From Hyphomicrobium sp. ghe19 (GTDB lineage Bacteria; Pseudomonadota; Alphaproteobacteria; Rhizobiales; Hyphomicrobiaceae), in the NCBI RefSeq assembly GCF_902712875.1, contig NZ_LR743509.1, positions 1,612,001 through 1,676,000 of the forward strand: a stretch of 64,000 bases of DNA. Direction: 5' to 3'. Of the stretch, positions 1-64,000 are shown piece after piece. The position numbers and the translations under genes are program-made. Within the stretch, counting starts at the first letter, position 1; every line of letters starts with the position of its first letter. The notes under the pieces were generated by a model, which saw nothing but the letters and a program-made list of their open reading frames with translations, ran no database searches and had not been told where the DNA came from.

Positions 1-184
1 CTGGCGTTGTCGATTGCGAAGCCGGTGATCCGGCCGATGGCGCTTGTGCGGGGGGCGTCTGGCTGCTCGGAGGATTGGCGGTCGTCGTTGCCCCGCCAGT
101 GTCTTGAGCCAGAACGGCGGATGATCCGAACATCACGCATGCGAGCGCCACTGCTGGCGCCATGGTGACCATGCGCGTTGACAT
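1..184 (-). CDS. Secreted protein, N-terminal part only (truncated by window edge)
   Basis: Reading the minus strand from an ATG at 184 gives an open frame that runs off the window start. The first residues form a signal peptide: a short basic start (MSTRM), a hydrophobic stretch rich in Val, Ala and Met, and a cleavage-like VLAQ at about residues 26-29. After it comes a low-complexity segment rich in Thr, Ala, Pro, Ser and Gln, typical of a periplasmic linker. A purine-rich AGGGGG lies 6 bases before the ATG. Only about 61 residues are visible, so no function can be given. Confidence 0.6.
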   Translation of the reverse strand, partial: MSTRMVTMAPAVALACVMFGSSAVLAQDTGGATTTANPPSSQTPPAQAPSAGSPASQSTTP

Positions 185-507
185 CAACGACCCCCTGCTC
201 CAGGAGCCGTATCACTGGACCATTGCCTCGGCAGTGACCCGGCAATCGCGACTCTTGTTCCCAGTATCAGGAAAAGTTCTTGAGCATATTAGGTCAATCT
301 TCCCGGCACCCTGCAGAACTTGTTCCGATTGAAGGTGTTGCGGAATTGCTACTTTCGAGCCGATGCAGGAAAACGGCTGATGTTAATCGGGAAAAAATCC
401 CGACAGAACGAACGTCAGCCGTTCAGCGTACGACGACGCAAATCGCACTCGTCGGTTCAAAGCCATTTTCGGCAATTTCGGAGAGCAGCCTGAATTATTG
501 AAATCAC
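185..507. other. Gene-poor stretch upstream of the truncated secreted gene
   Basis: I see no convincing gene here. Short open frames exist on both strands but lack a ribosome-binding site and plausible composition. The stretch should hold the promoter of the leftward secreted gene and the tail region of the tRNA-Thr transcript. Confidence 0.5.
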
Positions 508-582
508 TGGTGCCGGCTGTAGGATTTGAACCTACGACCCCCTGATTACAAATCAGGTGCACTACCACTGTGCTAAGCCGGC
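508..582 (-). tRNA. tRNA-Thr (anticodon TGT)
   Basis: On the minus strand the sequence folds as a full cloverleaf. The acceptor stem GCCGGCT pairs with AGCCGGC, the anticodon stem CCTGA/TCAGG encloses the loop TTTGTAA with anticodon TGT, and the T-arm carries GGTTCAAATCC. The CCA end is encoded in the DNA at 508-510. Anticodon UGU reads threonine ACA/ACG codons. Confidence 0.95.
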
Positions 583-733
583 TTGCCAACGTTACGGCGT
601 CGCCCGGGCGGGCGCGTCATTTTGGCTGCGTCGTGTCAGGAGATGTCTGACGTCGCGCAGGCGCTTGATACTCGACGGGGAGGGTGGTGTGCAAGCGCCC
701 TGCCGCATCTCCGGTGACGCGGGCCGATCGGAC

Positions 734-764
734 AAAAAAAGAAGCAGAGATCGCTCTCTGCTTC
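734..764 (-). terminator. Rho-independent terminator of the small secreted gene at 791-1087
   Basis: A perfect 10-bp stem (GAAGCAGAGA / TCTCTGCTTC, loop of 4) at 741-764 is followed on the minus strand by seven T residues (734-740). It sits 27 bases past the stop of the leftward gene. Confidence 0.85.
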
Positions 765-790
765 CTCTGCTTACCGTTGGAAGCGAGCCC

Positions 791-1087
791 TCACGGGCAC
801 CACCAGACCGGTCCGATCGCCATGCAACCACGACGGCTCCAGTCGCCAGGGCGCTTGTTATAGCGATGCCACCCATGGGGAGGACCCTTGCGGTGCCGCT
901 TATGATAGTAGGGCTTTTTCCCGTAATTTTTGCCGTGAACGTTTCCGTGATCGTTCCGGTAGTCGACGTGCTGGATCGCAGTTGAAGCTGCGACATGTGC
1001 AGGTGCACCTACTGTGATTGCCGATGCAGATGTCGCCGAAATTATCGACGCAGCCACCGCCGACAGCGCGATGCTTTTGATACCCAA
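791..1087 (-). CDS. Small basic secreted protein, unknown function
   Basis: I chose a TTG start at 1087 because GGGAG lies 7 bases upstream and it places a clean signal peptide at the very N-terminus (IKSIALSAVAAS followed by SATSASA). An in-frame ATG at 1126 would add 13 residues with no visible ribosome-binding site. The mature part, about 75 residues, is rich in His, Lys, Arg, Tyr and Gly, and ends in a short motif with two Cys and aromatic residues (GCMAIGPVWWCP). It is probably exported to the periplasm or surface. A strong terminator follows directly, so it is a single-gene transcript. I do not recognise a family. Confidence 0.65.
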   Translation of the reverse strand: MGIKSIALSAVAASIISATSASAITVGAPAHVAASTAIQHVDYRNDHGNVHGKNYGKKPYYHKRHRKGPPHGWHRYNKRPGDWSRRGCMAIGPVWWCP

Positions 1088-1526
1088 GGTTGTTCTCCCG
1101 ATTTCCACATAACGAACCTGCCTCAACGCGCTAGGTTCTCTTTGGTTCCGTTATGAACCTGACTGACGCCATACGGGATACGTGCGCGGAATATCAACTC
1201 ATTCCGAATTGGACACTGACGCAGAGCATCATTCTTGGCGTCGACTATGAGCACATCGATTTCAACAGCATCGAATCGAACCCATCGCTGTCGGCAATCG
1301 CCCCATTCGACCGAAGAAGAATTTTGCCGCGAACCAGATCGATCAGTTCGGCGAAATCGGCACAGCCGCGCTTTTAGAGCGGCAAAGCAGGCGGATTGCA
1401 ATTGCGGAGGGGCCGCTTGCCGAAGAAAATCAAGCGGTTGTGCGATGCTTTGCTTCCTGTTCAGACCGGCAGTGCGAAGCTAGTTCGGAACGTGGTACAA
1501 TCAAGCTGACGAGAGGAGGTAAGGGC
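1088..1526. other. Intergenic region between two small genes
   Basis: Overlapping short open frames are present on both strands, for example 1153-1377 on the plus strand, but none has a good ribosome-binding site or recognisable protein. The right end holds the leader of the small gene at 1527, including GAGAGGAGGT just before its start. Confidence 0.45.
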
Positions 1527-1715
1527 ATGCAGTTCACCGTGGGTTTCAAGTCGGAAGGAAAGCTCGGGCATGTCCTCATCGACGGTGACGATGCCCTCGT
1601 GGCCGCGCTCAAACTGAAGGCCAAGTGTCCAGCGGCGACCATCATGTATGTACGGCCGCGAAACCGGCGCGGGGACAATCGTCATCCGCCGTTGCCAGCT
1701 CTTTCGCCGAACTGA
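1527..1715 (+). CDS. Small hypothetical protein (62 aa)
   Basis: The ATG at 1527 follows a near-perfect Shine-Dalgarno AGGAGGT at 1514-1520, the main reason for calling this gene. The protein starts MQFTVGFKSEGKLGH and contains LIDGDDALVAALKLK, which reads as a compact alpha/beta fold. Its C-terminus is basic and Pro-rich. A longer frame from 1440 lacks such a signal. It ends 12 bases from the convergent WecG-type gene. I do not recognise the family; the protein is cytoplasmic by composition. Confidence 0.55.
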   Translation: MQFTVGFKSEGKLGHVLIDGDDALVAALKLKAKCPAATIMYVRPRNRRGDNRHPPLPALSPN

Positions 1716-1726
1716 TTTAGATCAGA

Positions 1727-2563
1727 TCACGCTCCGGATCTCTGCCGCGGAAGGCGCCGTCCGGCGATGACGAGGCCCGCGAGCACGATTGCGCATTCGA
1801 TGTATCGCTTCGCAAGGCGGCGCGGGTTCGTCGCTAGCCTCCAGATCCATTCGAAGCCGAGTTTGCGGAACAGTTTTGGCGCCCGTACTTGCGCGCCAGC
1901 AAGGAAGTCGAGGGACGCTCCTGCGCAGACCATGCCGCACGCCAATCCTTTGGCGCGGGCGCGTGCGGAAAAGATTTCCTGCTTCGGCGCGCCGAGGGCG
2001 ACAATGCAGATGCGGGCTCCCGACCTTCTAATGGCTTCGATAGCGCGGTCAGCCTCCGCGCCCTCCGGATCGAATGCGCGAGAGGGAGATAGCATGCCTG
2101 CGATTTTCAGAAGTCCGTCGGTATGGTCGGCGATTTCGTGCGCGGCCTTCGCCAGGACATCTTCCGTCGAACCAAAAAGAAATACGGGCAGATGTGTGTC
2201 TGCGGCCGCATCGAGCAACGGCAAGAGCATGTCGGAGCCGGTGGCGCGAACGATGCTGCGGTCTTGCATGCGCGCGAGCCAAGCGACCGGCGCTCCGTCG
2301 GCCGTGACGATGTCCGCCTCGCGATAAGCCAGGCGAAATCGTTCGTTGCTGCGAAGTTTCACGAGATGATCGAGATTCAAAGTGAAGACGGTGAAGGCTT
2401 CTCTCGCTTTCGCTCGCTTGATGACCGCGGCAATCGCCGTATCCATGTCGGGCGTGTTGATCGGCCAGCCGCCAACGTGTGCGAGGGGCGGGCTCGGCGG
2501 TTCTGCGATGCGCTCGGATTGCAGATCCACCAATGCGCGGGCGGCGGTATTCTTCTGTTGCAC
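1727..2563 (-). CDS. WecG/TagA/CpsF family glycosyltransferase
   Basis: The family transfers an N-acetylhexosamine-type sugar onto a lipid-linked acceptor during surface polysaccharide or teichoic-acid-like synthesis. Family blocks are visible in order: TLNLDHLVKLRSN, DIVTADGAPVAWLAR, FLFGSTEDV, ALGAPKQEIF, then GASLDFLAGAQVRAPKLFRKLGFEWIWRL split by normal spacing, and a basic Arg-rich end. At 278 residues the length is normal for the family plus a short N-terminal extension. The start is a GTG with a weak ribosome-binding site, so it may be a few codons off. It is divergent from the glycosylphosphotransferase at 3045, which would make the lipid-linked first sugar. Confidence 0.85.
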   Translation of the reverse strand: MQQKNTAARALVDLQSERIAEPPSPPLAHVGGWPINTPDMDTAIAAVIKRAKAREAFTVFTLNLDHLVKLRSNERFRLAYREADIVTADGAPVAWLARMQDRSIVRATGSDMLLPLLDAAADTHLPVFLFGSTEDVLAKAAHEIADHTDGLLKIAGMLSPSRAFDPEGAEADRAIEAIRRSGARICIVALGAPKQEIFSARARAKGLACGMVCAGASLDFLAGAQVRAPKLFRKLGFEWIWRLATNPRRLAKRYIECAIVLAGLVIAGRRLPRQRSGA

Positions 2564-3044
2564 TTCGTATCTCTGATCCGGCTGTCATGTCCCTGAGGGC
2601 AGTGCCGGAGCAATTCCCGTGCCTCGCGAAAACCGGGCGCGGTCGGCGGGGATCGCGGAGCCGATCTGTTCCATTTTGTTGCCGGTCGTCCCGATATTGC
2701 ACGGCATGCGCGCCGCGCTTCCAAACGCTCCGTCCGAGGAGCGCTCGTTGAAAGAGCCGAGTGCCGTGATGTTTTCCGGGACGCCCGCGCAATCCGGTTA
2801 AGAGCCGCATAAACCTCTCGCAATAGACGGATTTCACGAGGTTTTTTGGCACTTTGATGTTTCTGCAACCATTGAGCTGCTGCGGACTTCATCGGGCATT
2901 GCTCGAAGGGAAACCGCATGCCGCGCCGCAACGGCCCGGCAAATGCATTGTTGTCATGCGGCGGGACGTTTGGCTTTGCCTGCCGGTGTGACAGGACGCT
3001 TCTCAGTGCTTGGAACTGTTCGACAACTTGCTTCGCCGAACCTC
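2564..3044. other. Divergent promoter region between two polysaccharide genes
   Basis: About 480 bases separate the leftward WecG-type gene from the rightward glycosylphosphotransferase. Long frames in this interval are out-of-frame shadows with no signals. It presumably holds the promoters of both genes. I see no clear operator or riboswitch. Confidence 0.4.
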
Positions 3045-4448
3045 ATGAGGTTCTCGCGATTTGCTCTGACGCAATCGGGTTTCCGTGCGGCAGCTTTTTT
3101 AACCGAGCTTGCCGGCATCGTGCTGATCGCGATCGCGACCGGGATGTCCTACGACTGGGTGGTCAATGGCGAGGCCGGCTTCGGCCAAACTTACGCGGCG
3201 GCCGGGATCCTCGCGGGGCTCGGCTACAGTCTGGCGTTTCTCATTCGCGACGAATACGCCATCGAGGTGCTGCTGGAGGGACGACGTAGCCCTGGGCGCG
3301 TTTTTCTGACGTGGAGCCTCGTGTTCATTGGTCTCGCGGTCATCGGTTTTCTGACGAACAGCACGAAAGAGTTTTCGCACGGGTGGCTGGCTGTCTTTTT
3401 CGTATCGGGGCTTGCCAGTGTGCTGTTGTTCAATTCGGCGCTCAGCCGCGCCGCGGTTCACATCATGTCGCGCGGCTGGATTCGCTGGCGGAAGGTGATG
3501 ATCGTGGCGACGGACAGCGACGTCTCCGCGCTCGAAAGAGAGATCAACGGCGCTGCGGCGGGGTTCTGGGTCATCGCGCGGACGACTGTTCCCAATCTTG
3601 CGCAAGAGCCCAATGAGATCGACGCCGTTCTGGATGCGGCCATCGCAAAGGCGCGAATGCTCGGCGTCGAAGACGTCATCATTTCGCACGAGCTCGTGCG
3701 CAGCCAGTTCCTGGAGCGGGCCGTCAATGCTTTCAGTGTTCTGCCCGTCGCTCTCCACTTGAGCACGAGCGGCTTCGTGCGCGGGTTCAAGGACGCACGC
3801 ATCGAGCGTTTCGGCGAAACCACGACCATCTCTTTGACAAGGCCACCCCTCGGACCGCTGGAAGCTGCCACGAAGCGCTGGTTCGATATGGTGGCTGCGG
3901 GTGTCGCGCTCACTCTTCTCAGCCCGCTGTTCGCGGTGATCGCGGTCCTGATCAAGTTGGATAGCCGTGGACCGGTGTTCTTCAAACAGCGGCGGCGCGG
4001 ATACAACACCGCGGAATTCCAGATCTGGAAGTTTCGTACGATGACGTCTCTCGACGACGGCGACGTGATCGTTCAGGCGACGGAAAACGATGGTCGCGTG
4101 ACGGCTCTCGGGAATATCCTGAGGCGGACGTCTCTCGACGAGCTTCCCCAGCTCATCAATGTTCTCAAGGGCGAAATGTCGCTCGTCGGTCCGCGGCCGC
4201 ATGCCGTCGCGCACGACCGCTATTTCGAGAGACATATCGAACGCTACCCCAGGCGGCTGAACGTGAAGCCCGGCATCACGGGATGGGCGCAGGTCAATGG
4301 CTTCCGCGGCGAGACCCGCACGGAGGAGGCGATGCGGCAGCGCGTCGATCACGATCTCTATTACATCGACAATTGTTCGGTTGGTTTCGACCTCTACATT
4401 CTCTTGCTCACGTTGATCTCGCCGAAGGCCAAGCGCAACGCGCGGTAG
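3045..4448 (+). CDS. Polyprenyl glycosylphosphotransferase (exopolysaccharide initiation)
   Basis: This membrane enzyme links the first sugar phosphate to undecaprenyl phosphate. The N-terminal half shows four to five hydrophobic segments (for example IVLIAIATGMSY and VLFNSAL) followed by a CoA-binding-like domain. A further membrane helix (MVAAGVALTLLSPLFAVI) leads into the bacterial sugar-transferase domain, with [36 protein letters not shown] and ITGWAQVNGFRGET. The start is uncertain: ATG 3045 puts the first membrane segment near the N-terminus (467 aa), while GTG 3006 and ATG 2943 are in frame upstream. A paralogue lies at 24822. Confidence 0.88.
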   Translation: MRFSRFALTQSGFRAAAFLTELAGIVLIAIATGMSYDWVVNGEAGFGQTYAAAGILAGLGYSLAFLIRDEYAIEVLLEGRRSPGRVFLTWSLVFIGLAVIGFLTNSTKEFSHGWLAVFFVSGLASVLLFNSALSRAAVHIMSRGWIRWRKVMIVATDSDVSALEREINGAAAGFWVIARTTVPNLAQEPNEIDAVLDAAIAKARMLGVEDVIISHELVRSQFLERAVNAFSVLPVALHLSTSGFVRGFKDARIERFGETTTISLTRPPLGPLEAATKRWFDMVAAGVALTLLSPLFAVIAVLIKLDSRGPVFFKQRRRGYNTAEFQIWKFRTMTSLDDGDVIVQATENDGRVTALGNILRRTSLDELPQLINVLKGEMSLVGPRPHAVAHDRYFERHIERYPRRLNVKPGITGWAQVNGFRGETRTEEAMRQRVDHDLYYIDNCSVGFDLYILLLTLISPKAKRNAR

Positions 4449-4612
4449 TTTCGGGGGTCTTGCAGAGATGTAACGGGGGCGGCGGATTCCGCACTGCGGA
4501 GACTTCGGCGGATGGTCTTCAACCGATCTTAAGATACTCTGGGCAACGATTCTCGGACCTTTTGCGTAGTGTTCCGCGAAGGCAGCTGGAACCCACAGGG
4601 GGAGGTCACCCA

Positions 4613-4945
4613 ATGCGCTTTAAATCCTTGATGGCGCTCGCCGCGCTTGTTGCGGCTACTGCAGTGCCGACTGGCGAGGTGGCGGCGTGGGGTTTGGACA
4701 GCCCCGATCTTCGGCCGCACGTCTACCGTCCCAATCCGGCGCTTGAGAACTATTACTCGTATTATTACGATCCGCGCGGCTACTATCCCTATTACAACTC
4801 CGGCGAGTGGGGTCCCCCCATCATCAAGCGCTTCAAGGGGCCGTTGCCGCCCTATTACGCCTCCTGGGGCGCGCCGAACCGGCGGTATCATCACGTCGAA
4901 TGGCATCGCTTGCACTACCGTGGCCATCGTCGCGGCGACTGGTAA
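4613..4945 (+). CDS. Small Tyr-rich secreted protein, unknown function
   Basis: The ATG at 4613 follows GGGGGAGG at 4598-4604. A classic signal peptide (MRFKSLMALAALVAATAVP) ends near residue 25. The mature part of about 85 residues is rich in Tyr, Pro, Gly, Arg and His, with clusters such as YYSYYYDPRGYYPYY, and ends in HRLHYRGHRRGDW. Such composition is common in exported surface or matrix proteins of this order, but I recognise no family. It is 165 bases downstream of the glycosylphosphotransferase gene and has its own ribosome-binding site and downstream terminator. Confidence 0.72.
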   Translation: MRFKSLMALAALVAATAVPTGEVAAWGLDSPDLRPHVYRPNPALENYYSYYYDPRGYYPYYNSGEWGPPIIKRFKGPLPPYYASWGAPNRRYHHVEWHRLHYRGHRRGDW

Positions 4946-5035
4946 TCTCGCTCGGTTGGCGCCCGCTAATCCGCTGCGCGGACCCAGCCGCCGGCTTGGC
5001 CTTGGGTCGACATCGTCAGATCCCATGAGCATTTG

Positions 5036-5068
5036 AAGCGCCCGGTCCGAGTTCGAACTGGGCGTTTT
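5036..5068 (+). terminator. Probable rho-independent terminator after the Tyr-rich gene
   Basis: AAGCGCCC at 5036-5043 pairs with GGGCGTTT at 5060-5067, with one G-T pair and an inner palindromic loop, and is followed by T residues. The distance of about 90 bases from the stop codon is acceptable. Confidence 0.55.
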
Positions 5069-5256
5069 CGTCTGTGTCTGTTGGGTTCTTATTTTGTGAC
5101 GTTCCGGCCCCATTGATTTACCGCGAAAGCATGCGTGGGTGCTCGTGCGGAGTATTCGCAGTGCTCGTTCAGAACATGTTCATTGGTATTTTGAGAATAT
5201 CCCCCTGCTAGCGGGACATGCAGGCGTTCGAGTAATTTGGTGAGGGGATACAACCC

Positions 5257-5583
5257 ATGATGAAAAGAATTGGTAACGCGATGATGGCGCTTGCCGTCGC
5301 GACTTCAATGATGCTTGCCGTCGCTCCAGAGGCGCAGGCTCGCCGGGGCTCAGGCGTTGGCGTTGGTGTCGCTGCCGGCATCATTGGCCTTGGCATTCTG
5401 GGCGCCGCTGCGGCTTCCCGTGATTATGACCGCCGCTATTATTCGCGCTATGACGAGGGCCGTTGCTACCGTGGCCGCGAAGAGTGCCGCTGGTCCGGGC
5501 GCCGGTGCTTTGAAAACGACTTCGGCGATACGGTCTGCCGCGGCGGACGATATCTCTGCGAACGGCCGCTGATCTGCGATTAG
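5257..5583 (+). CDS. Small Cys-rich secreted protein with Gly-rich membrane segment
   Basis: The ATG at 5257 follows GTGAGGGG. Residues 1-29 form a signal peptide ending APEAQA. A second hydrophobic Gly/Val/Ala-rich stretch (GVGVGVAAGIIGLGILGA) comes next, then a hydrophilic domain with six Cys in patterns such as CYRGREEC and CRWSGRRC, ending CERPLICD. The Cys are likely paired as disulfides in the periplasm. The gene stands alone with a strong terminator immediately after it. The family is not recognised. Confidence 0.72.
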   Translation: MMKRIGNAMMALAVATSMMLAVAPEAQARRGSGVGVGVAAGIIGLGILGAAAASRDYDRRYYSRYDEGRCYRGREECRWSGRRCFENDFGDTVCRGGRYLCERPLICD

Positions 5584-5609
5584 GCCGGATCAGTTCGGTT
5601 GAGAATTAG

Positions 5610-5640
5610 CGGCTGGCGCGGGAACGCGCCGGCCGTTTTC
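5610..5640 (+). terminator. Rho-independent terminator of the Cys-rich secreted gene
   Basis: CGGCTGGCGCG and CGCGCCGGCCG form an 11-bp GC-rich stem with one G-T pair around a GGAA tetraloop, followed by TTTTCATTTTT. It separates this gene from the convergent rlmB. Confidence 0.88.
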
Positions 5641-5665
5641 ATTTTTGAGCTTTCATTTTCGGCTT

Positions 5666-6634
5666 TTATTTCTTCCGGGCGAGCAGCGCCGTGTGAAGTG
5701 CTATCGCGGCCGCGTTCGAGACGTTGAGGCTGGCGAGCGTATCGTCGGTCGTGATGTGGGCGAGGCTGTCGCAGGTCTTGCGGGTCAGCTCGCGTAGCCC
5801 TTTGCCTTCAGAGCCCATCACCAGCGCCGTCGGCTGTGACCAGTCGAGGGTCTCGATGCGTTGCTCGCCGCCGCTGTCGAGGCCGATGACGGCGAAGCCC
5901 GCCTCCTTCAGCTCAGCGAGAGCCTGCGAGAGATTGGCGACGAGGGCGACGGGAACGAGTTCGAGCGCGCCGGACGCGGACTTGGCGAGTACCCCGTTGA
6001 GGGGAGGGCTATGCCGGCGCGTCATGACCAGGCCACTGGCACCGAAGACGGCCGACGACCTCAAGATTGCGCCGACGTTGTGCGGGTCCGTCACCTGATC
6101 GAGAACGATGAGGGGGCGTCCGCCTGCGGCTTCGGCGAGATCGTGCCAGTCGGGCTCGGGCAGCGGGTCGACGTCGATGGCGGCCCCCTGGTGGACGGTA
6201 TCGGCGCCCAGGAGCTTATCGAGGTCACGCGGTGACACACGCTCGATCGGCAGTTCGATCTTGCCGACGGCCTCCAGGAGGCGGCGCTCGGCGTTTTCGG
6301 TCAAAAGCGCGCGCAGGACCTTGCGCGCTGGGTTCTTCAGCGCCGCTTCGACCGCATGGAGCCCGAACAGCCGAATCGGGCCGTCCTCGTTCTCAGTGTG
6401 GCCGCGGGCGTACCCTCGATCGTTTCCTCGGCTATTTTCTGGCCGTCCGCCGGGGCGAGATGAAAAGTCGCTCGAGCGCTTCTTATCGCGCCACGGCTTG
6501 TTGAATCGTGGTTTCTGCAGGGCTTGCCTCGAAAAATTAATCGCTATCGGCCCGCTCGGGATACCCAGTTCGGCAACGGGATGGGGGCCGAAGCGCACAT
6601 TGCCGCTTTTCCGATTGACATGAAAGGCCCCCAT
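5666..6634 (-). CDS. rlmB: 23S rRNA (guanosine-2'-O)-methyltransferase, TrmH/SpoU family
   Basis: RlmB methylates the ribose of G2251 in 23S rRNA using S-adenosylmethionine. The C-terminal SPOUT domain is clear: VLDQVTDPHNVGAILRSSA (motif 1), VMGSEGKGLRELTR (motif 2) and LNVSNAAAIALH (motif 3), the trefoil knot that binds SAM. Before it sits a substrate-binding domain starting LFGLHAVEAALKNPAR. The first 85 or so residues are basic and Arg/Ser/Gly-rich, probably disordered, which makes this 322-residue protein longer than the E. coli enzyme. The gene lies upstream of, and divergent from, tRNA-Tyr, a translation-related neighbourhood. Confidence 0.9.
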   Translation of the reverse strand: MGAFHVNRKSGNVRFGPHPVAELGIPSGPIAINFSRQALQKPRFNKPWRDKKRSSDFSSRPGGRPENSRGNDRGYARGHTENEDGPIRLFGLHAVEAALKNPARKVLRALLTENAERRLLEAVGKIELPIERVSPRDLDKLLGADTVHQGAAIDVDPLPEPDWHDLAEAAGGRPLIVLDQVTDPHNVGAILRSSAVFGASGLVMTRRHSPPLNGVLAKSASGALELVPVALVANLSQALAELKEAGFAVIGLDSGGEQRIETLDWSQPTALVMGSEGKGLRELTRKTCDSLAHITTDDTLASLNVSNAAAIALHTALLARKK

Positions 6635-6710
6635 GAAGATAACGCGGAGCGAAGGCCCTGCCCGGTTGGCAGGGCGCTTTCATTTCTACGGCCGCGAAAT
6701 ACCGGCCTGG

Positions 6711-6795
6711 GGAGAGGTGCCCGAGTGGCTAAAGGGGACGGACTGTAAATCCGTTGGCTTCGCCTACGCTGGTTCGAATCCAGCCCTCTCCACCA
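6711..6795 (+). tRNA. tRNA-Tyr (anticodon GTA)
   Basis: The cloverleaf has acceptor stem GGAGAGG/CCTCTCC, anticodon stem GGA/TCC around CTGTAAA with anticodon GTA, a long type II variable arm as expected for tyrosine, T-arm GGTTCGAATCC, and an encoded CCA at 6793-6795. The DNA after its 3' end carries decayed genes, so this tRNA may mark the edge of an acquired segment. Confidence 0.96.
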
Positions 6796-6907
6796 ACCTC
6801 CCATCTGCCCGTATCCGCAGGCGTCCAAAAGATTACTGAAAATCTGCAGCTTGTCTGGTTCATTTGAGTTTTCGCTTTACGGTCAATGGGGCCTGAGCGG
6901 CGATCAC

Positions 6908-6930
6908 GAATAGGAACGAGAATAGGAACG
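6908..6930 (+). repeat. Short tandem direct repeat downstream of tRNA-Tyr
   Basis: Two exact copies of GAATAGGAACG occur at 6908-6918 and 6920-6930, separated by one base. They lie about 110 bases beyond the tRNA-Tyr gene in sequence with no gene (roughly 6796-7135). Their role is unknown. Confidence 0.6.
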
Positions 6931-7135
6931 TCGGGATACGGATTGCTTTTAGTGAGGTTTTTTGCGGTTATGTGAAGCCGCACTCGTAAGGCGTTCCCAA
7001 TGCTTGAGCTTTTCGCCCTGTCGGCTCCGACTGTGGAACGGCGCGGGGTGAGCCGCTCGAATCGGAATTCTGCCCATCCTCGTGCGCGTCTGTAGGAAAT
7101 CTACGGGTGCTGGCGTCCCTATCAAATGGTGCGGA

Positions 7136-7438
7136 ATGATTTGGCTCACCAAGACGTTTCCATTTGGCGCGCACTGGTCGGCTGATGAGGATCGTTTCGT
7201 AGCGATGATGATGTCTCTCGCTTCGAATGGGACTGACGACTACCGGAAGGTTTTGATGGTCACTCTGGATGGTGAGCCCTTCAAGACCGAGCACGTCTAT
7301 CTTCTTCTGCCGGAAGCCTGCAAACACCTCTTCCCCGGCTACGAGAAAGCGACCGTCCCGGCAGCAGTGACAAGTTTACTGGTGGGTGACCAGATAGAAT
7401 TCGAACGACTGTTTGCCCCAGCGGCGGCTCTTGATTGA
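7136..7438 (+). CDS. Hypothetical protein (100 aa)
   Basis: The frame reads as ordinary soluble protein: FPFGAHWSADEDRFVAMM, then YRKVLMVTLDGEPFKTEHVYLLL, then PEACKHLFPGYE, with balanced composition. I use ATG 7136, since an upstream in-frame start at 7082 yields a Cys/Arg-rich extension with no ribosome-binding site. The stop is 8 bases before the disrupted gene at 7447, so both may have formed one operon. I do not recognise a family, and the gene may itself be decaying given its neighbours. Confidence 0.45.
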   Translation: MIWLTKTFPFGAHWSADEDRFVAMMMSLASNGTDDYRKVLMVTLDGEPFKTEHVYLLLPEACKHLFPGYEKATVPAAVTSLLVGDQIEFERLFAPAAALD

Positions 7439-7446
7439 GGCGCCAC

Positions 7447-7927
7447 ATGACGCCCACCGATATCATCGCGACATACGCCGCTGTCGTGGCGACGGGCGTA
7501 CTGCTTTGGGATGTCTACAAGTGGAGCAGGCGTTCTGCTGTCTGGTCGTGTCATGACCGACGCCTTACTTGTCGGTCCCGGCTTCTCGGGTGGTGGCTAG
7601 CGTTGGATTTCTCTCAACGTCGACAATCGTGGTCATCTCACCTGCACCGTCACGCACTCATTCGTCGACGGCTACGCAAATTGGTTTCAGAGAATTCGCG
7701 GCCGTTCTGTCTTCCAAGGCATAATCAACACCAATGGCACGCAGGGAAACATCGTGCCCCATGTTCTGGAACCCGGCACATCGTTTGTCGGCCTAGCTTT
7801 GCAAACTTCAGAGATCGAAGAACATTCACGCGCTGAATTCCTTTAAATTGGCATTCACCACTCCGGCTCTGAAAAGCCACTTCGCGTTCGAGTGAAACCG
7901 ATCAAGCATCGCGAGAACAAATCCTAG
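7447..7927 (+). pseudogene. Disrupted membrane-anchored hypothetical protein gene
   Basis: The N-terminus (MTPTDIIATYAAVVATGVLLWDVYKW) is a single membrane anchor. Right after it the good reading frame shifts by one base near 7521. In the new frame the protein continues with a stop TAG at 7598, then ISLNVDNRGHLTCTV, ANWFQRIRGRSVFQG, NTNGTQGNIVPHVLEPG and SEIEEHSRAEFL. A second stop TAA at 7844 follows, then IGIHHSGSEKPLRVRVK up to a stop at 7925. The TAA stands where the context suggests a Tyr codon. One frameshift and two in-frame stops within otherwise protein-like sequence show a dead gene. The function of the intact form is unknown to me. Confidence 0.72.
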
Positions 7928-7954
7928 AAAAGACTTACCTGAAATTCGTCGCGC

Positions 7955-8437
7955 ATGGGCTTCGCTCTGTCGCCGCGCGCTGCCGTCGTCATGGCGGTGA
8001 TCATGAACATGGCCGGTGCAATGTCTGGCACGGCAGTGGCAGCAACGGTTGGCGTCGGCATTGTCGACCCGAGCGCCATCACACTTCACGCCATCACGGC
8101 AGCGATGCCTAGTATCATTGCCTCTGGTGCTTTCGCGGCTTGGGCTGGATTGCCGATCGGCAAGTCACACGCTCTTCTCGCAGGCTTGGCGGGGGCAGCA
8201 TTTGCCGGAGGTGGGTGGGAAGCGCTTGAATGCCAATGCTGGTCGAAGGTGATTTTGGGCCTACGACTTTCTCTTTTGCTGGGTGGTCTGGTTTCCTTCT
8301 TGATCGGTGTGATGATCATTCGCTTCACCCGGAACGACCCTGCGCTGACCACGCGACACGCGCCGCCTAAACGCGCGACGGGTTGTCGGCTCTCGACCTC
8401 TTCCCCCTCCCAAGGGAGTGCACTTTTGGCGGCATAG
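7955..8437 (+). pseudogene. Fragment of a PiT-family inorganic phosphate permease
   Basis: The translation matches the first third of Pit/PitA-type phosphate:H+ symporters: LSPRAAVVMAVIMNMAGAM, VGVGIVDPSAITLH, then WAGLPIGKSHALLAGLAGAAF and ILGLRLSLLLGGLVSFLIG. Family members have about 330-500 residues with two repeated halves. Here only about 125 recognisable residues exist, the expected leader up to the STRALSP region is missing, and the end runs into unrelated sequence (from about 8340) before a stop. It is an isolated remnant, so no transport function is expected. Confidence 0.72.
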
Positions 8438-8624
8438 ACAGCGTCCTCGTCAGCGGGGAACGACACACCTGCTTTAGAAAGATGTTTGGCTTATTTTCAA
8501 TTTTACGTTCCCTGCGAGTAATTAAATTTGCGTGCCGCGTGAACGCGCGCAAAGCCTGTTCGTTGACCTGCTGAAGCAACACGCCTAGCGTCGTGGTAGG
8601 GTGTTGATCGTTGATGAGGTTGTC

Positions 8625-10418
8625 ATGACCATCACGTATCGAACTGCCCGGCTCACAGCTGCATTTTTCGGATTGATAACGTTTTTCGCTTCGGCTGTTA
8701 TTGGATTTTCGACGAACGCGCGATCAGCCGATGATGGTCAATGGACACTGCCGGGTAAAAATTATGCTTCAACTCGCTACAGCGAGCTGACGGACATAAC
8801 CTCCGACAATGCCAAGGGTCTGCATCCGGTGTGGACATTTTCTACTGGCGTTCTCGGCGGCCACCAAGGGCAGCCCCTTGTCGTCAACAACACGATGTAC
8901 GTCGTGACCCCCTATCCCAACGTTCTCTACGCTTTCGATTTGACGAAAGACGGCTACCCGCTGAAGTGGAAATACCGTCCGGCAATCAGCTCAAATGCGC
9001 TTGGCGTTGCGTGCTGCGATTCCATCAATCGTGGAGCGTCGTTTGTGGACGGACGGATTATTTACAATTTGCTTGATGGACACACGGTCTGCATCGACGC
9101 GGAAACCGGCAAAGAGATTTGGAAGACGAAGATCGCCGATATGGGGCAAGGCGAAACAACGCCGATGGCTCCTCTTGTGATCAAAGATCGTGTCATCGTC
9201 GGTGCTTCGGGCGGGGAGTTCGGGATTTACGGGTGGCTCAAAGGACTAGACACAAAAACGGGAGAAATCGTCTGGACCGGGCACAACATGGGACCGGATT
9301 CCGACATGTTGGCGAAGCCGGGAACATTCAAGCCGCACTACGTCAAGGACGCAGAAAATATCGGCACCAAGAGCTGGGATGGTGACACTTGGCAAACGGG
9401 CGGTGGGCCCGTCTGGGGCTGGATTTCGTACGACCCCGAACTCGACCTGCTCTATTACGGGTCTGGCAATCCTTCCCCCTATAACGCCGAACAGCGATTG
9501 GGAGACAATAATTGGACCGCCAGCATAATCGCGCGCCGACCGTCCGACGGATCGCTGATCTGGGCCTATCAAGTCACACCACACGACGGCTGGGACTATG
9601 ACGCAACTTCGGCGGTGGTTCTCGCCGACTTGGCTATTGAAGGTCAGCAGAGAAAGGTATTGGTCCAATTCAACAAGAACGGTTTTCAATATACGCTCGA
9701 CCGTGCAACGGGAGAATTGCTGTCGGCAAAGCCGTACGTCGATGTGAATTGGGCGACAAGTGTCGACCTAGCGACAGGGCGTCCCGCGTTCGTTGCGGAT
9801 AAGCAGACGGGGGCCTCGAAGGGCCTCGTTAAAAACGTGTGTCCGAGCCTTGAAGGCGGGGTCAGCCCTGCAGCTCCGCCTGCCTATTCGCCGAAGCTCG
9901 GGTTGTTCTTCACGTCGGTCAATAATCTCTGCATGGATTATGCAGCGACGCCGGCGGCGCGCTTCGCCGGCACGCCATTCATCGGCGGAAACACGCCCTA
10001 CCATGTCGGGCCCGCAGGTAAGAACCTCGGCGGGTTCATTGCTTGGGATGCGGGGAGCGGCAAGCGGGTTTGGGAAACGAAAGAAGAGTTTCTTTCATGG
10101 AGCGGCGCGCTCGTGACAGCCGGTGACGTCGCTTTTTACGGGACGCTCGACGGTTGGTTCAAATCCGTAAACGCCAAGACGGGTGAAGTGCTGTCGAGGT
10201 TTAAAATCGGCTCGGGCATTGTCGGCAACCCGATCACTTATCGCGGCCCTGACGGTAAGCAATACGTCGCGGTTTATGCCGGTATCGGCGGAGACTTGGC
10301 TTTATTTGCCAATGATACCTCAGCTGATGCTACCGACGTGCGCCCGCCCGCCGACTTCATGCCGGACCTCGCACGCCATACGAGTCACGGCGGAATCGTT
10401 TGGATATTCGGTCTTTGA
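8625..10418 (+). CDS. PQQ-dependent alcohol dehydrogenase of the lanthanide type
   Basis: This periplasmic quinoprotein should oxidise an alcohol, passing electrons to the cytochrome c encoded next. Signal peptide at residues 1-34 (ends ARSA). Eight-bladed propeller landmarks: adjacent Cys C130-C131 (VACCDS), metal ligands E198 and N282 (GSGNPSP), catalytic D324 and, two residues later, D326 in WDYD. Established knowledge: that second Asp marks lanthanide-dependent enzymes (XoxF, ExaF/PedH) as opposed to Ca-type MxaF. At 597 residues the length is typical. I prefer ATG 8625, with GAGG 6 bases upstream, over GTG 8601. It is clearly a paralogue of XoxF at 38097 but diverged, so the substrate may not be methanol. 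Confidence 0.88.
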   Translation: MTITYRTARLTAAFFGLITFFASAVIGFSTNARSADDGQWTLPGKNYASTRYSELTDITSDNAKGLHPVWTFSTGVLGGHQGQPLVVNNTMYVVTPYPNVLYAFDLTKDGYPLKWKYRPAISSNALGVACCDSINRGASFVDGRIIYNLLDGHTVCIDAETGKEIWKTKIADMGQGETTPMAPLVIKDRVIVGASGGEFGIYGWLKGLDTKTGEIVWTGHNMGPDSDMLAKPGTFKPHYVKDAENIGTKSWDGDTWQTGGGPVWGWISYDPELDLLYYGSGNPSPYNAEQRLGDNNWTASIIARRPSDGSLIWAYQVTPHDGWDYDATSAVVLADLAIEGQQRKVLVQFNKNGFQYTLDRATGELLSAKPYVDVNWATSVDLATGRPAFVADKQTGASKGLVKNVCPSLEGGVSPAAPPAYSPKLGLFFTSVNNLCMDYAATPAARFAGTPFIGGNTPYHVGPAGKNLGGFIAWDAGSGKRVWETKEEFLSWSGALVTAGDVAFYGTLDGWFKSVNAKTGEVLSRFKIGSGIVGNPITYRGPDGKQYVAVYAGIGGDLALFANDTSADATDVRPPADFMPDLARHTSHGGIVWIFGL

Positions 10419-10457
10419 CGCGGTGGTCGCGCGATGCGATTGAACCGGGAGAAAGCT

Positions 10458-10955
10458 ATGAATAAGACAATCGCACCGGTCGTCGCTGCGGGGGCGATGG
10501 CTTTGTTCGCAATACAGATTGGTTTAGCGACGGCCGCTGACGAAAAAGCGCCCAAGGCTCAATCCGGCACGTCGGAAAACATCCCGCCGGCAATCCGATA
10601 CGAATCTCATATTGCAGCCGGCGGGGCGCCGCCCGTGGGAGGAAAGCTCGTCAATCCTTTTTCCGGCAACAGTAAGGTTGCGGCGGCTGGCGAGCAGATG
10701 TTTTCGGCCATGAACTGTGACGGATGTCACGGTGGAGGAGCGACTGGTTTCGCCGCTCCTAGTCTCGCTGACGGGCGCTGGCGTTATGGCGGCGAAGAGG
10801 ATGAACTTTTTCAGACGATCTATTTCGGCAGACCGAAAGGTATGCCTGCGTTTGGCGGACTGATGTCCGCTGACGACGTATGGACAGTCGTGACTTATCT
10901 CAAATCCCTTCCCGTTCCCGACGACGAGCCAACGGAATCCTGGGTTGGGAAATAA
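10458..10955 (+). CDS. Periplasmic c-type cytochrome, partner of the PQQ dehydrogenase
   Basis: The ATG at 10458 follows GGGAG. A signal peptide (to ATAAD, about residue 27) precedes a linker and one class I cytochrome c domain with heme site CDGCH followed by APSLADGRW. A probable axial Met lies in KGMPAFGG. The C-terminal VVTYLKSLPVP is typical of short soluble electron carriers. It begins 39 bases after the quinoprotein stop, so the two form an operon, and by position it is the electron acceptor. It lacks the long Pro/Ala segment seen in XoxG at 40167. Confidence 0.88.
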   Translation: MNKTIAPVVAAGAMALFAIQIGLATAADEKAPKAQSGTSENIPPAIRYESHIAAGGAPPVGGKLVNPFSGNSKVAAAGEQMFSAMNCDGCHGGGATGFAAPSLADGRWRYGGEEDELFQTIYFGRPKGMPAFGGLMSADDVWTVVTYLKSLPVPDDEPTESWVGK

Positions 10956-11424
10956 TGCGAGAAATGATGCTTTGAAAGGCTGCTGCTCTAGAGCTACGAC
11001 CTCAAAGCCGTGCGTTTAGCCACGACGCGCACGCTTCTTTGCTCGCAATTTCATCGGCTCCGCGTTCAGTTTTTCGTCTTCCAGCCTCGAGACCAAGACG
11101 CAACGGTTGCGCGGCGGCTTTGATGTTGTTACAAAAGTGAGGCGCTAGACGGCTAGCGTCACTCCCATACAATTCCCGGGGACGACCCCATCTCAACTTG
11201 GAGATGGCGGTGTTGCGCGTTTATGCATTGGCCGATTGGCTAGCCTCCTGCTTATCGCGGGAGCGAACGATGCCGGCTAGTTTGCGACGCTACGGCGTGG
11301 CCGATTTAAAATTCCGCATCCTTCGGGGGACCGAGCTGAACCGTCCCGTCATCGGACATTTTGTCGACGCGCCTTACGGATCCCTCTTGCACGAACGGGG
11401 ACGGTGGTATCGCAGGAGGCCGGC
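10956..11424. other. Intergenic region upstream of the LysR gene
   Basis: About 470 bases separate the cytochrome gene from the LysR regulator. A perfect 10-bp palindrome GCTCTAGAGC is at 10985-10994; the same palindrome occurs upstream of the ureohydrolase at 14393-14402. A small frame at 11198-11428 has weak support and is not called. Confidence 0.4.
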
Positions 11425-12375
11425 ATGACATTGCGTCAAAACTTTTGTCTAGATCTGGATTGGAATCTCCTCAAAATATTCTACGGCATCGTGGAAGCGA
11501 ATGGCGTGTCATCCGCTGCAAACGTCTTATGGAGAAAGCAGTCCACGCTTAGCCTCGCCCTCCAAAGGCTTGAAAAGCAACTCGGCAAAACCCTGTGCCA
11601 TCGCGGGCCTGCCGGTTTCGAGCTGACTGATGAGGGACGGATTCTGTACGACTGCGTGAGCGAAGTTTATGCGAAGTTTGACCGCATTCCGGACAGCTTC
11701 GATAATGCATCGAGCGACCTTCGGGGTCGACTTCGACTCTCTACCATTAGCAACTTCATCGACGCGAAATTTGATAAGCTTCTGGTCGCATACAGCACGT
11801 TATGTCCACTTGTTGAACTCCAGATCAAAGTGGCTCCATGGGAAACGGTGTCTTTGGCAGTGCTTCGAAACGAGGTTGATGTAGGTATCACTGCGGTTCA
11901 TACGAAACACACAGAGCTGCGATACGAGTTTCTGACGCGTGAAGTGCATTTAGTGTATTGCGGGAAGCGCCATCACCTTTTCGGGACTTCGGTTGATTCC
12001 GTCGAGTCTTTGTCAGACGAGCCGTTGATTTTAACGGGGGCCGATGAGCCGGACGCTCTGGCCAATTATAGGTTGCGCCACGGGCTTGGGAAACGCATTG
12101 CAGCGTCAACGCCCAATCTGGAAGAGGCAAAGCGGCTCGCCGTTCTCGGATTGGGAGTTTGTCTGCTCCCTGAACGTATGGCTGCAGGAGACGTGAAAAA
12201 GGGAACTCTTCGTCCCCTGACTCCTAAATCGTTGGGCACCGGATGCGATATCTATGCGGTTTCAAACAAGCATGCGCCGAAGCGGCTTGTGACCGAAATC
12301 TTCATGGAAGAAGTGGGCCGGAAGCTCAAGCACGGCGCTCAAATCTTGTCCGAGCAAAAGGACGAGAATCCCTAG
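11425..12375 (+). CDS. LysR-family transcriptional regulator
   Basis: The ATG at 11425 has AGGAGG 7 bases upstream. The N-terminal winged helix-turn-helix is visible as LLKIFYGIVEANGVSSAANVL continued by WRKQSTLSLALQRLEKQLGK, then the family dimerisation helix. The C-terminal effector-binding part (from about residue 95) has the usual LRGRLRLSTIS start and VDVGITAV. It lies between the quinoprotein operon and the permease/ureohydrolase genes, all on the plus strand, and is the only regulator in this block. It is a reasonable candidate to control one or both sides in response to a substrate. The inducer is unknown. Confidence 0.88.
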   Translation: MTLRQNFCLDLDWNLLKIFYGIVEANGVSSAANVLWRKQSTLSLALQRLEKQLGKTLCHRGPAGFELTDEGRILYDCVSEVYAKFDRIPDSFDNASSDLRGRLRLSTISNFIDAKFDKLLVAYSTLCPLVELQIKVAPWETVSLAVLRNEVDVGITAVHTKHTELRYEFLTREVHLVYCGKRHHLFGTSVDSVESLSDEPLILTGADEPDALANYRLRHGLGKRIAASTPNLEEAKRLAVLGLGVCLLPERMAAGDVKKGTLRPLTPKSLGTGCDIYAVSNKHAPKRLVTEIFMEEVGRKLKHGAQILSEQKDENP

Positions 12376-12581
12376 TTCAGCGTTACTTGCGAGCGATAGA
12401 ATTCAGATTTGCCGGGCGCGTTCCTATCCGACCTTCCCGGACAAGCATCGGCCTACTCAATGCATAAAATAGTTTGAAGGGAGGTCACTAGGCCGCGTCC
12501 CTATGATCTCCTATTGCGGGTCTTTGCATCTTGTGCGTCGAGGTGCGGGTCCGTCAAAAAAAGAACATATAGGGAGACGGG

Positions 12582-14210
12582 ATGTCGGAGATGGCATTAA
12601 CGGCCGCACCGGAAGTGTCCGAATCTACGGGCACGATGCGCCGCACATTGAATTGGAAGCATGCGTTTTGGATTGCGTCCGGCACGCCGGTGCTGGTGCT
12701 GTTCTCTATCGGCGCCGTTGCATCCGCCGCGGGCAATATCTCGTCCGCTGTATGGATGCTGTCGATGCTCATCGGCTTTGTCCAGTGTTTTACTTATGCG
12801 GAAATCTCGGGCCTTTTTCCGAAAAAGTCCGGCGGAGCCTCCGTCTACGGTGCCATTGCCTGGGTTCCCTATGGCAAAATGCTAGGGCCAATTTCTGTTT
12901 GGGCAAACTGGTTCTCTTGGTCGCCCGTTCTCGCGATCGGTTCAGGACTTGCCGCAGGCTACGTCCTAAATCTGCTGTTTCCCGCTGATTCTGTAATCAG
13001 AACTTGGCAGATCACATTATTCGATCTGAACTTCATTAAAGACGGTGTCGTTGTCCGACTCAACGCGACTTTTTTTCTCGGTTTGGCGTTGATGCTCACA
13101 GTTTTCGCGATTCAACATCGCGGAATTTTAAAAGCGGCGCGTGTGCAGATGATTGTCGCCGTCGCTGTGCTGCTGCCGCTTTTGCTGATTGGGATCGTGC
13201 CGCTGATCACGGGTGACGTGCGTTCGGAAAACTTCACGCCCTTTGTGCCTCTTATCCAAAACGCCTCCGGACAGCCAGTAAATGGCGCCTGGGACATGGT
13301 TGGAATCACGACTTTGATGGCCTGTCTGTTGCTGGCAGCGTGGTCAACCTATCCATTCGAGACGGCGGTTTGCTATGTGAGCGAGTTTAAGAACCCGGGA
13401 TACGATACTGTTCGGGCGCTGGTGTATTCTGGCCTGCTATGCATCGCGTTCTACACGCTCGTTCCCATCGCATTTCAAGGATATCTGGGCCTCAACGGTC
13501 TTCTCGACCCAGCAATTTACGATGGCACCGGTGTGGGCAAAGTGATGACCCAGATGATCGGTGCAGGACCCATCCTGGGCAATATCGTCATCGCAACGTT
13601 GACATTATCGATCTGTCTGGTGGTGATGACCGCGATGGCCGGCTCATCACGCACGCTCTATCAAGGTTCCCACGATGGTTGGCTGCCCAAGTATCTCTCG
13701 CGGGTCAATGGTCACGGTGCTCCAGTAGCGGCGATGTGGACGGACCTCGTGTTCAACGCTGCGCTTCTGTCGATATCGGATTACGTTTTTCTCATCGTCC
13801 TCGCTAACACGACCTATATGGTCTTCGTGTTCCTCAATCTGCAGGCCGGATGGCTTCATCGCATTGATCGCCCAAACCAAGAGCGGCCTTATCGTGCACC
13901 GGCTTGGCTGCTGGCCGTAGGCGCAGGCTGTGGCTTCCTCAATCTTCTCATCATGGGTTGGGGTGCGGACTTCTGGGGGCAGCGCGTTCTACTGACCAGT
14001 CTTGTTATCGTTGCTGGTATCATCCCCATTTTTGCCTACCGCCATTATGTGACCGACGGGGGGAGTTTCCCGCGTTGGATGCAAGATGACCTGGAGGAAA
14101 GAGGCAAGCCAATCGCTCGTCGCGCCGGCCTGTTGCCTTACATAACGTTACTTGCTGGCGGTTTGACGATCTACGCCGGACACCTACTGGCGGCTTACAA
14201 TCAACCTTGA
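12582..14210 (+). CDS. APC-superfamily amino acid/amine permease
   Basis: This is a 542-residue polytopic inner-membrane protein with about 12 hydrophobic segments. The first helix region contains the family glycine motif near FWIASGTPVLVLFSIGAVAS and the SAVWMLSMLIGF stretch. TM6-type unwound sequence appears near WSTYPFETAVCYVSEFKNP, and TM8 near LTLSICLVVMTAMAGSSRTLYQ. The ATG follows AGGGAGA by 4 bases. APC permeases carry amino acids, polyamines or guanidino compounds. Position ahead of a ureohydrolase and nickel permease suggests a guanidino or amino substrate, which is inference only. Confidence 0.82.
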   Translation: MSEMALTAAPEVSESTGTMRRTLNWKHAFWIASGTPVLVLFSIGAVASAAGNISSAVWMLSMLIGFVQCFTYAEISGLFPKKSGGASVYGAIAWVPYGKMLGPISVWANWFSWSPVLAIGSGLAAGYVLNLLFPADSVIRTWQITLFDLNFIKDGVVVRLNATFFLGLALMLTVFAIQHRGILKAARVQMIVAVAVLLPLLLIGIVPLITGDVRSENFTPFVPLIQNASGQPVNGAWDMVGITTLMACLLLAAWSTYPFETAVCYVSEFKNPGYDTVRALVYSGLLCIAFYTLVPIAFQGYLGLNGLLDPAIYDGTGVGKVMTQMIGAGPILGNIVIATLTLSICLVVMTAMAGSSRTLYQGSHDGWLPKYLSRVNGHGAPVAAMWTDLVFNAALLSISDYVFLIVLANTTYMVFVFLNLQAGWLHRIDRPNQERPYRAPAWLLAVGAGCGFLNLLIMGWGADFWGQRVLLTSLVIVAGIIPIFAYRHYVTDGGSFPRWMQDDLEERGKPIARRAGLLPYITLLAGGLTIYAGHLLAAYNQP

Positions 14211-14225
14211 CGATCAGTGAGTCAG

Positions 14226-14276
14226 AAATCGGTGAGGTGCCGCGGCTAAGAACCATGGCACCTCGCCATCCGATTT
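14226..14276 (+). terminator. Long stem-loop after the permease gene
   Basis: AAATCGG/CCGATTT (14226-14232 with 14270-14276) encloses GAGGTGCC/GGCACCTC (14234-14241 with 14257-14264), a two-part stem starting 16 bases after the stop. It lacks a T-run, so it may be a terminator that needs Rho, an mRNA-stabilising hairpin, or a regulatory leader. The remaining bases to 14554 hold the GCTCTAGAGC palindrome at 14393-14402 and the ureohydrolase leader. Confidence 0.5.
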
Positions 14277-14554
14277 CGCGGATATTCGAGGAGCAAACTT
14301 CAGGGCGCCGCACGCCTCATTGCGCAGCAGTTGAATAATCGCAGTCATTTTTGAGAGCGGCAGAGGAGATTGCTCTGTCGGCAAGCCTACTCGCTCTAGA
14401 GCTGCGCAAGGTCTTTGCGATGTCGATGGATGCGCGTTTGCGGGAGTTCCATCCATTGAAATAAGCAATGCTTTCGATTGATATTTCGAGAGTGTTTATA
14501 ATTTGCGATTTGCGGAATCCTTATCGTCACAACTTGTTTCGAAGGGAACACGAA

Positions 14555-15781
14555 ATGACCGACGATAGGAAGAGTGGTGATGGCGGCGGCCACCACAAGC
14601 ACAGACATCATCTACATGGGGTGAAACGCGAAGATACGCATGGCGCGAAGAGCATGGAGACGTTGTCTCGCATCTCCCAGATCAAGCAGGACGAAGAAGT
14701 GTCTCGATCACTTCAGTACGGGCTCGAGGCGGCCTCATCCGTCGTCGATCGCAACATCTCGTTGTTCAGCCGTGGCCATCAGCCGGCGTTCGCCGGCATC
14801 AATACCTTCATGAAGGCGCCGTACTGCGAAGACATCCGCAAGATCGGCGACTACCAGGCGGCTTTTGTCGGCGCGCCCTTCGACTCGGCGACGACCTACA
14901 GGCCCGGTACGCGCTTTGGGCCGCAAGCCGTTCGCCGGATCTCGGCGCTCTACGACGGCTACTGGTTCGATGGCGGTGTCGATATCTATGAGGAACTCGA
15001 TCTCTGCGACGCCGGCGACATCTTCGTCATTCCGGGCAACATCGAGAAGACGTTCGACCAGGTGACGAAGGCCGTTTCGCACATTTACACGTCGGGCGTT
15101 TTCCCGATCATCTGCGGCGGCGATCACAGCTTGGGCTTCCCCAACGTGCGGGGCATTGCTCCGCATATCGACGGCAATGTCGGCATCATCCACATCGACC
15201 GGCACATCGATATCCAAGAGAAGGATATGGATGAGCGTATGCACACGACGCCTTGGTTCTGGACGACGAACGAGGGAACGCACACCTCGCATCGCGACCA
15301 TAGCCACATGCACGATGTCGGTTTGCCCAACTGCCATCCGAAGAATCTCGTGCAGATCGGCATCGGCGGCTGGTACGGCAATCGTCCGGGAACGGCGGTT
15401 GCGAAGCGCCGCGGAACGAGCGTGCTGACGATGCACGACGTGCAGCATTTCGGCCCGAAGAAGGCCGCCGAAATTGCGCTCGAGATGGCCTGGGAAGGCT
15501 GCAAGGCGGTCTACCTGTCGTTCGATATCGACTCGATCGATCCGGGGTTTGCACCCGGCACCGGTTCGCCGGAGCCCGGCGGGCTGCTGCCGCGCGAAGC
15601 TTTCGAGATGATCCACACGATCGCAGCCGAAGGCTTATGCGGCATGGAAGTCGTCGAGGTGTCGCCGCCGTACGACGTCAACGACAACACCGCGCAGCTC
15701 GCCTGCCGGGTCGTGCTCGATGTGCTTGGAACTCTGGTGGCGAATGGCAAGCTCGGCCATCGCAGCAAAGTCATGAAATAG
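14555..15781 (+). CDS. Ureohydrolase (agmatinase family), candidate nickel-dependent guanidine hydrolase
   Basis: Ureohydrolases cleave guanidino groups to urea with a two-metal centre. The metal ligands are present: GGDHS (H191), D215-R-H217-I-D219, and SFDIDSIDP (D324, D326). The usual Ala between the first Asp and His is Arg here (HIDRHID), followed by DERMHTTPWF, a variant I associate with cyanobacterial-type guanidine hydrolases, not agmatinases. Unusually, residues 13-21 hold six His (HHKHRHHLH) and residues 243-253 another five, resembling nickel-binding His tracts. Eleven bases downstream is a HupE/UreJ nickel permease. ATG 14555 has GAAGGGA upstream. Agmatinase or another ureohydrolase specificity remains possible. 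Confidence 0.85.
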   Translation: MTDDRKSGDGGGHHKHRHHLHGVKREDTHGAKSMETLSRISQIKQDEEVSRSLQYGLEAASSVVDRNISLFSRGHQPAFAGINTFMKAPYCEDIRKIGDYQAAFVGAPFDSATTYRPGTRFGPQAVRRISALYDGYWFDGGVDIYEELDLCDAGDIFVIPGNIEKTFDQVTKAVSHIYTSGVFPIICGGDHSLGFPNVRGIAPHIDGNVGIIHIDRHIDIQEKDMDERMHTTPWFWTTNEGTHTSHRDHSHMHDVGLPNCHPKNLVQIGIGGWYGNRPGTAVAKRRGTSVLTMHDVQHFGPKKAAEIALEMAWEGCKAVYLSFDIDSIDPGFAPGTGSPEPGGLLPREAFEMIHTIAAEGLCGMEVVEVSPPYDVNDNTAQLACRVVLDVLGTLVANGKLGHRSKVMK

Positions 15782-15792
15782 GAGGGCGTACG

Positions 15793-16419
15793 ATGAGACA
15801 TTCACGCGTGCAAAACGTTCTAAAGGCCATCGGCGCGGGCTCGATCCTGATGGTGGTTGCGGCCGCTCCAGCCTCGGCTCACGTCGGGCTCGGTGCGGTC
15901 CACACGTTCAGTCAGGGCTTTCTGCATCCGATGAGCGGCATCGACCATATCATCGCAATGGTGGCGGTCGGCCTTTATGCAGCGAAGCTTGGCGGACGGG
16001 CGCTTTGGCTCGTACCATTGGCATTTGTCGGCACAATGATCTTCGGCGGCGTGTTGGGTTACTATGGGTGGCCGCTGCCCATGGTCGAGGCTGGCATCGG
16101 CCTTTCAGTTGTCGTCATGAGCATGGCAATCGCTCTTGGTGTGCGCCTGCCAACCGTTGCGGCGATGACGCTTGTCGGAACCTTTGCACTTTTCCACGGG
16201 CACGCGCACGGCAATGAAGGTGCAGGCCTCGCCATTGCATTCTTGCCGTACGCAGTTGGCTTTGTCGTCGCGACGGCCCTGCTTCACGCTTCTGGACTCG
16301 CTCTCGGGGCCAGCTTCAATCGCCTCGGCGCAGCGCAATCGAGCCTTTTGAATAAGATTGCGGGCAGCTTCGGGACGATTGCTGGAATATCCCTATTAAT
16401 GGGGCTTCTGGCAGCCTAG
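15793..16419 (+). CDS. HupE/UreJ family nickel (cobalt) permease
   Basis: The protein has 208 residues and about seven hydrophobic segments, preceded by a cleavable-looking signal (MVVAAAPASAH). Family signatures are visible: the start of the mature part (HVGLG), then GFLHPMSGIDHIIAMVAVG, with the metal-binding HPxxGxDH, and a later TFALFHGHAHGNE. Members import Ni2+ or Co2+ and usually sit beside urease or hydrogenase genes. Neither occurs here; the immediate neighbour is the His-rich ureohydrolase, 11 bases upstream. The natural reading is that the permease supplies nickel for that enzyme. Confidence 0.9.
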   Translation: MRHSRVQNVLKAIGAGSILMVVAAAPASAHVGLGAVHTFSQGFLHPMSGIDHIIAMVAVGLYAAKLGGRALWLVPLAFVGTMIFGGVLGYYGWPLPMVEAGIGLSVVVMSMAIALGVRLPTVAAMTLVGTFALFHGHAHGNEGAGLAIAFLPYAVGFVVATALLHASGLALGASFNRLGAAQSSLLNKIAGSFGTIAGISLLMGLLAA

Positions 16420-17178
16420 TGTTTGTAGTTGTCGCGGGCGCGGAATTAAATTGCGTCTGCAGATGTCACCGCTTCCTGATGCGGCAATTGTCGATACGAG
16501 GCAACAACCAACGTTTGAGTGAGCCTCGACAAGTCTTCGGTTGCTCAAGAAGTCGTTTGTGCAACGAGTGATGTGCGCGAACTGGGCTGGGAGCCGACGC
16601 TCCCAGCCATTTTCAAGCGGCTTTCTTCCGAGCAACCGGCAAGCGCGCGGCCGTTCGCGGAAGTGTTTCCGGAACTCGCCGCCAGCGCGCTCGCGGCGCC
16701 GATAAAAAATAATCGAGAGAGCGTCCGCCCGTGATCGCCGCGCCGGCGCGTTCACGGATCTCGCTCATTGTTCGAGACCGATCTTCACGTCAGCGAGGGG
16801 GGCGAGAGCGAAACGGGTCACGATCCCCTAGCCGAACTTCACGGGGAAGCGCTGAACCCGCAGTTTTTCGTCCTCGAAGAAACTCACGGTACTCATCGGC
16901 AAAGATCGATCGTTCGGATAGGATCGGCCGTGTTCGCTCGGATTCCTCCTCACCCGGCGAAGCGGGTAGGCCATTCAGCTAGTTCAACTGGCGACACTGA
17001 ATTGGCCCGCAAGGAGGGGCACCGTCGCTTGTCCGGGCCGTTGTATATTTATGATAGCTGCGCGATCTCGAGCGACGCCCTCCGCCCACAATGGGGAATG
17101 AGCCATGCATCGAGATCGATCCTCGGACGGATTAACGCAGGTGCGCATCCTTTCTTGCAGGATGGAAAGGTCAAGCCC
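16420..17178. other. Long intergenic region with no confident gene
   Basis: Apart from the terminator at 16585-16613 I see no supported feature. Open frames on the plus strand (16519-16734 and the upstream extension of the next gene from 16768) lack ribosome-binding sites and plausible composition. The right end carries GGAAAGG before the start at 17179. A decayed gene cannot be excluded. Confidence 0.4.
16585..16613 (+). terminator. Strong rho-independent terminator downstream of hupE
   Basis: A perfect 10-bp stem GGCTGGGAGC/GCTCCCAGCC with loop CGAC is followed by ATTTTC. It lies 166 bases past the permease stop and probably ends the ureohydrolase/permease transcript. Confidence 0.75.
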
Positions 17179-18435
17179 ATGGCATCGAATACCACTCGCG
17201 CCTTGAGACCCGCCTTTGGTTTCCAAAAAGCTCAAAGGTTCGGCTATCGAGAGGCCGCTGCATTTTCCGAGTCGTCACGATCTCGGTCGATCCGGCAATA
17301 TAAAATGTTGGCGCAGTCCTGGGGGATAGAAAATCCTTTCTTCAAGATTCAGGAAAGCCGTTCGAAGAGGTTGGTGACCATTGAGGGACGACAGCTCGTA
17401 AACTTCGGGTGGTGCGATTATCTCGGCCTGAGTAATCATCCCGAAGTTCTGTCGGCGGCGCGAAGTGCCATCGACGCGTTTGGTTCCTGTATATCGGCAA
17501 GCCGCATGATCTCGGGAAGCCTGGACATGCATCAGCAGCTCGAAGCGGAGCTTGCGGAGTTTTTCGGCTTCGAAAATTCGCTGATGTTTGTGAGCGGGCA
17601 CGCCGCCAACGTGTCAACAATCGCCACGCTTGTGAGCAAGGGTGACCTCGTTATTCATGATGAGTTCGTGCACAACAGTGCCATCGTCGGCGCACGGCTA
17701 TCCGGCGCTGAAATAAAGACTTTCAAGCACAACAATTTGGAATCGCTTGTTCGGCTACTTCTCCGAAATCGCGACAGCTTCAGAAACGTATTGATTATCA
17801 TCGAGGGGCTTTATTCGACCGAGGGCGATTGTGTCGATCTTTCCAGCCTCATCGAGATCAAAGAGAAGTTCGGCTGTTGGTTGATGGTCGATGATGCCCA
17901 CGGCGTCGGGGTTCTGGGCGAAAGCGGCCGGGGCGTCGCGGAATATACCGGAGTTGATGCAAGGAAAATCGACGTTTTCATGGGCACTCTGAGCAAGTCC
18001 CTCGCGTCCTGCGGCGGGTTTATTGCTGGCAATGCGGAACTGATCGAAATTCTCAAATATTCGTCACCGGCTTTCGTCTATTCGGTGAGCCTTCCCCCCG
18101 CAATGACCGCCGCGGCACTCGCAAGCCTGCGCATTCTCAAAAGTGAGCGGGAGCGTGTTCAGCGCCTCCATGATAATTGCCAGCTGTTTTTCAGAGACTG
18201 CCGCGCGCGCGGGTTCGATACGGGGACGAGCATCGGGGTTGGAATGGTCCCCATCATTGTCGGATCAGTGAAGAATACAGGCAAGCTTCTGGAGCGCATG
18301 TATGAGCAGGGCTTCAACCCGTCACCGATCATCTATCCCGGCGTGCGGATCAACGCGGGCCGGTTGAGATTTTTCATTTCGTCGGAACACTCCGTCGATG
18401 AACTTCAATCCTGCGCGGAAGCATTGAGCCGATAA
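17179..18435 (+). CDS. Alpha-oxoamine synthase family PLP enzyme (orphan)
   Basis: The family (BioF, Kbl, HemA, serine palmitoyltransferase, CqsA) condenses an amino acid with an acyl thioester. Signatures are: NFGWCDYLGLSNHPEV, ASRMISGSLDMHQQLE, FVSGHAANVSTI, VDDAHGVGVLGESGRG with the cofactor-binding Asp and His, and GTLSKSLASCGGF with the Schiff-base Lys. At 418 residues the length fits. ATG 17179 has GGAAAGG 8 bases upstream; the frame is open further upstream but reads as noise. No biotin, heme, acyl-carrier or sphingolipid gene is adjacent, so the substrate is open. The convergent EmrAB-type exporter begins 10 bases after its stop. Confidence 0.85.
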   Translation: MASNTTRALRPAFGFQKAQRFGYREAAAFSESSRSRSIRQYKMLAQSWGIENPFFKIQESRSKRLVTIEGRQLVNFGWCDYLGLSNHPEVLSAARSAIDAFGSCISASRMISGSLDMHQQLEAELAEFFGFENSLMFVSGHAANVSTIATLVSKGDLVIHDEFVHNSAIVGARLSGAEIKTFKHNNLESLVRLLLRNRDSFRNVLIIIEGLYSTEGDCVDLSSLIEIKEKFGCWLMVDDAHGVGVLGESGRGVAEYTGVDARKIDVFMGTLSKSLASCGGFIAGNAELIEILKYSSPAFVYSVSLPPAMTAAALASLRILKSERERVQRLHDNCQLFFRDCRARGFDTGTSIGVGMVPIIVGSVKNTGKLLERMYEQGFNPSPIIYPGVRINAGRLRFFISSEHSVDELQSCAEALSR

Positions 18436-18445
18436 TCAGCCGCGC

Positions 18446-19999
18446 TCATTTCCCTTCCACGGCGTAGGGCGAGCCGGCGCCGGTGTCCTTCAGCAGAAGC
18501 ACGAACGGGATCAGAATGAGGAAGCTCAGCGTGATGAAGCCAAAGGCTTCAACGAACCCGATCATCATCGACTGACGCATGAGCTCAGCGCCGAGCATTT
18601 GCTGTGCAAGCGGGCTGGACGGCGCGACGCCGGTCGCTTCGAGCCAGGTGCGCATTGCGGGATTGTAGGGGTCCATCGCGCCGCCGAGCGATTGCCAGTT
18701 CTGGTGCGCCGTGCGGGTCAAAATCGTTGCGGCGATCGCGATGCCGACGGAGCCCCCGATGGTTCGTGCGATGTTGAAGATGCTTGCGGCTTGATCCGAG
18801 GCGCTCTTCGGCAAGGTCTGATAGGCGAGCGTCGAAAGGGGCACAAATATCATGCCCATGCCGATGCCTTGAACGATGGTCGGCGCGATGATCCAGAATT
18901 TGTCGATGTCGAGATTATACGTCGTCGTCGTGACGTACGTGCCGCCGGCAGACAACACGAGGCCGAGGAATACGAGCCAGCGTGAATCGATATGCGAGAT
19001 CAGCGCGGCGACGATGATCATTCCCGACATCACGGCGATGCCGCGCGGAGCCATCACGAGCCCTGCCGTGCTCGCGGGATAGCCGAGAAGGTGCTCCAGA
19101 AAGAGCGGCTGCAGCGCGATGGTGCTCAGCATTCCGACGCCGAACGCCATGATGAGAAACGTCGATGTGGCGAGGTTTCGATCCTTCAGCAGGCTGAGCT
19201 GGAGGACCGCGTCCGGCCGATTGAAGCTTCTGTAGACGAAGGTCGTGATGCAAACGATCGATATGAGAGCCAAGATGACGATCAGGTTCGATTGCAGCCA
19301 GTCTTCGACGTTGCCGCGATCAAGCAGCATCTGAAGGCTGCCGATACCGATCGCCAAAAGGGCGGCGCCCAACCAATCGATAGGTATGCGGATCGGCTTC
19401 GTCGGTCTGAGGTAGGCGACGAGAAGCGCGAGGTTGACGATCCCGATCGGCAGATTGATGTAGAATACCCACGGCCAGCCCAGATGATCGGTGATGAACC
19501 CGCCGACCGTCGGACCCATGATGGGCCCGAGAAGTACGCCGATCCCCCAAACGGCCATCGCCTTGCCGCGGCTTTGCGCATCGAAGCTGTCGACCATCGT
19601 TGCTTGGGACAGGGGAATGACGCTCGCACCGAAGGCACCCTGGAGGAGGCGGAACAACACCATCTGAAAGAGCGTGCGGGCCTGGCCGCAGAGCATCGAC
19701 GCGACGACGAAGCCCGCGACGCTGATGATGAGAACGCGCTTTCTCCCGAACCGTTCGGCCAGAAAGCCGCTCATCGGGATGACGATCGCTTCGGCGACGA
19801 TGTAGGACGTCAATACCCACGTGATCTGATCGGGTGTGGCACCGAGAGCGCCCATCAATTCGGGCAACGCGACATTCACCACGGTCATGTCGAGTATGAC
19901 CATGAGAACGGCAAGAAGAACGGCGAGCGAAGTCAGGAGCCTGTCTGTCATCGGCAGGCTTGCCGGATCCACTACTTGATCACTTGCCGCCACTGTCAC
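18446..19999 (-). CDS. emrB: DHA2-family MFS efflux permease (EmrB type)
   Basis: The protein has 517 residues and 14 hydrophobic segments, the DHA2 drug:H+ antiporter layout. Motif D1-type LDMTVVNVALP in TM1, motif A GFLAERFGRKRV in loop 2-3, and motif C-like GPIMGPTVGGFI in TM5 are visible. It forms the inner-membrane part of a tripartite exporter, with the HlyD-like protein at 19980-20891 bridging to an outer-membrane channel not encoded here. The two genes overlap by 20 bases, so they are co-translated in the order emrA, emrB. The substrate is unknown. Confidence 0.9.
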   Translation of the reverse strand: MTVAASDQVVDPASLPMTDRLLTSLAVLLAVLMVILDMTVVNVALPELMGALGATPDQITWVLTSYIVAEAIVIPMSGFLAERFGRKRVLIISVAGFVVASMLCGQARTLFQMVLFRLLQGAFGASVIPLSQATMVDSFDAQSRGKAMAVWGIGVLLGPIMGPTVGGFITDHLGWPWVFYINLPIGIVNLALLVAYLRPTKPIRIPIDWLGAALLAIGIGSLQMLLDRGNVEDWLQSNLIVILALISIVCITTFVYRSFNRPDAVLQLSLLKDRNLATSTFLIMAFGVGMLSTIALQPLFLEHLLGYPASTAGLVMAPRGIAVMSGMIIVAALISHIDSRWLVFLGLVLSAGGTYVTTTTYNLDIDKFWIIAPTIVQGIGMGMIFVPLSTLAYQTLPKSASDQAASIFNIARTIGGSVGIAIAATILTRTAHQNWQSLGGAMDPYNPAMRTWLEATGVAPSSPLAQQMLGAELMRQSMMIGFVEAFGFITLSFLILIPFVLLLKDTGAGSPYAVEGK

Positions 20000-20891
20000 T
20001 TTCTCCGGCAGTGTCGACCGTCACGGATGCCGAAGCGCCGACGCCGATCGGGGGATCGTCCGGACGAAGCGTCAGTCCGATGCGCACGGGGAACCGCTGG
20101 ACGACTTTTACCCAGCTGCCTGTGGCGTTCTCGGACGGCATCAGTGAGAACGCGGCATTGCTGGCCCGGCTGATGGCCTCGACCTTGCCGGTGAACTTCA
20201 GTGACGGGAACGCGTCAACGGTGATATTGGCGGTTTGGCCCACCTTGATGCGGGCAAGATCAGTTTCCTTGAAATTCGCATCGACCCACCAATGCGCCGT
20301 ATCGACGAGCGGGAAGAGGGGCATGCCGGCTTTGGCGAGTTCGCCCGGTTGCGTGCGGACCTTGCCGACGGTTCCGTCGACGGGGGCTTTGATGGTGGCA
20401 TGATCGAGATCGAGACGGGCCTGATCGACGGCCAATTGCGCTTGCTCGACGTTCGCCTTCGCGGCGACTGCCTGTGGGCCGGTTCCGGTCGGCTGCTGTT
20501 GCGCGACGGTGAGGCGCGACTGTGCCAGTTTTAGCGCCGACTCGTAGGGTGCGGGGTCCAGCTGAACCAGAACGTCGCCGGATTTCACGGACGCAAAGGG
20601 TTCGACTTTGACCTCTGTCACGAGCCCGCTGACGAGCGGAGTTATCTGGACGATGTTGGCCTGGACCTGCGCATTATCCGTCGAGGGATAAAGTGTCGAA
20701 TGTTGCCAGTAGAAATATCCGGCGACGATCAGACCAATGAGGGCGAGTGTACCGATGACGGAAAGCGCACGCTTGGAAAGAAGCGGCTCACGTGCGGATG
20801 CCGGGGCGCTGTTCTGGACAGCACTGGTCAACGGCTTCTTCTCTTGCAATCGATCCTGCATGGATTTTTTCCGCTTATTCGTAGGCTGCAA
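19980..20891 (-). CDS. emrA: HlyD/EmrA-family membrane fusion protein
   Basis: After a short basic N-terminus, residues 44-62 form one membrane anchor (VIGTLALIGLIVAGYFYW). The barrel-sandwich part follows (NIVQITPLVSGLVTEVKVEPF, then VKSGDVLVQLDPAPYE). A short helical hairpin holds an AVAAKANVEQAQLAVDQA-type repeat, and then comes HATIKAPVDGTVGKVRTQPGE. It has 303 residues. It links the EmrB-type pump, whose gene it overlaps, to an outer-membrane channel across the periplasm. An alternative start at Met 11 is possible. Confidence 0.9.
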   Translation of the reverse strand: MQPTNKRKKSMQDRLQEKKPLTSAVQNSAPASAREPLLSKRALSVIGTLALIGLIVAGYFYWQHSTLYPSTDNAQVQANIVQITPLVSGLVTEVKVEPFASVKSGDVLVQLDPAPYESALKLAQSRLTVAQQQPTGTGPQAVAAKANVEQAQLAVDQARLDLDHATIKAPVDGTVGKVRTQPGELAKAGMPLFPLVDTAHWWVDANFKETDLARIKVGQTANITVDAFPSLKFTGKVEAISRASNAAFSLMPSENATGSWVKVVQRFPVRIGLTLRPDDPPIGVGASASVTVDTAGESDSGGK

Positions 20892-21206
20892 CTTCCATGA
20901 CCCCTTAAGGTTGCCATCAAGGCTGGACGGAACGAACGGCTGCAGGCTCTATACTTGCAGCCTGCCGTGCGGGCGACTGAAATATCACGATGACATCACC
21001 CGCCCGATAGCAATTCTCACCGATGGCTTACCGGCTGAACTCCCAGTCCGGAATGCGGCGCATGCGCAGCGTAAACTCCGGGTTTTCCGCTACTGGATCA
21101 ATAAATGCGGTGTGCTTCACATTTCGGCGCTTTGGCATGGGGCAGAATTGGGCGCTTGTTAACTCCTTCTGCCGAATTCTTCTTGGAGAAGTATCCGGAT
21201 AGCTAG
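20892..21206. other. Divergent intergenic region upstream of emrAB
   Basis: About 315 bases between the leftward exporter and the rightward GNAT gene. A small inverted repeat GCAGGCT/AGCCTGC at 20942-20965 could be an operator for the exporter promoter. No gene is visible. Confidence 0.4.
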
Positions 21207-21842
21207 GTGGTGGTCGTGCCCGAGCGATTACAGAAAGCCGAAGCCTCTTACTCGAGATTGATGGCGCAGCAGGCTAAATCGGACTTCGATCCGATGGAGG
21301 CGGAGACGCTCTTGCGGGCGCGGGTACTCGATCATCCCATCGTTCCGCTGACGACGAAAAGCGGTCGCGTGTTCTTCCTGCGACGGGCTCTGACGGACGC
21401 CGGGATGTCGTATCGCATTTTCCGCACGGAACTGTCGGCTGTGATCGGCGAGGAGGCCGTTGGATTTTGCGAGGTGGGCCGCATGGTCAACGGTATCGCG
21501 GTCATCACAAAAGCCGAGGTGCAGAAATCATTTCAGCGGAAGGGTATAGCGACTGCCGTTTATGACTTGATTTCGGCCGACATGATCCAAGCCGGAGGGC
21601 TGCTGTGGCCGGTGTCGCCGCGGCAAATGTCAGACGCTGAGTTCAAGGTCTGGTGGCGCCGGTCGCCGGTGCTGGTTTTTTATTATCCGCACAGACACCG
21701 GCTTGGTCTCAGGCCACGCTTCGAATTCGAGGAGCTGTTCGACGGCGCCACGCCCAGGCGCGCCGTCAGGGAGACGGTGCGCACCTATTTCCACGCGCTC
21801 GTTTCCCGGTTCAAGTGGGTGTGCGGTCTGCCGCTTGACTGA
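21207..21842 (+). CDS. GNAT-like acetyltransferase domain protein
   Basis: The 211-residue soluble protein has the acetyl-CoA pyrophosphate loop of GNAT enzymes: VQKSFQRKGIATAVYDLIS (R/Q-x-x-G-x-A) after strand GIAVITKAEV. The rest is Arg-rich and unfamiliar, including FKVWWRRSPVLVFYYPHRHRLG near the C-terminus. The start is a GTG at 21207 with only a weak upstream GGAT, so an internal ATG is possible. It is divergent from emrAB. The acceptor substrate is unknown. Confidence 0.7.
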   Translation: MVVVPERLQKAEASYSRLMAQQAKSDFDPMEAETLLRARVLDHPIVPLTTKSGRVFFLRRALTDAGMSYRIFRTELSAVIGEEAVGFCEVGRMVNGIAVITKAEVQKSFQRKGIATAVYDLISADMIQAGGLLWPVSPRQMSDAEFKVWWRRSPVLVFYYPHRHRLGLRPRFEFEELFDGATPRRAVRETVRTYFHALVSRFKWVCGLPLD

Positions 21843-21866
21843 GCTTCGGGGCCGGATCGCGGCGCT

Positions 21867-22040
21867 TCAGGGTCCGGCGTTTGCGAGAAAGCGCTCGGCG
21901 ACGCTCAGGGCTTCCCGAACTTTGCTCGAGATGACGCAGCGGCGCTGAAGCTCGCTGTCGGCGTATTTCAGCGCGTCGCGCAATTGCTCGATCACTCCGA
22001 GTGTCGAGATGTCGCTTGCAAGGCGTGGTTGCGCATTCAT
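21867..22040 (-). CDS. Small hypothetical helical protein (57 aa)
   Basis: The ATG at 22040 has a strong GGAGG at 22046-22050 (minus strand). The peptide starts MNAQPRLASDISTLG and is mostly helix-forming (VIEQLRDALKYADSELQRR), ending in a short Ala-rich tail. It ends 24 bases from the convergent GNAT gene. I recognise no family. The strong ribosome-binding site and sensible composition are the support. Confidence 0.5.
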   Translation of the reverse strand: MNAQPRLASDISTLGVIEQLRDALKYADSELQRRCVISSKVREALSVAERFLANAGP

Positions 22041-22164
22041 GACGGATCCTCCGAATTCGATTGTTCGGAAGCAATAACGTCCTCGCGGCATTTTCAAGGA
22101 AGCCAGGGCTTCCTGCGCATCTTTCGTTGCTGAAAAAGCGGCGGGGAGGGGGCCTCCCCGCGCA

Positions 22165-23820
22165 TCACCACCAGCCGAAGAAAGACTTCTGCCGTGGATA
22201 TGCCCGCCGTCCGTAACGGTCGTAGCCGTAATAGTAATCGTCGGAGCTATCGCGATAGAAGTTGTCGGACGGGAAGAACTGCTTCGGCCGCTTTTTGATG
22301 CCGCCTTGAGGTTCGGTGCTAACAAGTACGATGAAGTCCGTCGCCTTGTTCGTTTCTTTGCTCATCGGCTCATCGGAAATAATAAGCGATGAGCCGGGCC
22401 AGGCGACCTCGGAAAAGCGCGCGATGACTTCCGGCGAAATTGTGACCCGGTCCAGCGCGGCGGCGGCTTTGGCAAGGTCGGTCTGGGGCGTGTTGTTGAC
22501 GGCATCGCTCGTCTGCTGGAGGCGGTCGTCGTCGTTGTAGGCGTAATCGGCTTCCTTGTGCTCCAACGTCACCGCGTGCCAGCGCAGATCCTTGCCGTCG
22601 TTCGTATATTCGACGGCGGTATAGATGTGCGTGCCGATCGGCCGATCGGGCTCGCTGATTGTGACAGGGGCTTCGAATACGGGCTCGTAGCCTTGGCGCA
22701 CATAGAGCCGTTGCGTCTTGAGGCTGATGAATATCGAAACCGGTTGCGTCTTGTGCTTGGCGTCGTCTGCGGCAGCGACCGCGATGGCTCTTGCGGCTTC
22801 AGAGGGCGCGGCTTGTTTCTCGGCCGCCTGAAATTCGTCTTCGGCCGCTTTCAAATTGGCTGCCGCGACAGCCAATTTGGCCGCGGCTTCTTCGGCGGCT
22901 TTCGTCGCTTTCGCCTTCGTGTCTTCCCAATTCTTGGTGGCTTTGGGGGACTTTGCGGCCGCCAGTCCTTTGTCAGCCTTTGCAACTCGATCGTCGGCGG
23001 ACTTTTTTGCGGCTTCGGCTTTGCGGACAATCTTGGCGGCTTTGTCGCGAGGTTCTTTCTTTTCGTCGACGATCTGCTTCATCTCGTCGGCCTGGGCATT
23101 TGCGGCATCGGCTTCAATCCGCTTGCCGGCTGCAATAGCTTTCAGGGCTTCGAGTTGGGCTTTGCGCGCCGGCCAACGCTTCACGTCGGGTTCAAACGGG
23201 CTCGCGCTATCGTCGCTGTCCTGGTCATAGTACGACATCGGGATCGCGACAGCAGACTCGATGGCAGGCGGCGGCGTGGGCTTCAGCAACATCGGGTGGG
23301 AAATCTCGACAGGCGCGACGTCGTCGTAGGCAACGATCACGCGCATGCCGATCTTGGTCAGCGGAAAGAGGCGCTGGGCGAAGCCGTCCGGCATCCGGAC
23401 GCATCCATGCGATGCCGGGTAGCCCGGAAGAGCGCCTGCGTGAAGCGCTACGCCTGACCACGTGATGCGTTGCATGAAGTGCATCGACGCGTCATCGTAG
23501 ACGTTCGAATAGTGCTCCTCTTCTTTTTGAAGAACGCTGTAGGTGCCGACCGGGGTCTCGTAGCCCGTTCGCCCGCTTGAAACCGGCGCGCGCATGACCC
23601 CGCCCGCAGCGTCGTAAATGCTGACCCGCTGATCCTTGAGGGACACGATCGCCATCATTGGCTGGCCGGTCAAAGTATCCTGCGATACGTCGTCGATATT
23701 GCGCGATCGGCGGCTTGCGGCTTCGGCGCTATCGATCGTCGAACTCGATGCCAGTGCAATCAGCGCCATCATGGCAAGGCCCGTCAGGGGGCGCTGTCGC
23801 TCGGAGAGCAGGCGGTACAT
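22165..23820 (-). CDS. L,D-transpeptidase (YkuD) with coiled-coil linker and second degenerate domain
   Basis: Such enzymes make 3-3 cross-links in peptidoglycan or attach proteins to it, in the periplasm. After a signal peptide (to about residue 35) the catalytic YkuD domain runs from about 52 to 168, with H127, H138 and nucleophile C140 in ASHGCVRMP. Residues 240-360 are an Ala/Lys/Glu-rich coiled coil. Residues 375-445 (IFISLKTQRLYVRQGYEP, then VTISEPDRPIGTHIY) resemble the start of a second YkuD fold, but no SHGC motif follows. The tail is Tyr/Asp/Arg-rich and ends in FFGWW. I take Met at 23820 because AAGG precedes it and the signal peptide begins there. Confidence 0.85.
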   Translation of the reverse strand: MYRLLSERQRPLTGLAMMALIALASSSTIDSAEAASRRSRNIDDVSQDTLTGQPMMAIVSLKDQRVSIYDAAGGVMRAPVSSGRTGYETPVGTYSVLQKEEEHYSNVYDDASMHFMQRITWSGVALHAGALPGYPASHGCVRMPDGFAQRLFPLTKIGMRVIVAYDDVAPVEISHPMLLKPTPPPAIESAVAIPMSYYDQDSDDSASPFEPDVKRWPARKAQLEALKAIAAGKRIEADAANAQADEMKQIVDEKKEPRDKAAKIVRKAEAAKKSADDRVAKADKGLAAAKSPKATKNWEDTKAKATKAAEEAAAKLAVAAANLKAAEDEFQAAEKQAAPSEAARAIAVAAADDAKHKTQPVSIFISLKTQRLYVRQGYEPVFEAPVTISEPDRPIGTHIYTAVEYTNDGKDLRWHAVTLEHKEADYAYNDDDRLQQTSDAVNNTPQTDLAKAAAALDRVTISPEVIARFSEVAWPGSSLIISDEPMSKETNKATDFIVLVSTEPQGGIKKRPKQFFPSDNFYRDSSDDYYYGYDRYGRRAYPRQKSFFGWW

Positions 23821-23994
23821 TTTACAGACCTTGAGTATGCTGGCGGGCGGAAATGAGAGAGTGCAGCGTAGTCTGAAGATGGTTGAGCATTGATTAGCGC
23901 ATGCTCCACGATTGATGTCATCGTGGACGTTTCGTTTCAATAGCCCTCCGTATTGCTCGGATCACCGGGCTCGCGCATAAAAATCAAGCAAAGA

Positions 23995-24021
23995 CCCTCA
24001 ACAAGCGTTGAGTGTTGAGGG
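23995..24021 (-). terminator. Terminator of the small secreted gene at 24056-24430
   Basis: CCCTCAAC and GTTGAGGG form an 8-bp stem. On the minus strand it is followed by TCTTTGCTTGATTTTT. It lies 35 bases beyond the stop of the leftward gene. Confidence 0.7.
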
Positions 24022-24055
24022 CCTATCGTGATGACTTGATTACGAGTTTCGGTCG

Positions 24056-24430
24056 TCAGTCGCCGCAGATCCAGCGCCGATGCGAACGGCTCCACCAGCA
24101 GCTTCCATCGTAATCGTCGTCATAGCCGTCATCATAGTAATAGTAGGGGTAACCGGCAAAGAAGAAGCGGTTATGGTGATGCCGGTGACGGTCGGCGATG
24201 TGTCGATGGCTGGAAGGGCCCGCGAAGCGTGGTCCGCCCATCATGTGACCGGCGTGCATGCCTCCAAAGCCCCCATGCATTCCGCCCCCGCCGGAGCGGA
24301 CCGGTATCTCCAGGCGGCTCGTCGAACGGGAAAAGCCGCCTGGGTTGATCGGCGCAGCTGCCGCGCCATAGGCTGCCACCGAGAGCGCAAGCGCTCCGCC
24401 GGCAAATAGAGAAAGCAGCTTTTTAGACAT
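24056..24430 (-). CDS. Small His/Gly/Tyr-rich secreted protein
   Basis: The ATG at 24430 follows AAGGAGAG on the minus strand. A signal peptide (MSKKLLSLFAGGALALSVAAY) ends around residue 26. The 98-residue mature part has Gly/Met/His repeats (GGGGMHGGFGGMHAGHMMGG), a run of His (RHRHHHNRFFF), a Tyr/Asp run (YPYYYYDDGYDDDYDG) and a Cys/Trp/Arg ending (CWWSRSHRRWICGD). The C-terminal C-W ... W-x-C arrangement recalls the small protein at 791-1087. It may bind metal or sit at the surface; I recognise no family. Confidence 0.68.
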   Translation of the reverse strand: MSKKLLSLFAGGALALSVAAYGAAAAPINPGGFSRSTSRLEIPVRSGGGGMHGGFGGMHAGHMMGGPRFAGPSSHRHIADRHRHHHNRFFFAGYPYYYYDDGYDDDYDGSCWWSRSHRRWICGD

Positions 24431-24821
24431 GGTGCTCTCCTTGGTGTGCAAAGGCATTCGGCCTGAATGCCGTACATGGACGGGGAATGCGGGCTCGATC
24501 AGGGTCGTGACCTGAGGCGTCACGAGGGGTCGCGTCGCATTTGCGTACCGGAAGAACGGGACATCATCGCCGTTAACCCTATTTTAACCGAGCGGGCATT
24601 GCGCGATGTGTTCCCCCGGGAACAGCGCGAGCGGTGCAAAATATGCTGAGGGGCAGGAAGAGGCCTGCCGGTTCGCGCCATCACGGGACGGCGGACAACT
24701 CGTTGTTGACCCTATTGCGGGTTGAAGTCATCAATCTCGGGCCCGACTGGACGACGTTTACCGTCGCCTCATCTGAGCGCCTCTATGGAATTAAATTCCA
24801 TTCCAAGGTGCCCTTCCGCAG
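24431..24821. other. Divergent promoter region with a CtrA-like box
   Basis: About 390 bases lie between the His-rich secreted gene and the glycosylphosphotransferase. Apart from the CtrA-type box at 24573-24587 I see no gene. Small frames here have no ribosome-binding sites. Confidence 0.5.
24573..24587. promoter_or_regulatory. Candidate CtrA-binding site (TTAA-N7-TTAA)
   Basis: TTAACCCTATTTTAA matches exactly the alphaproteobacterial CtrA box of two TTAA half-sites seven bases apart, and both halves are followed by CC. It lies between two divergent genes, 235 bases upstream of the polysaccharide-initiating enzyme and 143 bases upstream of the secreted protein. CtrA is a cell-cycle regulator in this class. 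Binding is inferred from sequence only. Confidence 0.45.
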
Positions 24822-26327
24822 ATGCCCCAGAAGTCGGATTCCTCCTCCCATATCATCCTCGAAAACGCCGATCCCCGATGGGAGCGCGCGGCCGCTTGGG
24901 CCAAGTCACTCTTTTTCGACAGGCTCGGCAGCGCCTCGCGGCCTAAACTCCTTCTGGCGGTGACGATCGCCGATCTCGTGTCGATCGTTGTCGCGTGGCC
25001 GCTCGCGAATGCCCTGCTCGGAAATCCCTTCGAGCCATCGTGGCGGAGCTTTGCTGCGACGACATTGGTTGCGATGCTGGCGGTCTACGTGCTGCGCCGT
25101 CAATGGTCCTATTCCATTCCGTCGCTTCGCGGGTTCACGTCCCAAGCCCTGAAGGTGCTGACGTCGCTCGGCGCCGTCGCGCTTGGAATCTCGGGCGTTG
25201 CGTTTCTGTTCGATCACGATGAGGTCGCGCCACGCGAGATTGCGGCGTGGATGGAATTGTCGGCCGTATTTCTTTGCTTCGTTCGCTCGCTCGCCGCGTG
25301 GACGATAGACAGGCTGACGCGCACCGGAAGTCTGGTCCGGCGGACGGTCATCGTCGGCGGCGGGCAGGATGCGGAGGATCTCATCCGCGAGCTTTCCGCG
25401 GATCCGACAAATCACATGCGCATCCTCGGCGTATTCGACGACCGGCAGGACGCGCGCGCTGCGGGGAGCTATGGCGGCATCGCGCGGCTCGGGACTTTCG
25501 AGACGCTCACCGATTTCTGCCGCGACGCTGGCGTCGACTTGCTCATCGTCACCGTTCCGACGCGCGCCGAAGAACGGCTGATGCAGATCCTGTACAAGCT
25601 TTTCACGCTGCAAGTGGACGTGCGGATTTCCGCGTTGAACTCGAAGCTCCGTCTCAATTCCCGCGCCTACAGTTTCATTGGGCGGGTGCCGATGCTGGCG
25701 GTGATGGATAAGCCGCTGAGCGACTGGGACAGGGTTCTCAAGAACGTCGAGGATCGTGTGCTCGCAGCACTACTGCTGCTGCTCGTTTCGCCGGTCATGG
25801 CGCTCGTTGCGCTTGCCGTGCGGCTCGATAGTAAGGGTCCGATATTCTTTCGCCAGAAACGCTATGGCTTCAACAGTGAGCTGATCGAAGTGTTGAAGTT
25901 CCGCTCGATGTACGTCGAGATGGAGGATGCGACAGCCAGCAAACAAGTAACGCGGGGCGATCCGCGCGTGACGCCGGTTGGCCGCTTCATTCGGCGCACG
26001 AGCCTCGACGAACTCCCACAGCTCATCAATGTGGTGAAAGGGGAGATGTCGCTCGTTGGGCCTCGGCCGCACGCGACGGGCGCCAAGGCCGAGCGCGATC
26101 TCTATGAAAACGTCGTGCAGGGCTATTTCGCTCGCCATCGGATGAAACCGGGCGTCACGGGCTGGGCGCAAATCAACGGCTGGCGCGGCGAGACGGATAC
26201 CCACGAGAAGCTTGTCCGCCGTGTCGAGCACGATCTCTATTACATCGACAACTGGTCGGTTCTGTTCGATCTCTACATCATCGCGATGACGCCGGTCTCG
26301 CTGCTGACGGGGAAGAATGCCTACTAG
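24822..26327 (+). CDS. Undecaprenyl-phosphate sugar phosphotransferase (second polyprenyl glycosylphosphotransferase)
   Basis: The enzyme has 501 residues and starts lipid-linked polysaccharide synthesis. About five N-terminal membrane segments ([20 protein letters not shown] onward) precede a Rossmann-like CoA-binding domain ([16 protein letters not shown]). Another membrane helix ([19 protein letters not shown]) leads into the sugar-transferase domain with [46 protein letters not shown] and [14 protein letters not shown]. It overlaps the following O-antigen ligase gene by 11 bases, so the two are translationally coupled. The paralogue at 3045 is shorter. Confidence 0.9.
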
Positions 26328-27600
26328 CGCCGAAGCAGCCGAAACAGCGCCGCTCCTTGCTCCTGCGGCTCCGATTTCGCTCAGCATTCGGGCGAGCACG
26401 CTCGCGGGCGTGCTCGTTGCGATTGCGACGATGCTCAGCACGATCGTTTTCTCGGAGCCTGCGGTCGCCGACGGCTTGATGGTGATGGTCATCGGCCTTC
26501 TGCCGGTTCTGCATGTGCTGAAATTCGGCAACGCGGCATTCGTCAATTATTCTGCGTGGATCGCGCTCTTCGCGCTGGGCTTTGCCGGGACGATGCTTTC
26601 CACGACCTTCCAGACCGCTTTCGTGCATCAGCTCGTCACGCTGTTTCTCGCAACGGGCGCGTTCGTGATCGCGGGCTATATCGCGAAGGACCCAGAGCCG
26701 CGGGCGAAGCTCGTGCTCGTCTGCTACGTCGCGGCCTGTCTCATCGCCACAGCAGCGGCGTTCGCCGGGTACTTTCGCCTCATTCCTTCAACATACGACC
26801 TCTTCACAAACTACGACCGCGCGCGTGGCACCTTCAAAGATCCGAACGTCTATGGCGCGGCGGTAGCGCCTGCGATCGTCAGCGTCGTTTGGGTAATGTT
26901 GCGGGGACGGCCGACGCACGCGCTCATGGCGGCCGCCGTTGCATTGCCGCTCGTCATCGGCTTGCTCATCAGCTTTTCCCGCGGCGCCTGGGTGTCGACG
27001 ATACTTTCCGTTTTCATCTTGATCGGCATCGTTCTCTTTCGGTCGCGGCGCAGCTCGGATTTCAATCGCTTCGGGAAAGTCACCATCATCGGCTTCGTCG
27101 GTTTGATGAGCGCGCTTGCGGTTGCAACACAAATCGACCAGGTTCGCGACCTGCTCAGTCAGCGCGCCAACCTCGATCAGAGTTACGACGAGGGTCCGAA
27201 CGGGCGTTTCGGAGGGCAGCAAAAGGCGCGTGCGCTGATCGTCGAGCATCCCTTCGGGATCGGGACGCATACGTTCCGCGATACTTATCACCACGAGGAA
27301 CCGCATAACGTTTATCTCACCCAGTTTCTGAATGCCGGGTGGCTTGGCGGCCTGATCTACATCATGACGGTGGCGGCGACGCTCTATCTGGGGTTTCGCA
27401 CGGCGCTGCAAAGGACGCGTCTTCAGGGACCGGCTGTGATCGCCTTCGCGTCATTCGCGGGGTTGGCCTTCGAAGGGTTCGTCATCGATAGCGATCACTG
27501 GCGGCACTTCTTCCTTATGGCCGGATTGATTTGGGGGCTGGCGGATGCAACTCCTTCCGCGACTGACCCGCGACAGCGGGCCGATGACATCGAGGCTTAG
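26317..27600 (+). CDS. O-antigen ligase/polymerase-like membrane protein (Wzy/WaaL family)
   Basis: The protein has 427 residues and about 11 hydrophobic segments. A large periplasmic loop lies between the late segments, which is the family hallmark (the loop includes GRFGGQQKARALIVEHPFG, then HEEPHNVYLTQFLNAGW with the conserved His). The motif RGTFKDPNVYGA and SFSRGAW are typical. It joins or polymerises lipid-linked glycans on the periplasmic side. It overlaps the glycosylphosphotransferase gene by 11 bases, suggesting one small polysaccharide operon. Confidence 0.85.
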   Translation: MPTSAEAAETAPLLAPAAPISLSIRASTLAGVLVAIATMLSTIVFSEPAVADGLMVMVIGLLPVLHVLKFGNAAFVNYSAWIALFALGFAGTMLSTTFQTAFVHQLVTLFLATGAFVIAGYIAKDPEPRAKLVLVCYVAACLIATAAAFAGYFRLIPSTYDLFTNYDRARGTFKDPNVYGAAVAPAIVSVVWVMLRGRPTHALMAAAVALPLVIGLLISFSRGAWVSTILSVFILIGIVLFRSRRSSDFNRFGKVTIIGFVGLMSALAVATQIDQVRDLLSQRANLDQSYDEGPNGRFGGQQKARALIVEHPFGIGTHTFRDTYHHEEPHNVYLTQFLNAGWLGGLIYIMTVAATLYLGFRTALQRTRLQGPAVIAFASFAGLAFEGFVIDSDHWRHFFLMAGLIWGLADATPSATDPRQRADDIEA

Positions 27601-27724
27601 CCGTGTGCACGCTCGTGCCGGTTCGCGGTAATCGCTGGCTTGGCGGGAAAAAATCCGTTTGCTACGTATTGCCTATAGGTTCGGCATCTGGTGCCGTGCC
27701 CGTCGACCAGGAGTTCTCTCCATT

Positions 27725-28522
27725 TTGAGCATCCTTAAACAGCGGCGTGCGGCGATTGCCGCATTCATGGCCGCCGGTGCCTTCCTGCTTGGCTGTCTCA
27801 CCGTGCGAGCGCAGGAGGGACCGCCCGTCGATACAGCCCTGGTCGTTTCCGTCGATGTCTCGAATTCCGTCGACGACGCCCGTTACCGGCTGCAGATGGA
27901 AGGGATCGCCAAGGCGCTCGAAGACCCCGGTGTGATCGAGGCGATTACTGGGGGATCAGCGGGCGGTATCCTGTTCTCGATGGTCACGTGGGCGGACACG
28001 CCGTCCTTCGTCATTCCCTGGATCAGGATCGCTAACAAGGCCGATGCGTTGGCGGCGGCAAAGCGGGTTCGTTCGCTGCAGCGGCAAGGCGGCGAGTTCA
28101 CCTGCATGACCCGCATGCTGCGGTCGGCGAACGACAAGATCGTTCCGCAAGTTCCGGCGAAGGCTGCCCGCATCATCATCGACGTGTCGGGAGACGGTCC
28201 CGACAACTGCAACGCCGATGAGCCGATTGAAACCGTGCGCGACGAGCTCGTGGCCAACGGTGTCACGATCAACGGTTTGCCGATCCTGCTCGACACGCCG
28301 GAAGATTCAGCGCTGTTGCCGAAAGCCGTTCCGGGCGGGCCGCCTCCGCTCGAGCAGTGGTATCGCGAGCACGTCATGGGCGGGCCAGGCAGTTTCGTGC
28401 TGCCTGCCCAGGGCTATAGCGATTTCGAACGAGCCATCCGGCAAAAATTCGTCATCGAGGTGAGCGGTCTCGCTTCACCCAGCTATACGATGACAAACTC
28501 GATGACAAATCTGGCCCGATAG
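27725..28522 (+). CDS. DUF1194 secreted VWA-like protein
   Basis: After a signal peptide (IAAFMAAGAFLLGCLTVRA) the mature protein begins VDTALVVSVDVSNSVDD, a von Willebrand A-type MIDAS (DVSNS). It continues through ISGDGP-like DVSGDGPDNC and NGLPIL to a C-terminal FVIEVSG. This is the alphaproteobacterial DUF1194 layout; the function is unknown. The start is uncertain: TTG 27725 lies 11 bases after AGGAG and begins near the signal peptide, while an upstream frame is open to 27659. Confidence 0.78.
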   Translation: MSILKQRRAAIAAFMAAGAFLLGCLTVRAQEGPPVDTALVVSVDVSNSVDDARYRLQMEGIAKALEDPGVIEAITGGSAGGILFSMVTWADTPSFVIPWIRIANKADALAAAKRVRSLQRQGGEFTCMTRMLRSANDKIVPQVPAKAARIIIDVSGDGPDNCNADEPIETVRDELVANGVTINGLPILLDTPEDSALLPKAVPGGPPPLEQWYREHVMGGPGSFVLPAQGYSDFERAIRQKFVIEVSGLASPSYTMTNSMTNLAR

Positions 28523-28541
28523 CTCGTTAGCCGTTCGAAGT

Positions 28542-28742
28542 TCAGATGTCGTTTTCGGTTGCGGGGGCGCAGCGCCACCGGGTGACCTGCCAGCCGGGAT
28601 GTTCCTCGGCCCATTTCGCGAAGTGCGGCGGGGCCTCGGCCATGCACGTCATCGCGTCGATGTTGGCATCGATCGGGATCTTGTAGTCCCGGCAAACATT
28701 CGGATCGTTCGTAAGGCAGGCGGATAGAACGATTGCAAGCAT
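28542..28742 (-). CDS. Small Cys-containing lipoprotein-like peptide
   Basis: The 66-residue product begins MLAIVLSACLTN, where LSAC is a lipobox with very little before it; the real start may lie slightly upstream or the anchor may be minimal. Later Cys residues (VCRDYKI, MTCMAEAPPHF, RWRCAPA) suggest disulfides. GGGAA precedes the ATG by 7 bases on the minus strand. It converges on the DUF1194 gene 20 bases away. Homologues with the same RDYKIPIDAN-like start are, as I recall, common in this order, but no function is known to me. Confidence 0.6.
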   Translation of the reverse strand: MLAIVLSACLTNDPNVCRDYKIPIDANIDAMTCMAEAPPHFAKWAEEHPGWQVTRWRCAPATENDI

Positions 28743-28851
28743 GGCGAATTCCCGGATTGCATGTCAGCGATACTTGACAGTACGCTGACGCTAGGTGCCG
28801 GGGATTTGTTTCAGACGCACTTCCTTGCAAAATAGTTTGCAAAACGCCGCG

Positions 28852-29664
28852 TCAGGCGGCGGGCAACAGGATTTCGCCCCGCCCGATCGTCGCCGTGTCG
28901 CCGCCAATCTTCTGTACGAACAATGGCATAGGCTTCGGTGCAAGCTGACCGAGGGCAGCTTTCAGGTAGCGCGATATTACCCGCACGATCACGAGATCGT
29001 GTTTGCCGGTATCGACGAATGTCGGAAGCAGGCTGTCGACCGAAGGAGCGATCAGCGTGCCACGCCGCATCATCAGGCCAGGCTCCGGACCGAGCCCACC
29101 CTCAGCCCAGATGGTGCCGCCGATCATTCTCGTGCCCGTACCTACACCCGTCTTGCCACGGACGACAACGGTACCTCTGCGCATCTTTTCTCCGGCGCGG
29201 GCGCCGATATTTCCTTCAACGACGGTGATGCCGCCCATCAGGCCGAAGCGGTCTCCGGAAACGATGCCGCCAAGATTATCGCCGGCGTTGCCCAGGACAT
29301 GGATCATGCCGCCGGTCGCGCCGGACGCCAGATGCGAGCCTGCGCTGCCATGCACTTCGAGTTTGCCGCCGGTCATCTTGCGGCCGGCATAGTGACCGAC
29401 GTCGCCGATCACGCGGATGGTGCCGCTGTCGAGACCGAAAGCGACGAAATCGAGGGTCGGCGTTGCGCCTTCGATGGTGAGGACGTCGCCAGGGGTTCCT
29501 GAAATATCGAATGCGTCGGCGAGGGCAACGCCGCCTTTTTCGATACCAACGTTCAGGCGTGCGATTTCATGCGACGACAGAACGGCGAGCTTCGAGGGCG
29601 TGATGTCCTTGAGCGTCATCCGCTCGTTCGCGGGCGCCTTGAGGCGCAGCGTGAGGCCGCTCAT
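28852..29664 (-). CDS. fhcC: Formyltransferase/hydrolase complex subunit C (formylmethanofuran dehydrogenase C-like)
   Basis: FhcC belongs to the bacterial complex that transfers the formyl group from formyl-H4MPT to a methanofuran analogue and hydrolyses it to formate. The 270-residue protein is a right-handed beta-helix of Gly-rich turns: VIGDVGHYAGRKMTGGKLEV, HGSAGSHLASGATGGMIHV, NAGDNLGGIVSGDRFGLMGG and RGTVVVRGKTGVGTGTRMIGG, split by regular spacing. Similar repeats occur in glutamate synthase alpha. It is the last gene of fhcB-A-D-C and its start overlaps the fhcD stop by one base, showing tight coupling. Confidence 0.95.
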   Translation of the reverse strand: MSGLTLRLKAPANERMTLKDITPSKLAVLSSHEIARLNVGIEKGGVALADAFDISGTPGDVLTIEGATPTLDFVAFGLDSGTIRVIGDVGHYAGRKMTGGKLEVHGSAGSHLASGATGGMIHVLGNAGDNLGGIVSGDRFGLMGGITVVEGNIGARAGEKMRRGTVVVRGKTGVGTGTRMIGGTIWAEGGLGPEPGLMMRRGTLIAPSVDSLLPTFVDTGKHDLVIVRVISRYLKAALGQLAPKPMPLFVQKIGGDTATIGRGEILLPAA

Positions 29665-30569
29665 CAGATCAGATCCTTCAGATGATAGTGATGCTGGCCG
29701 AGCTTGCCGCCGTAGTTGCCGGCAGTGATGCGCGTGACGCCGCGTTTCGCCCCGATGTCGGTGACGGCCTTCAGGCCGACACGCATGGCGTCGGCGACGG
29801 CTTTGGACGTCAGGCCGTCAATGACGATTTCGAGGACCGCGAGCGTGTCGGGCGCCAGCTCGGTCTTCTTGACCGTGCCGCGAAGCGTCGGACAGAAGGC
29901 GTCGTTCGTCGATGCAAACATGCCTGCGTATTTCGCGCCGACCTTCGAGCCCGAGCGTACGATGCCGCCGGGGAAGGGCGTGATGACGTCATCGACCTTG
30001 GCGATCGCGTCGACCGCGGCTTCCGCGGTTTCGAGAAGTCCGGCGCGGTCGGTGCCGAGGATCAGCATGTTGCCGCCGCCGACGGCGTCGGTCGTCAGGC
30101 CGGTGTCCTCTTCAATCACGAACTCGCCGTCCATGACGGGAACGCGCCAGTAGCGAGTGCCGCCGAGTTTTTTTGCCGTTTGAAACCCGTCGCCGAACAG
30201 CCGCGGTCCCTTGCCGAGACCGATGGACTTATCGGACTTCAGGCCGGCGAAGCAGGCGGAGCCGGGGCTCGTCAGAACGCACTGGCCGATGCGGTTGCGG
30301 ATTTGCGGAACGAGCGAGTCGGGCGAAAATCCGAAGATAAGGATGCGGACGCCGGGGCGGCCGTCGGGCGTTTCGTCGGGCGACAATTCCTTGTCGATGC
30401 CGCATTCAGCGCCGCAGCCGATCACCGACGTGCCGAAGCCTGTCGCGACGGTTGCTGCGATGCGTGCCCATTTCAGCGTATCGGCGGTGATGATGATGCC
30501 GGTTCCGCTCATGCCAAAAGCTTCGGCGAAGGTATCGTCGATGGCGACGCCGTTGACCGTCTTGCTCAT
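29664..30569 (-). CDS. fhcD: Formylmethanofuran:tetrahydromethanopterin formyltransferase (subunit D)
   Basis: FhcD (Ftr) moves the formyl group between H4MPT and the methanofuran analogue in cytoplasmic formaldehyde oxidation. Recognisable blocks are VAIDDTFAEAFGMSGTGIIIT at the N-terminus, CGAECGIDKELSPDETPDGRPG, CVLTSPGSACFAG and ITPFPGGIVRSGSKVG, split as normal. At 301 residues it matches the family. It overlaps fhcA by 4 bases and fhcC by 1 base, so the operon is translationally coupled. Confidence 0.95.
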   Translation of the reverse strand: MSKTVNGVAIDDTFAEAFGMSGTGIIITADTLKWARIAATVATGFGTSVIGCGAECGIDKELSPDETPDGRPGVRILIFGFSPDSLVPQIRNRIGQCVLTSPGSACFAGLKSDKSIGLGKGPRLFGDGFQTAKKLGGTRYWRVPVMDGEFVIEEDTGLTTDAVGGGNMLILGTDRAGLLETAEAAVDAIAKVDDVITPFPGGIVRSGSKVGAKYAGMFASTNDAFCPTLRGTVKKTELAPDTLAVLEIVIDGLTSKAVADAMRVGLKAVTDIGAKRGVTRITAGNYGGKLGQHHYHLKDLI

Positions 30570-32230
30570 GCTGCGCGTGCCCTGGTCGGTTGGATGATCA
30601 GCGAGCCGCGGCCGCCGTTGACGATTTCATCATCGGATAAGCGGAAGTTCTCCATGCGCACCGTATGATAATCTTCGAAGTAGCTCTTCAAAGACTTCTC
30701 GATGCCCGGATCGTAGGACGGGCGCATGACGTGCGTTCCGCCGTTGACGACCTTGACGATCTTGCCGTTGCGCACGATCAGTTCGCCGTTCTTGAACAGA
30801 AGTTCCGGCGTCGTGAACATCGCCTCGCGATCGGGATTGTCGTCGTAGACGGTGATGTCCGCCCAAGCGCCGACGCCCAGATGACCGCGATCGTGAAGGC
30901 CGAGGCTGCGAGCCGGGCCGGCGCGCGTCATGATTGCGATTTCGTAGAGCGAATATTCGCGGTCGAGCGAGGCGAGCGTCGAATACTTCAGCGCGTCCTG
31001 ATTGATCGTCTGCATCCGGTCGCGGCGGAACTCCTTGTCCATCAGCAGCCGGATGAGATGCGGGTACCAAGTGAACGGTCCGCCGTTCGGATGGTCCGTC
31101 GTCAGGAACAGGCGCCACGGATCGTTGACGAGCAGGAACAGTTCGAGGCCGATGGCCCACTGCAGCGCGTTGACGAAGCTCTTGTCGCGATACTTGAAGG
31201 GAACGACACCGCAGCCCGCGTCGCACTCGATATCCATCACGACCCATTTCTTCGGATCGGCGGAACGGGTGTTGACGAACTGGCGCATCGAGTCGCCGGA
31301 GGCCGTGCACGTCTGGCCGAACATGACCTGGCCGACGTCGCACGACACGTTCTTGTTGGCGTTGACGGCTTCGGCGATCGGGGCGGCGGCGGATGAAAAC
31401 TTCAGGTCGCCTTCGGTGCCGTAGCTGTGGAACTGAATGTGCGTGAGATGGATCGGCAGGCCTTCCGCGCCCTTGATCGTATCAAGCGTCGTCTCGTAGC
31501 CGCCCGGTATGCCGAGGTTGCAGCCGTGAATGTGCAGGGGATGCACGACGCCCAGCTCGTGCAGACCGCGGGCCAGCGTCACGATGATGTCGCGCGGGGT
31601 GACGCCGTAATGGACGTGCTTCTCATCGAGATCGAGCTTGCGCTGATTGAACTTGAAAGCGCTGATGCCGCCCGGATTCACGACCTTGACGGCGATCGCC
31701 TGCGCGGCGTGCATCGTCCAGGCGATGTAGTCCTTGATCGCTGCGAAATCGGCTTTGCCGGCGAGCTGGCGCAGGAAGAAGTCGTCCGATCCCAGCATGA
31801 CGAAGGCGCCCTTGTCGATGATCGACGTATCGCCCATTTCCATGTGCGCTTGCCGGGCGTTCGCGGGCAACATGGCAGGCTCGAAAGCGGCCGTGTATCC
31901 CATCTCGGCGTAGCGATAGCCGGTCGTCATCGTCGACGGCACGGCGTGGCCGACGCCGGCGCGCGTCAATTCCGTGCGCGCCACTTCGTTGCCGATGTGA
32001 TCCTCGGGGAGCATCATGCGGGCGATCGTCATCTTGCCGCCGCCGATATGGGAATGGGGATCGATGCCGCCCGCCATTATGACCCGGCCGTGCAAGGGGT
32101 ATTCCTGATCGACCTTGGCGGTCGGCTCAGGAGAGACGATGCGGCCGTTCTCAATGAAGATGTCGCGAACTTCGCCGTCGACCCCGTTCGCCGGGTCGTA
32201 GACTTTGCCGCCAGTGAGCTTGATGAGCAT
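30566..32230 (-). CDS. fhcA: Formyltransferase/hydrolase complex subunit A (amidohydrolase)
   Basis: FhcA is the hydrolase of the complex and releases formate from the formylated methanofuran analogue. The amidohydrolase fold starts KLTGGKVYDPANGVDGEV and contains the metal motif GGIDPHSHIGGGK (HxH), then EDHIGNEVARTELTRAGVGH and HIHGCNLGIPGGYETTLD. The C-terminal WADITVYDDNPDREAMF is a typical beta-sandwich return. Met at 32230 begins the family-like N-terminus MLIKLTGG (554 aa); the frame is open further upstream but reads as noise. It overlaps fhcD by 4 bases. Confidence 0.95.
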   Translation of the reverse strand: MLIKLTGGKVYDPANGVDGEVRDIFIENGRIVSPEPTAKVDQEYPLHGRVIMAGGIDPHSHIGGGKMTIARMMLPEDHIGNEVARTELTRAGVGHAVPSTMTTGYRYAEMGYTAAFEPAMLPANARQAHMEMGDTSIIDKGAFVMLGSDDFFLRQLAGKADFAAIKDYIAWTMHAAQAIAVKVVNPGGISAFKFNQRKLDLDEKHVHYGVTPRDIIVTLARGLHELGVVHPLHIHGCNLGIPGGYETTLDTIKGAEGLPIHLTHIQFHSYGTEGDLKFSSAAAPIAEAVNANKNVSCDVGQVMFGQTCTASGDSMRQFVNTRSADPKKWVVMDIECDAGCGVVPFKYRDKSFVNALQWAIGLELFLLVNDPWRLFLTTDHPNGGPFTWYPHLIRLLMDKEFRRDRMQTINQDALKYSTLASLDREYSLYEIAIMTRAGPARSLGLHDRGHLGVGAWADITVYDDNPDREAMFTTPELLFKNGELIVRNGKIVKVVNGGTHVMRPSYDPGIEKSLKSYFEDYHTVRMENFRLSDDEIVNGGRGSLIIQPTRARAA

Positions 32231-32249
32231 TCTCGGTCTCGTATTGGGC

Positions 32250-33533
32250 CTAGAGGGCAGCTTCAATTTTTTCGAGTACGTCGGCGGCGCGAGGCAGTGT
32301 CGACTGCCGGAGCTTGCGCAATGGCAGCGATACGACGTTGTCGACGCGCACCATGATGCCCGCATGATCGACGCCGGGTGTGCCGACGGGAATGTAGACC
32401 TTCGGAGTCCGCGCGGGCTTGATCGACGGCGTGCCGAGAAGGATCATCGGAATATCCGTATCCGGCGGAGAAAGGTCAGGTGTGAGCGAAGCGAGCCACA
32501 GGAGCAGGTCGCTTTCCTTGGCGTAGAGCATGCGGCTCATCGCATAGCGCTCTGAATCGTAGTCGGGCTTGCCGCTCGCGAACGAGACGCGCAGCGGAAA
32601 ACCGGACTGCCAGCCGCAAACGGCGCCCGCCGAAACGGCGCCTTCGTTGCCGCCGAGGGCGAGACCCGCGAAGCGCGATGTCAGGTTGATGTCTTTGACG
32701 AACTCGGAGACCGCCTGGACCGTCAAGTCGGCGTTCGCGAAGCTGAGGCTCGGCGGTGCCCATACGACGACGCCGTAGCTCGCGGCCTTGCAACGCTCGA
32801 GAAGATCTTCGACGGTTGCGCGCGGCAGGCCGCCGATGTTGTCGCCGGTGATCGTCGCGCCTTTGTTCTGCGCACGCATGGCATCGAAAATTTCGCCGAT
32901 GCGATCGGGTTTCACCGGAAGCGTCAGGACTTCGCCGATGCGCTTGCCCTTAACGGCAGACTGATCGAGGCCTTCGCCGAGAAACACGACCGTTCGCTTC
33001 GGGGGATTATCGGAGAACATCGAGGCTTCGTTGCACACGATGCGTTCGAAGAAACGCGGATGAAGTTTGTGGACGTCGCTGCCGGCGATAATGAAGAGAT
33101 CGGCGCGGTTGCGCGCCTCGGTGAGCGTCGTCATCACCCAGCCGGAGGTCTGCAGTACCTTGAAATTGCGGTACTGGGCGTCGCTCAGCGCATGGTCGAC
33201 GACGCCGCCGCCCTTCTCTGCGAGGGCCATGATCGCGCGGACGCCTTCGACGTCGGTCGCGAGGCCACCAAAGATCGGCAGGCGGCTTTCACGGATGAGA
33301 CGGGCCGCGGCTGCTATGGCCTCGTCCAGCGACACATCTTTTCCGTCGACTTGCGGAGACGGTTCCGCGAGCTTTCGTTCGAAGCCCGCTACTGATTTCA
33401 CGCAGCCGTTTTTTAAGACTTTAAGCCCTTCACTCGAAGGGCCGATCTCAAGATCGTCGCAAAGAATGCCGCAAAAAGGACAGGCGACGTTCTGATAGTG
33501 GTTTGCGCCGTGACTCGACTTTTCGGATTCCAA
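32250..33533 (-). CDS. fhcB: Formyltransferase/hydrolase complex subunit B (molybdopterin-oxidoreductase-like)
   Basis: FhcB resembles the molybdopterin subunit of archaeal formylmethanofuran dehydrogenase, but in methylotrophs the complex only transfers and hydrolyses formyl groups. An N-terminal CPFCGILCDD motif and VLKNGCVKS appear, then FGGLATDVEGVRA, TITGDNIGGLPRAT and the C-terminal GTPGVDHAGIMVRVDNVV. I chose TTG 33533, since GAGGAG lies 6 bases before it; the GTG at 33587 lacks such a signal. It is the first gene of fhcB-A-D-C, 19 bases ahead of fhcA, and divergent from the secreted gene set starting at 33758. Confidence 0.92.
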   Translation of the reverse strand: MESEKSSHGANHYQNVACPFCGILCDDLEIGPSSEGLKVLKNGCVKSVAGFERKLAEPSPQVDGKDVSLDEAIAAAARLIRESRLPIFGGLATDVEGVRAIMALAEKGGGVVDHALSDAQYRNFKVLQTSGWVMTTLTEARNRADLFIIAGSDVHKLHPRFFERIVCNEASMFSDNPPKRTVVFLGEGLDQSAVKGKRIGEVLTLPVKPDRIGEIFDAMRAQNKGATITGDNIGGLPRATVEDLLERCKAASYGVVVWAPPSLSFANADLTVQAVSEFVKDINLTSRFAGLALGGNEGAVSAGAVCGWQSGFPLRVSFASGKPDYDSERYAMSRMLYAKESDLLLWLASLTPDLSPPDTDIPMILLGTPSIKPARTPKVYIPVGTPGVDHAGIMVRVDNVVSLPLRKLRQSTLPRAADVLEKIEAAL

Positions 33534-33757
33534 ATCCTGCTCCTCATGGTCCCTGGTCTCGCAACCGGCGGGATTCGACCAAAGCACGCGGCCGCAGGTA
33601 AGACAACGTTACCGGGGCGGTCAAGCGTGCCGAACGTACAGATTGAATGCGACACATTTTGCCGTCTTTCCGTTGACGATGAACCTGCCTATTGTCCCGC
33701 CGCTCGATCCCGGGCCAAGGACCTGCCCAACGCACCAATAATTTCCGGAGGAAATGT

Positions 33758-34300
33758 ATGCTCAAACGGTTGCTGATCGCCGCCACGATCTTCGGCCTCG
33801 TGCCGCTGGCTCTGACCGGCGCCGCATGGGCGCACGGGCCGTCGCGCCAGAAAGTGGTTGAGTCCGTCGAGATCAATGCGCCTGCCGATAAGGTCTGGGC
33901 CGTGATCGGCAATTTCCAGGATGCGAGCTGGATCCCCGCCGTCGCCAAGACCGAGGGCAAGGGGGGCAACGACGTCGGCGCGACCCGCACGCTGACGCTC
34001 CAGAGCGGTGGCACGGTCGAGGAACAGCTCGATAAGTATGACGCCGAGGACAAATCCTACGGGTACGAAATCACCAAGGTCGACGTGAAGGTCCTGCCGA
34101 TCAACGATTACTCCTCGCGCATTACGGTGACTGCGAACGGCGACAAGACGACGGTCGAATGGAAGGGTGCGTTCTACCGCGGCTATATGCTTAACGACCC
34201 GCCGCCGGAGCTTTCCGACGAAGTTGCGCTCAAGGCCATCACCGATCTCTACACCTCGACCCTCGCGGCGTTGAAGAAGAAGATTGAAGGCGGAAGCTGA
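33758..34300 (+). CDS. Periplasmic SRPBCC protein, MxaD-like
   Basis: The ATG at 33758 follows CCGGAGGAA. A signal peptide ends GAAWAHG around residue 24. The rest is a START/Bet v 1-type SRPBCC fold: KVVESVEINAPADKVWAVIGNF at the start, a central VTANGDKTTVEWKGAFYRG strand pair and a long C-terminal helix (ITDLYTSTLAALKKKIEG). The combination of an exported SRPBCC domain with this start recalls MxaD, an accessory of methanol oxidation in methylotrophs. It is divergent from fhcB and followed 8 bases later by a propeller gene, so it heads a rightward operon toward the xox genes. Confidence 0.78.
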   Translation: MLKRLLIAATIFGLVPLALTGAAWAHGPSRQKVVESVEINAPADKVWAVIGNFQDASWIPAVAKTEGKGGNDVGATRTLTLQSGGTVEEQLDKYDAEDKSYGYEITKVDVKVLPINDYSSRITVTANGDKTTVEWKGAFYRGYMLNDPPPELSDEVALKAITDLYTSTLAALKKKIEGGS

Positions 34301-34307
34301 GGGACGA

Positions 34308-35276
34308 TTGAAGGCCTCGCGGGTTCGACGAAAGCTCGGTCTTTTCCTGCCAGCACTCATCGTGTTCGCGCTGGCCGGGCTGTGCGGGGCGGTCGCTGCG
34401 CACGAGGCGATCGTAACGGGGCAACCTTCCGATAGCGTCTCGTTCGTCGATCTCACGACGATGAAAGAGACTGGGCGCATTCATGCCGGCGGCAAACCCG
34501 CCGGCATTGCTCTTTCCCCCGACAAGGCGACGGCTTACGTCACCGCACCGGACGGAAAAGAGCTGATCGAGATCGACGCCGTTTCGCGCGCGATCAAGCG
34601 GCGTCTCGTTCTCGGCGGCGCGCCCCTCGGGATCGCGGCGCATCCGACCCGGCCCGAAGTCTATGTGGCTGATTGGTACGCGCATAAGGTGATCGTCGTC
34701 GATGCCGGGACACTCTCTGTCTCAGGCGAAATTGCCGTCGGGCAATCTCCGTCGGGGCTCGCTGTGACGCCGGATGGGCGTTTGCTCCTATCCGCCGATC
34801 GCGATAGCGACGCCGTTTCAATTGTCGATATCGGGACGCGGACGCGGCTAGCGTCGGTCGATGTCGGTAGCCGTCCCTTCGGCATCACGATCGACGCTGC
34901 GGGCCAGAGGGCGTTCACCGCCAACGTCAAGAGTGACGACGTCACCGTGATCGAGATCGCCACCAGAAAGGTGATCGGCCGTGTGGTAGCGGGGCGGCGT
35001 CCTTACGCGGTCGCCTTGGCCCAGGGGAGGGGGTTCGTCACGGATCAGTACGGCGGGACCGTCACCGTGTTCGACCAGTCGACGCTGCAACCCATCAAGC
35101 GGATCGAGGCTTGTGATCATCCCGAAGGCATCGAGCCGGACGCGGACGGAGCGAACGTCTATGTGGCCTGCTGGGGTGACGACGTTCTTCTGCGCATCGA
35201 TTCCCAAAGTCTCGCCATAACGGGCAAGGCCGCGGTCGGCGCCGGGCCTCGGGCGTTCGGCAAATTCATACGATAA
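34308..35276 (+). CDS. Periplasmic YVTN-type beta-propeller protein
   Basis: TTG 34308 follows GAGGGA and starts 8 bases after the SRPBCC stop; an in-frame TTG at 34284 is inside that gene. A signal peptide (FLPALIVFALAGLCGAVAAH) is followed by about seven repeats of the YVTN/cytochrome-cd1-like propeller, for example KPAGIALSPDKATAYVTAPDG, SGLAVTPDGRLLLSADRDSD and RPFGITIDAAGQRAFTANVKS. Related propellers are annotated as associated with PQQ-dependent catabolism. It may bind a dehydrogenase or cofactor in the periplasm; no catalytic residues are recognisable. Confidence 0.82.
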   Translation: MKASRVRRKLGLFLPALIVFALAGLCGAVAAHEAIVTGQPSDSVSFVDLTTMKETGRIHAGGKPAGIALSPDKATAYVTAPDGKELIEIDAVSRAIKRRLVLGGAPLGIAAHPTRPEVYVADWYAHKVIVVDAGTLSVSGEIAVGQSPSGLAVTPDGRLLLSADRDSDAVSIVDIGTRTRLASVDVGSRPFGITIDAAGQRAFTANVKSDDVTVIEIATRKVIGRVVAGRRPYAVALAQGRGFVTDQYGGTVTVFDQSTLQPIKRIEACDHPEGIEPDADGANVYVACWGDDVLLRIDSQSLAITGKAAVGAGPRAFGKFIR

Positions 35277-35514
35277 TGGCTTGGGATTGAAAGCTCGGTG
35301 CTGACGGCCTGGGCCGCGTTGGGCGATAAACGCTCGGGTTACTGCCTTGTAAGTTGAGACTTTCCGATCTTCCGGCATCCTTCGGAATGCCTTGCATTCG
35401 GTCCGTGGCCCGCGTCATTGACTGAAATTCGCAACGCTTCTGGTCAAGCTGCCGTTGTCCCGCTACACAGCCGGGAAAAAAGTTTCGCATAGACGATCTG
35501 GAGGATCGCCCCCC

Positions 35515-36204
35515 ATGTTCAATTTTCCCTTCCGCAAAGCCGGTCTTGCGGCGTTCGCGGTCACTTGCCTGAGTGCAGTAAGCGTTGCGGCCGAGGCGCC
35601 GAAGCCGGCCGAAATCCTGTTCGACCGGCCGCACATTGCTGCGGTCGCTCCGGGTACCGACCTTGTATACAAGTTCGAGCGCAAGCCTTCCAATCCCAAG
35701 GCCCTCGGCGAGGGCTACGCCGATGACATTGTCGTGAAGGTGGAAAGCGACGGCGCGCCCGGCAAAAAGAATGTTCTGGTCAAGATGTACTCGGGGGATA
35801 GAGCCCGCGAGCCGCAACGGATCACCGACATGGACGGCAATCCGATGCTCATCATCTATCTCGACAATGCAGTTGCGCATTTCCGCGAGCTGGCAGGTGG
35901 GGACAGTGCATATCTCAAGGGCATGTTCAGTCGGTATCTCGGCGACGGCGCAACGATTGCTCCGGCAACGATCGTCTATAAGGGCCAGACGGTCGAAGGT
36001 TTTCGCGTAACCGCGACGCCGTTCGCAAACGACCCCGCGCGCGCAAAGATGAGAGGTTTCGAGGGCGCGACGTTTACGATAGCGCTGTCGGACAAGATCC
36101 CCGGTTACTTCGCGAAGATGACGGCCGAGTACAACAATACGGACAAGAACTCGCCGACGCTGGAAGAGACGACGACGCTTGAAGGTGTAGGAGAGGTAAA
36201 ATGA
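35515..36204 (+). CDS. Uncharacterised secreted protein near the xox genes (229 aa)
   Basis: ATG 35515 has GGAGGA about 9 bases upstream. A signal peptide (AAFAVTCLSAVSVAAEA) precedes a mature domain that reads as mainly beta: DLVYKFERKPSNPKALGEGY, DIVVKVESDGAPGKKNVLVK, MLIIYLDNAVAHFRELAGG and FTIALSDKIPGYFAKMTAEY. I recognise no family or catalytic motif. Its stop overlaps the next start by 4 bases, so the two secreted proteins are made together. Position between the propeller gene and the xox genes suggests a role in periplasmic methanol oxidation, by context only. Confidence 0.78.
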   Translation: MFNFPFRKAGLAAFAVTCLSAVSVAAEAPKPAEILFDRPHIAAVAPGTDLVYKFERKPSNPKALGEGYADDIVVKVESDGAPGKKNVLVKMYSGDRAREPQRITDMDGNPMLIIYLDNAVAHFRELAGGDSAYLKGMFSRYLGDGATIAPATIVYKGQTVEGFRVTATPFANDPARAKMRGFEGATFTIALSDKIPGYFAKMTAEYNNTDKNSPTLEETTTLEGVGEVK

Positions 36205-36572
36205 TGAAGGGCTTCTCGAACCTCGTATTCAGCGGGCTTTTCGTGGCGGCTGTTATGATTTCTGCCGTGGGTTCGCCCGTCGCGGCGCAGGAATTACCGC
36301 CCAACGATTACCCAACAACGGCGCGCGCCGATTATGTTTATGCGTGCATGGCGGTCAACGGCCAGAATCGCACCAACCTCGACAAGTGCTCGTGCTCGAT
36401 CGATGAAATCGCGGCCATTTTGCCGTACGCCGAATATGAGGAGGCGGAGACGTTGTTGTCCGTCGGTCTGAAGGGCGGAGAAAACGTCGCCTGGACGCAC
36501 GCGCCGGAATTCCAGGAAAAGGTGAAGAATCTGCGGCGCGCGCAAGTCGAAGGCGAGTTGCGCTGCTTTTAA
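36201..36572 (+). CDS. Uncharacterised small secreted four-Cys protein (123 aa)
   Basis: The start overlaps the previous stop (ATGA). A signal peptide ends AAQEL near residue 31. Four Cys remain in the mature part: YVYACMAVNG, KCSCSIDE and the C-terminal ELRCF, suggesting two disulfides around a helical core (ILPYAEYEEAETLLSVGLKGG). The family is unknown to me, though small proteins of this look occur beside quinoprotein genes in methylotrophs as far as I recall. A repeat-rich terminator follows at once. Confidence 0.78.
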   Translation: MMKGFSNLVFSGLFVAAVMISAVGSPVAAQELPPNDYPTTARADYVYACMAVNGQNRTNLDKCSCSIDEIAAILPYAEYEEAETLLSVGLKGGENVAWTHAPEFQEKVKNLRRAQVEGELRCF

Positions 36573-36574
36573 TA

Positions 36575-36674
36575 TTTGCGCCGGGCGACTCCCCTCCGGG
36601 GAGCCGGCCGCCCGGCGCGCTTTTCACGTTTGCGCCCGGCGACTCGCGTTCCGCGAGCCGGCCGCCGAGCGCGG
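36575..36674. repeat. Tandem pair of near-identical hairpins (double terminator)
   Basis: Two imperfect 46-base copies lie at 36575-36620 and 36629-36674, each beginning TTTGCGCC and carrying a stem with GAGCCGGCCGCC on its right arm. In the first copy GCGCCGGGCG pairs with CGCCCGGCGC around an inner CCCCTCCGGGG loop, followed by TTTT. They sit between convergent genes and can terminate both directions. Confidence 0.75.
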
Positions 36675-36682
36675 AAGAGATT

Positions 36683-37651
36683 TCATTCCCATTCGAGTTC
36701 TGTGAAGGCGGCGGTGACGTTGCGCGGGTGATGCTCGTCGAATAATGCCCAATTGCCCCGTTCCGACTGCCCGGCCGTCGCGACGGCTTGCTCGATCGTG
36801 TTGCCGTCCTTGATCATCTTGCGAACGTCGCTCGCCAGAACTTTGAGATAGCGTTCTACGGGCTTGATCGCATCGGGCCAGGGCATCGTGTCTGGTCCGT
36901 GGCCGGGAACGGCGCGATCGGCTTTTTCCTGCATCAGTGCTGGAATGAGATTGATCCACCCGACGAGTGACCCGTCGAGCGTCGGAACATGATTTGAGAA
37001 AAGAAGATCGCCGAGAAAAAATGTGCCGGTTGCTGAATCAAAGATCGTCAGGTCGTTGTCGGTGTGCGCCGTTGGTCGCGCTTTGAGCGTCAGTGTCCGG
37101 CCGCCGAGATCGAGTTCGAGCGTGTCGGTCACGAGCAAGCTCGGCGGAATGATTTCGGTGCCGGCAAAAGCTTCATCGCCGATGCGCTGACGTGTGTTCG
37201 TCAGATAGCTGTCCTTGCGGGCATAGAGAGCTGCGGGAAGCTTGTGGTGGCCGACGAACTCGCACCCTGCCGATTTGAAGGCGGCGTTCCCCAGAACATG
37301 ATCGGGATGCATGTGGGTGTTGATGACGTAGCGAATGGGCGTCTTAGTGATCTTCGAGATAGCCTCATGAAGATCCTTACCGGCCGCGTAGGAGCCGCTC
37401 GTGTCGATCACGGCGACGGCCGAAGTACCGACAATGCAGATGGCATTTGAAATATTTCCGCGGTTCTCCTTGTTAACCAATTCATATTTGCCGACGTGAA
37501 CGAAAACTCCGGGGGCGATCTCAATGACGCCGATTTGCTCGGCTTCAGCCTGGGAAACGCGCGGTAGTAGCGGCAGGAGCGCCGCCAAGGTCACACCGCG
37601 CAGGAACTCTTTCCGGGAAGGTTTTGCATTCAAAGGCGAAATTTTGGACAT
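36683..37651 (-). CDS. Quinoprotein relay system zinc metallohydrolase (MBL fold)
   Basis: A twin-arginine-like leader (SRKEFLRGVTLAALLPLLP) targets the protein to the periplasm. The metallo-beta-lactamase fold shows NTHMHPDHVLGN (HxHxDH), a later TAHTDNDLTIF and VPGHGPDTMPW metal ligands. SoxH-like hydrolases of this type form a family that co-occurs with PQQ dehydrogenases; their reaction is not established. At 322 residues it fits. It is divergent from xoxF across a 445-base region and convergent with the small four-Cys protein. Confidence 0.85.
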   Translation of the reverse strand: MSKISPLNAKPSRKEFLRGVTLAALLPLLPRVSQAEAEQIGVIEIAPGVFVHVGKYELVNKENRGNISNAICIVGTSAVAVIDTSGSYAAGKDLHEAISKITKTPIRYVINTHMHPDHVLGNAAFKSAGCEFVGHHKLPAALYARKDSYLTNTRQRIGDEAFAGTEIIPPSLLVTDTLELDLGGRTLTLKARPTAHTDNDLTIFDSATGTFFLGDLLFSNHVPTLDGSLVGWINLIPALMQEKADRAVPGHGPDTMPWPDAIKPVERYLKVLASDVRKMIKDGNTIEQAVATAGQSERGNWALFDEHHPRNVTAAFTELEWE

Positions 37652-38096
37652 TCAGGCCTGACCTCTGAAATCGTGCAACATCGATGGTCTTAAACCACGT
37701 TCGGCCAGCGACTTTTCTCGAAAGTGCGCAAATTCGTAATCGCTACGCCCAATTTTTACGCGTCAATAACAACTTGACGTGCACCGCAGCATTTTTTGTG
37801 CATTGCAATTTCTTCCCGTGAATAAAGGGATAATTTGGGTCAGAGGTGTTGTCCTAATTTGCCGCAGCGGAATGATCGTCGCACTTCGTGTTGCGGCCTG
37901 AAAAAAAAAGTGTCTACATGCGCCTCGTTCACGAGGACTACCGGTTCCTACACGGTTTCGTGAAGCACTCCTTCTCCGACGGGGCAAAGACGGGAGAAAA
38001 TCCCGCAATTCCTGAGATCGGAGCCGGGAGATATCGGCAGTCCTCGAGTTCGACTTGCAAGCGTGGCAAGACTTTTCTCAAAATGGAGGAAGCGCG
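37652..38096. promoter_or_regulatory. Divergent control region upstream of xoxF
   Basis: The region holds the promoters of xoxF and of the zinc hydrolase. An imperfect dyad occurs at 37774-37808: TTGACGTGCAC against GTGCATTGCAA (8 of 11 positions match its inverse), which overlaps a TTGACG -35-like hexamer at 37774. The right end carries GGAGGA at 38085-38090 before the xoxF start. No gene is supported here. Confidence 0.45.
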
Positions 38097-39917
38097 ATGC
38101 GCAAAAGTGCATTCGCATACGGTTTGCTCGCAACAGCCGCGTTCTCGGCGCCCGTCTGGGCGAACGATGACGTGTCCAAGTTGTCGAGCGATCCGAATAA
38201 CTGGGCCCAGCAGTCCGGCGATTATGCCGGTACGCGGTATTCGACCCTGGACCAGATCAACACTGAAAACGTTGGTCAGCTGAAAGTGGCGTGGACGTTC
38301 TCGACGGGCGTTCTTCGTGGTCACGAAGGCGGCCCGCTCGTTATCGGTGACACGATGTACCTTCACTCGGCGTTCCCGAACATTGTGTTCGCTTTGAACC
38401 TCGCCGACGAGCAGAAGATCATCTGGAAGTATACGCCGAAGCAGGACCCCTCGGTCATCCCCGTGATGTGCTGTGACACGGTTAACCGTGGCGTGCAGTA
38501 TGCCGAAGGCAAGATCTTCCTCCATCAGGCCGACACCGCTCTCGTCGCTCTCGACGCGAAGACCGGTAAGGAACTGTGGAAGGTGATCGACGGCGATCCC
38601 AAGAAGGGCGAAACGGGCACAGGTGCTCCGCTCGTCACGAAGGACAAGGTCATCATCGGTATCTCGGGCGCTGAGTTCGGCGTTCGTTGCCACGTGACTG
38701 CCTACGACATCAACAGTGGTAAGAAGGTCTGGCGCGCCTACTCGATGGGCCCGGATTCTGACATCCTCGTTGATCCCGAGAAGACCACGTCGCTCGGCAA
38801 GCCGGTCGGCAAGGACTCCTCGCTCAAGACCTGGAACGGCGATCAGTGGAAGATCGGTGGCGGTTCGACCTGGGGCTACATGGCCTTCGATCCTGAACTC
38901 AACCTGATCTACTACGGGACGGGCAACCCATCTACCTGGAACCCTGCACAGCGTGCGGGACCGGATGGCAAGCCGATCGACCAGAAGTGGTCGATGACCA
39001 TGTTCGCTCGTGACGTCGACACCGGTGTGGCCAAGTGGGCATACCAGATGACGCCGTTCGACGAGTGGGACTATGACGGCATCAACGAGCCGATCCTTGC
39101 TGAACTCGATTTCGATGGCACGAAGCGTAAAACGGCAACTCACTTCGACCGTAACGGCTTCGGCTATACCTGGGATCGTGCAACGGGTGAGCTTCTCGTC
39201 GCTGAGAAGTATGACCTCGCCACGAACTGGGCAACCGGCATCGACATGGACAAGTCCTCCAAGGACTACGGCCGTCCGATCCGCGTTGCGAAGTACTCGA
39301 CGTTCAAGAACGGCGCAGACTTCAACACGAAGGGCGTTTGCCCTGCAGCTCTCGGCTCTAAGGACCAGCAGCCTGCTTCGTACTCGAAGCTGACCGGCTT
39401 GTTCTACGTTCCGACCAACCACGTTTGCATGGACTACGAACCCTTCAAGGTTTCGTACACGGCTGGTCAGCCTTACGTTGGCGCCACGCTCTCCATGTTC
39501 CCGGGTCCGGATGAACCGAAGCGTATGGGTAACTTCATTGCTTGGGACGGCACAAAGGGCAAGATCGTATGGTCGAAGCCTGAGCAGTTCTCGGTATGGT
39601 CGGGCGCTCTGACCACCGCTGGCGGCGTTGCCTTCTACGGCACGCTCGAGGGCTACTTCAAAGCCGTCGATCAGAAGGATGGCAAGGAGCTCTTCAAGTT
39701 CAAGACGCCGTCGGGCATCATCGGCAACGCTATGACTTACAGCCACGGCGGTAAGCAGTACGTTGCAGTGTTCTCGGGCGTTGGTGGTTGGGCCGGTATC
39801 GGTCTTGCTGCTGGCTTGACGAACCCGACCGATGGTCTCGGTGCAGTCGGTGGCTACGCTGGCCTCTCTGAGTACACGAACCTTGGTGGCTCGCTCACCG
39901 TGTTCGCTCTCCCATAG
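38097..39917 (+). CDS. xoxF: Lanthanide-dependent methanol dehydrogenase XoxF
   Basis: This PQQ enzyme oxidises methanol in the periplasm and passes electrons to XoxG. ATG 38097 follows GGAGGA by 6 bases. Signal peptide at residues 1-22 (ends VWA). Propeller landmarks: the adjacent-Cys pair C125-C126 (MCCDT), metal ligands E193 and N277 (GTGNPST), and D325 and D327 in DEWDYDGIN, where D327 marks lanthanide binding (Ca-type MxaF has Ala there). At 606 residues the size is typical. Strong codon bias and a strong terminator after it point to high expression. No mxaF is in the window. Confidence 0.97.
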
Positions 39918-39939
39918 GGCGCTCGCCTTAGAAATAGGG

Positions 39940-39972
39940 GAGCCGGTGCAGGGAAACCTGCGCCGGCTCTTT
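39940..39972 (+). terminator. Rho-independent terminator after xoxF
   Basis: GAGCCGGTGCAGG/CCTGCGCCGGCTC is a 13-bp stem with one mismatch or G-T pair around a GAAA tetraloop, followed by TTT. It may cut xoxF mRNA from the downstream genes, giving more xoxF than xoxG. Confidence 0.82.
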
Positions 39973-40166
39973 GCCGTGCGGCCACACATCAGCCAACCCT
40001 GGCTTTTCAAAAGAACGGCGCGACAAGTGGCGATATTCTTTCGCCCTGGAACGCGGCGCAAGAAGCAGGAAGCGTTCGGCGAACGGCGGCTCACCATCCA
40101 CGATCTCATTAAGACGGATTTAGGAACGGTCAGTGCGGTGGTGACCCACGCGATTCAAACGACAGG

Positions 40167-41003
40167 ATGAAGAGGAACATCGTGAACAAGTTCAGTAAGA
40201 GATTGGCATTCGCGCTGGTGGCTTGTGCCGCTGCCGGAGCTGCTGCTTGCCAGGAGCAGAACAAGCCCGAAGAAAAGGCTGCCGCTTCGACACCCGCACC
40301 GGCTCAGACAACGGAAGCTGCTCCGGCGCCAGAAGCCAAGCCTGAGGCTGCCGCGACGCCCGCCGCCGAGCCCGAGAAGAAGGCAGAAGCACCTGCCGCG
40401 CCGGCCCCGGCTCAGCCGGAGCAGGTCGCGCAAGCTGAACCCGCTGCTGCTCCGGCCGCCGACGCTGCCGCTCCCGCGGAGGAAGCCCCCCCTGGATCGC
40501 GTAAGCCTGATGGTGATGCCGTCTTTCCGAATCCGGTCAGCGAACTCGCCAAGAGCGAAGGCATCAAGTTCGAAGATGGCCGTTATCGCAACAAGGACGG
40601 CGATCCCGTGCCGGTTGTCACGAAGGACTACACGGTCGACTGGGGCACTTGGAACGGCTTCCGCCGGTATCACGATGCCTGCCACGTTTGCCATGGCCCG
40701 AATGCTCTCGGCAGCACCTTCGCTCCATCGCTTGCCGACAGCCTGAAGACGATGGATTACAATACGTTCATCGGGACGGTCTCGAGCGGCCGCGTCGTCA
40801 ACCGCGCCGGTACGGAATATGTCATGCCGGCGTTCGGCGAAGACAAGAACATCATGTGCTACATCGACGATATCTACACGTACATCAAGGCACGTTCGCA
40901 GAACTCGATCGACAGCCACACGGGTATGCCTGCCGGCCGTCCGAATGGCCGTGAAGATATCTCGCCCGAAGCCAAAAAGGCTGCGGAAGAATGCACGGGC
41001 TGA
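40167..41003 (+). CDS. xoxG: Methanol-metabolism c-type cytochrome (XoxG) with long Pro/Ala/Glu-rich segment
   Basis: XoxG accepts electrons from XoxF. After a signal or lipoprotein-like N-terminus (ALVACAAAGAAACQ, possible lipidated Cys 28), residues 31-110 are a Pro/Ala/Glu-rich linker. The cytochrome domain has heme site CHVCH (C172-H176), probable axial M220 (EYVMPAF) and two extra Cys (C231, C276), the four-Cys arrangement of methanol-metabolism cytochromes. It is longer than typical XoxG because of the linker. GTG 40182 is an alternative start. It is followed by xoxJ in the same direction. Confidence 0.88.
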   Translation: MKRNIVNKFSKRLAFALVACAAAGAAACQEQNKPEEKAAASTPAPAQTTEAAPAPEAKPEAAATPAAEPEKKAEAPAAPAPAQPEQVAQAEPAAAPAADAAAPAEEAPPGSRKPDGDAVFPNPVSELAKSEGIKFEDGRYRNKDGDPVPVVTKDYTVDWGTWNGFRRYHDACHVCHGPNALGSTFAPSLADSLKTMDYNTFIGTVSSGRVVNRAGTEYVMPAFGEDKNIMCYIDDIYTYIKARSQNSIDSHTGMPAGRPNGREDISPEAKKAAEECTG

Positions 41004-41188
41004 GGATCTGGAATTTCATCCAGTCCTCATCATATAATTGTTAGTCTGGAGCGCGTCGGCGTCGCTCCGGGCTGACAGTAAATTAGGTCATTGAGAAGAT
41101 TCAGGGGGGCGGGTCGCGATTGCGACGTGCCCCCCCTCCATATCGGGAGCCGCGACGTTCACGCCGCTATAACAAAAAGGTTATCAAC

Positions 41189-42109
41189 GTGAGGAAACAA
41201 GCGCTCAGCGTTTCATTCTTTTCAGCGCCTGCATTGGCTCTGGGAATTACCGTTTCGATATTTGCTTTTCCCGTTCGTTCAAACGCCGCCGACGTGCCGA
41301 AGGCAGATCTGGTCAACAGGCAACAGCTTCGCGTTTGCGCCGATCCGGCCGATCTCCCGTTCTCGAACGACAAGGGGGAGGGCTTTGAAAACAAGATCGC
41401 CAACATCATCGGCGAGGAGCTGAAGCTTCCGGTCGTCTATACTTGGTTTCCCAAGGCAACGGGCTTCGTTCGCATGACACTTGGCGCCAAACGATGCGAT
41501 CTCGTCATCGGATGGGGGCAGGGCGATGACATGGTGCTGAACACGAACGCGATCTACCGTTCGACGTCGGCGCTCATCTACAAGAAAGGCACCGGACTCG
41601 ACGGCGTCGACTCGCTCGCCGATCCTCGCCTCCAGGGCAAGAGAATCGGCGCCCAGCAGGCCTCGGCAGGGGCAACGCTCGCTGCAAAGTACGGGCTGAT
41701 GTCCAACGTGCACGGCTACCCGTTGATGGTCGATCGCCGCTACGCAAACCCCGCTGAAGACATGATCAACGACATTCGCAAAGGCGAAGTCGACGCTGGA
41801 ATTTTGTGGGGGCCGATCGCTGCTTACTGGGCGTCGCGGGACGGCGAGCCGCTCGTTGTCATTCCTCTTGTCAAAGACTCCGGTGCAGCCAGAATCGCAT
41901 TCCGCATTACGATGGGTGTGCGTAACGGCGACGATGCCTGGAAGCGACAGCTCAACGACGTCATTCGCAAACGGCAGGGCGATATCGACAAGGTGCTGCT
42001 CGATTACGGCGTGCCGCTGTTGGTCGATGACGATACGTCGACAGAGATGATCACAAAGCCCCGAACGTCGGCTTCGGCTGAGCCGGCTCCGGCGCCGACT
42101 ACGCCTTAA
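41189..42109 (+). CDS. xoxJ: XoxJ-type periplasmic binding protein
   Basis: GTG 41189 has AAAAGG 8 bases upstream; the frame extends upstream as noise. A signal peptide ends SNAADV. The fold is a solute-binding-protein type: QLRVCADPADLPFSNDKGEG at the N-terminus (a family signature), then CDLVIGWGQGDDMVLNT, RIGAQQASAGATLA and EVDAGILWGPIAAYW. XoxJ (MoxJ/MxaJ-like) is thought to help activate the dehydrogenase in the periplasm. The C-terminus is a Pro/Ala-rich tail. It is 306 residues long and the third gene of the xox set. Confidence 0.9.
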   Translation: MRKQALSVSFFSAPALALGITVSIFAFPVRSNAADVPKADLVNRQQLRVCADPADLPFSNDKGEGFENKIANIIGEELKLPVVYTWFPKATGFVRMTLGAKRCDLVIGWGQGDDMVLNTNAIYRSTSALIYKKGTGLDGVDSLADPRLQGKRIGAQQASAGATLAAKYGLMSNVHGYPLMVDRRYANPAEDMINDIRKGEVDAGILWGPIAAYWASRDGEPLVVIPLVKDSGAARIAFRITMGVRNGDDAWKRQLNDVIRKRQGDIDKVLLDYGVPLLVDDDTSTEMITKPRTSASAEPAPAPTTP

Positions 42110-42129
42110 AAGACGCGAGACGCCAACTC

Positions 42130-42157
42130 GGAAGCGGCGGATTTATTCGCCGCTTCC
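42130..42157 (+). terminator. Hairpin after xoxJ
   Basis: A perfect 10-bp stem GGAAGCGGCG/CGCCGCTTCC with an 8-base loop begins 20 bases past the xoxJ stop. Only a weak T-rich tail follows, so it may terminate or stabilise the transcript. Confidence 0.6.
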
Positions 42158-42214
42158 CGATCGTTCCACTTCTTACTCCCTTACTCCGGGCAATTTGAAA
42201 GTTTCCCGTCAAAG

Positions 42215-42817
42215 ATGCTGATGCCTCGCGCGCTGATGATCGTCGCGTTGATCGTTACTGCAGCGCTTTGGATGCCGGTTGCAGGCACCCTCGCCGTGTC
42301 GGCGGAAGAGGATGTTTCCGGTCCTGCACCCATCGGCGAGGCGCCGCCTGAGCCTCAGTCCTACCGGACGGACAATTATCGCAAGCCCGTTCCACTGACG
42401 CTCAAAGGCGCGACGGTGCTGTCCGACAGCGAGGCAATGAAAATCTGGACTGCGAAGACTGCCGTTTTCATCGACGTCTATCCGCATGCGCCGAAACCGG
42501 AGGGCCTGCCTGCCGGTACGATCTGGCGGGACACGTCGCACATGACAATCGAAGACGCCGTATGGCTTCCGAACGTCGGCTACGGCGTTCTGTCGGTAGA
42601 TGCGGCTCGCTATTTTCAACGAAACCTCGAGATGCTGTCGAAGGGCGATAAGACGAAACCGCTCGTCTTTTTCTGCCTGAAGAATTGCTGGATGAGCTGG
42701 AACGCCGCAAAGCGCGCATTGAGCTACGGATATACCAACGTCGATTGGTATCGCGACGGCAGCGACGGCTGGCAGGAAGCCGGCGGCCTCGTCGTCGACG
42801 CTCACCCATTGCCTTGA
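42215..42817 (+). CDS. PQQ-dependent catabolism-associated CXXCW-motif protein (rhodanese-like)
   Basis: The 200-residue secreted protein has a signal peptide (ALMIVALIVTAALWMPVAG) and a rhodanese-like domain with AVFIDVYPHAP and, at the active loop, FFCLKNCWMSWNAAKRA. The two Cys before Trp are separated by three residues as I read it. Such proteins occur beside PQQ dehydrogenases across proteobacteria and are thought to work with them in the periplasm; the reaction is unknown. It closes the xox set. Confidence 0.85.
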   Translation: MLMPRALMIVALIVTAALWMPVAGTLAVSAEEDVSGPAPIGEAPPEPQSYRTDNYRKPVPLTLKGATVLSDSEAMKIWTAKTAVFIDVYPHAPKPEGLPAGTIWRDTSHMTIEDAVWLPNVGYGVLSVDAARYFQRNLEMLSKGDKTKPLVFFCLKNCWMSWNAAKRALSYGYTNVDWYRDGSDGWQEAGGLVVDAHPLP

Positions 42818-43058
42818 GCTTCGAGCAGCGCCGAGGCGGGCTCTTGCTGCAATCGCCGGCGCCGTGAAGTCAATTTGATCGCAATGTGTCGCACCGGTTG
42901 CCACCCCGGTGCCACCGTTTCGAGGTGGATCGGATGTTAACGGCTTCGGGTGCGATCCGGTTGCGGGTTGTTATACGAGGCGACGGGGTGGTGTATTGCG
43001 CAGCGCGGTGTAGATTTCGCGCAGAACGCAATCTCTCATCCAGAGAAGCGGGGATAGA

Positions 43059-44918
43059 GTGACACTTAACGAACTGGCGATCCTTCTGGCCGCCTTGGCG
43101 CTAGCCGCGCCGCTCGCGCGATTTTTCGGTATCGCCGCTGTTCTTGGCTATCTGGTCGCGGGTGTTCTCCTCGGGCCATACGGCGTCGGGCGGCTCTTCT
43201 CAGAGCATGACGCGCAGCAAGTTTTGCACTTTGCGGAATTCGGCGTTGTTCTCCTGCTGTTTTTGATCGGATTGGAGCTGCGCCCCAAGCGACTTTGGGC
43301 AATGCGCCAGGCCATCTTCGGCATCGGCACATTGCAGGTGGCAATCACCTCGGTCGCTCTCGCGTTCGTTGGCATGCTGTTTTTCGGAAGCCAGTGGCAG
43401 CCTTCGCTGTTTGCGGGCGCGGCTCTAGCGCTTTCGTCGACGGCCTTTGCTCTTCAGGTGCTCGAAGAGAACAACGAACTTTCGACCCGCCACGGCCGGC
43501 TCGGTTTCTCGGTGCTTTTGTTCCAGGATCTTGCCGCCATTCCGCTGATTGCGCTTGCGCCCTATTTCGCGGTGACGGCTGCCAAGGCGGTGCCGGTCAT
43601 CGATTACTTTGCGTTCGCCAAGGGGCTCGGCACAATCGTTCTGGTCGTCGTCGTCGGGCGTTACGTGCTTGACGGCTTTTTGCGTCTCGTCGCGTTGTCG
43701 CGCGTGAAGGAGGCCATGACGGCGGCCGCGCTTCTGACGGTCGTCGGCGTCACGCTGATCATGGAAGCCGTCGGCCTATCGGCGTCGCTCGGCGCTTTTA
43801 TTGCGGGTGCTCTGCTTGCCGAGAGCAGTTATCGCCATGAGCTCGAGGCCGACATCGGTCCCTTCGAAGGCCTGCTGCTCGGGATCTTCTTCACGGCAAT
43901 CGGCATGTCGCTGAACCTTGGACTTCTGGTCGCCGAGCCGGTGCTGATCATATCGCTGACGCTGACGCTAATCGTCGTCAAGGCGATCGTTCTGTTCCTG
44001 TTGGGGCGTTGGCAGGGACTTGAGGCCGGACCTGCGCGCCGGTTGGCGTTTGCCCTGTCGCAAGGCGGCGAGTTTGCGTTCGTGTTGCTGTCGGTCGGGC
44101 AAGCGGCCGGCGTTCTCGGCGGTAACCCATCGCAAATTCTCGCGGTTGTCGTCACGTTGTCGATGGCGATGACGCCGGTGCTGCTGCTGCTCGACCGCAG
44201 GCTTTCGGCGAAGGCGAAGGCGCCGACGCGCCCCTTCGATACGTTGCCGGAAAACGACGGACACGTCGTGATCGCCGGGTTTGGACGGTTCGGACAGATC
44301 ACGGCCCGCGTGCTGCGCGCGAAAGGTATTCCTTTCACGGCGCTGGACATCAGCGTGGAGCAGGTGGACTTCGTCAGACGCTTCGGCAACAAGGCCTTCT
44401 TCGGTGATGCCAGCCGGCCCGAGGTGCTGGAGGCCGCGCAGATGGACAAGGCGCGAGCGTTCGTGCTCGCGATCGACGACGTCGAAGCCTCAATGCGTGC
44501 GGCGGAATACGTCAAGAAGCAGTATCCGCACGTGCCGATCTACGCGCGTGCGCGCGACCGCATGCACGCGTACCGGTTGCTCGACCTCGGCGTTGCAGCG
44601 ATCCGGCGCGAGACCTTTTTGGCCTCTTTGGATCTGACACGATCGTTGATGCTTGGTCTCGGATATTCCGAACGGGTCGCGAGCCGCATCGTCAAGACCT
44701 TCCGGGATCATGACGAGCGACGTCTCAACGAAGACTACAAGCTGTCGTCAGACGTCGAGAAGCTTCTGGAGCGGGCGCGCACGTCGCAGGCGATGCTCGA
44801 TAAGCTATTCCGCGAGGACGAGGTCGAAGAGGCAAAGCTCGCCCACGCCGAGAAGGGCCAGCGTGAGGGCAAGGGTTCCCGTGACGCCAAGGCCAAGGCC
44901 GACGTCATCGACCCTTAA
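43059..44918 (+). CDS. Kef-type monovalent cation:proton antiporter (CPA2) with TrkA-N domain
   Basis: The 619-residue protein has 12-13 membrane segments (start TLNELAILLAALALAAPLA, later GLELRPKRLWAMRQ and the FQDLAAIPLIALAP loop), then a cytoplasmic RCK/TrkA-N NAD-binding domain beginning VVIAGFGRFGQITARVLRAKG. The tail is a charged helix (RTSQAMLDKLFREDEVEEAK). This is the KefB/KefC layout: K+ efflux in exchange for protons, gated in E. coli by glutathione adducts that form with electrophiles such as formaldehyde-derived compounds. No KefF/KefG partner is adjacent. It uses a GTG start. Confidence 0.9.
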   Translation: MTLNELAILLAALALAAPLARFFGIAAVLGYLVAGVLLGPYGVGRLFSEHDAQQVLHFAEFGVVLLLFLIGLELRPKRLWAMRQAIFGIGTLQVAITSVALAFVGMLFFGSQWQPSLFAGAALALSSTAFALQVLEENNELSTRHGRLGFSVLLFQDLAAIPLIALAPYFAVTAAKAVPVIDYFAFAKGLGTIVLVVVVGRYVLDGFLRLVALSRVKEAMTAAALLTVVGVTLIMEAVGLSASLGAFIAGALLAESSYRHELEADIGPFEGLLLGIFFTAIGMSLNLGLLVAEPVLIISLTLTLIVVKAIVLFLLGRWQGLEAGPARRLAFALSQGGEFAFVLLSVGQAAGVLGGNPSQILAVVVTLSMAMTPVLLLLDRRLSAKAKAPTRPFDTLPENDGHVVIAGFGRFGQITARVLRAKGIPFTALDISVEQVDFVRRFGNKAFFGDASRPEVLEAAQMDKARAFVLAIDDVEASMRAAEYVKKQYPHVPIYARARDRMHAYRLLDLGVAAIRRETFLASLDLTRSLMLGLGYSERVASRIVKTFRDHDERRLNEDYKLSSDVEKLLERARTSQAMLDKLFREDEVEEAKLAHAEKGQREGKGSRDAKAKADVIDP

Positions 44919-44932
44919 GCGTGACACTTGGT

Positions 44933-44965
44933 CCCCTCCGGGATTGGGTCCGGGGGGGCGGTTTT
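44933..44965 (+). terminator. Terminator after the Kef-type gene
   Basis: CCCCTCCGG pairs with CCGGGGGGG (one T-G pair) around an 8-base loop, then CGGTTTTTG. It starts 15 bases past the stop. Confidence 0.72.
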
Positions 44966-45078
44966 TGCCGTGCACCAGGGGTCTCGCTGCGGTAGACGGG
45001 GCCGTAATCCCCCGGTAAATGTCCCCTCGACCTTACGGCGGCGCCAGCGGCGCTCAAGAAAACGGATTCACCAATCGA

Positions 45079-47091
45079 ATGAGTAAAGCCCAGATCAAGG
45101 CCGACACGGCGCCGGCAGCAAGCCTCGGGGAAATGGCCAACGCCATCCGCGCCCTGGCGATGGATGCCGTTCAGGCGGCCAATTCCGGTCATCCCGGGAT
45201 GCCCATGGGCATGGCCGATGTCGCGACCGTTTTGTTCACCGAAGCGCTGAAGTTCGATTCGAGTGCGCCCGAATGGCCGAACCGCGATCGATTTGTCCTG
45301 TCGGCCGGTCACGGGTCAATGCTTCTCTATTCACTCCTCTATCTGACCGGCTACCCCGGCATGACGATCGAGGAGATCAAGAACTTCCGTCAATTCGGTT
45401 CGAAGACCGCGGGTCATCCCGAATATGGCCACGCACCCGGAATTGAGACGACGACGGGCCCGCTCGGGCAGGGGCTCGCCAACGCCGTCGGTATGGCGCT
45501 GTCGGAACGTTTGCTCGCGGCGCGCGTCGGCTCCGAACTCATCGACTATCATACGTACGTCATCGCCGGTGACGGATGCCTGATGGAAGGCATCAGCCAG
45601 GAAGCCATTTCGCTCGCTGGGCATCTGAAGCTCGGCAAGCTGATTGTGCTCTGGGACGATAACTCGATCACCATCGACGGCGCCACGAGCCTCTCGGTCT
45701 CAGATAGCGAAGTGAAGCGCTTCGAAGCTTCGGGCTGGCACACGGCGAAGGTAGACGGCCACGATGCGGCGGCCGTCTCGGCGGCGATCAAAGCGGCCAA
45801 GGCCGATCCGTCGAAGCCGTGGCTCATCGCCTGCAAGACGCAGATCGGATACGGCTCGCCGAACAAGGCCGGTAAATCGTCCGCTCACGGCGAACCGCTT
45901 GGCGCCGAGGAGATCAAGAATACGCGCGAGAAGCTCGGCTGGCCGTATGGGCCGTTCGAGGTTCCTGATCACATCCTCGCCGCCTGGCGCGGTGTTGGCC
46001 GGGCGCACGAGAAGTCCCGCGCCGAGTGGGCAAAGCGCGTATCCGCTGCGAGCCCGGAAGCGAACGCACTGATCGCGGGGCGCGATACGAAAGCCGTCGT
46101 TGCGAAGGCGATTGCAGAGGCGAAGGCCGCTTTCACGAGCGATACCGCAAAACGCGCGACGCGTGTCTGGTCGCAGTTGACGATCGAGCGGCTCGTGCCG
46201 GTTCTGCCGGAATTGATCGGTGGATCCGCTGATCTCTCGGGATCGAACGGCACGCGGACGAAGCAACACAACTCCGTGACGCCCGAGAACTTCTCAGGCA
46301 ATTACATCCATTACGGCGTTCGCGAGCACGGCATGGCCGCGGCGATGAACGGGCTCGCGCTCTCAGGGTCGTTCATTCCGTACGGCGGGACGTTCCTCGT
46401 TTTCGCGGATTACTGCCGTCCTTCCATTCGTCTCTCGGCTTTGATGCAGCAGCGCGTGCTTTACGTGCTGACGCACGACTCCATCGGGCTTGGTGAAGAC
46501 GGGCCGACGCATCAGCCCGTGGAGACCCTGAGTTCGCTCCGCGCGATCCCGAACGTGAATGTGTTTCGTCCGGCTGACGGCGTCGAAACGGCAGAGTGCT
46601 GGGAGCTTGCGATTGCGTCCGAAGCGGCGCCGTCGGTTCTTGCCCTGTCGCGGCAAGCGGTTCCAAATCTTCGTGCTGTCGGCGCTGAAAACCTCAGCGC
46701 GAAGGGCGCGTATGTTTTGAAGGCCCCAGAAGGCAAGCGCGACGTGACGTTGCTCGCCACCGGCTCCGAGGTTGGCCTCGCGGTCGAAGCGGCTGCGGCT
46801 CTCGCAAAGGATGGCATCAAGGCCGCCGTCGTCTCGATGCCGTCGTTCGAACTCTTCCGCGCTCAGTCTGAGGCCTATCAACGCGAAGTCCTTGGCGACG
46901 TGCCGCGGATTGCAGTCGAGGCGGCCACCGCACAGTCGTGGTACGAATGGCTTCGCAATCCGTCCGACGTCTTCATCGGCATGCATGGTTTCGGCGCGTC
47001 GGCGCCCGCCGGCAAGCTCTATGAGCATTTCGGCATCACCGCTTCGCACGTAGCAGAAGCGGCGCGCGGCGCGATTTCGAAATCCGCATGA
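45079..47091 (+). CDS. tkt: Transketolase
   Basis: Transketolase moves two-carbon units between sugar phosphates with thiamine diphosphate, in the pentose phosphate pathway. Family blocks are: [17 protein letters not shown], the cofactor loop [13 protein letters not shown] with [17 protein letters not shown]-like [14 protein letters not shown], and [13 protein letters not shown]. At 670 residues the length is normal. I take the Met at 45079 because it starts the conserved domain; an in-frame start at 45019 gives a noise-like extension. It leads a rightward run of central-metabolism genes with pgk 41 bases downstream. Confidence 0.95.
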
Positions 47092-47132
47092 CGAGCTGAC
47101 AAACACGCATTTGATACCGGAATGGACGCGGA

Positions 47133-48332
47133 ATGAACCTCGACAAGCTGAAGACGACGGATGGGATCGACGTCGAAGGTAAACGGGTTATCGTTCGAGC
47201 CGATCTCAACGTTCCGGTGAGAGACGGGAAAGTTACGGACGCGACGCGCCTGGAGCGGCTGCTGCCCGGCATCAATGCCCTGGCCAATCGTGGCGCGAAG
47301 GTCATCGTGATCTCGCACTTTGGACGGCCGAGGAATGGTCCTGAAGCCGAGCTATCGTTGAAGCCTGTCGCCGAGATGATGCAGCGCCTGCTCGGGCGGC
47401 CGGTTGCATTCGGCGGCGACAGCATCGGTGCGGAAGCCGCGAGTGCCGTCGGCAAGCTGAAGAACGGCGATGTCGCGCTTCTCGAGAACCTGCGTTTTCA
47501 CAAGGGCGAAGAGAAGAACGATCCGGCCTTCGCGGGAGAGCTTGCGAAGCTTGGCGACATCTTCGTGGGTGATGCGTTTTCGTGTGCTCACCGCGCGCAT
47601 GCGTCGACCGAAGGATTGACGCATTTTCTTCCGTCATACGCCGGGCCGCTTCTCATGGAAGAGATCAACGCCCTCAGAACCGCACTCGAAAAGCCCCAAC
47701 GGCCGACAGCTGCGGTCGTCGGCGGCGCCAAGGTTTCGACGAAAATTCCGGTTTTGACGAACCTCGTTGCGAAGGTCGACAGCCTGATTATCGGCGGCGG
47801 CATGGCGAACACGTTTCTCCAAGCGCTGGGCGTGGCCGTCGGCAAATCTCTTGCTGAACCGGAGTTTCATGCCACCGCGCGAGACATCATGGCTGCCGCG
47901 AAGCAGAAGGGCTGCGAAATCGTGCTGCCGGTCGATGCGGTCGTTGCGCGCGAATTCAAGGAAGGCGCTGCTAGTGAGATCGTTCCGATCGATAGCGTGC
48001 CATGCGATGCGATGATCCTCGACGTCGGTCCGAAATCCGTTGCGCGCACCAGTGAACTCCTCGATCACACCAAAACGCTGCTTTGGAACGGCCCGCTCGG
48101 AGCGTTCGAAATTGCGCCTTTCGGCGAGGGTACGTTTGCGCTGGCCCGCGCTGCCGCTCAATTGACGAAAGCAGGAAAGCTCGTTTCGGTCGCCGGCGGC
48201 GGAGATACGGTCGCGGCTTTGAATTCGGCCGGTGTGGCGGACGATTTCACCTATGTCTCGACCGCGGGTGGTGCTTTCCTGGAATGGCTCGAGGGCCGCG
48301 AATTGCCAGGCGTCGCGGCGCTCGCGCGCTGA
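47133..48332 (+). CDS. pgk: Phosphoglycerate kinase
   Basis: Pgk interconverts 1,3-bisphosphoglycerate and 3-phosphoglycerate with ADP/ATP. Conserved segments are RVIVRADLNVPVRDGK, ISHFGRPRNGPE, LRFHKGEEKNDP, VGGAKVSTKIPVL, TLLWNGPLGAFE and the nucleotide-binding VSVAGGGDTVAALN. It has 399 residues, as usual. It follows tkt by 41 bases. In many proteobacteria gap lies between tkt and pgk; here it does not. Confidence 0.97.
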   Translation: MNLDKLKTTDGIDVEGKRVIVRADLNVPVRDGKVTDATRLERLLPGINALANRGAKVIVISHFGRPRNGPEAELSLKPVAEMMQRLLGRPVAFGGDSIGAEAASAVGKLKNGDVALLENLRFHKGEEKNDPAFAGELAKLGDIFVGDAFSCAHRAHASTEGLTHFLPSYAGPLLMEEINALRTALEKPQRPTAAVVGGAKVSTKIPVLTNLVAKVDSLIIGGGMANTFLQALGVAVGKSLAEPEFHATARDIMAAAKQKGCEIVLPVDAVVAREFKEGAASEIVPIDSVPCDAMILDVGPKSVARTSELLDHTKTLLWNGPLGAFEIAPFGEGTFALARAAAQLTKAGKLVSVAGGGDTVAALNSAGVADDFTYVSTAGGAFLEWLEGRELPGVAALAR

Positions 48333-48379
48333 CGGCTGATCGGCCCGCGAGAGAGCCAAGCGTTAGGAAGTAGGCTGTA

Positions 48380-49177
48380 ATGCTCGCAGATGCTCATATC
48401 TATCTCGGCGTAGCTCTGGCGGGTCTCGCGAGCTTCCTGTCGCCGTGTGTGCTGCCGCTCGTGCCGCCCTATCTCGGTTATATCGGCGGGACGACGCTCG
48501 ATCAGCTAACGGGCGACGAAAAGATAGACCGCGCCGTATGGATGCGCGTCGTCATTTCCGCGGTGTTTTTCGTCCTGGGGTTCACGACGATATTCGTCAG
48601 CCTGGGCGCCGGAGCGAGTTCGATCGGTCAGGTGCTGCTCTCTTATCGCGCGTCGCTCGGTACGCTTGCCGGTATCGTCATCATTCTGTTCGGTCTGCAC
48701 TTCCTCGGAATTTTCCGCATCCATCTTTTCTACAATGAAGCGCGATATTCGACCGCCGCAAAGGAATCGAGCTTCCTCAGCGCCTACGTCATGGGGCTCG
48801 CGTTCGCATTCGGGTGGACGCCGTGCATCGGACCGGTGCTTGCGACGGTTCTGACGCTTGCCGCGAGCGAGTCGAACCTCTCGGCTGGCGTCAGTCTGCT
48901 TCTCGCCTATTCGCTCGGTCTCGGTATCCCGTTCATCCTTGCCGCTATCGCGATACGGCCCTTCCTCGGGTTCATGAAGCGGTTCAAGCGCCATTTCGCA
49001 ACGCTCGAAAAAGTCATGGGGCTGCTGCTGGTCGTAACGGGCCTGCTGTTCGTGTTTGGTGCACAGAACTGGTTCAGCCAATGGATGATCGAGAACTTCC
49101 CTGCGCTGGGCAGAATTGAGTCCCTGGTCACGCCCTCTGATCTCAGTTCGGAGATTTTGAAAAAGGGAACGCCCTGA
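48380..49177 (+). CDS. CcdA-like cytochrome c biogenesis/thiol transporter
   Basis: This 265-residue inner-membrane protein has six hydrophobic segments and the paired-Cys motifs of the CcdA/DsbD core: FLSPCVLPLVPPYLGYIGG in the first and WTPCIGPVLATVLTLAA in the fourth segment. CcdA carries reducing equivalents across the membrane for heme attachment to c-type cytochromes or for periplasmic thiol repair. It follows pgk by 47 bases, in line with pgk-ccdA neighbourhoods. Several periplasmic cytochromes in the window would need such a pathway. Confidence 0.9.
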   Translation: MLADAHIYLGVALAGLASFLSPCVLPLVPPYLGYIGGTTLDQLTGDEKIDRAVWMRVVISAVFFVLGFTTIFVSLGAGASSIGQVLLSYRASLGTLAGIVIILFGLHFLGIFRIHLFYNEARYSTAAKESSFLSAYVMGLAFAFGWTPCIGPVLATVLTLAASESNLSAGVSLLLAYSLGLGIPFILAAIAIRPFLGFMKRFKRHFATLEKVMGLLLVVTGLLFVFGAQNWFSQWMIENFPALGRIESLVTPSDLSSEILKKGTP

Positions 49178-49224
49178 CGCGGGACCCCAGCTCGTCACCC
49201 AGCTAATCAAATGAAGCCATTGGA

Positions 49225-50049
49225 ATGAAGATGATGGCCGCCGAGACTGTTCCGATCGCGCTTACCATCGCTGGGTCCGATCCTTCCGGGGGCGCCGGTA
49301 TTCAGGCCGATCTGAAAACGTTTTCCGCTTTCGGAATCTACGGTGCGACTGTCATCACGGCGTTGACGGCGCAGAACACGCTCGGAGTGACGGGCGTTTT
49401 TCCGATATCACTCGACTTCATTGCGGCGCAGTTTCGCTCGGTTGTTTCCGATCTCGTCGTGTCGGCCATCAAAACAGGAATGCTCGGCGACGCAGCGACC
49501 GTGGAAACGATCGCGCGCCTTCTCGCGGATGTTCCGGCTGTGCCCGTGATCGTCGATCCGGTCATGGTCGCGACGAGCGGGGATGTTCTTCTCTCGCCCG
49601 ATGCCATCGACGCGGTACGCGGTGCGTTGCTTCCGAGGGCTCGCCTGATTACGCCGAACATTCCTGAAGCCAGCCGATTACTCGATGGTCCGCTGGCTGA
49701 GACCGAAGCAGATATGCGCGTGCAAGCCGAAGCGTTGATGAAATTCGGTTGCGCCGCGGTGCTTCTCAAAGGCGGTCATGGAACTGGGGCGGAAGCCGTG
49801 GATGTTTTCTTCGACGGACAAGAGCATCATGTTTTTCGCCGGCCGCGCGTCGCGACGCGGAATTCGCACGGCACGGGTTGCACGTTATCGGCGGCGATAG
49901 CTGCCGGCCTCGCGCAGGGGAAATCGATGCGAGACGCAGTGGAAAACGCAAAGCTCTTCGTCTGGCATGCGTTGTTTGCCGGTGCACAGATGCATATCGG
50001 CAAAGGCAACGGGCCGGTCGACCATAATTTTGCGCTGAGGAAAGCGTAG
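49225..50049 (+). CDS. thiD: Hydroxymethylpyrimidine/phosphomethylpyrimidine kinase
   Basis: ThiD phosphorylates the pyrimidine part of thiamine twice. Ribokinase-fold signatures are TIAGSDPSGGAGIQADLKTF near the N-terminus, VMVATSGDVLL in the middle and RNSHGTGCTLSAAIAAGLAQG near the C-terminus with the catalytic base. It has 274 residues. Start at ATG 49225, or the Met two codons later. It follows the CcdA gene by 47 bases. Thiamine diphosphate is the cofactor of the nearby transketolase. Confidence 0.93.
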   Translation: MKMMAAETVPIALTIAGSDPSGGAGIQADLKTFSAFGIYGATVITALTAQNTLGVTGVFPISLDFIAAQFRSVVSDLVVSAIKTGMLGDAATVETIARLLADVPAVPVIVDPVMVATSGDVLLSPDAIDAVRGALLPRARLITPNIPEASRLLDGPLAETEADMRVQAEALMKFGCAAVLLKGGHGTGAEAVDVFFDGQEHHVFRRPRVATRNSHGTGCTLSAAIAAGLAQGKSMRDAVENAKLFVWHALFAGAQMHIGKGNGPVDHNFALRKA

Positions 50050-50436
50050 CTTCTCCATTCGGGGCGCGTACTTCCTAGTCGCGCCTTCAAGGCCTGTTGC
50101 GAGCGAGCATCTAAGCGCTTCGACTCGCACGTCAGGGGGAGCGTCAAGGCTTGCGCCCCATCTAGGACTTTGGCAGCTTGCGCGCGAGTTTGGCATAACG
50201 CCGTTCACAGACTCCGGGGGGAGCGCCAAGCTAAGTTTCGAGGGATTGAAACGGGGCTTGGCAAGAACCGGTCCGCCTACGGCGGGCCGGTTTTTTGTTG
50301 CCGCTGTTCTTGTTGCTCAAGTGGCACAGGAGAGAGGTTTCGATCCCGTTGAGTGTTTCCCCGCGTGGAGGTAGGCAAAGATACAAGTATTGTGAGGACT
50401 AGGGTAAACGCCGTCTGAGGCGTCGGGGGCAAGTAC
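50050..50436. other. Intergenic region after thiD, possible small RNA
   Basis: About 387 bases without a supported gene between thiD and the FadL gene. The strong terminator at 50266-50296 lies 217 bases past the thiD stop, far for a simple mRNA end, so a short independent transcript in between is possible. The right part holds the FadL promoter. Confidence 0.35.
50266..50296 (+). terminator. Strong rho-independent terminator
   Basis: AACCGGTCCGCC pairs with GGCGGGCCGGTT (one T-G pair) around TAC, followed by TTTTTTG. It ends either the thiD transcript or a small RNA. Confidence 0.88.
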
Positions 50437-51675
50437 ATGCGACACTCAAAAAAGAGAGCAGGGAAACCGCTCCATCTCGCAGTCATTGGCGCAGTTGCTG
50501 CTGCGACTTGGTCGAGCGCGGCGTCGGCGGGCGGTTTCGACATTCATGAGCAGTCTACTGTCTTTCTCGGGTCGGCTTCGGCAGGCGCGGCGGCTGGCGG
50601 CAGCCTCGGTTCGATGTTCTGGAACCCAGCAGCTACGGCGCAGTTTCCGGGGCTGAATTCGGAATCGTCCTACACGCTGATTTTGCCGTACGCCAATGTC
50701 GACATTACAAGCTCGCCACACGGTCCGGGCAGCAGCGGCAACATCGGCATCGACGCGACGACAAGCGCGAGCTATGGCGCCTATCAGATTTCGAAAGATG
50801 TTTGGCTCGGCATCGCAATCAACTCGCCGTTCGGCTTAGCGTCGAAGCCCGATAATGTCGGTTACCCCGGCTCGTACTTGGGCGTCACCAGCAAGCTCCT
50901 CACGGTGAACGCCAATCCGACGATTGCGTACCGTATCGCGCCGGGTATCACGATCGGTGCCGGTGTGCAGATCGAATGGGCCCAAGCGAAGGTGCAATTC
51001 CGTGATCCCGCGGGTCCAGGTATAGCCCAATTCGGCGGCACCGATTGGGCGTTCGGCGGCACGGCCGGCATTACACTCGAGCCCAGAGATGGCACGACCA
51101 TCGGCCTCGGTTATCGCTCGCAGATGACGCATGATCTCGAAGGCACCTTTCATTCGGCGCTGCTCACTGGCGGGACAAATGTGCCTGCAGTCGGGACGTT
51201 GAATCTCCCTGATATCGTGACGTTGAGCTTGCGGCAGGTCATGACGCCGACGACGCGGCTTCTGGGCACCGCCCAATGGACGAACTGGAGCAGGTTCAAG
51301 GATCTTCCGCTTTCGACGCCCATCGGTTCTTTGGCGCTTGATGCGAATTGGAAGGATGGCTGGTTCTTCTCGGTCGGCGGTGAATACGATTATTCTCCGC
51401 TGCTCACACTTCGCAGCGGTGTCGCTTACGAGATGTCGCCCATCGATGATGCCACCGGCAGGCTCGTTCAAATACCGGATAACAATCGCGTTTGGTTGAG
51501 CATCGGTGCTAGCTACAAGTGGAGCGATTCCATAACACTCGATGCGGGGTACTCACACATTTTTGTCCAGGATGGCGGTGTCAACCTGGAGCCAGCGATC
51601 GGACCCGGGCCATACATCGGAACGGCCCAGGCATCGATCGATCTCTTCTCGGTCGGCGTGCGCACGAAGTGGTAG
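50437..51675 (+). CDS. OmpP1/FadL-family outer-membrane transport protein
   Basis: After a signal peptide (AVIGAVAAATWSSAASAGG) the N-terminal hatch motif appears: FDIHEQSTVFLGSASAGAAAG and FWNPAATAQF (NPA). The remaining sequence alternates short beta strands with turns and ends in a strand with terminal Trp (FSVGVRTKW), typical of a 14-strand FadL barrel. Such channels admit hydrophobic compounds, for example fatty acids or aromatics. It has 412 residues and is a single gene between strong terminators. The substrate is unknown. Confidence 0.9.
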   Translation: MRHSKKRAGKPLHLAVIGAVAAATWSSAASAGGFDIHEQSTVFLGSASAGAAAGGSLGSMFWNPAATAQFPGLNSESSYTLILPYANVDITSSPHGPGSSGNIGIDATTSASYGAYQISKDVWLGIAINSPFGLASKPDNVGYPGSYLGVTSKLLTVNANPTIAYRIAPGITIGAGVQIEWAQAKVQFRDPAGPGIAQFGGTDWAFGGTAGITLEPRDGTTIGLGYRSQMTHDLEGTFHSALLTGGTNVPAVGTLNLPDIVTLSLRQVMTPTTRLLGTAQWTNWSRFKDLPLSTPIGSLALDANWKDGWFFSVGGEYDYSPLLTLRSGVAYEMSPIDDATGRLVQIPDNNRVWLSIGASYKWSDSITLDAGYSHIFVQDGGVNLEPAIGPGPYIGTAQASIDLFSVGVRTKW

Positions 51676-51704
51676 GCGGCGACTTCATCTAAGAATAAGA
51701 ATAA

Positions 51705-51736
51705 AAAAAACCGGGCCCAACGAGCCCGGTTTTTTG
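51705..51736. terminator. Bidirectional terminator between FadL gene and the convergent gene
   Basis: AAAAAACCGGGC and GCCCGGTTTTTT form a 12-bp perfect stem around CCAACGA, with A-run and T-run on the two sides, so it can end transcripts from both directions. Confidence 0.92.
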
Positions 51737-51759
51737 GTGTCTGCGGATCGAAGAAAGGC

Positions 51760-52308
51760 TTATGCGGCGTCGTCGACTTTCAGTTCGTGCATGATGCTTT
51801 CGAGAATGCCTTCGAGCTTGTTCGCGGATGTTTCGAGCGCGCTTGCCGCTGAAACGACGCGGTTCGATTGGGCGGCCTGAGATTGGCTCATCGCGTAAAG
51901 CCGGCCGGCGTTGCGTGCGATTTCCTCGCAGCCCTTCGGATCGAACGGATTAGCCTGAAGCGACCAGGCAATGTCGTGAATATCTTCCGCAGCCTTCAGG
52001 ATTGCGTGCGACGGCAGAATGCTTTCGTCGACCGCAGGTCTCGCGAGCAGTGCAGCCCGCGTTTCCGCCATCTTCTCCTTAATCGCTTCAATTTCCGCCT
52101 TGAGCTGGCCGAGAAGGGCAGGCGGTTCGCGCAGGGAGCTTTGCAGACGTTTGATCGCGTCTTCGAGCAGAGCGCTGTCGAGCCGGCGCGCGCGGCGTCC
52201 GTGCTCCGCCAAAAACCAGCGTCCGCGGGCGGTTTCCAGCAGCGTCGTTTCGATAGCCCGGTATTCGGTTTCGGTGTCGCTTGGGATGACCGAGGGAAGA
52301 GCCTGCAT
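51760..52308 (-). CDS. Conserved hypothetical helical protein (182 aa)
   Basis: The protein is soluble and mostly helical: SDTETEYRAIETTLLETARG, EHGRRARRLDSALLEDAIKRL, LKAAEDIHDIAWSL and SAASALETSANKLEGILES. Similar proteins are widespread in Hyphomicrobiales as far as I recall. The AEDIHDIAWSL helix with following Cys and a C-terminal helix loosely recalls CheZ-type or chemotaxis-linked helical proteins, but the key motif is absent, so I give no function. It stands alone. Confidence 0.72.
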   Translation of the reverse strand: MQALPSVIPSDTETEYRAIETTLLETARGRWFLAEHGRRARRLDSALLEDAIKRLQSSLREPPALLGQLKAEIEAIKEKMAETRAALLARPAVDESILPSHAILKAAEDIHDIAWSLQANPFDPKGCEEIARNAGRLYAMSQSQAAQSNRVVSAASALETSANKLEGILESIMHELKVDDAA

Positions 52309-52450
52309 GGCCGTATTGTGCTCCGCAAAAATCAGCTTAATGGGTTACGCGATTCTCGCACGGCGTAGACACAACCTCCGGGTGAACCGAACGGAACTTA
52401 GAGATCATGCTGAGCAGTTCGGCCTTATACGGTGACGTGAGCATTTGAGC

Positions 52451-53677
52451 ATGAGGGACCGAGGTATGGGCGCGGTCACACACGCGAGGTGGAGCTTCGC
52501 GGTGCCGGTCGCGTTGTTCTACGCGGCGCTGTTCGTCGTTTACGGAATGAACGTGCCCTTCATGCCGGTCTGGCTGGACTGGCGTGGGCTATCACCCGCC
52601 GAGATCAGCGTCATCGTCGCGACGCCTCTCTTTCTTCGCCTGTTCGTCACCCCGGTGATCGCCATGGCGGCCGATCGCGAGGGTGCTCACCGAAGATACC
52701 TGATCATTCTCGCCTGGCTCACTTTGGGGTTCGTGCTGGCGCTTGCTGCCTCCCGATCCTTCGGCGGCATTCTTATCTTCGCGACGCTCCTCATGCTGTG
52801 CAACTCGACGATCATGCCGTTGATCGAGACGATTGCGGTGAACGGCATGCGCCAACGGGGGCTTCATTATGGCCGTGTGCGTCTCTGGGGTTCCTTGTCG
52901 TTCGTCGCTGCCTCTTTCGCCGGTGGGGTGGTCATCAATGCATTCGGAGGTGGCGCCGGTGTTTGGTTGATTGCTTTCGGCTGCGGGTTGACGGTCCTTG
53001 CGGGTCACTTCTTGCCAGCGGAAGACCGGCCGGTCGTGCCAGCGAAGCCCTCGGTGCCGCTTTGGCAAGGCGAGGCGCTTCGCGATTTGCTGAGGCAGAG
53101 GGCGTTCCTCGTTTTCCTAGTTGCGGCGGGGCTTGCGATCGCGTCCCATGCCGCGTTCTACACCTTCGGCATTTTGATCTGGAGCCAGCAAGGTCTTTCG
53201 GCCGCGTGGAGCGGAAGTCTCTGGGCCATCGGTGTCTTTGCCGAGGTTTTGCTGTTTTCGGTTTCCGGTTCCGTCATTCAGCGATTCGGCGCAGCGCAAT
53301 TGATTGCAGCCGGTGCTGCCGCTGCGATCGTGCGCTGGCTCGTGATGGCGTTCGATCCGCCTCTCGCCGTGCTGCTGCCGCTGCAAATCCTGCATGGCTT
53401 GACGTACGGCGCGACGCACATCGGTGCGATCCATTTCATCCACAATACGGTCGATCGGGAGAAGCAGGGTACGGCACAGGCGCTTTATGCGACGATGTCT
53501 TCCGGGGTCGCGATGGGTTGTTCGACGCTGATCGCGGGCTGGGCTTACGCGCGTGGCGGATCGATGTCGTATCTCGCGATGGTTGCCATTTCGATGATCT
53601 CGCTTGCCGCCGGACTATGGCTCGTCAAGTCGCGCAAGGGCACGGTGTTCGGCGCGGCGAAAGTGGAAACCGCGTAA
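52451..53677 (+). CDS. MFS transporter, phenylpropionate/nucleoside permease-like
   Basis: The 408-residue protein has 12 hydrophobic segments. The start (VALFYAALFVVYGMNVPFMPVWLD) and the LHYGRVRLWGSLSFVAASFAGG region are typical of the HcaT/NupG-like MFS_1-like group. Motif-A type loop reads AMAADREGAHRRYL. Start is uncertain: TTG 52445, ATG 52451 and ATG 52466 are in frame without a clear ribosome-binding site. It converges on the dipeptide epimerase gene, 10 bases apart. The substrate is unknown. Confidence 0.83.
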   Translation: MRDRGMGAVTHARWSFAVPVALFYAALFVVYGMNVPFMPVWLDWRGLSPAEISVIVATPLFLRLFVTPVIAMAADREGAHRRYLIILAWLTLGFVLALAASRSFGGILIFATLLMLCNSTIMPLIETIAVNGMRQRGLHYGRVRLWGSLSFVAASFAGGVVINAFGGGAGVWLIAFGCGLTVLAGHFLPAEDRPVVPAKPSVPLWQGEALRDLLRQRAFLVFLVAAGLAIASHAAFYTFGILIWSQQGLSAAWSGSLWAIGVFAEVLLFSVSGSVIQRFGAAQLIAAGAAAAIVRWLVMAFDPPLAVLLPLQILHGLTYGATHIGAIHFIHNTVDREKQGTAQALYATMSSGVAMGCSTLIAGWAYARGGSMSYLAMVAISMISLAAGLWLVKSRKGTVFGAAKVETA

Positions 53678-53687
53678 CCGCGCGAAC

Positions 53688-54665
53688 TCAGCCCCAGAGT
53701 TGCGGCTCGGGGGGATACATGATCCCGTTTTCTACCCGCATTCCGAATTCTCGATCGCGTGCGAGAAGCAGAGGACCGTCGAGATCGATCCAATCGGCTT
53801 CGGAGGCGAGCAGCATCGCAGGGGCGACGGCAAGCGAGGTCGCGACCATCGAGCCGATCATGATCTTGAAGTTCTGCCGTTGAGCAGCCCGCACGAGGCT
53901 GATCGCGCCGGTCAATCCGCCGGCCTTATCGAGCTTCACGTTGACCGCATCATAAAGGCCGGCGAGGCGCGGAATGTCGGTGGCCGTATGTACGCTCTCA
54001 TCGGCACAGATCGGAACCGCACGCTGGATGCGGCGTAAGGGTTCGTCACTGTCAGCGGGAAGCGGCTGCTCGATCAACTCGATGCCGCACTCGGCGGCGA
54101 CGGACACGAGATGCTGAACCGTTTCGGCTGTCCATGCTTCATTCGCGTCGACGAGGAGGCGCGCATCGGGACGGGCAGCACGAACTGCCCGCATGCGGCT
54201 GTCGTCGCCTTCACCGCCAAGTTTGAGTTTCAGAAGCGAAAGGTTCGGCACGCGCGCTGCCTTGTCCGCCATCGTCTCCGGCGTATCGAGGCTGATCGTA
54301 AACGCCGTTACTTTCGCCTCTGGCGGCGCGAGGCCGGCGAGCCTCGACGCGCGGATGCCGATGCGCTTGCTTTCGAGATCCCAGAATGCGCAGTCGAGCG
54401 CGTTGAGTGCCGCGCCAGGATTGACGTGCTGCGCGAGATCGGTGCGGGTCGAAACGCGGCCGGCCAATGAACGGATGGCTTCGAGTACGCCGGCGACGCT
54501 TTCGCCATACCGGGTATAGGGCACCGCTTCGCCGCGACCCCGATGCGTGCCGTCGGAGACTTCGACGACGACGACCTCGGCGGCCGTTCTGGCGCCGCGT
54601 GAAATGATGAAAGCTTCCCGAAGCGGCCAGACTTCGGCTCGGGCTTCAATGGTCAGCGCGGTCAT
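53688..54665 (-). CDS. Dipeptide epimerase (L-Ala-D/L-Glu epimerase), enolase superfamily
   Basis: The enzyme interconverts L-Ala-D-Glu and L-Ala-L-Glu for murein peptide recycling. Enolase-superfamily residues are visible: KLKLGG (catalytic Lys pair), LLVDANEAW (metal Asp), ELIEQPLP (metal Glu), ICADESVH (metal Asp) and AVNVKLDKAGGL (second catalytic Lys). The N-terminal capping domain contains RGEAVPYTRYGES. At 325 residues it fits YcjG. Specificity for other dipeptides is possible. Confidence 0.9.
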   Translation of the reverse strand: MTALTIEARAEVWPLREAFIISRGARTAAEVVVVEVSDGTHRGRGEAVPYTRYGESVAGVLEAIRSLAGRVSTRTDLAQHVNPGAALNALDCAFWDLESKRIGIRASRLAGLAPPEAKVTAFTISLDTPETMADKAARVPNLSLLKLKLGGEGDDSRMRAVRAARPDARLLVDANEAWTAETVQHLVSVAAECGIELIEQPLPADSDEPLRRIQRAVPICADESVHTATDIPRLAGLYDAVNVKLDKAGGLTGAISLVRAAQRQNFKIMIGSMVATSLAVAPAMLLASEADWIDLDGPLLLARDREFGMRVENGIMYPPEPQLWG

Positions 54666-54730
54666 CGGTCATCGCCAGATTGGCATCGATCGTACCGACA
54701 TCGGGTGATCGAAGGAGAAAGGCAAGCCCG

Positions 54731-57493
54731 CTACCGGATGCGGCCGGCGGCGTGGGCGAGGAACAGATATACCCGGCCGGTTTCCGAAACGAGATGTGTT
54801 TGCGCCGTTCGGCCGGATGTGTCGCGGGCTTCCGCTTCCTTGATGATGCGTTCGAAGTCGGACAGATAACGGAAAATCGACTGGGCAAGATCGTTATCGG
54901 TTTTGACGCGCGTCGAGATCTCGTCAAAGAGCGTTCGTGCTTCCGGCGCATAGATGCTGCGTACCAGGACGTTGCGCTGGCCCGCACGGATGCGATTCCA
55001 AATGGCGCCTGCCGTTGCCTGGTCGAGCGCGCGCGCGATCATGCCGACGTCGAGGCGAACGGGAGCGGGTGCAGGCGGTGGCTCCGGGGCCTGTGCGGGC
55101 GCCTCGTCCTCGTGAGAGGCGCGGGCCAATAGATCGCCCAGCGACCATCCTTCGCGTACTTCCTGCTGTGATGCGCCTCTGCCGCGGCTCGGTGCGCTTT
55201 CCTGCTGAACGAGGGATGAGGTCAACGATCCGCCGAGGCGGGCCGGAGCCGGGTCGTGGCGGGCCAGATCCGGCCGGATGATTTCGCGCGGCGCGTTGGC
55301 GCGCTGGGAAATCTGCGTCAGCTGTTCGATCGCGCGCAACTGATCCTGCAGCGCGCGGCGCATGGATTCCGCGGTTTCGCGCGTGCTCGCCGGCAGGCGT
55401 GCGGCTTCCTCGCGGATACGGGCCTGCTCGCGGGCAAGGGTCGCTGCCGCTTCCGCCGCGCGCAGGCGCGTTTCGTCGGATGCCGACGACAAGCGGGTGG
55501 TCAGGTTTTCGAATTCCCGCGAGAGTTCGCCCGATACGTTCTGGAAGCGGTTTCTCAAGTCGGAGAGCGCCCGGTCACCCTGGGCTTCCGTCTCGTGCTT
55601 GACGCGGTCGAGTTCGGCCATGAGTGCGCGCGAGCGGTTCTCGGCGCTGTCGCGGAGCTCTTCGGCGATGGCTCTCGCCTTGAGTTCGATATTCGAGAAC
55701 GAGCCTTCGAGGTTCGTCGAGTATCCGGCGATGGTCCGTCCGAATTCGTCGGCCTTGCCGGAGAGGCGGTCGAGTGTGTGCGAGAGTTCAGCGTGCCGCG
55801 ACTGCAGTGTCGTTTCGATTTTGCTGTTCGCGCTGTCGAGCACGTTCGCGGCGTTGAGAATCTGCTGGCCCTGGTTCTCGAAGCGATCGGTGACGCCATG
55901 AATTTGCGAGAACAGATTTTCGGCGACGTTTTGCAGGACGCCGGACTGTTTGGAGAGTCCGTCGATGGCCTTCATCGTCTGGCGCGTGATGTTCTCGCTG
56001 GTGCGGCGCACGGCGTTGATGCCGTTCATCACGGAATCGTCGAGTTCGGCTGCCTGATGGGCAATCGTATCGCGGAATGTGCGGGAGTGCAGTTCGAGTG
56101 CATTGGTGAGCAGGGAGGCCTTCTCGCTGACCGCGTGATCGATTGCCGTCGTCGAGCGCATGATCTGATCGTCGAAGAGTTCGAGCCGCCGCTGGAAGGC
56201 TTCATCGAGAGACCGCGTGCGTTCGACGAGCTGGCCGTCGAGCGCCTGGGCGCGGTTTGAAAGTGTCGTATCGAGTGCGCGGGCGTATTCCTCGAACACG
56301 GTCTGCAAATTCTCGGTGCGATTGCCGAGCGTGGTATCGAGCGTCTGCATATAGCCGTCGAACGTTACGCGCATCTGTTCGGTGCGGGCGCCGAGGGCAG
56401 TCGAGAATGCCGATGTGTAGTCTTCGAGGACGGACTGCAGTTGCAGCGTGCGCGATCCGACGGCGTTTTCGAAGCGGCCCGTCGCGGTTGCCAAGGATCC
56501 TTCGAGGTTGGCGAGATTTTCGCCCGCGTTCGAAATGATGCCGCGCAGCGTCAGCTGCTGCTGCGAAAGCTTTTCGATGAGCGTCGGGATTTCGGTTCCG
56601 AGCGTTTTCAGCGTTTCGGTGACGTTGGTAGACGTATCGAGAAGCGCATGACGTTCTCCGCCGAGCTCGTTGATCAACTCGCGGATGCGGCGCTCATTGT
56701 GCTCATAGGAGCGCTCGAGTTCCGCGACGTGGTTGTGGACGAGGGCTTCGAGTTCGCCTGCACGGCCGAGTGCTCGCGATACGGCGTCGTTCATGAACGA
56801 GACTTGGCGGCGGACCGCTTGGCCGAGGCTCGCGATCGATTGCTCGGCGGTTCTGTCGGGTTCTGCGAGGCGGATCGCGACTTCGCTCATCGTCGCGGAT
56901 TTGAGCGCGAGCGACGCGATGTGCCAGTTCAGCAGAGCCAGCAGCCAGATAATTCCGATTGGCGCGACAATGGCCGTGATGGTGTAGAACGTCGCCGGCT
57001 GCAGCAGCAGCGATGAGAAGGCTTCGCCTGCCTGCCAACCGGGTGCCATCGTCAGTGCGCCGACGGTCAGTCCGACGACCGCCCAGACGGCGCTGCCGAT
57101 GGCGGCGAAGCGGAAGACTTTGCTCGAGGGCTTTTGCTCAAGCGCGTAGATCAGGCCGCCGATGCTCGGGACGTCGTCGTTGGCCGCGATCTTTCCGCGT
57201 ACGGGGCCTGCGGGGCGACGGCGCGCAACGCGGCGGGAAGGGGCATCATCGCTGGCGGCTTCGTTGTCGGCCTTCGGCTGTGCCGTTGCCGCAGAGCGCT
57301 GCTGATCGTCGCCGAGGAGCGGCGGGGGAAGCGCGAGAGGCGTATCGATGGAGCCCTTTTGGATCGATGCTTGCCCGGCGGGCTGAGCGGTTGCTTGGCG
57401 CAAACCGTCGGGAGCGCTCAAGGTAGGCTCCGTCGATGCCGGCTGCGTCCTGCCGCCGATAGCCATGAGCTTCGCAATCTGATCCTGCGACAT
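54731..57493 (-). CDS. Large membrane-anchored coiled-coil protein (kinesin/apolipoprotein-like repeats)
   Basis: The 920-residue product has a disordered, Pro/Ala/Gln-rich N-terminus (1-105) and two membrane segments at about 128-148 and 165-190 (FRFAAIGSAVWAVVGLTVGA, FYTITAIVAPIGIIWLLALL). A very long coiled coil spans 200-740 with repeating units such as LDTTLGNRTENLQTVFEEYAR and LDTTLSNRAQALDGQLVERTR. A disordered linker follows, then a conserved-looking C-terminal domain (830-920). The layout resembles rhizobial polar growth-pole proteins (GPR/RgsE group), inferred from architecture only. Met 57493 is chosen because GGGGGG precedes it. Confidence 0.82.
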   Translation of the reverse strand: MSQDQIAKLMAIGGRTQPASTEPTLSAPDGLRQATAQPAGQASIQKGSIDTPLALPPPLLGDDQQRSAATAQPKADNEAASDDAPSRRVARRRPAGPVRGKIAANDDVPSIGGLIYALEQKPSSKVFRFAAIGSAVWAVVGLTVGALTMAPGWQAGEAFSSLLLQPATFYTITAIVAPIGIIWLLALLNWHIASLALKSATMSEVAIRLAEPDRTAEQSIASLGQAVRRQVSFMNDAVSRALGRAGELEALVHNHVAELERSYEHNERRIRELINELGGERHALLDTSTNVTETLKTLGTEIPTLIEKLSQQQLTLRGIISNAGENLANLEGSLATATGRFENAVGSRTLQLQSVLEDYTSAFSTALGARTEQMRVTFDGYMQTLDTTLGNRTENLQTVFEEYARALDTTLSNRAQALDGQLVERTRSLDEAFQRRLELFDDQIMRSTTAIDHAVSEKASLLTNALELHSRTFRDTIAHQAAELDDSVMNGINAVRRTSENITRQTMKAIDGLSKQSGVLQNVAENLFSQIHGVTDRFENQGQQILNAANVLDSANSKIETTLQSRHAELSHTLDRLSGKADEFGRTIAGYSTNLEGSFSNIELKARAIAEELRDSAENRSRALMAELDRVKHETEAQGDRALSDLRNRFQNVSGELSREFENLTTRLSSASDETRLRAAEAAATLAREQARIREEAARLPASTRETAESMRRALQDQLRAIEQLTQISQRANAPREIIRPDLARHDPAPARLGGSLTSSLVQQESAPSRGRGASQQEVREGWSLGDLLARASHEDEAPAQAPEPPPAPAPVRLDVGMIARALDQATAGAIWNRIRAGQRNVLVRSIYAPEARTLFDEISTRVKTDNDLAQSIFRYLSDFERIIKEAEARDTSGRTAQTHLVSETGRVYLFLAHAAGRIR

Positions 57494-57862
57494 TGCGCAA
57501 TGCCCCCCACTCGATCCGGTACGCGACACAAGCCCGTGCGCTTCAGGCCCACCGGAACTCCCATTTCGCACCCTATAAGATTTTTAATTGGTTACAAAAT
57601 GGAAACACATGGTTAACCATACGGAATGTCTATGCATCTAAGAGACTTAGCGAGTTTGAGGTGCGCATTGCGGCCGGATTGCGGCCGCGGGGTCGCCCGG
57701 ACAACCCCTGCGGCCTCACGCCAGTAGGTTAAGTAGCGGTTTACGACGATGGCTGAAACACCGCGGCCCGCTTTACTCAGAGTTATTGCGCATTTGCGAC
57801 CATGATTATTCAAAGGTCGGGCATGGCGAAGCTATGACCGCAGCAATGCTAAGTGCATCGGA
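57494..57862. promoter_or_regulatory. Divergent region with palindromes between coiled-coil and Hpt genes
   Basis: About 370 bases. A perfect 12-bp palindrome ATGGTTAACCAT lies at 57609-57620, and TTAA-N7-TTTA (7 of 8 positions of a CtrA box) at 57729-57743. No gene is supported here. Confidence 0.4.
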
Positions 57863-58267
57863 ATGCGTATCATGGATATCCGACCGGCTCGCGCGTTCGA
57901 CCTTCAGGCCCCGGAAAACCAGGGCTGTTCGAACGAATTGCCGGTCGATCTCGACCATTTGCGGCGCTACACGCTTGGGGATAAAGCGCTGGAAGACGAG
58001 GTTCTCGGGCTTTTCCTTGCGCAACTCCCTGAGACGATAGCGGCTCTCAGGTCGGCCGCTACCGAGCGTGACTGGAAGATGGCCGCGCATACCCTCAAGG
58101 GCTCGAGCCGGGCGGTCGGGGCATGGCGGATAGCGCGATTGGCCCAGCAAGCTGAGGCACTTGTTTGCAGCGTCGAGCCCGAAGCGTGCTCGGACGCGAT
58201 ATCCAAACTGGAAGCTGCGGCATCCGAGGCCAGTACGTTTTTCCACCAATCCAGCAAATTAGCTTAA
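57863..58267 (+). CDS. Hpt-domain histidine phosphotransfer protein
   Basis: The 134-residue protein is a single Hpt four-helix domain: VDLDHLRRYTLGDKALEDEVL at the start, the phospho-accepting His in WKMAAHTLKGSSRAVGAWRIA, then LAQQAEALVC. Such proteins shuttle phosphate between a hybrid sensor kinase and a response regulator. No kinase is adjacent. It starts at ATG 57863 or 57872; neither has a strong ribosome-binding site. It is divergent from the large coiled-coil gene. Confidence 0.82.
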   Translation: MRIMDIRPARAFDLQAPENQGCSNELPVDLDHLRRYTLGDKALEDEVLGLFLAQLPETIAALRSAATERDWKMAAHTLKGSSRAVGAWRIARLAQQAEALVCSVEPEACSDAISKLEAAASEASTFFHQSSKLA

Positions 58268-58426
58268 GCATCGGGGCAACAGCATTTGCGCGTCGCAGGG
58301 ACGCGCGCCCGTTCGGCTTGAAATAGAAGCGGCGTCGATCTAAGTGTGCGCGCTAGCTAATCAACCCAATTCGCTCGAACCTGCCGAATGGCAGCCTTTT
58401 CAAGCCACAAGGACGCGCACGCAACC

Positions 58427-58747
58427 ATGACGAAAATAACGTTCATCCAACCCGACGGCGAGAGTCAAACGGTGGAGGCGGAAAACGGTTTGACCGTCAT
58501 GGAAGCTGCTAAGCTTAACGACATTGCGGGGATCGAGGCTGAGTGCGGCGGCGCCTGCGCTTGCGCGACGTGTCACGTCTACGTGGACGAAGCTTGGCGG
58601 GACAAAACCGGCAAAGCTGCCGACATGGAAGAGGACATGCTGGATTTCGCGTTCGATGTCCGCGAAGGCAGCCGGCTCTGCTGCCAGATCAAGATCACGG
58701 ACGCTCTCGACGGTCTCGTCGTCCGCGTACCGGCGAAGCAGTTCTGA
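58427..58747 (+). CDS. Adrenodoxin-type [2Fe-2S] ferredoxin
   Basis: The 106-residue protein has cluster ligands in [16 protein letters not shown] (C-x5-C-x2-C) and the fourth Cys in LCCQIKIT, the adrenodoxin/FdxE-type pattern. It carries single electrons in the cytoplasm. ATG 58427 is used; AAGGA lies upstream. The ferredoxin-NADP reductase gene starts 30 bases after its stop, so reductase and ferredoxin form an electron-transfer pair, possibly feeding a P450 or cluster-assembly step elsewhere. Confidence 0.92.
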
Positions 58748-59860
<1,113 letters not shown>

Positions 59861-59864
59861 CGCG

Positions 59865-61115
59865 TTATTTCTCAGCGACGGCCGCGATTTTCGCGCCGTC
59901 GCGCATGAGCTGCCGCAACGGTTTCGGCAGCTTTTTGAGCGCGGTCTTGATGCGTGCGCGGAGAAATCCAAGGTAGACCCTTGCGTAGATTTCGCCCCTG
60001 AGCGTGAGCGGCATCACCCAATCAACGACGGAATCTGCCTTCTCGCACCAATCGAATTTGTAGTCGTCGCCCGGGGCCAGCATATCGCAGGCTTCGAGGC
60101 CTTCAGCGTATCCGTCCTTCAGACTCTGCTCGAGAAGCAAAACACCGGCGCCGGATTTTTCGTACTCGAGATTGAAGGCGATCAAATGCATCGCGATGCG
60201 CGCTTTGCAGGCAAAGGATACTTCGAGTGCCGCGATCTGGCCGTTCGATTTGAGAGCCGAGACGATGCATCCGGCCGGTTTCGTCTTGCCTTCGGCTAGA
60301 TCGGCGAATAGATCCGCCAAGCGCCGATCGGCGATTGCGTTCGACAGCAGGCCGCGGGATTTGAGCCACTCGGATTTGAGTGCGACAGCCTCGACGGCAA
60401 GTTGACGTGCTTCCTCTCCGCCACGGAGGCGGAGAAATTGCATCGGGCCTTTTTCTTCGAGCCGGCGGAAGAGACGGCGGCGGTTCTTTCGGGTCTTGCT
60501 CGAATAGCGTTGTTCGAAGGCGGGGAAATCCGCAGCCGACGTCAGATCCATGTAGGGCGCGACCAGGCGTTCGGCGGCCGTTGCGCCCAGTTCGTTCATC
60601 AGCGGAGTGACGTTCGCGTCGTCGCGGACGCGGCGTAGGCGGAGGATGTCGGCACCGGATTGCGTGCGCAGTAAATCGAAGGCAGTGCGCAGGATCGCAT
60701 CTTTATCCGGAACGTTCTCGATGAGGGCGTCGCCGTATTGGCTTGCAGATCCTCCCATCCAGAAGACTTGCGTAATCCCGCGCATGCGCTCGGAAACGAG
60801 AGGGAACACCATGATGAGGCGATCGTCGCGGCGCGCTGTGATGATCAGAAGTTTCAGGGGACTCGGCCGGCCGTCTCGCTCTTGCAGATAATGATTGGCC
60901 CAGTGCCAGCAGAAATTGAAGGTTTGAAATACGTTCGTCGGCTTGCCGGATTTCGCGAAGAGATCATTCCACTCTGTTTCGAGAGCATCGAACGCCGCAC
61001 GATCCGTTATGAGATCAAATTCGCAAAACGTTGGATGCACGGCCGCGACGGCGCGGGATTTCTCGATGGCTGGCCGCTCGAAAGACGTCAGCGTGCGGGC
61101 GGCAGTGGTCATCAT
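59865..61115 (-). CDS. BioF2-like/CelD-type GNAT acetyltransferase
   Basis: The 416-residue soluble protein matches the double-GNAT layout of Acetyltransf_6 proteins: an N-terminal WNDLFAKSGKPTNVFQTFNF, a middle YSSKTRKNRRRLFRRLEEKG, then ALEVSFACKARIAMHLIAFN and an acetyl-CoA site region near GAGVLLLEQSLKDGYAEG. The end is basic. Members take part in polysaccharide acylation or antibiotic resistance. It converges on the ferredoxin reductase gene, 4 bases apart. The acceptor is unknown. Confidence 0.85.
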   Translation of the reverse strand: MMTTAARTLTSFERPAIEKSRAVAAVHPTFCEFDLITDRAAFDALETEWNDLFAKSGKPTNVFQTFNFCWHWANHYLQERDGRPSPLKLLIITARRDDRLIMVFPLVSERMRGITQVFWMGGSASQYGDALIENVPDKDAILRTAFDLLRTQSGADILRLRRVRDDANVTPLMNELGATAAERLVAPYMDLTSAADFPAFEQRYSSKTRKNRRRLFRRLEEKGPMQFLRLRGGEEARQLAVEAVALKSEWLKSRGLLSNAIADRRLADLFADLAEGKTKPAGCIVSALKSNGQIAALEVSFACKARIAMHLIAFNLEYEKSGAGVLLLEQSLKDGYAEGLEACDMLAPGDDYKFDWCEKADSVVDWVMPLTLRGEIYARVYLGFLRARIKTALKKLPKPLRQLMRDGAKIAAVAEK

Positions 61116-61225
61116 GGGCCAGCGCGATCTCGGTGGCGGGGCGGGCCCGCTGTTTCAGGATTTCCTTCTGACGGTGTAACGGGCAAACGTTAGATGAGCG
61201 TTACGCGCAATTCTGACCGATGTCC

Positions 61226-61606
61226 TTACGCGTGTGCGATTTCGAGAAATGCCAGTACAATCAATAAAATAGCGCTCGCGGCGATGAGGACTTTGCCACG
61301 CCGTGTGGGGGCTGCGGTTCCCATTACCAGCGCTGCGATGAATACGGCTGCCGATAAAAGATTGATCGGAACGAGTGCCGCCGGGCCAACCGATCCGCGG
61401 CTCGCCGGATACTCCAGGCCGATCCAGATGCTGGCCGCGATAGCCACCGAAAGAGCGCCGACGAGGCGAGGCCATAGTCCGGTGGCAGGTCGCGCAAGTC
61501 CGGCAATTGCGAGTGCCGAGAGCGGAACGATCAAAAGTACGAACCCAGCGATACCTTTGATGACGATTTCGGCCCAGAGGATCTGCTGCACGCGAACATC
61601 CGTCAA
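61226..61606 (-). CDS. Small four-helix membrane protein
   Basis: The 126-residue product has four hydrophobic segments: GIAGFVLLIVPLSALAIAGLA, LVGALSVAIAASIWIGLEY, LVPINLLSAAVFIAALVMG and VLIAASAILLIVLAFLEIA. A short polar N-terminus begins MTDVRVQQI. I recognise no family. It lies in a leftward series with the lipoprotein gene 33 bases upstream on its strand, so they may be co-transcribed. Confidence 0.72.
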   Translation of the reverse strand: MTDVRVQQILWAEIVIKGIAGFVLLIVPLSALAIAGLARPATGLWPRLVGALSVAIAASIWIGLEYPASRGSVGPAALVPINLLSAAVFIAALVMGTAAPTRRGKVLIAASAILLIVLAFLEIAHA

Positions 61607-61639
61607 AGCGCGATTTCGAGATCAGAGGATTGGTTCGTC

Positions 61640-62167
61640 TCAGTTCTCGAAGACTTGCTTCATGCGGGCGCCGCCCTCGTCAGAACTGTTCGAACCGCCG
61701 CCGCCGCCCCAGCCACTGAGCAGTCCTTCTTCCTCGACGGGTTCGGGCGGCGAGGGCGTGTAGTCACCTGCAAGATGACGCGTCAGCGCGAGTTTGATCT
61801 TCGCGACTTTCAGTTCCGAACAATAATCTGCGCCTTTTTCGGCAAGTGACTTGGAGACACCGTTGAAAGCCGTGTCGTAAACCTGCGTGAGCTTCGCGGC
61901 ATCCGGAGGATTGGCGGCAGCCTCGGACGACAGGAACTGATTTTTAAGTTTCGCTGGATCGAAATTATATCCGCACTTGAGGGCGCGAGCCGATGTCGCT
62001 GCAACATCCATCGTTCGCGCGACCGGATCGTTTGGATTGGCGTTTTCTGCAGCCGCTTTCGAGCCGCCTCCCAATAGGGAGCCGGTCGATAGGCTCGGCA
62101 GCGATGCGCCGCAGCCCCCAAGGGCCGCAGTCGACACAGCTACGAGAAAGATTTTGACGTGTTTCAT
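61640..62167 (-). CDS. Lipoprotein, unknown function
   Basis: The signal peptide ends in a lipobox (STAALGGC), so Cys 19 is probably lipidated. The mature part has a Ser/Gly-rich linker, then a helical domain with two further Cys (ALKCGYNFDPAKL, DYCSELKVAKIKL) and a low-complexity Pro/Glu and Gly-rich tail. I recognise no family. The residue at +2 is Gly, which in many Gram-negative bacteria would not retain the protein in the inner membrane, so it may reach the outer membrane. Confidence 0.8.
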   Translation of the reverse strand: MKHVKIFLVAVSTAALGGCGASLPSLSTGSLLGGGSKAAAENANPNDPVARTMDVAATSARALKCGYNFDPAKLKNQFLSSEAAANPPDAAKLTQVYDTAFNGVSKSLAEKGADYCSELKVAKIKLALTRHLAGDYTPSPPEPVEEEGLLSGWGGGGGSNSSDEGGARMKQVFEN

Positions 62168-62330
62168 TGGGATGTTCCCCCCACCCCGGATTTCTAAGCC
62201 ATTGTCCCCAGGCCAAGCCCAAGGTCAATAATTAGAATCGAGTTAGCCACATTCGGAGCCTAATTGTTTGTGGCACAACTCGATAGGCCCGTCGCAACTT
62301 TACGCACCAAAGTACGTCCGAACAGCGTTC

Positions 62331-63506
62331 TTAACGCATCAACGCACGCATTCCGGCATCGAGACCGTCGAGTGTCAGGGGAAACATTCGGCCGTCGAGG
62401 AGCTGCCGCACGATACCAATGGATGGCGTCCAGTCCCAATGCCGTTCGTCGACGGGGTTCAGCCAAATGGCGTGCTTGTAGATATCGGCGACCCTTTTCA
62501 GCCAGACGGCTCCGGGCTCTTCGTTCATATGCTCCACCGAGCCGCCGGGAACCGTGATTTCGTAGGGGCTCATCGAGGCATCGCCGATGAAGATGACCTT
62601 GTAGTCGGCAGGGTAGGTGTGGAGCACCTGCCAGGTGTCGATCTTGTTGGTGTATCGTCGGGCGTTGTCTTTCCAGACGCCTTCATAGAGGCAATTGTGG
62701 AAGTAATAATATTCGAGATGCTTGAACTCCGCGCGCGCCGCGGAGAACAGGTCTTCGACTTCGCGCACATGATCGTCCATCGAGCCGCCGTTATCGAAGA
62801 ACATCAGAAGCTTTACGGTGTTGTGCCGCTCGGGGCGGAGACGAACGTCGAGATAGCCCTTCTCGGCGGTGCCGCGGATCGTGCCATCGAGATCGAGTTC
62901 GGAAGCGGCTCCGGAACGTGCGAATTGGCGTAGGCGGCGAAGCGCGACCTTGATGGTGCGCGTGCCGATTTCGGCAGTGCCGGCGAGATCCTTGAATTCG
63001 CGCTTATCCCAAACCTTGATGGCGCGGCGGTGCCGGCTCTCGTGCTGACCGATGCGAATGCCGGCGGGATTATATCCGTATGCGCCGTAGGGCGACGTCC
63101 CGCCGGTGCCGATCCACTTGTTGCCGCCCTGGTGACGTTCTTTCTGTTCGGCGAGGCGCTTCTTCAGCTCCTCCATGATTTTGTCCCAGCCGCCGAGCGC
63201 GTCGATCTTCTTTTTGTCCTCTTCGGAGAGGTGCAGCGTGCTGATACGGCGGAGCCATTCCTCGGGGATTTCAGCTTCGATTGCTTCGGGCAAAAGGTCG
63301 ATGCCTTTGAATACGTGCGCGAAGATCTGGTCGAAGCGATCGAGGTTGCGTTCGTCCTTCACGAGGGTTGCGCGGGAGAGATAGTAGAAATCCTCGACGC
63401 GGCCGCCTGCGATACCGGTGCCGACAGCCTCGAGCAGCGTCAGGTATTCTTTCAGCGTCACCGGAAGTTTGGCTGAGCGGAGCTCAGTGAAGAAAGTCTC
63501 GAACAT
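62331..63506 (-). CDS. VWA (CoxE-like) domain protein
   Basis: The 391-residue cytoplasmic protein starts FETFFTELRSAKLPVTLKEYL, as in CoxE-like proteins, with a helical N-terminal half. A His/Gly/Tyr-containing middle (GGTSPYGAYGYN) and a C-terminal von Willebrand A domain follow. Its MIDAS-like site reads LMFFDNGGSMDDH, with Asn where Val or Ile is common. These proteins usually pair with a MoxR-type AAA+ ATPase to mature enzymes. No such ATPase lies in the window. It follows the porin terminator on the minus strand. Confidence 0.85.
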   Translation of the reverse strand: MFETFFTELRSAKLPVTLKEYLTLLEAVGTGIAGGRVEDFYYLSRATLVKDERNLDRFDQIFAHVFKGIDLLPEAIEAEIPEEWLRRISTLHLSEEDKKKIDALGGWDKIMEELKKRLAEQKERHQGGNKWIGTGGTSPYGAYGYNPAGIRIGQHESRHRRAIKVWDKREFKDLAGTAEIGTRTIKVALRRLRQFARSGAASELDLDGTIRGTAEKGYLDVRLRPERHNTVKLLMFFDNGGSMDDHVREVEDLFSAARAEFKHLEYYYFHNCLYEGVWKDNARRYTNKIDTWQVLHTYPADYKVIFIGDASMSPYEITVPGGSVEHMNEEPGAVWLKRVADIYKHAIWLNPVDERHWDWTPSIGIVRQLLDGRMFPLTLDGLDAGMRALMR

Positions 63507-63565
63507 GTTAGAGAAATAAGCACTTTTGCGCGCCGGGACAATGCGCCAAGGGGCCCAAAACGCGA

Positions 63566-63590
63566 AGAAGCCGCCCAGTGGGCGGCTTCT
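63566..63590 (-). terminator. Terminator of the porin gene
   Basis: AGAAGCCGCCC and GGGCGGCTTCT form an 11-bp perfect stem around a 3-base loop. It lies 26 bases past the stop of the leftward porin gene, followed on that strand by TCGCGTTTT. Confidence 0.85.
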
Positions 63591-63615
63591 CGTATTGAGT
63601 AGTTACGGCGGGAGA

Positions 63616-64000
63616 TCAGTAGTTGATTAGAGCGCCGAACGATACGTATTGGAAGTCGTCGAACCTAATATCGCTGTTGTCATCATATTCGAGATGACGA
63701 TACTTGATCCACATCGACATTGCTGCAGCGTCGATCTCCTGGACGATACCGAGGCCCCATAATTTGGTGGTGTCCTTATTCGCAGCGCTGAAGTCCCCGA
63801 GAGCGGTGAAACCATCGACACCCGACGAAGCGAAGATGCCTTCACCGTGAGCGTGCTCATACTCGCCGTAGAGGATGGTGTGACCCAGCGGGTTCCAGCG
63901 CTGGCGGATGCCACCCTTCAGGTACCAGGTTTCGGACTGGCCTCTGCTGCCGGTCAAGTTCGTCGGATCGTCGTAGTCATTGTGACCGTAGGCGCCGTAG
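63616..64000 (-). CDS. Outer-membrane porin, C-terminal part (truncated by window edge)
   Basis: The frame enters from the window end (YGAYGHNDYDDPTN) and shows alternating amphipathic strands: ETWYLKGGIRQRW, HTILYGEYEHAHG, LWGLGIVQEID, AMSMWIKYRHLEY, FDDFQYVSFGALINY. The last residue is an aromatic Tyr after a beta strand, the usual Bam signal of outer-membrane barrels. It looks like an alphaproteobacterial porin (GBP/porin-2-like). The N-terminal portion is outside the window. A terminator follows. Confidence 0.82.
   Translation of the reverse strand, partial: YGAYGHNDYDDPTNLTGSRGQSETWYLKGGIRQRWNPLGHTILYGEYEHAHGEGIFASSGVDGFTALGDFSAANKDTTKLWGLGIVQEIDAAAMSMWIKYRHLEYDDNSDIRFDDFQYVSFGALINY

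Follow-up and report, generated by a model that had tools for sequence, protein, structure and literature searches.

The ureohydrolase gene and the adjoining HupE/UreJ permease gene described here form a real module, and the enzyme belongs to a clade that is the sister of the nickel-dependent guanidinases. Throughout this clade, the gate tryptophan of the guanidinases is replaced by serine or threonine. The ureohydrolase probably uses nickel, and we tentatively regard it as a hydrolase of small N-alkylguanidinium compounds, with methylguanidine as the first candidate, which is accompanied by a putative metal-importing permease. The window, i.e. the whole stretch of 64,000 nucleotides that was analysed, stems from Hyphomicrobium sp. 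ghe19; this host is a soil methylotroph, and its genome consists of a single 4.6 Mb contig. A sequence-only reading had proposed the pair as a self-supplied nickel ureohydrolase acting on guanidine or a related compound; the ORF coordinates, the metal ligands, the His clusters, and the 11-base gap were all located as it had described them (Table 1).

Table 1. Positions of the module, its upstream genes, and selected sites within the window
Feature	Coordinates	Strand	Basis
Guanidine-II (mini-ykkC) riboswitch aptamer, 3.4 kb upstream of the ureohydrolase	11141..11190	+	Rfam RF01068
Short ORF, 52 aa; stop overlaps LysR start	11270..11428	+	shorter relative of an 82-95 aa protein
LysR-type regulator, ATG 11425 after AGGAGG	11425..12375	+	Pfam PF03466/PF00126
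APC-family permease, probable substrate importer	12582..14210	+	NCBIfam NF053774
Ureohydrolase, ATG start, 408 aa; sister clade to Ni-dependent guanidinases	14555..15781	+	sequence, tree, fold search
His tract near the N-terminus (residues 13-21), not alike in the two genome copies	14591..14617	+	sequence
Clade-specific loop insertion segment, HxxHxHMHDxGLxNC, residues 236-260	15260..15334	+	located after the His222-equivalent His
Codon of Ser338, at the position of gate Trp305/Trp313 in characterised guanidinases	15566..15568	+	alignment
HupE/UreJ nickel/cobalt permease	15793..16419	+	Pfam PF04955

The protein matches the Pfam Arginase model PF00491 (2.2e-74) and is thus a member of the ureohydrolase (arginase) superfamily. 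All six ligands of the dinuclear metal site (H191, D215, H217, D219, D324, D326) are kept, as had been claimed. The arginine within the D-x-H-x-D motif is present too, but it is not the unusual feature it was taken for: 42 of 42 aligned rows have it (with P0001 counted and L042 omitted for its ambiguous bases), as do both characterised guanidinases, which rules it out as an oddity. Sequence identity to the two characterised nickel guanidinases is 58% (Synechocystis) and 56% (N. inopinata). These enzymes are also the top matches among solved structures (about 1e-130), followed in third place by a guanidinobutyrase (1.3e-45); in the sequence search, the ureohydrolase is distant from the structures of guanidinobutyrase, guanidinopropionase, and agmatinase. 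Both curated agmatinase models stayed below their cut-offs (TIGR01230: 153 bits versus 174.3; NF002564: 195.8 versus 302), and an identity as agmatinase was consequently dropped.

The predicted structure of the ureohydrolase has a mean pLDDT of 74.6 and a pTM of 0.80. A fold search of the PDB with this model returned 9fek and 7esr as best hits, followed by metformin hydrolases. Residues 1-27, 112-119, 224-233, 235-255, and 332-340 have pLDDT values below 50; both His-rich elements (tract and loop) fall into these segments, as do the active-site loops that carry the catalytic histidine and the gate. The model therefore gives no placement of the His loop, whose site was deduced from the sequence.

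Relatives were taken as the best 80 of at least 563 confirmed ones (below: the best 80), plus the two enzyme copies of this genome. Together with the two characterised guanidinases, these 80 named loci and two copies gave an alignment of 84 rows, which we divided into three groups. Among the best 80, group A consists of 18 named loci, to which both copies from this genome are added (71-97% identical); group B consists of 11 loci, mostly actinobacterial; and group C, the canonical one, consists of 51 loci in addition to the two characterised guanidinases. A tree was computed by a quick method with SH-aLRT supports and no bootstrap from 60 of the 84 rows and three outgroups, after 24 rows had been left out beforehand and the loop and the gate site had been removed. 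Groups A and C each form one clade (SH-aLRT 99 each), and the canonical clade with both characterised enzymes excludes the ureohydrolase (SH-aLRT 99), which falls into its sister clade, group A. Thus the phylogenetic check against agmatinases and guanidinases that had been suggested, as well as sequence and fold searches, put the enzyme next to the nickel guanidinases and far from the agmatinases. Named group A hosts among the best 80 include the methylotrophs Hyphomicrobium, Methyloceanibacter, and Aminobacter, which can feed on methylamine. Group C also contains methylotrophic genera, e.g. Methylopila, which counts against the lifestyle of the hosts as an argument for alkylguanidines. A plasmid search matched 11 records, every one with less than 60% identity.

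According to the accessible text of PMC11410670, Thr97 and Trp305 are the determinants of guanidine specificity in the Synechocystis enzyme, and the gate tryptophan is demanded before a sequence is named a guanidinase; centroids without both Thr105 and Trp313 are labelled 'inferred not guanidinase' there, with no function assigned. In N. inopinata numbering, the ureohydrolase has the equivalents of Thr105 and His222 (T114 and H230), and the equivalents of Thr105, His222, and Glu344 are conserved in 84 of 84 rows. At the gate, Trp313/Trp305, the ureohydrolase has Ser338 instead in the 84-row alignment, and in the 60-row tree the enzyme does not group with the characterised guanidinases. Tryptophan occupies this position in 53 of 53 group C rows (best 80 and the two characterised enzymes), whereas all 20 group A rows (best 80 and both copies) have serine (11) or threonine (9), and serine is found in 11 of 11 group B rows from the best 80. 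Since the published defining residue was looked for and is missing, we would not class the enzyme among the guanidinases, even though its activity may still be that of one. The gate tryptophan is held responsible for restricting guanidinase to guanidine; an enzyme lacking it may therefore cleave a somewhat bigger related compound, e.g. methylguanidine. Small gate residues also occur in other ureohydrolases, which makes a larger substrate possible: the other arginase-family paralogue of this genome has threonine at the gate, and the DmgH alpha protein of locus L039 has serine. Note that the N. inopinata guanidinase, in the accessible text of PMC11410670, released no urea from alternative guanidino compounds except traces from agmatine; methylguanidine is in the assay list of the methods, and the sentence in the results prints 'methylguanine'.

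The second distinguishing feature of group A is an insertion of 14 residues or more directly after the segment of the catalytic histidine, in which H246, H249, H251, M252, H253, D254, G256, L257, N259, and C260 are identical in all 20 rows. The second His cluster at residues 243-253, where we counted five histidines, is hence real, but it is not peculiar to this protein, being part of a loop insertion that is invariant throughout the clade (20 of 20 rows). Such uniformity points to a role of the loop in the structure or for the metal or substrate, and speaks against a loose store of metal. Six histidines, as had been noticed, are contained in the N-terminal tract at residues 13-21 (HHKHRHHLH), which is limited to a Hyphomicrobium-like sub-clade, i.e. 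to L033-L038, which make up 6 of the 18 named loci of the clade, and both copies in this genome. Two tract-bearing genomes (L034, L037) also have HypA, and 8 of the 12 named clade genomes without the tract have no HypA; as there is no clean trade-off, the tract was rejected as a simple stand-in for HypA/HypB.

The claim that a HupE/UreJ permease follows eleven bases downstream proved correct. Its gene starts at 15793 with AGGAGG ahead of the start, and the protein scores 172 bits against PF04955 (cut-off 23; 9.2e-51). Two HupE genes were found in the genome, one beside each enzyme copy, and L118 and L119, relatives from other genera, have HupE behind the enzyme too. Within 3 kb, 11 of the 20 group A members (best 80 and both copies) have a nickel permease, six of them HupE and five NicO-like; the other nine loci have neither. 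NicO-like proteins were called partly by an HxxxxDH-type motif, which we take to be a sign of nickel permeases. Among the five NicO-like neighbours in group A, L050 alone exceeds the NicO cut-off of Pfam; L046 and L047 hit NicO with scores below it, L046 being above the cut-off for DsbD_2, and a NicO match was not obtained for L035 and L042; all five align mutually over most of their length and are thus related to L050. Among the best 80, a NicO protein occurs in 2 of 11 group B loci, both above the Pfam cut-off. The 51 group C loci of this set comprise 13 with HupE, two with a NicO-like protein, and 24 in which a small His-rich protein follows closely; two examples of this protein had no Pfam match.

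The searches for HypA and DmgH covered the genomes belonging to 50 of the 80 loci, including all 18 of the clade; several of these genomes are metagenome bins. HypA occurs in 6 of 18 group A genomes versus 10 of 32 others and is absent from the genome studied here. The window contains no match to the CobW/HypB/UreG family, and the urease accessory cluster, with UreG and with genes that we assume from their sequences to be UreD/F/E, is located elsewhere in the genome; this agrees with the earlier remark that no urease gene is nearby. In the published descriptions available to us, the nearest characterised guanidinases as well as DmgH/MefH require nickel, the N. inopinata guanidinase contained one Ni and one Mn, and its nickel loading without chaperones is called unclear; moreover, HupE comes after the metformin hydrolase (MefH) operon (PMC11399263). 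The recurring nickel permeases are good though indirect evidence of nickel use. That the pair is 'self-supplied' with nickel is plausible; HupE could also feed the urease.

Upstream, the guanidine-II aptamer scores 32.9 bits against RF01068 (gathering score 32), has both ACGR loops intact, and recurs at the same site in the sister genome with 32.5 bits. A hairpin competing with the second stem, P2, was predicted, with no clear signalling mechanism. The product of the short ORF behind the aptamer is related to, but shorter than, an uncharacterised protein that follows guanidine-II aptamers elsewhere. Four further loci (L119, L151, L152, L154) have such an aptamer ahead of a relative of this ORF, three of the four aptamers scoring just under the gathering score; consequently, the aptamer in the window may go with the short ORF, and we doubt that it controls the ureohydrolase gene. 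A longer reading, 11204-11425, had no Pfam or NCBIfam match, and its start was dropped because GGAG abuts that ATG and the sister genome has a frameshift. Several other clade loci also have a LysR gene ahead. The APC permease scores 841 bits against NF053774, the model for trimethylamine N-oxide permease (cut-off 690); as six proteins of the genome pass this cut-off, the name was not used as evidence for a substrate. In Aminobacter ciceronei (L038), too, an APC permease gene immediately precedes that of the enzyme; in L118, one lies close by on the opposite strand. The structural-relative search was empty for the APC permease and gave weak relatives only for the ABC binding protein.

A guanidine-I riboswitch is present at 7 of 7 canonical loci tested (of 51), whereas none of the 18 named group A loci has a guanidine riboswitch above the gathering score. 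L040 and L050 have upstream flanks shorter than 1.3 kb; L038, where the LysR ORF begins 175 bases from the contig end, has 3.4 kb, and L046 has 4.2 kb, so that in some named loci a riboswitch or permease beyond the contig would be missed. Searching the region of the second copy gave no guanidine riboswitch at E up to 1; one of four group B loci tested (of 11) has a guanidine-III match on the other strand. Among eight further relative loci, the counterpart of the window in the sister genome shares its aptamer, and the aptamer of L119 faces a different gene. The riboswitch upstream in the window can be read as a pointer to guanidine, and thus against an alkylguanidine. The guanidine-II riboswitch of V. 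boliviensis responds to guanidine and methylguanidine only, according to the available part of PMC12508155.

Two further ureohydrolases were found in the genome, an arginase-family protein with 37% identity and a second copy of the enzyme, which is 97% identical, lies 0.3 Mb away, and has its own HupE, ABC transporter, and LysR gene. The enzyme cores of the two copies are 98% identical in this genome and 97% in the sister genome, versus 93% between the species. The reverse holds for the N-terminal tract (88-98% between species, 52-57% between copies) and for the second half of hupE (86-90% versus 61-65%). Repeated gene conversion of the core would produce this pattern, in which a core that is similar within a genome is flanked by parts that follow species descent.

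Elsewhere in the genome, a guanidine-II riboswitch precedes UAAP1/UAAP2, an enzyme of the urea carboxylase family, and an allophanate hydrolase; upstream in this operon are a TIGR03427 binding protein and ABC genes. One residue position is used in the accessible text of PMC11410670 to separate guanidine carboxylase from urea carboxylase, and Asp699 of the carboxylase lies near it, the register being approximate. An operon of the guanidine carboxylase type under such a riboswitch suggests that guanidine is probably handled by another route in this genome.

A link to alkylguanidines comes from locus L039, a Rhodospirillales bin with the gene order hypB, hypA, DmgH/MefH alpha, beta, group A enzyme, whose alpha protein matches 8ryi_B with 1.5e-195; among the loci read, L039 alone has DmgH next to the group A enzyme. 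Relatives of DmgH alpha occur in 5 of 18 group A genomes versus 0 of 32 others (Fisher 0.004). In 397 genomes of the order, which were drawn separately, DmgH alpha occurred in 2 of 6 group A-like carriers, defined by an identity of at least 76% and not by the gate residue, versus 2 of 391 others and 0 of 37 canonical carriers. As group A is one branch, this co-occurrence is one evolutionary contrast and not a series of independent events. DmgH alpha has no match in the genome of the window, and the ureohydrolase is a single gene and not an alpha/beta pair with a degenerate beta subunit. DmgH and MefH are inactive on methylguanidine according to the available part of PMC11399263, as is, in the reports available, human AGMAT; on dimethylguanidine, metformin hydrolase is described as inactive by one group and as weakly active by another. 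The published route of methylguanidine, as far as given in the accessible text of PMC12508155, is an oxidative demethylation, and the available parts of the literature searched report no hydrolysis of methylguanidine by a ureohydrolase.

We regard a small alkylguanidine as the likeliest substrate, with methylguanidine as the leading candidate, a preference we hold with considerable reservation. A true guanidinase, splitting guanidine into urea and ammonia with nickel, in which Ser338 and the His loop alter access or metal loading only, would fit the 56-58% identity to both characterised enzymes, the kept equivalents of Thr105, His222, and Glu344, the guanidine-II riboswitch upstream in the window and the sister genome, and the order of APC permease and enzyme, which is that of comammox Nitrospira as far as described. 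This alternative appears rather unlikely to us, given the missing Trp313, the lack of guanidine riboswitches at the named clade loci compared with 7 of 7 canonical ones, the separate carboxylase-type operon with its own guanidine-II riboswitch, and the short ORF to which the aptamer in the window may belong. Hence, what held of the sequence-only reading is the kinship to the nickel guanidinases and the recurring HupE or NicO-like permease (11 of 20); guanidine itself as substrate did not hold up, with serine or threonine at the gate in 20 of 20 clade members and no riboswitch above threshold at 18 of 18 named loci. From its wording 'guanidine or a related compound', the related compound is the better half, and plain guanidine is doubtful.

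We consider a larger guanidino substrate (agmatine, guanidinobutyrate, guanidinoacetate, or a creatine-like compound), as small-gate ureohydrolases can use, to be improbable: structures of guanidinobutyrase, guanidinopropionase, and agmatinase are remote from the enzyme in sequence, the linkage to nickel permeases suits enzymes for guanidine or alkylguanidines, and none of the seven window ORFs searched against Pfam and NCBIfam is of a kind related to larger guanidino compounds. Compatible with such a substrate are the threonine gate of the arginase-family paralogue, the serine in 11 of 11 actinobacterial and similar relatives, and ORFs near some clade members that, by their sequences, we take to be sarcosine oxidase alpha-like (L045) and M24/creatinase-like (L042, L049). 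Finally, the enzyme could be an ordinary manganese ureohydrolase whose neighbouring HupE feeds the urease. The genome has a urease accessory cluster, urea released by the enzyme would have to be split by urease, no HupE gene was found apart from the two that adjoin the enzyme copies, and the N. inopinata enzyme, in the description available, held one Mn beside one Ni. HupE or NicO-like genes accompany relatives of the enzyme in many genomes, however, and the nearest characterised enzymes and DmgH/MefH are described as needing nickel in the accessible sources, which makes this explanation improbable.

The analysis itself shows the kinship in sequence, the exchanged gate residue, the loop, the gene order, the riboswitch, and the patterns of co-occurrence. 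What we infer for the preferred reading, hydrolysis of an alkylguanidine, comprises the substrate, the nickel of the active site, the transport steps, and the parts played by His tract and loop. HupE/UreJ would bring in nickel for the ureohydrolase, and the substrate would be imported by the adjoining APC permease or, at the second copy, by the ABC transporter. An active site shaped by the open gate and the His-rich loop behind the catalytic histidine would convert N-methylguanidine into methylamine and urea, or in general an alkylguanidine into alkylamine and urea; urease and the methylamine/C1 metabolism would use the products. With less assurance, this may be extended to group A as a whole, which could be a family of methylguanidine (N-alkylguanidine) hydrolases with an open gate; their invariant His loop might form an extra metal or substrate-gating site, and HupE or NicO-like permeases might feed the enzyme where chaperones of the HypA/HypB type are missing.

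The analysis defines group A by a residue signature among sequences published as 'inferred not guanidinase' and provides a testable substrate for it. If the assignment is true, this would be a new nitrogen-scavenging reaction, by which methylotrophs such as Hyphomicrobium win carbon and nitrogen from methylated guanidines hydrolytically, a route not found in the literature searched. It would also bear on the delivery of nickel to such enzymes without chaperones.

With GdmH (Synechocystis Sll1077, PDB 7OI1/7ESR) and the N. inopinata guanidinase (9FEK), the ureohydrolase shares the fold family, the metal ligands, DRHxD, the Thr105/His222/Glu344 equivalents, and 56-58% of its residues. It differs by serine at the gate instead of tryptophan, by the insertion of at least 14 residues with invariant histidines, and by its separate clade; its partner is HupE, whereas Synechocystis has GhaA/GhaB. 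DmgH/MefH (8RYI, 8SNF, 8X3G) are also nickel ureohydrolases, with HupE behind the MefH operon as far as published and with a small gate residue in the L039 relative, whose alpha protein is about 33% identical to the ureohydrolase (local BLAST). They are, however, alpha/beta hetero-hexamers with HypA/HypB in the operon, while a single gene is found here. The comammox locus, described as guanidine-I riboswitch, APC permease, and guanidinase in the part available, likewise has the APC permease ahead of the enzyme, and at both loci a nickel chaperone was not found; the locus studied here has a guanidine-II aptamer instead, a LysR gene in between, and HupE behind the enzyme. Like the HupE/UreJ nickel permeases, the permease scores above the PF04955 cut-off, but its partner is a ureohydrolase and not a hydrogenase or urease.

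The two enzyme-hupE copies of the genome appear, from their sequences, to evolve in concert: within each species the cores are homogenised, and the His tracts and the 3' halves of hupE are not. The second copy is adjoined (L004:14540-16933) by genes which we take to be truncated-haemoglobin-like, nitronate-monooxygenase-like and Rrf2-like, and similar genes flank the guanidine-II units of other genomes as well (L152, L154). In the window, genes for a PQQ-dependent alcohol dehydrogenase and a cytochrome c lie immediately 5' of the guanidine-II riboswitch. The APC 'TMAO permease' family seems to be expanded in this genome, as six permeases, including that at 12582-14210 of the window, passed the NCBIfam cut-off; a seventh relative contains an in-frame stop.

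Guanidine-II matches above the cut-off were found in 21 of the 22 genus genomes, and all 22 contain at least one at E up to 0.05. Directly 3' of such aptamers in Hyphomicrobium and relatives lies an uncharacterised family of small proteins (82-95 aa), most members of which possess the motifs D-E-W-G-R-x-Y-R-Y and P-P-G-I-I-Y-R-M. Neither the protein of this family at L119 nor the ORF of the window had a significant match in Pfam or NCBIfam.

Features of the window and of related loci
Feature	Locus	Position	Family match
Enzyme-hupE copy	window	14555-16419	
Enzyme-hupE copy	L004, same genome	12574-14438	
PQQ-dependent alcohol dehydrogenase, then cytochrome c	window	8601-10955	TIGR03075 above cut-off (dehydrogenase)
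Guanidine-carboxylase-type operon with ABC transporter and guanidine-II riboswitch	L128, same genome	5648-15440	
Small-family member behind guanidine-II aptamer	L119	3705-3992	
Small-family member behind guanidine-II aptamer	L152	1619-1867	
Small-family members behind guanidine-II aptamer	L151, L154		
ORF grouped with small family, behind guanidine-II aptamer	window	11270-11428	
Small His-rich protein, canonical guanidinase locus	L064	11196-11729	
Small His-rich protein, canonical guanidinase locus	L067	11216-11722	

Among the best 80 of 563 relatives, 24 of the 51 canonical guanidinase loci carry a gene for a small His-rich protein 3' of the enzyme, with HupE nearby in nine of these 24. At canonical guanidinases, this protein could possibly serve as a nickel store or chaperone working in trans.
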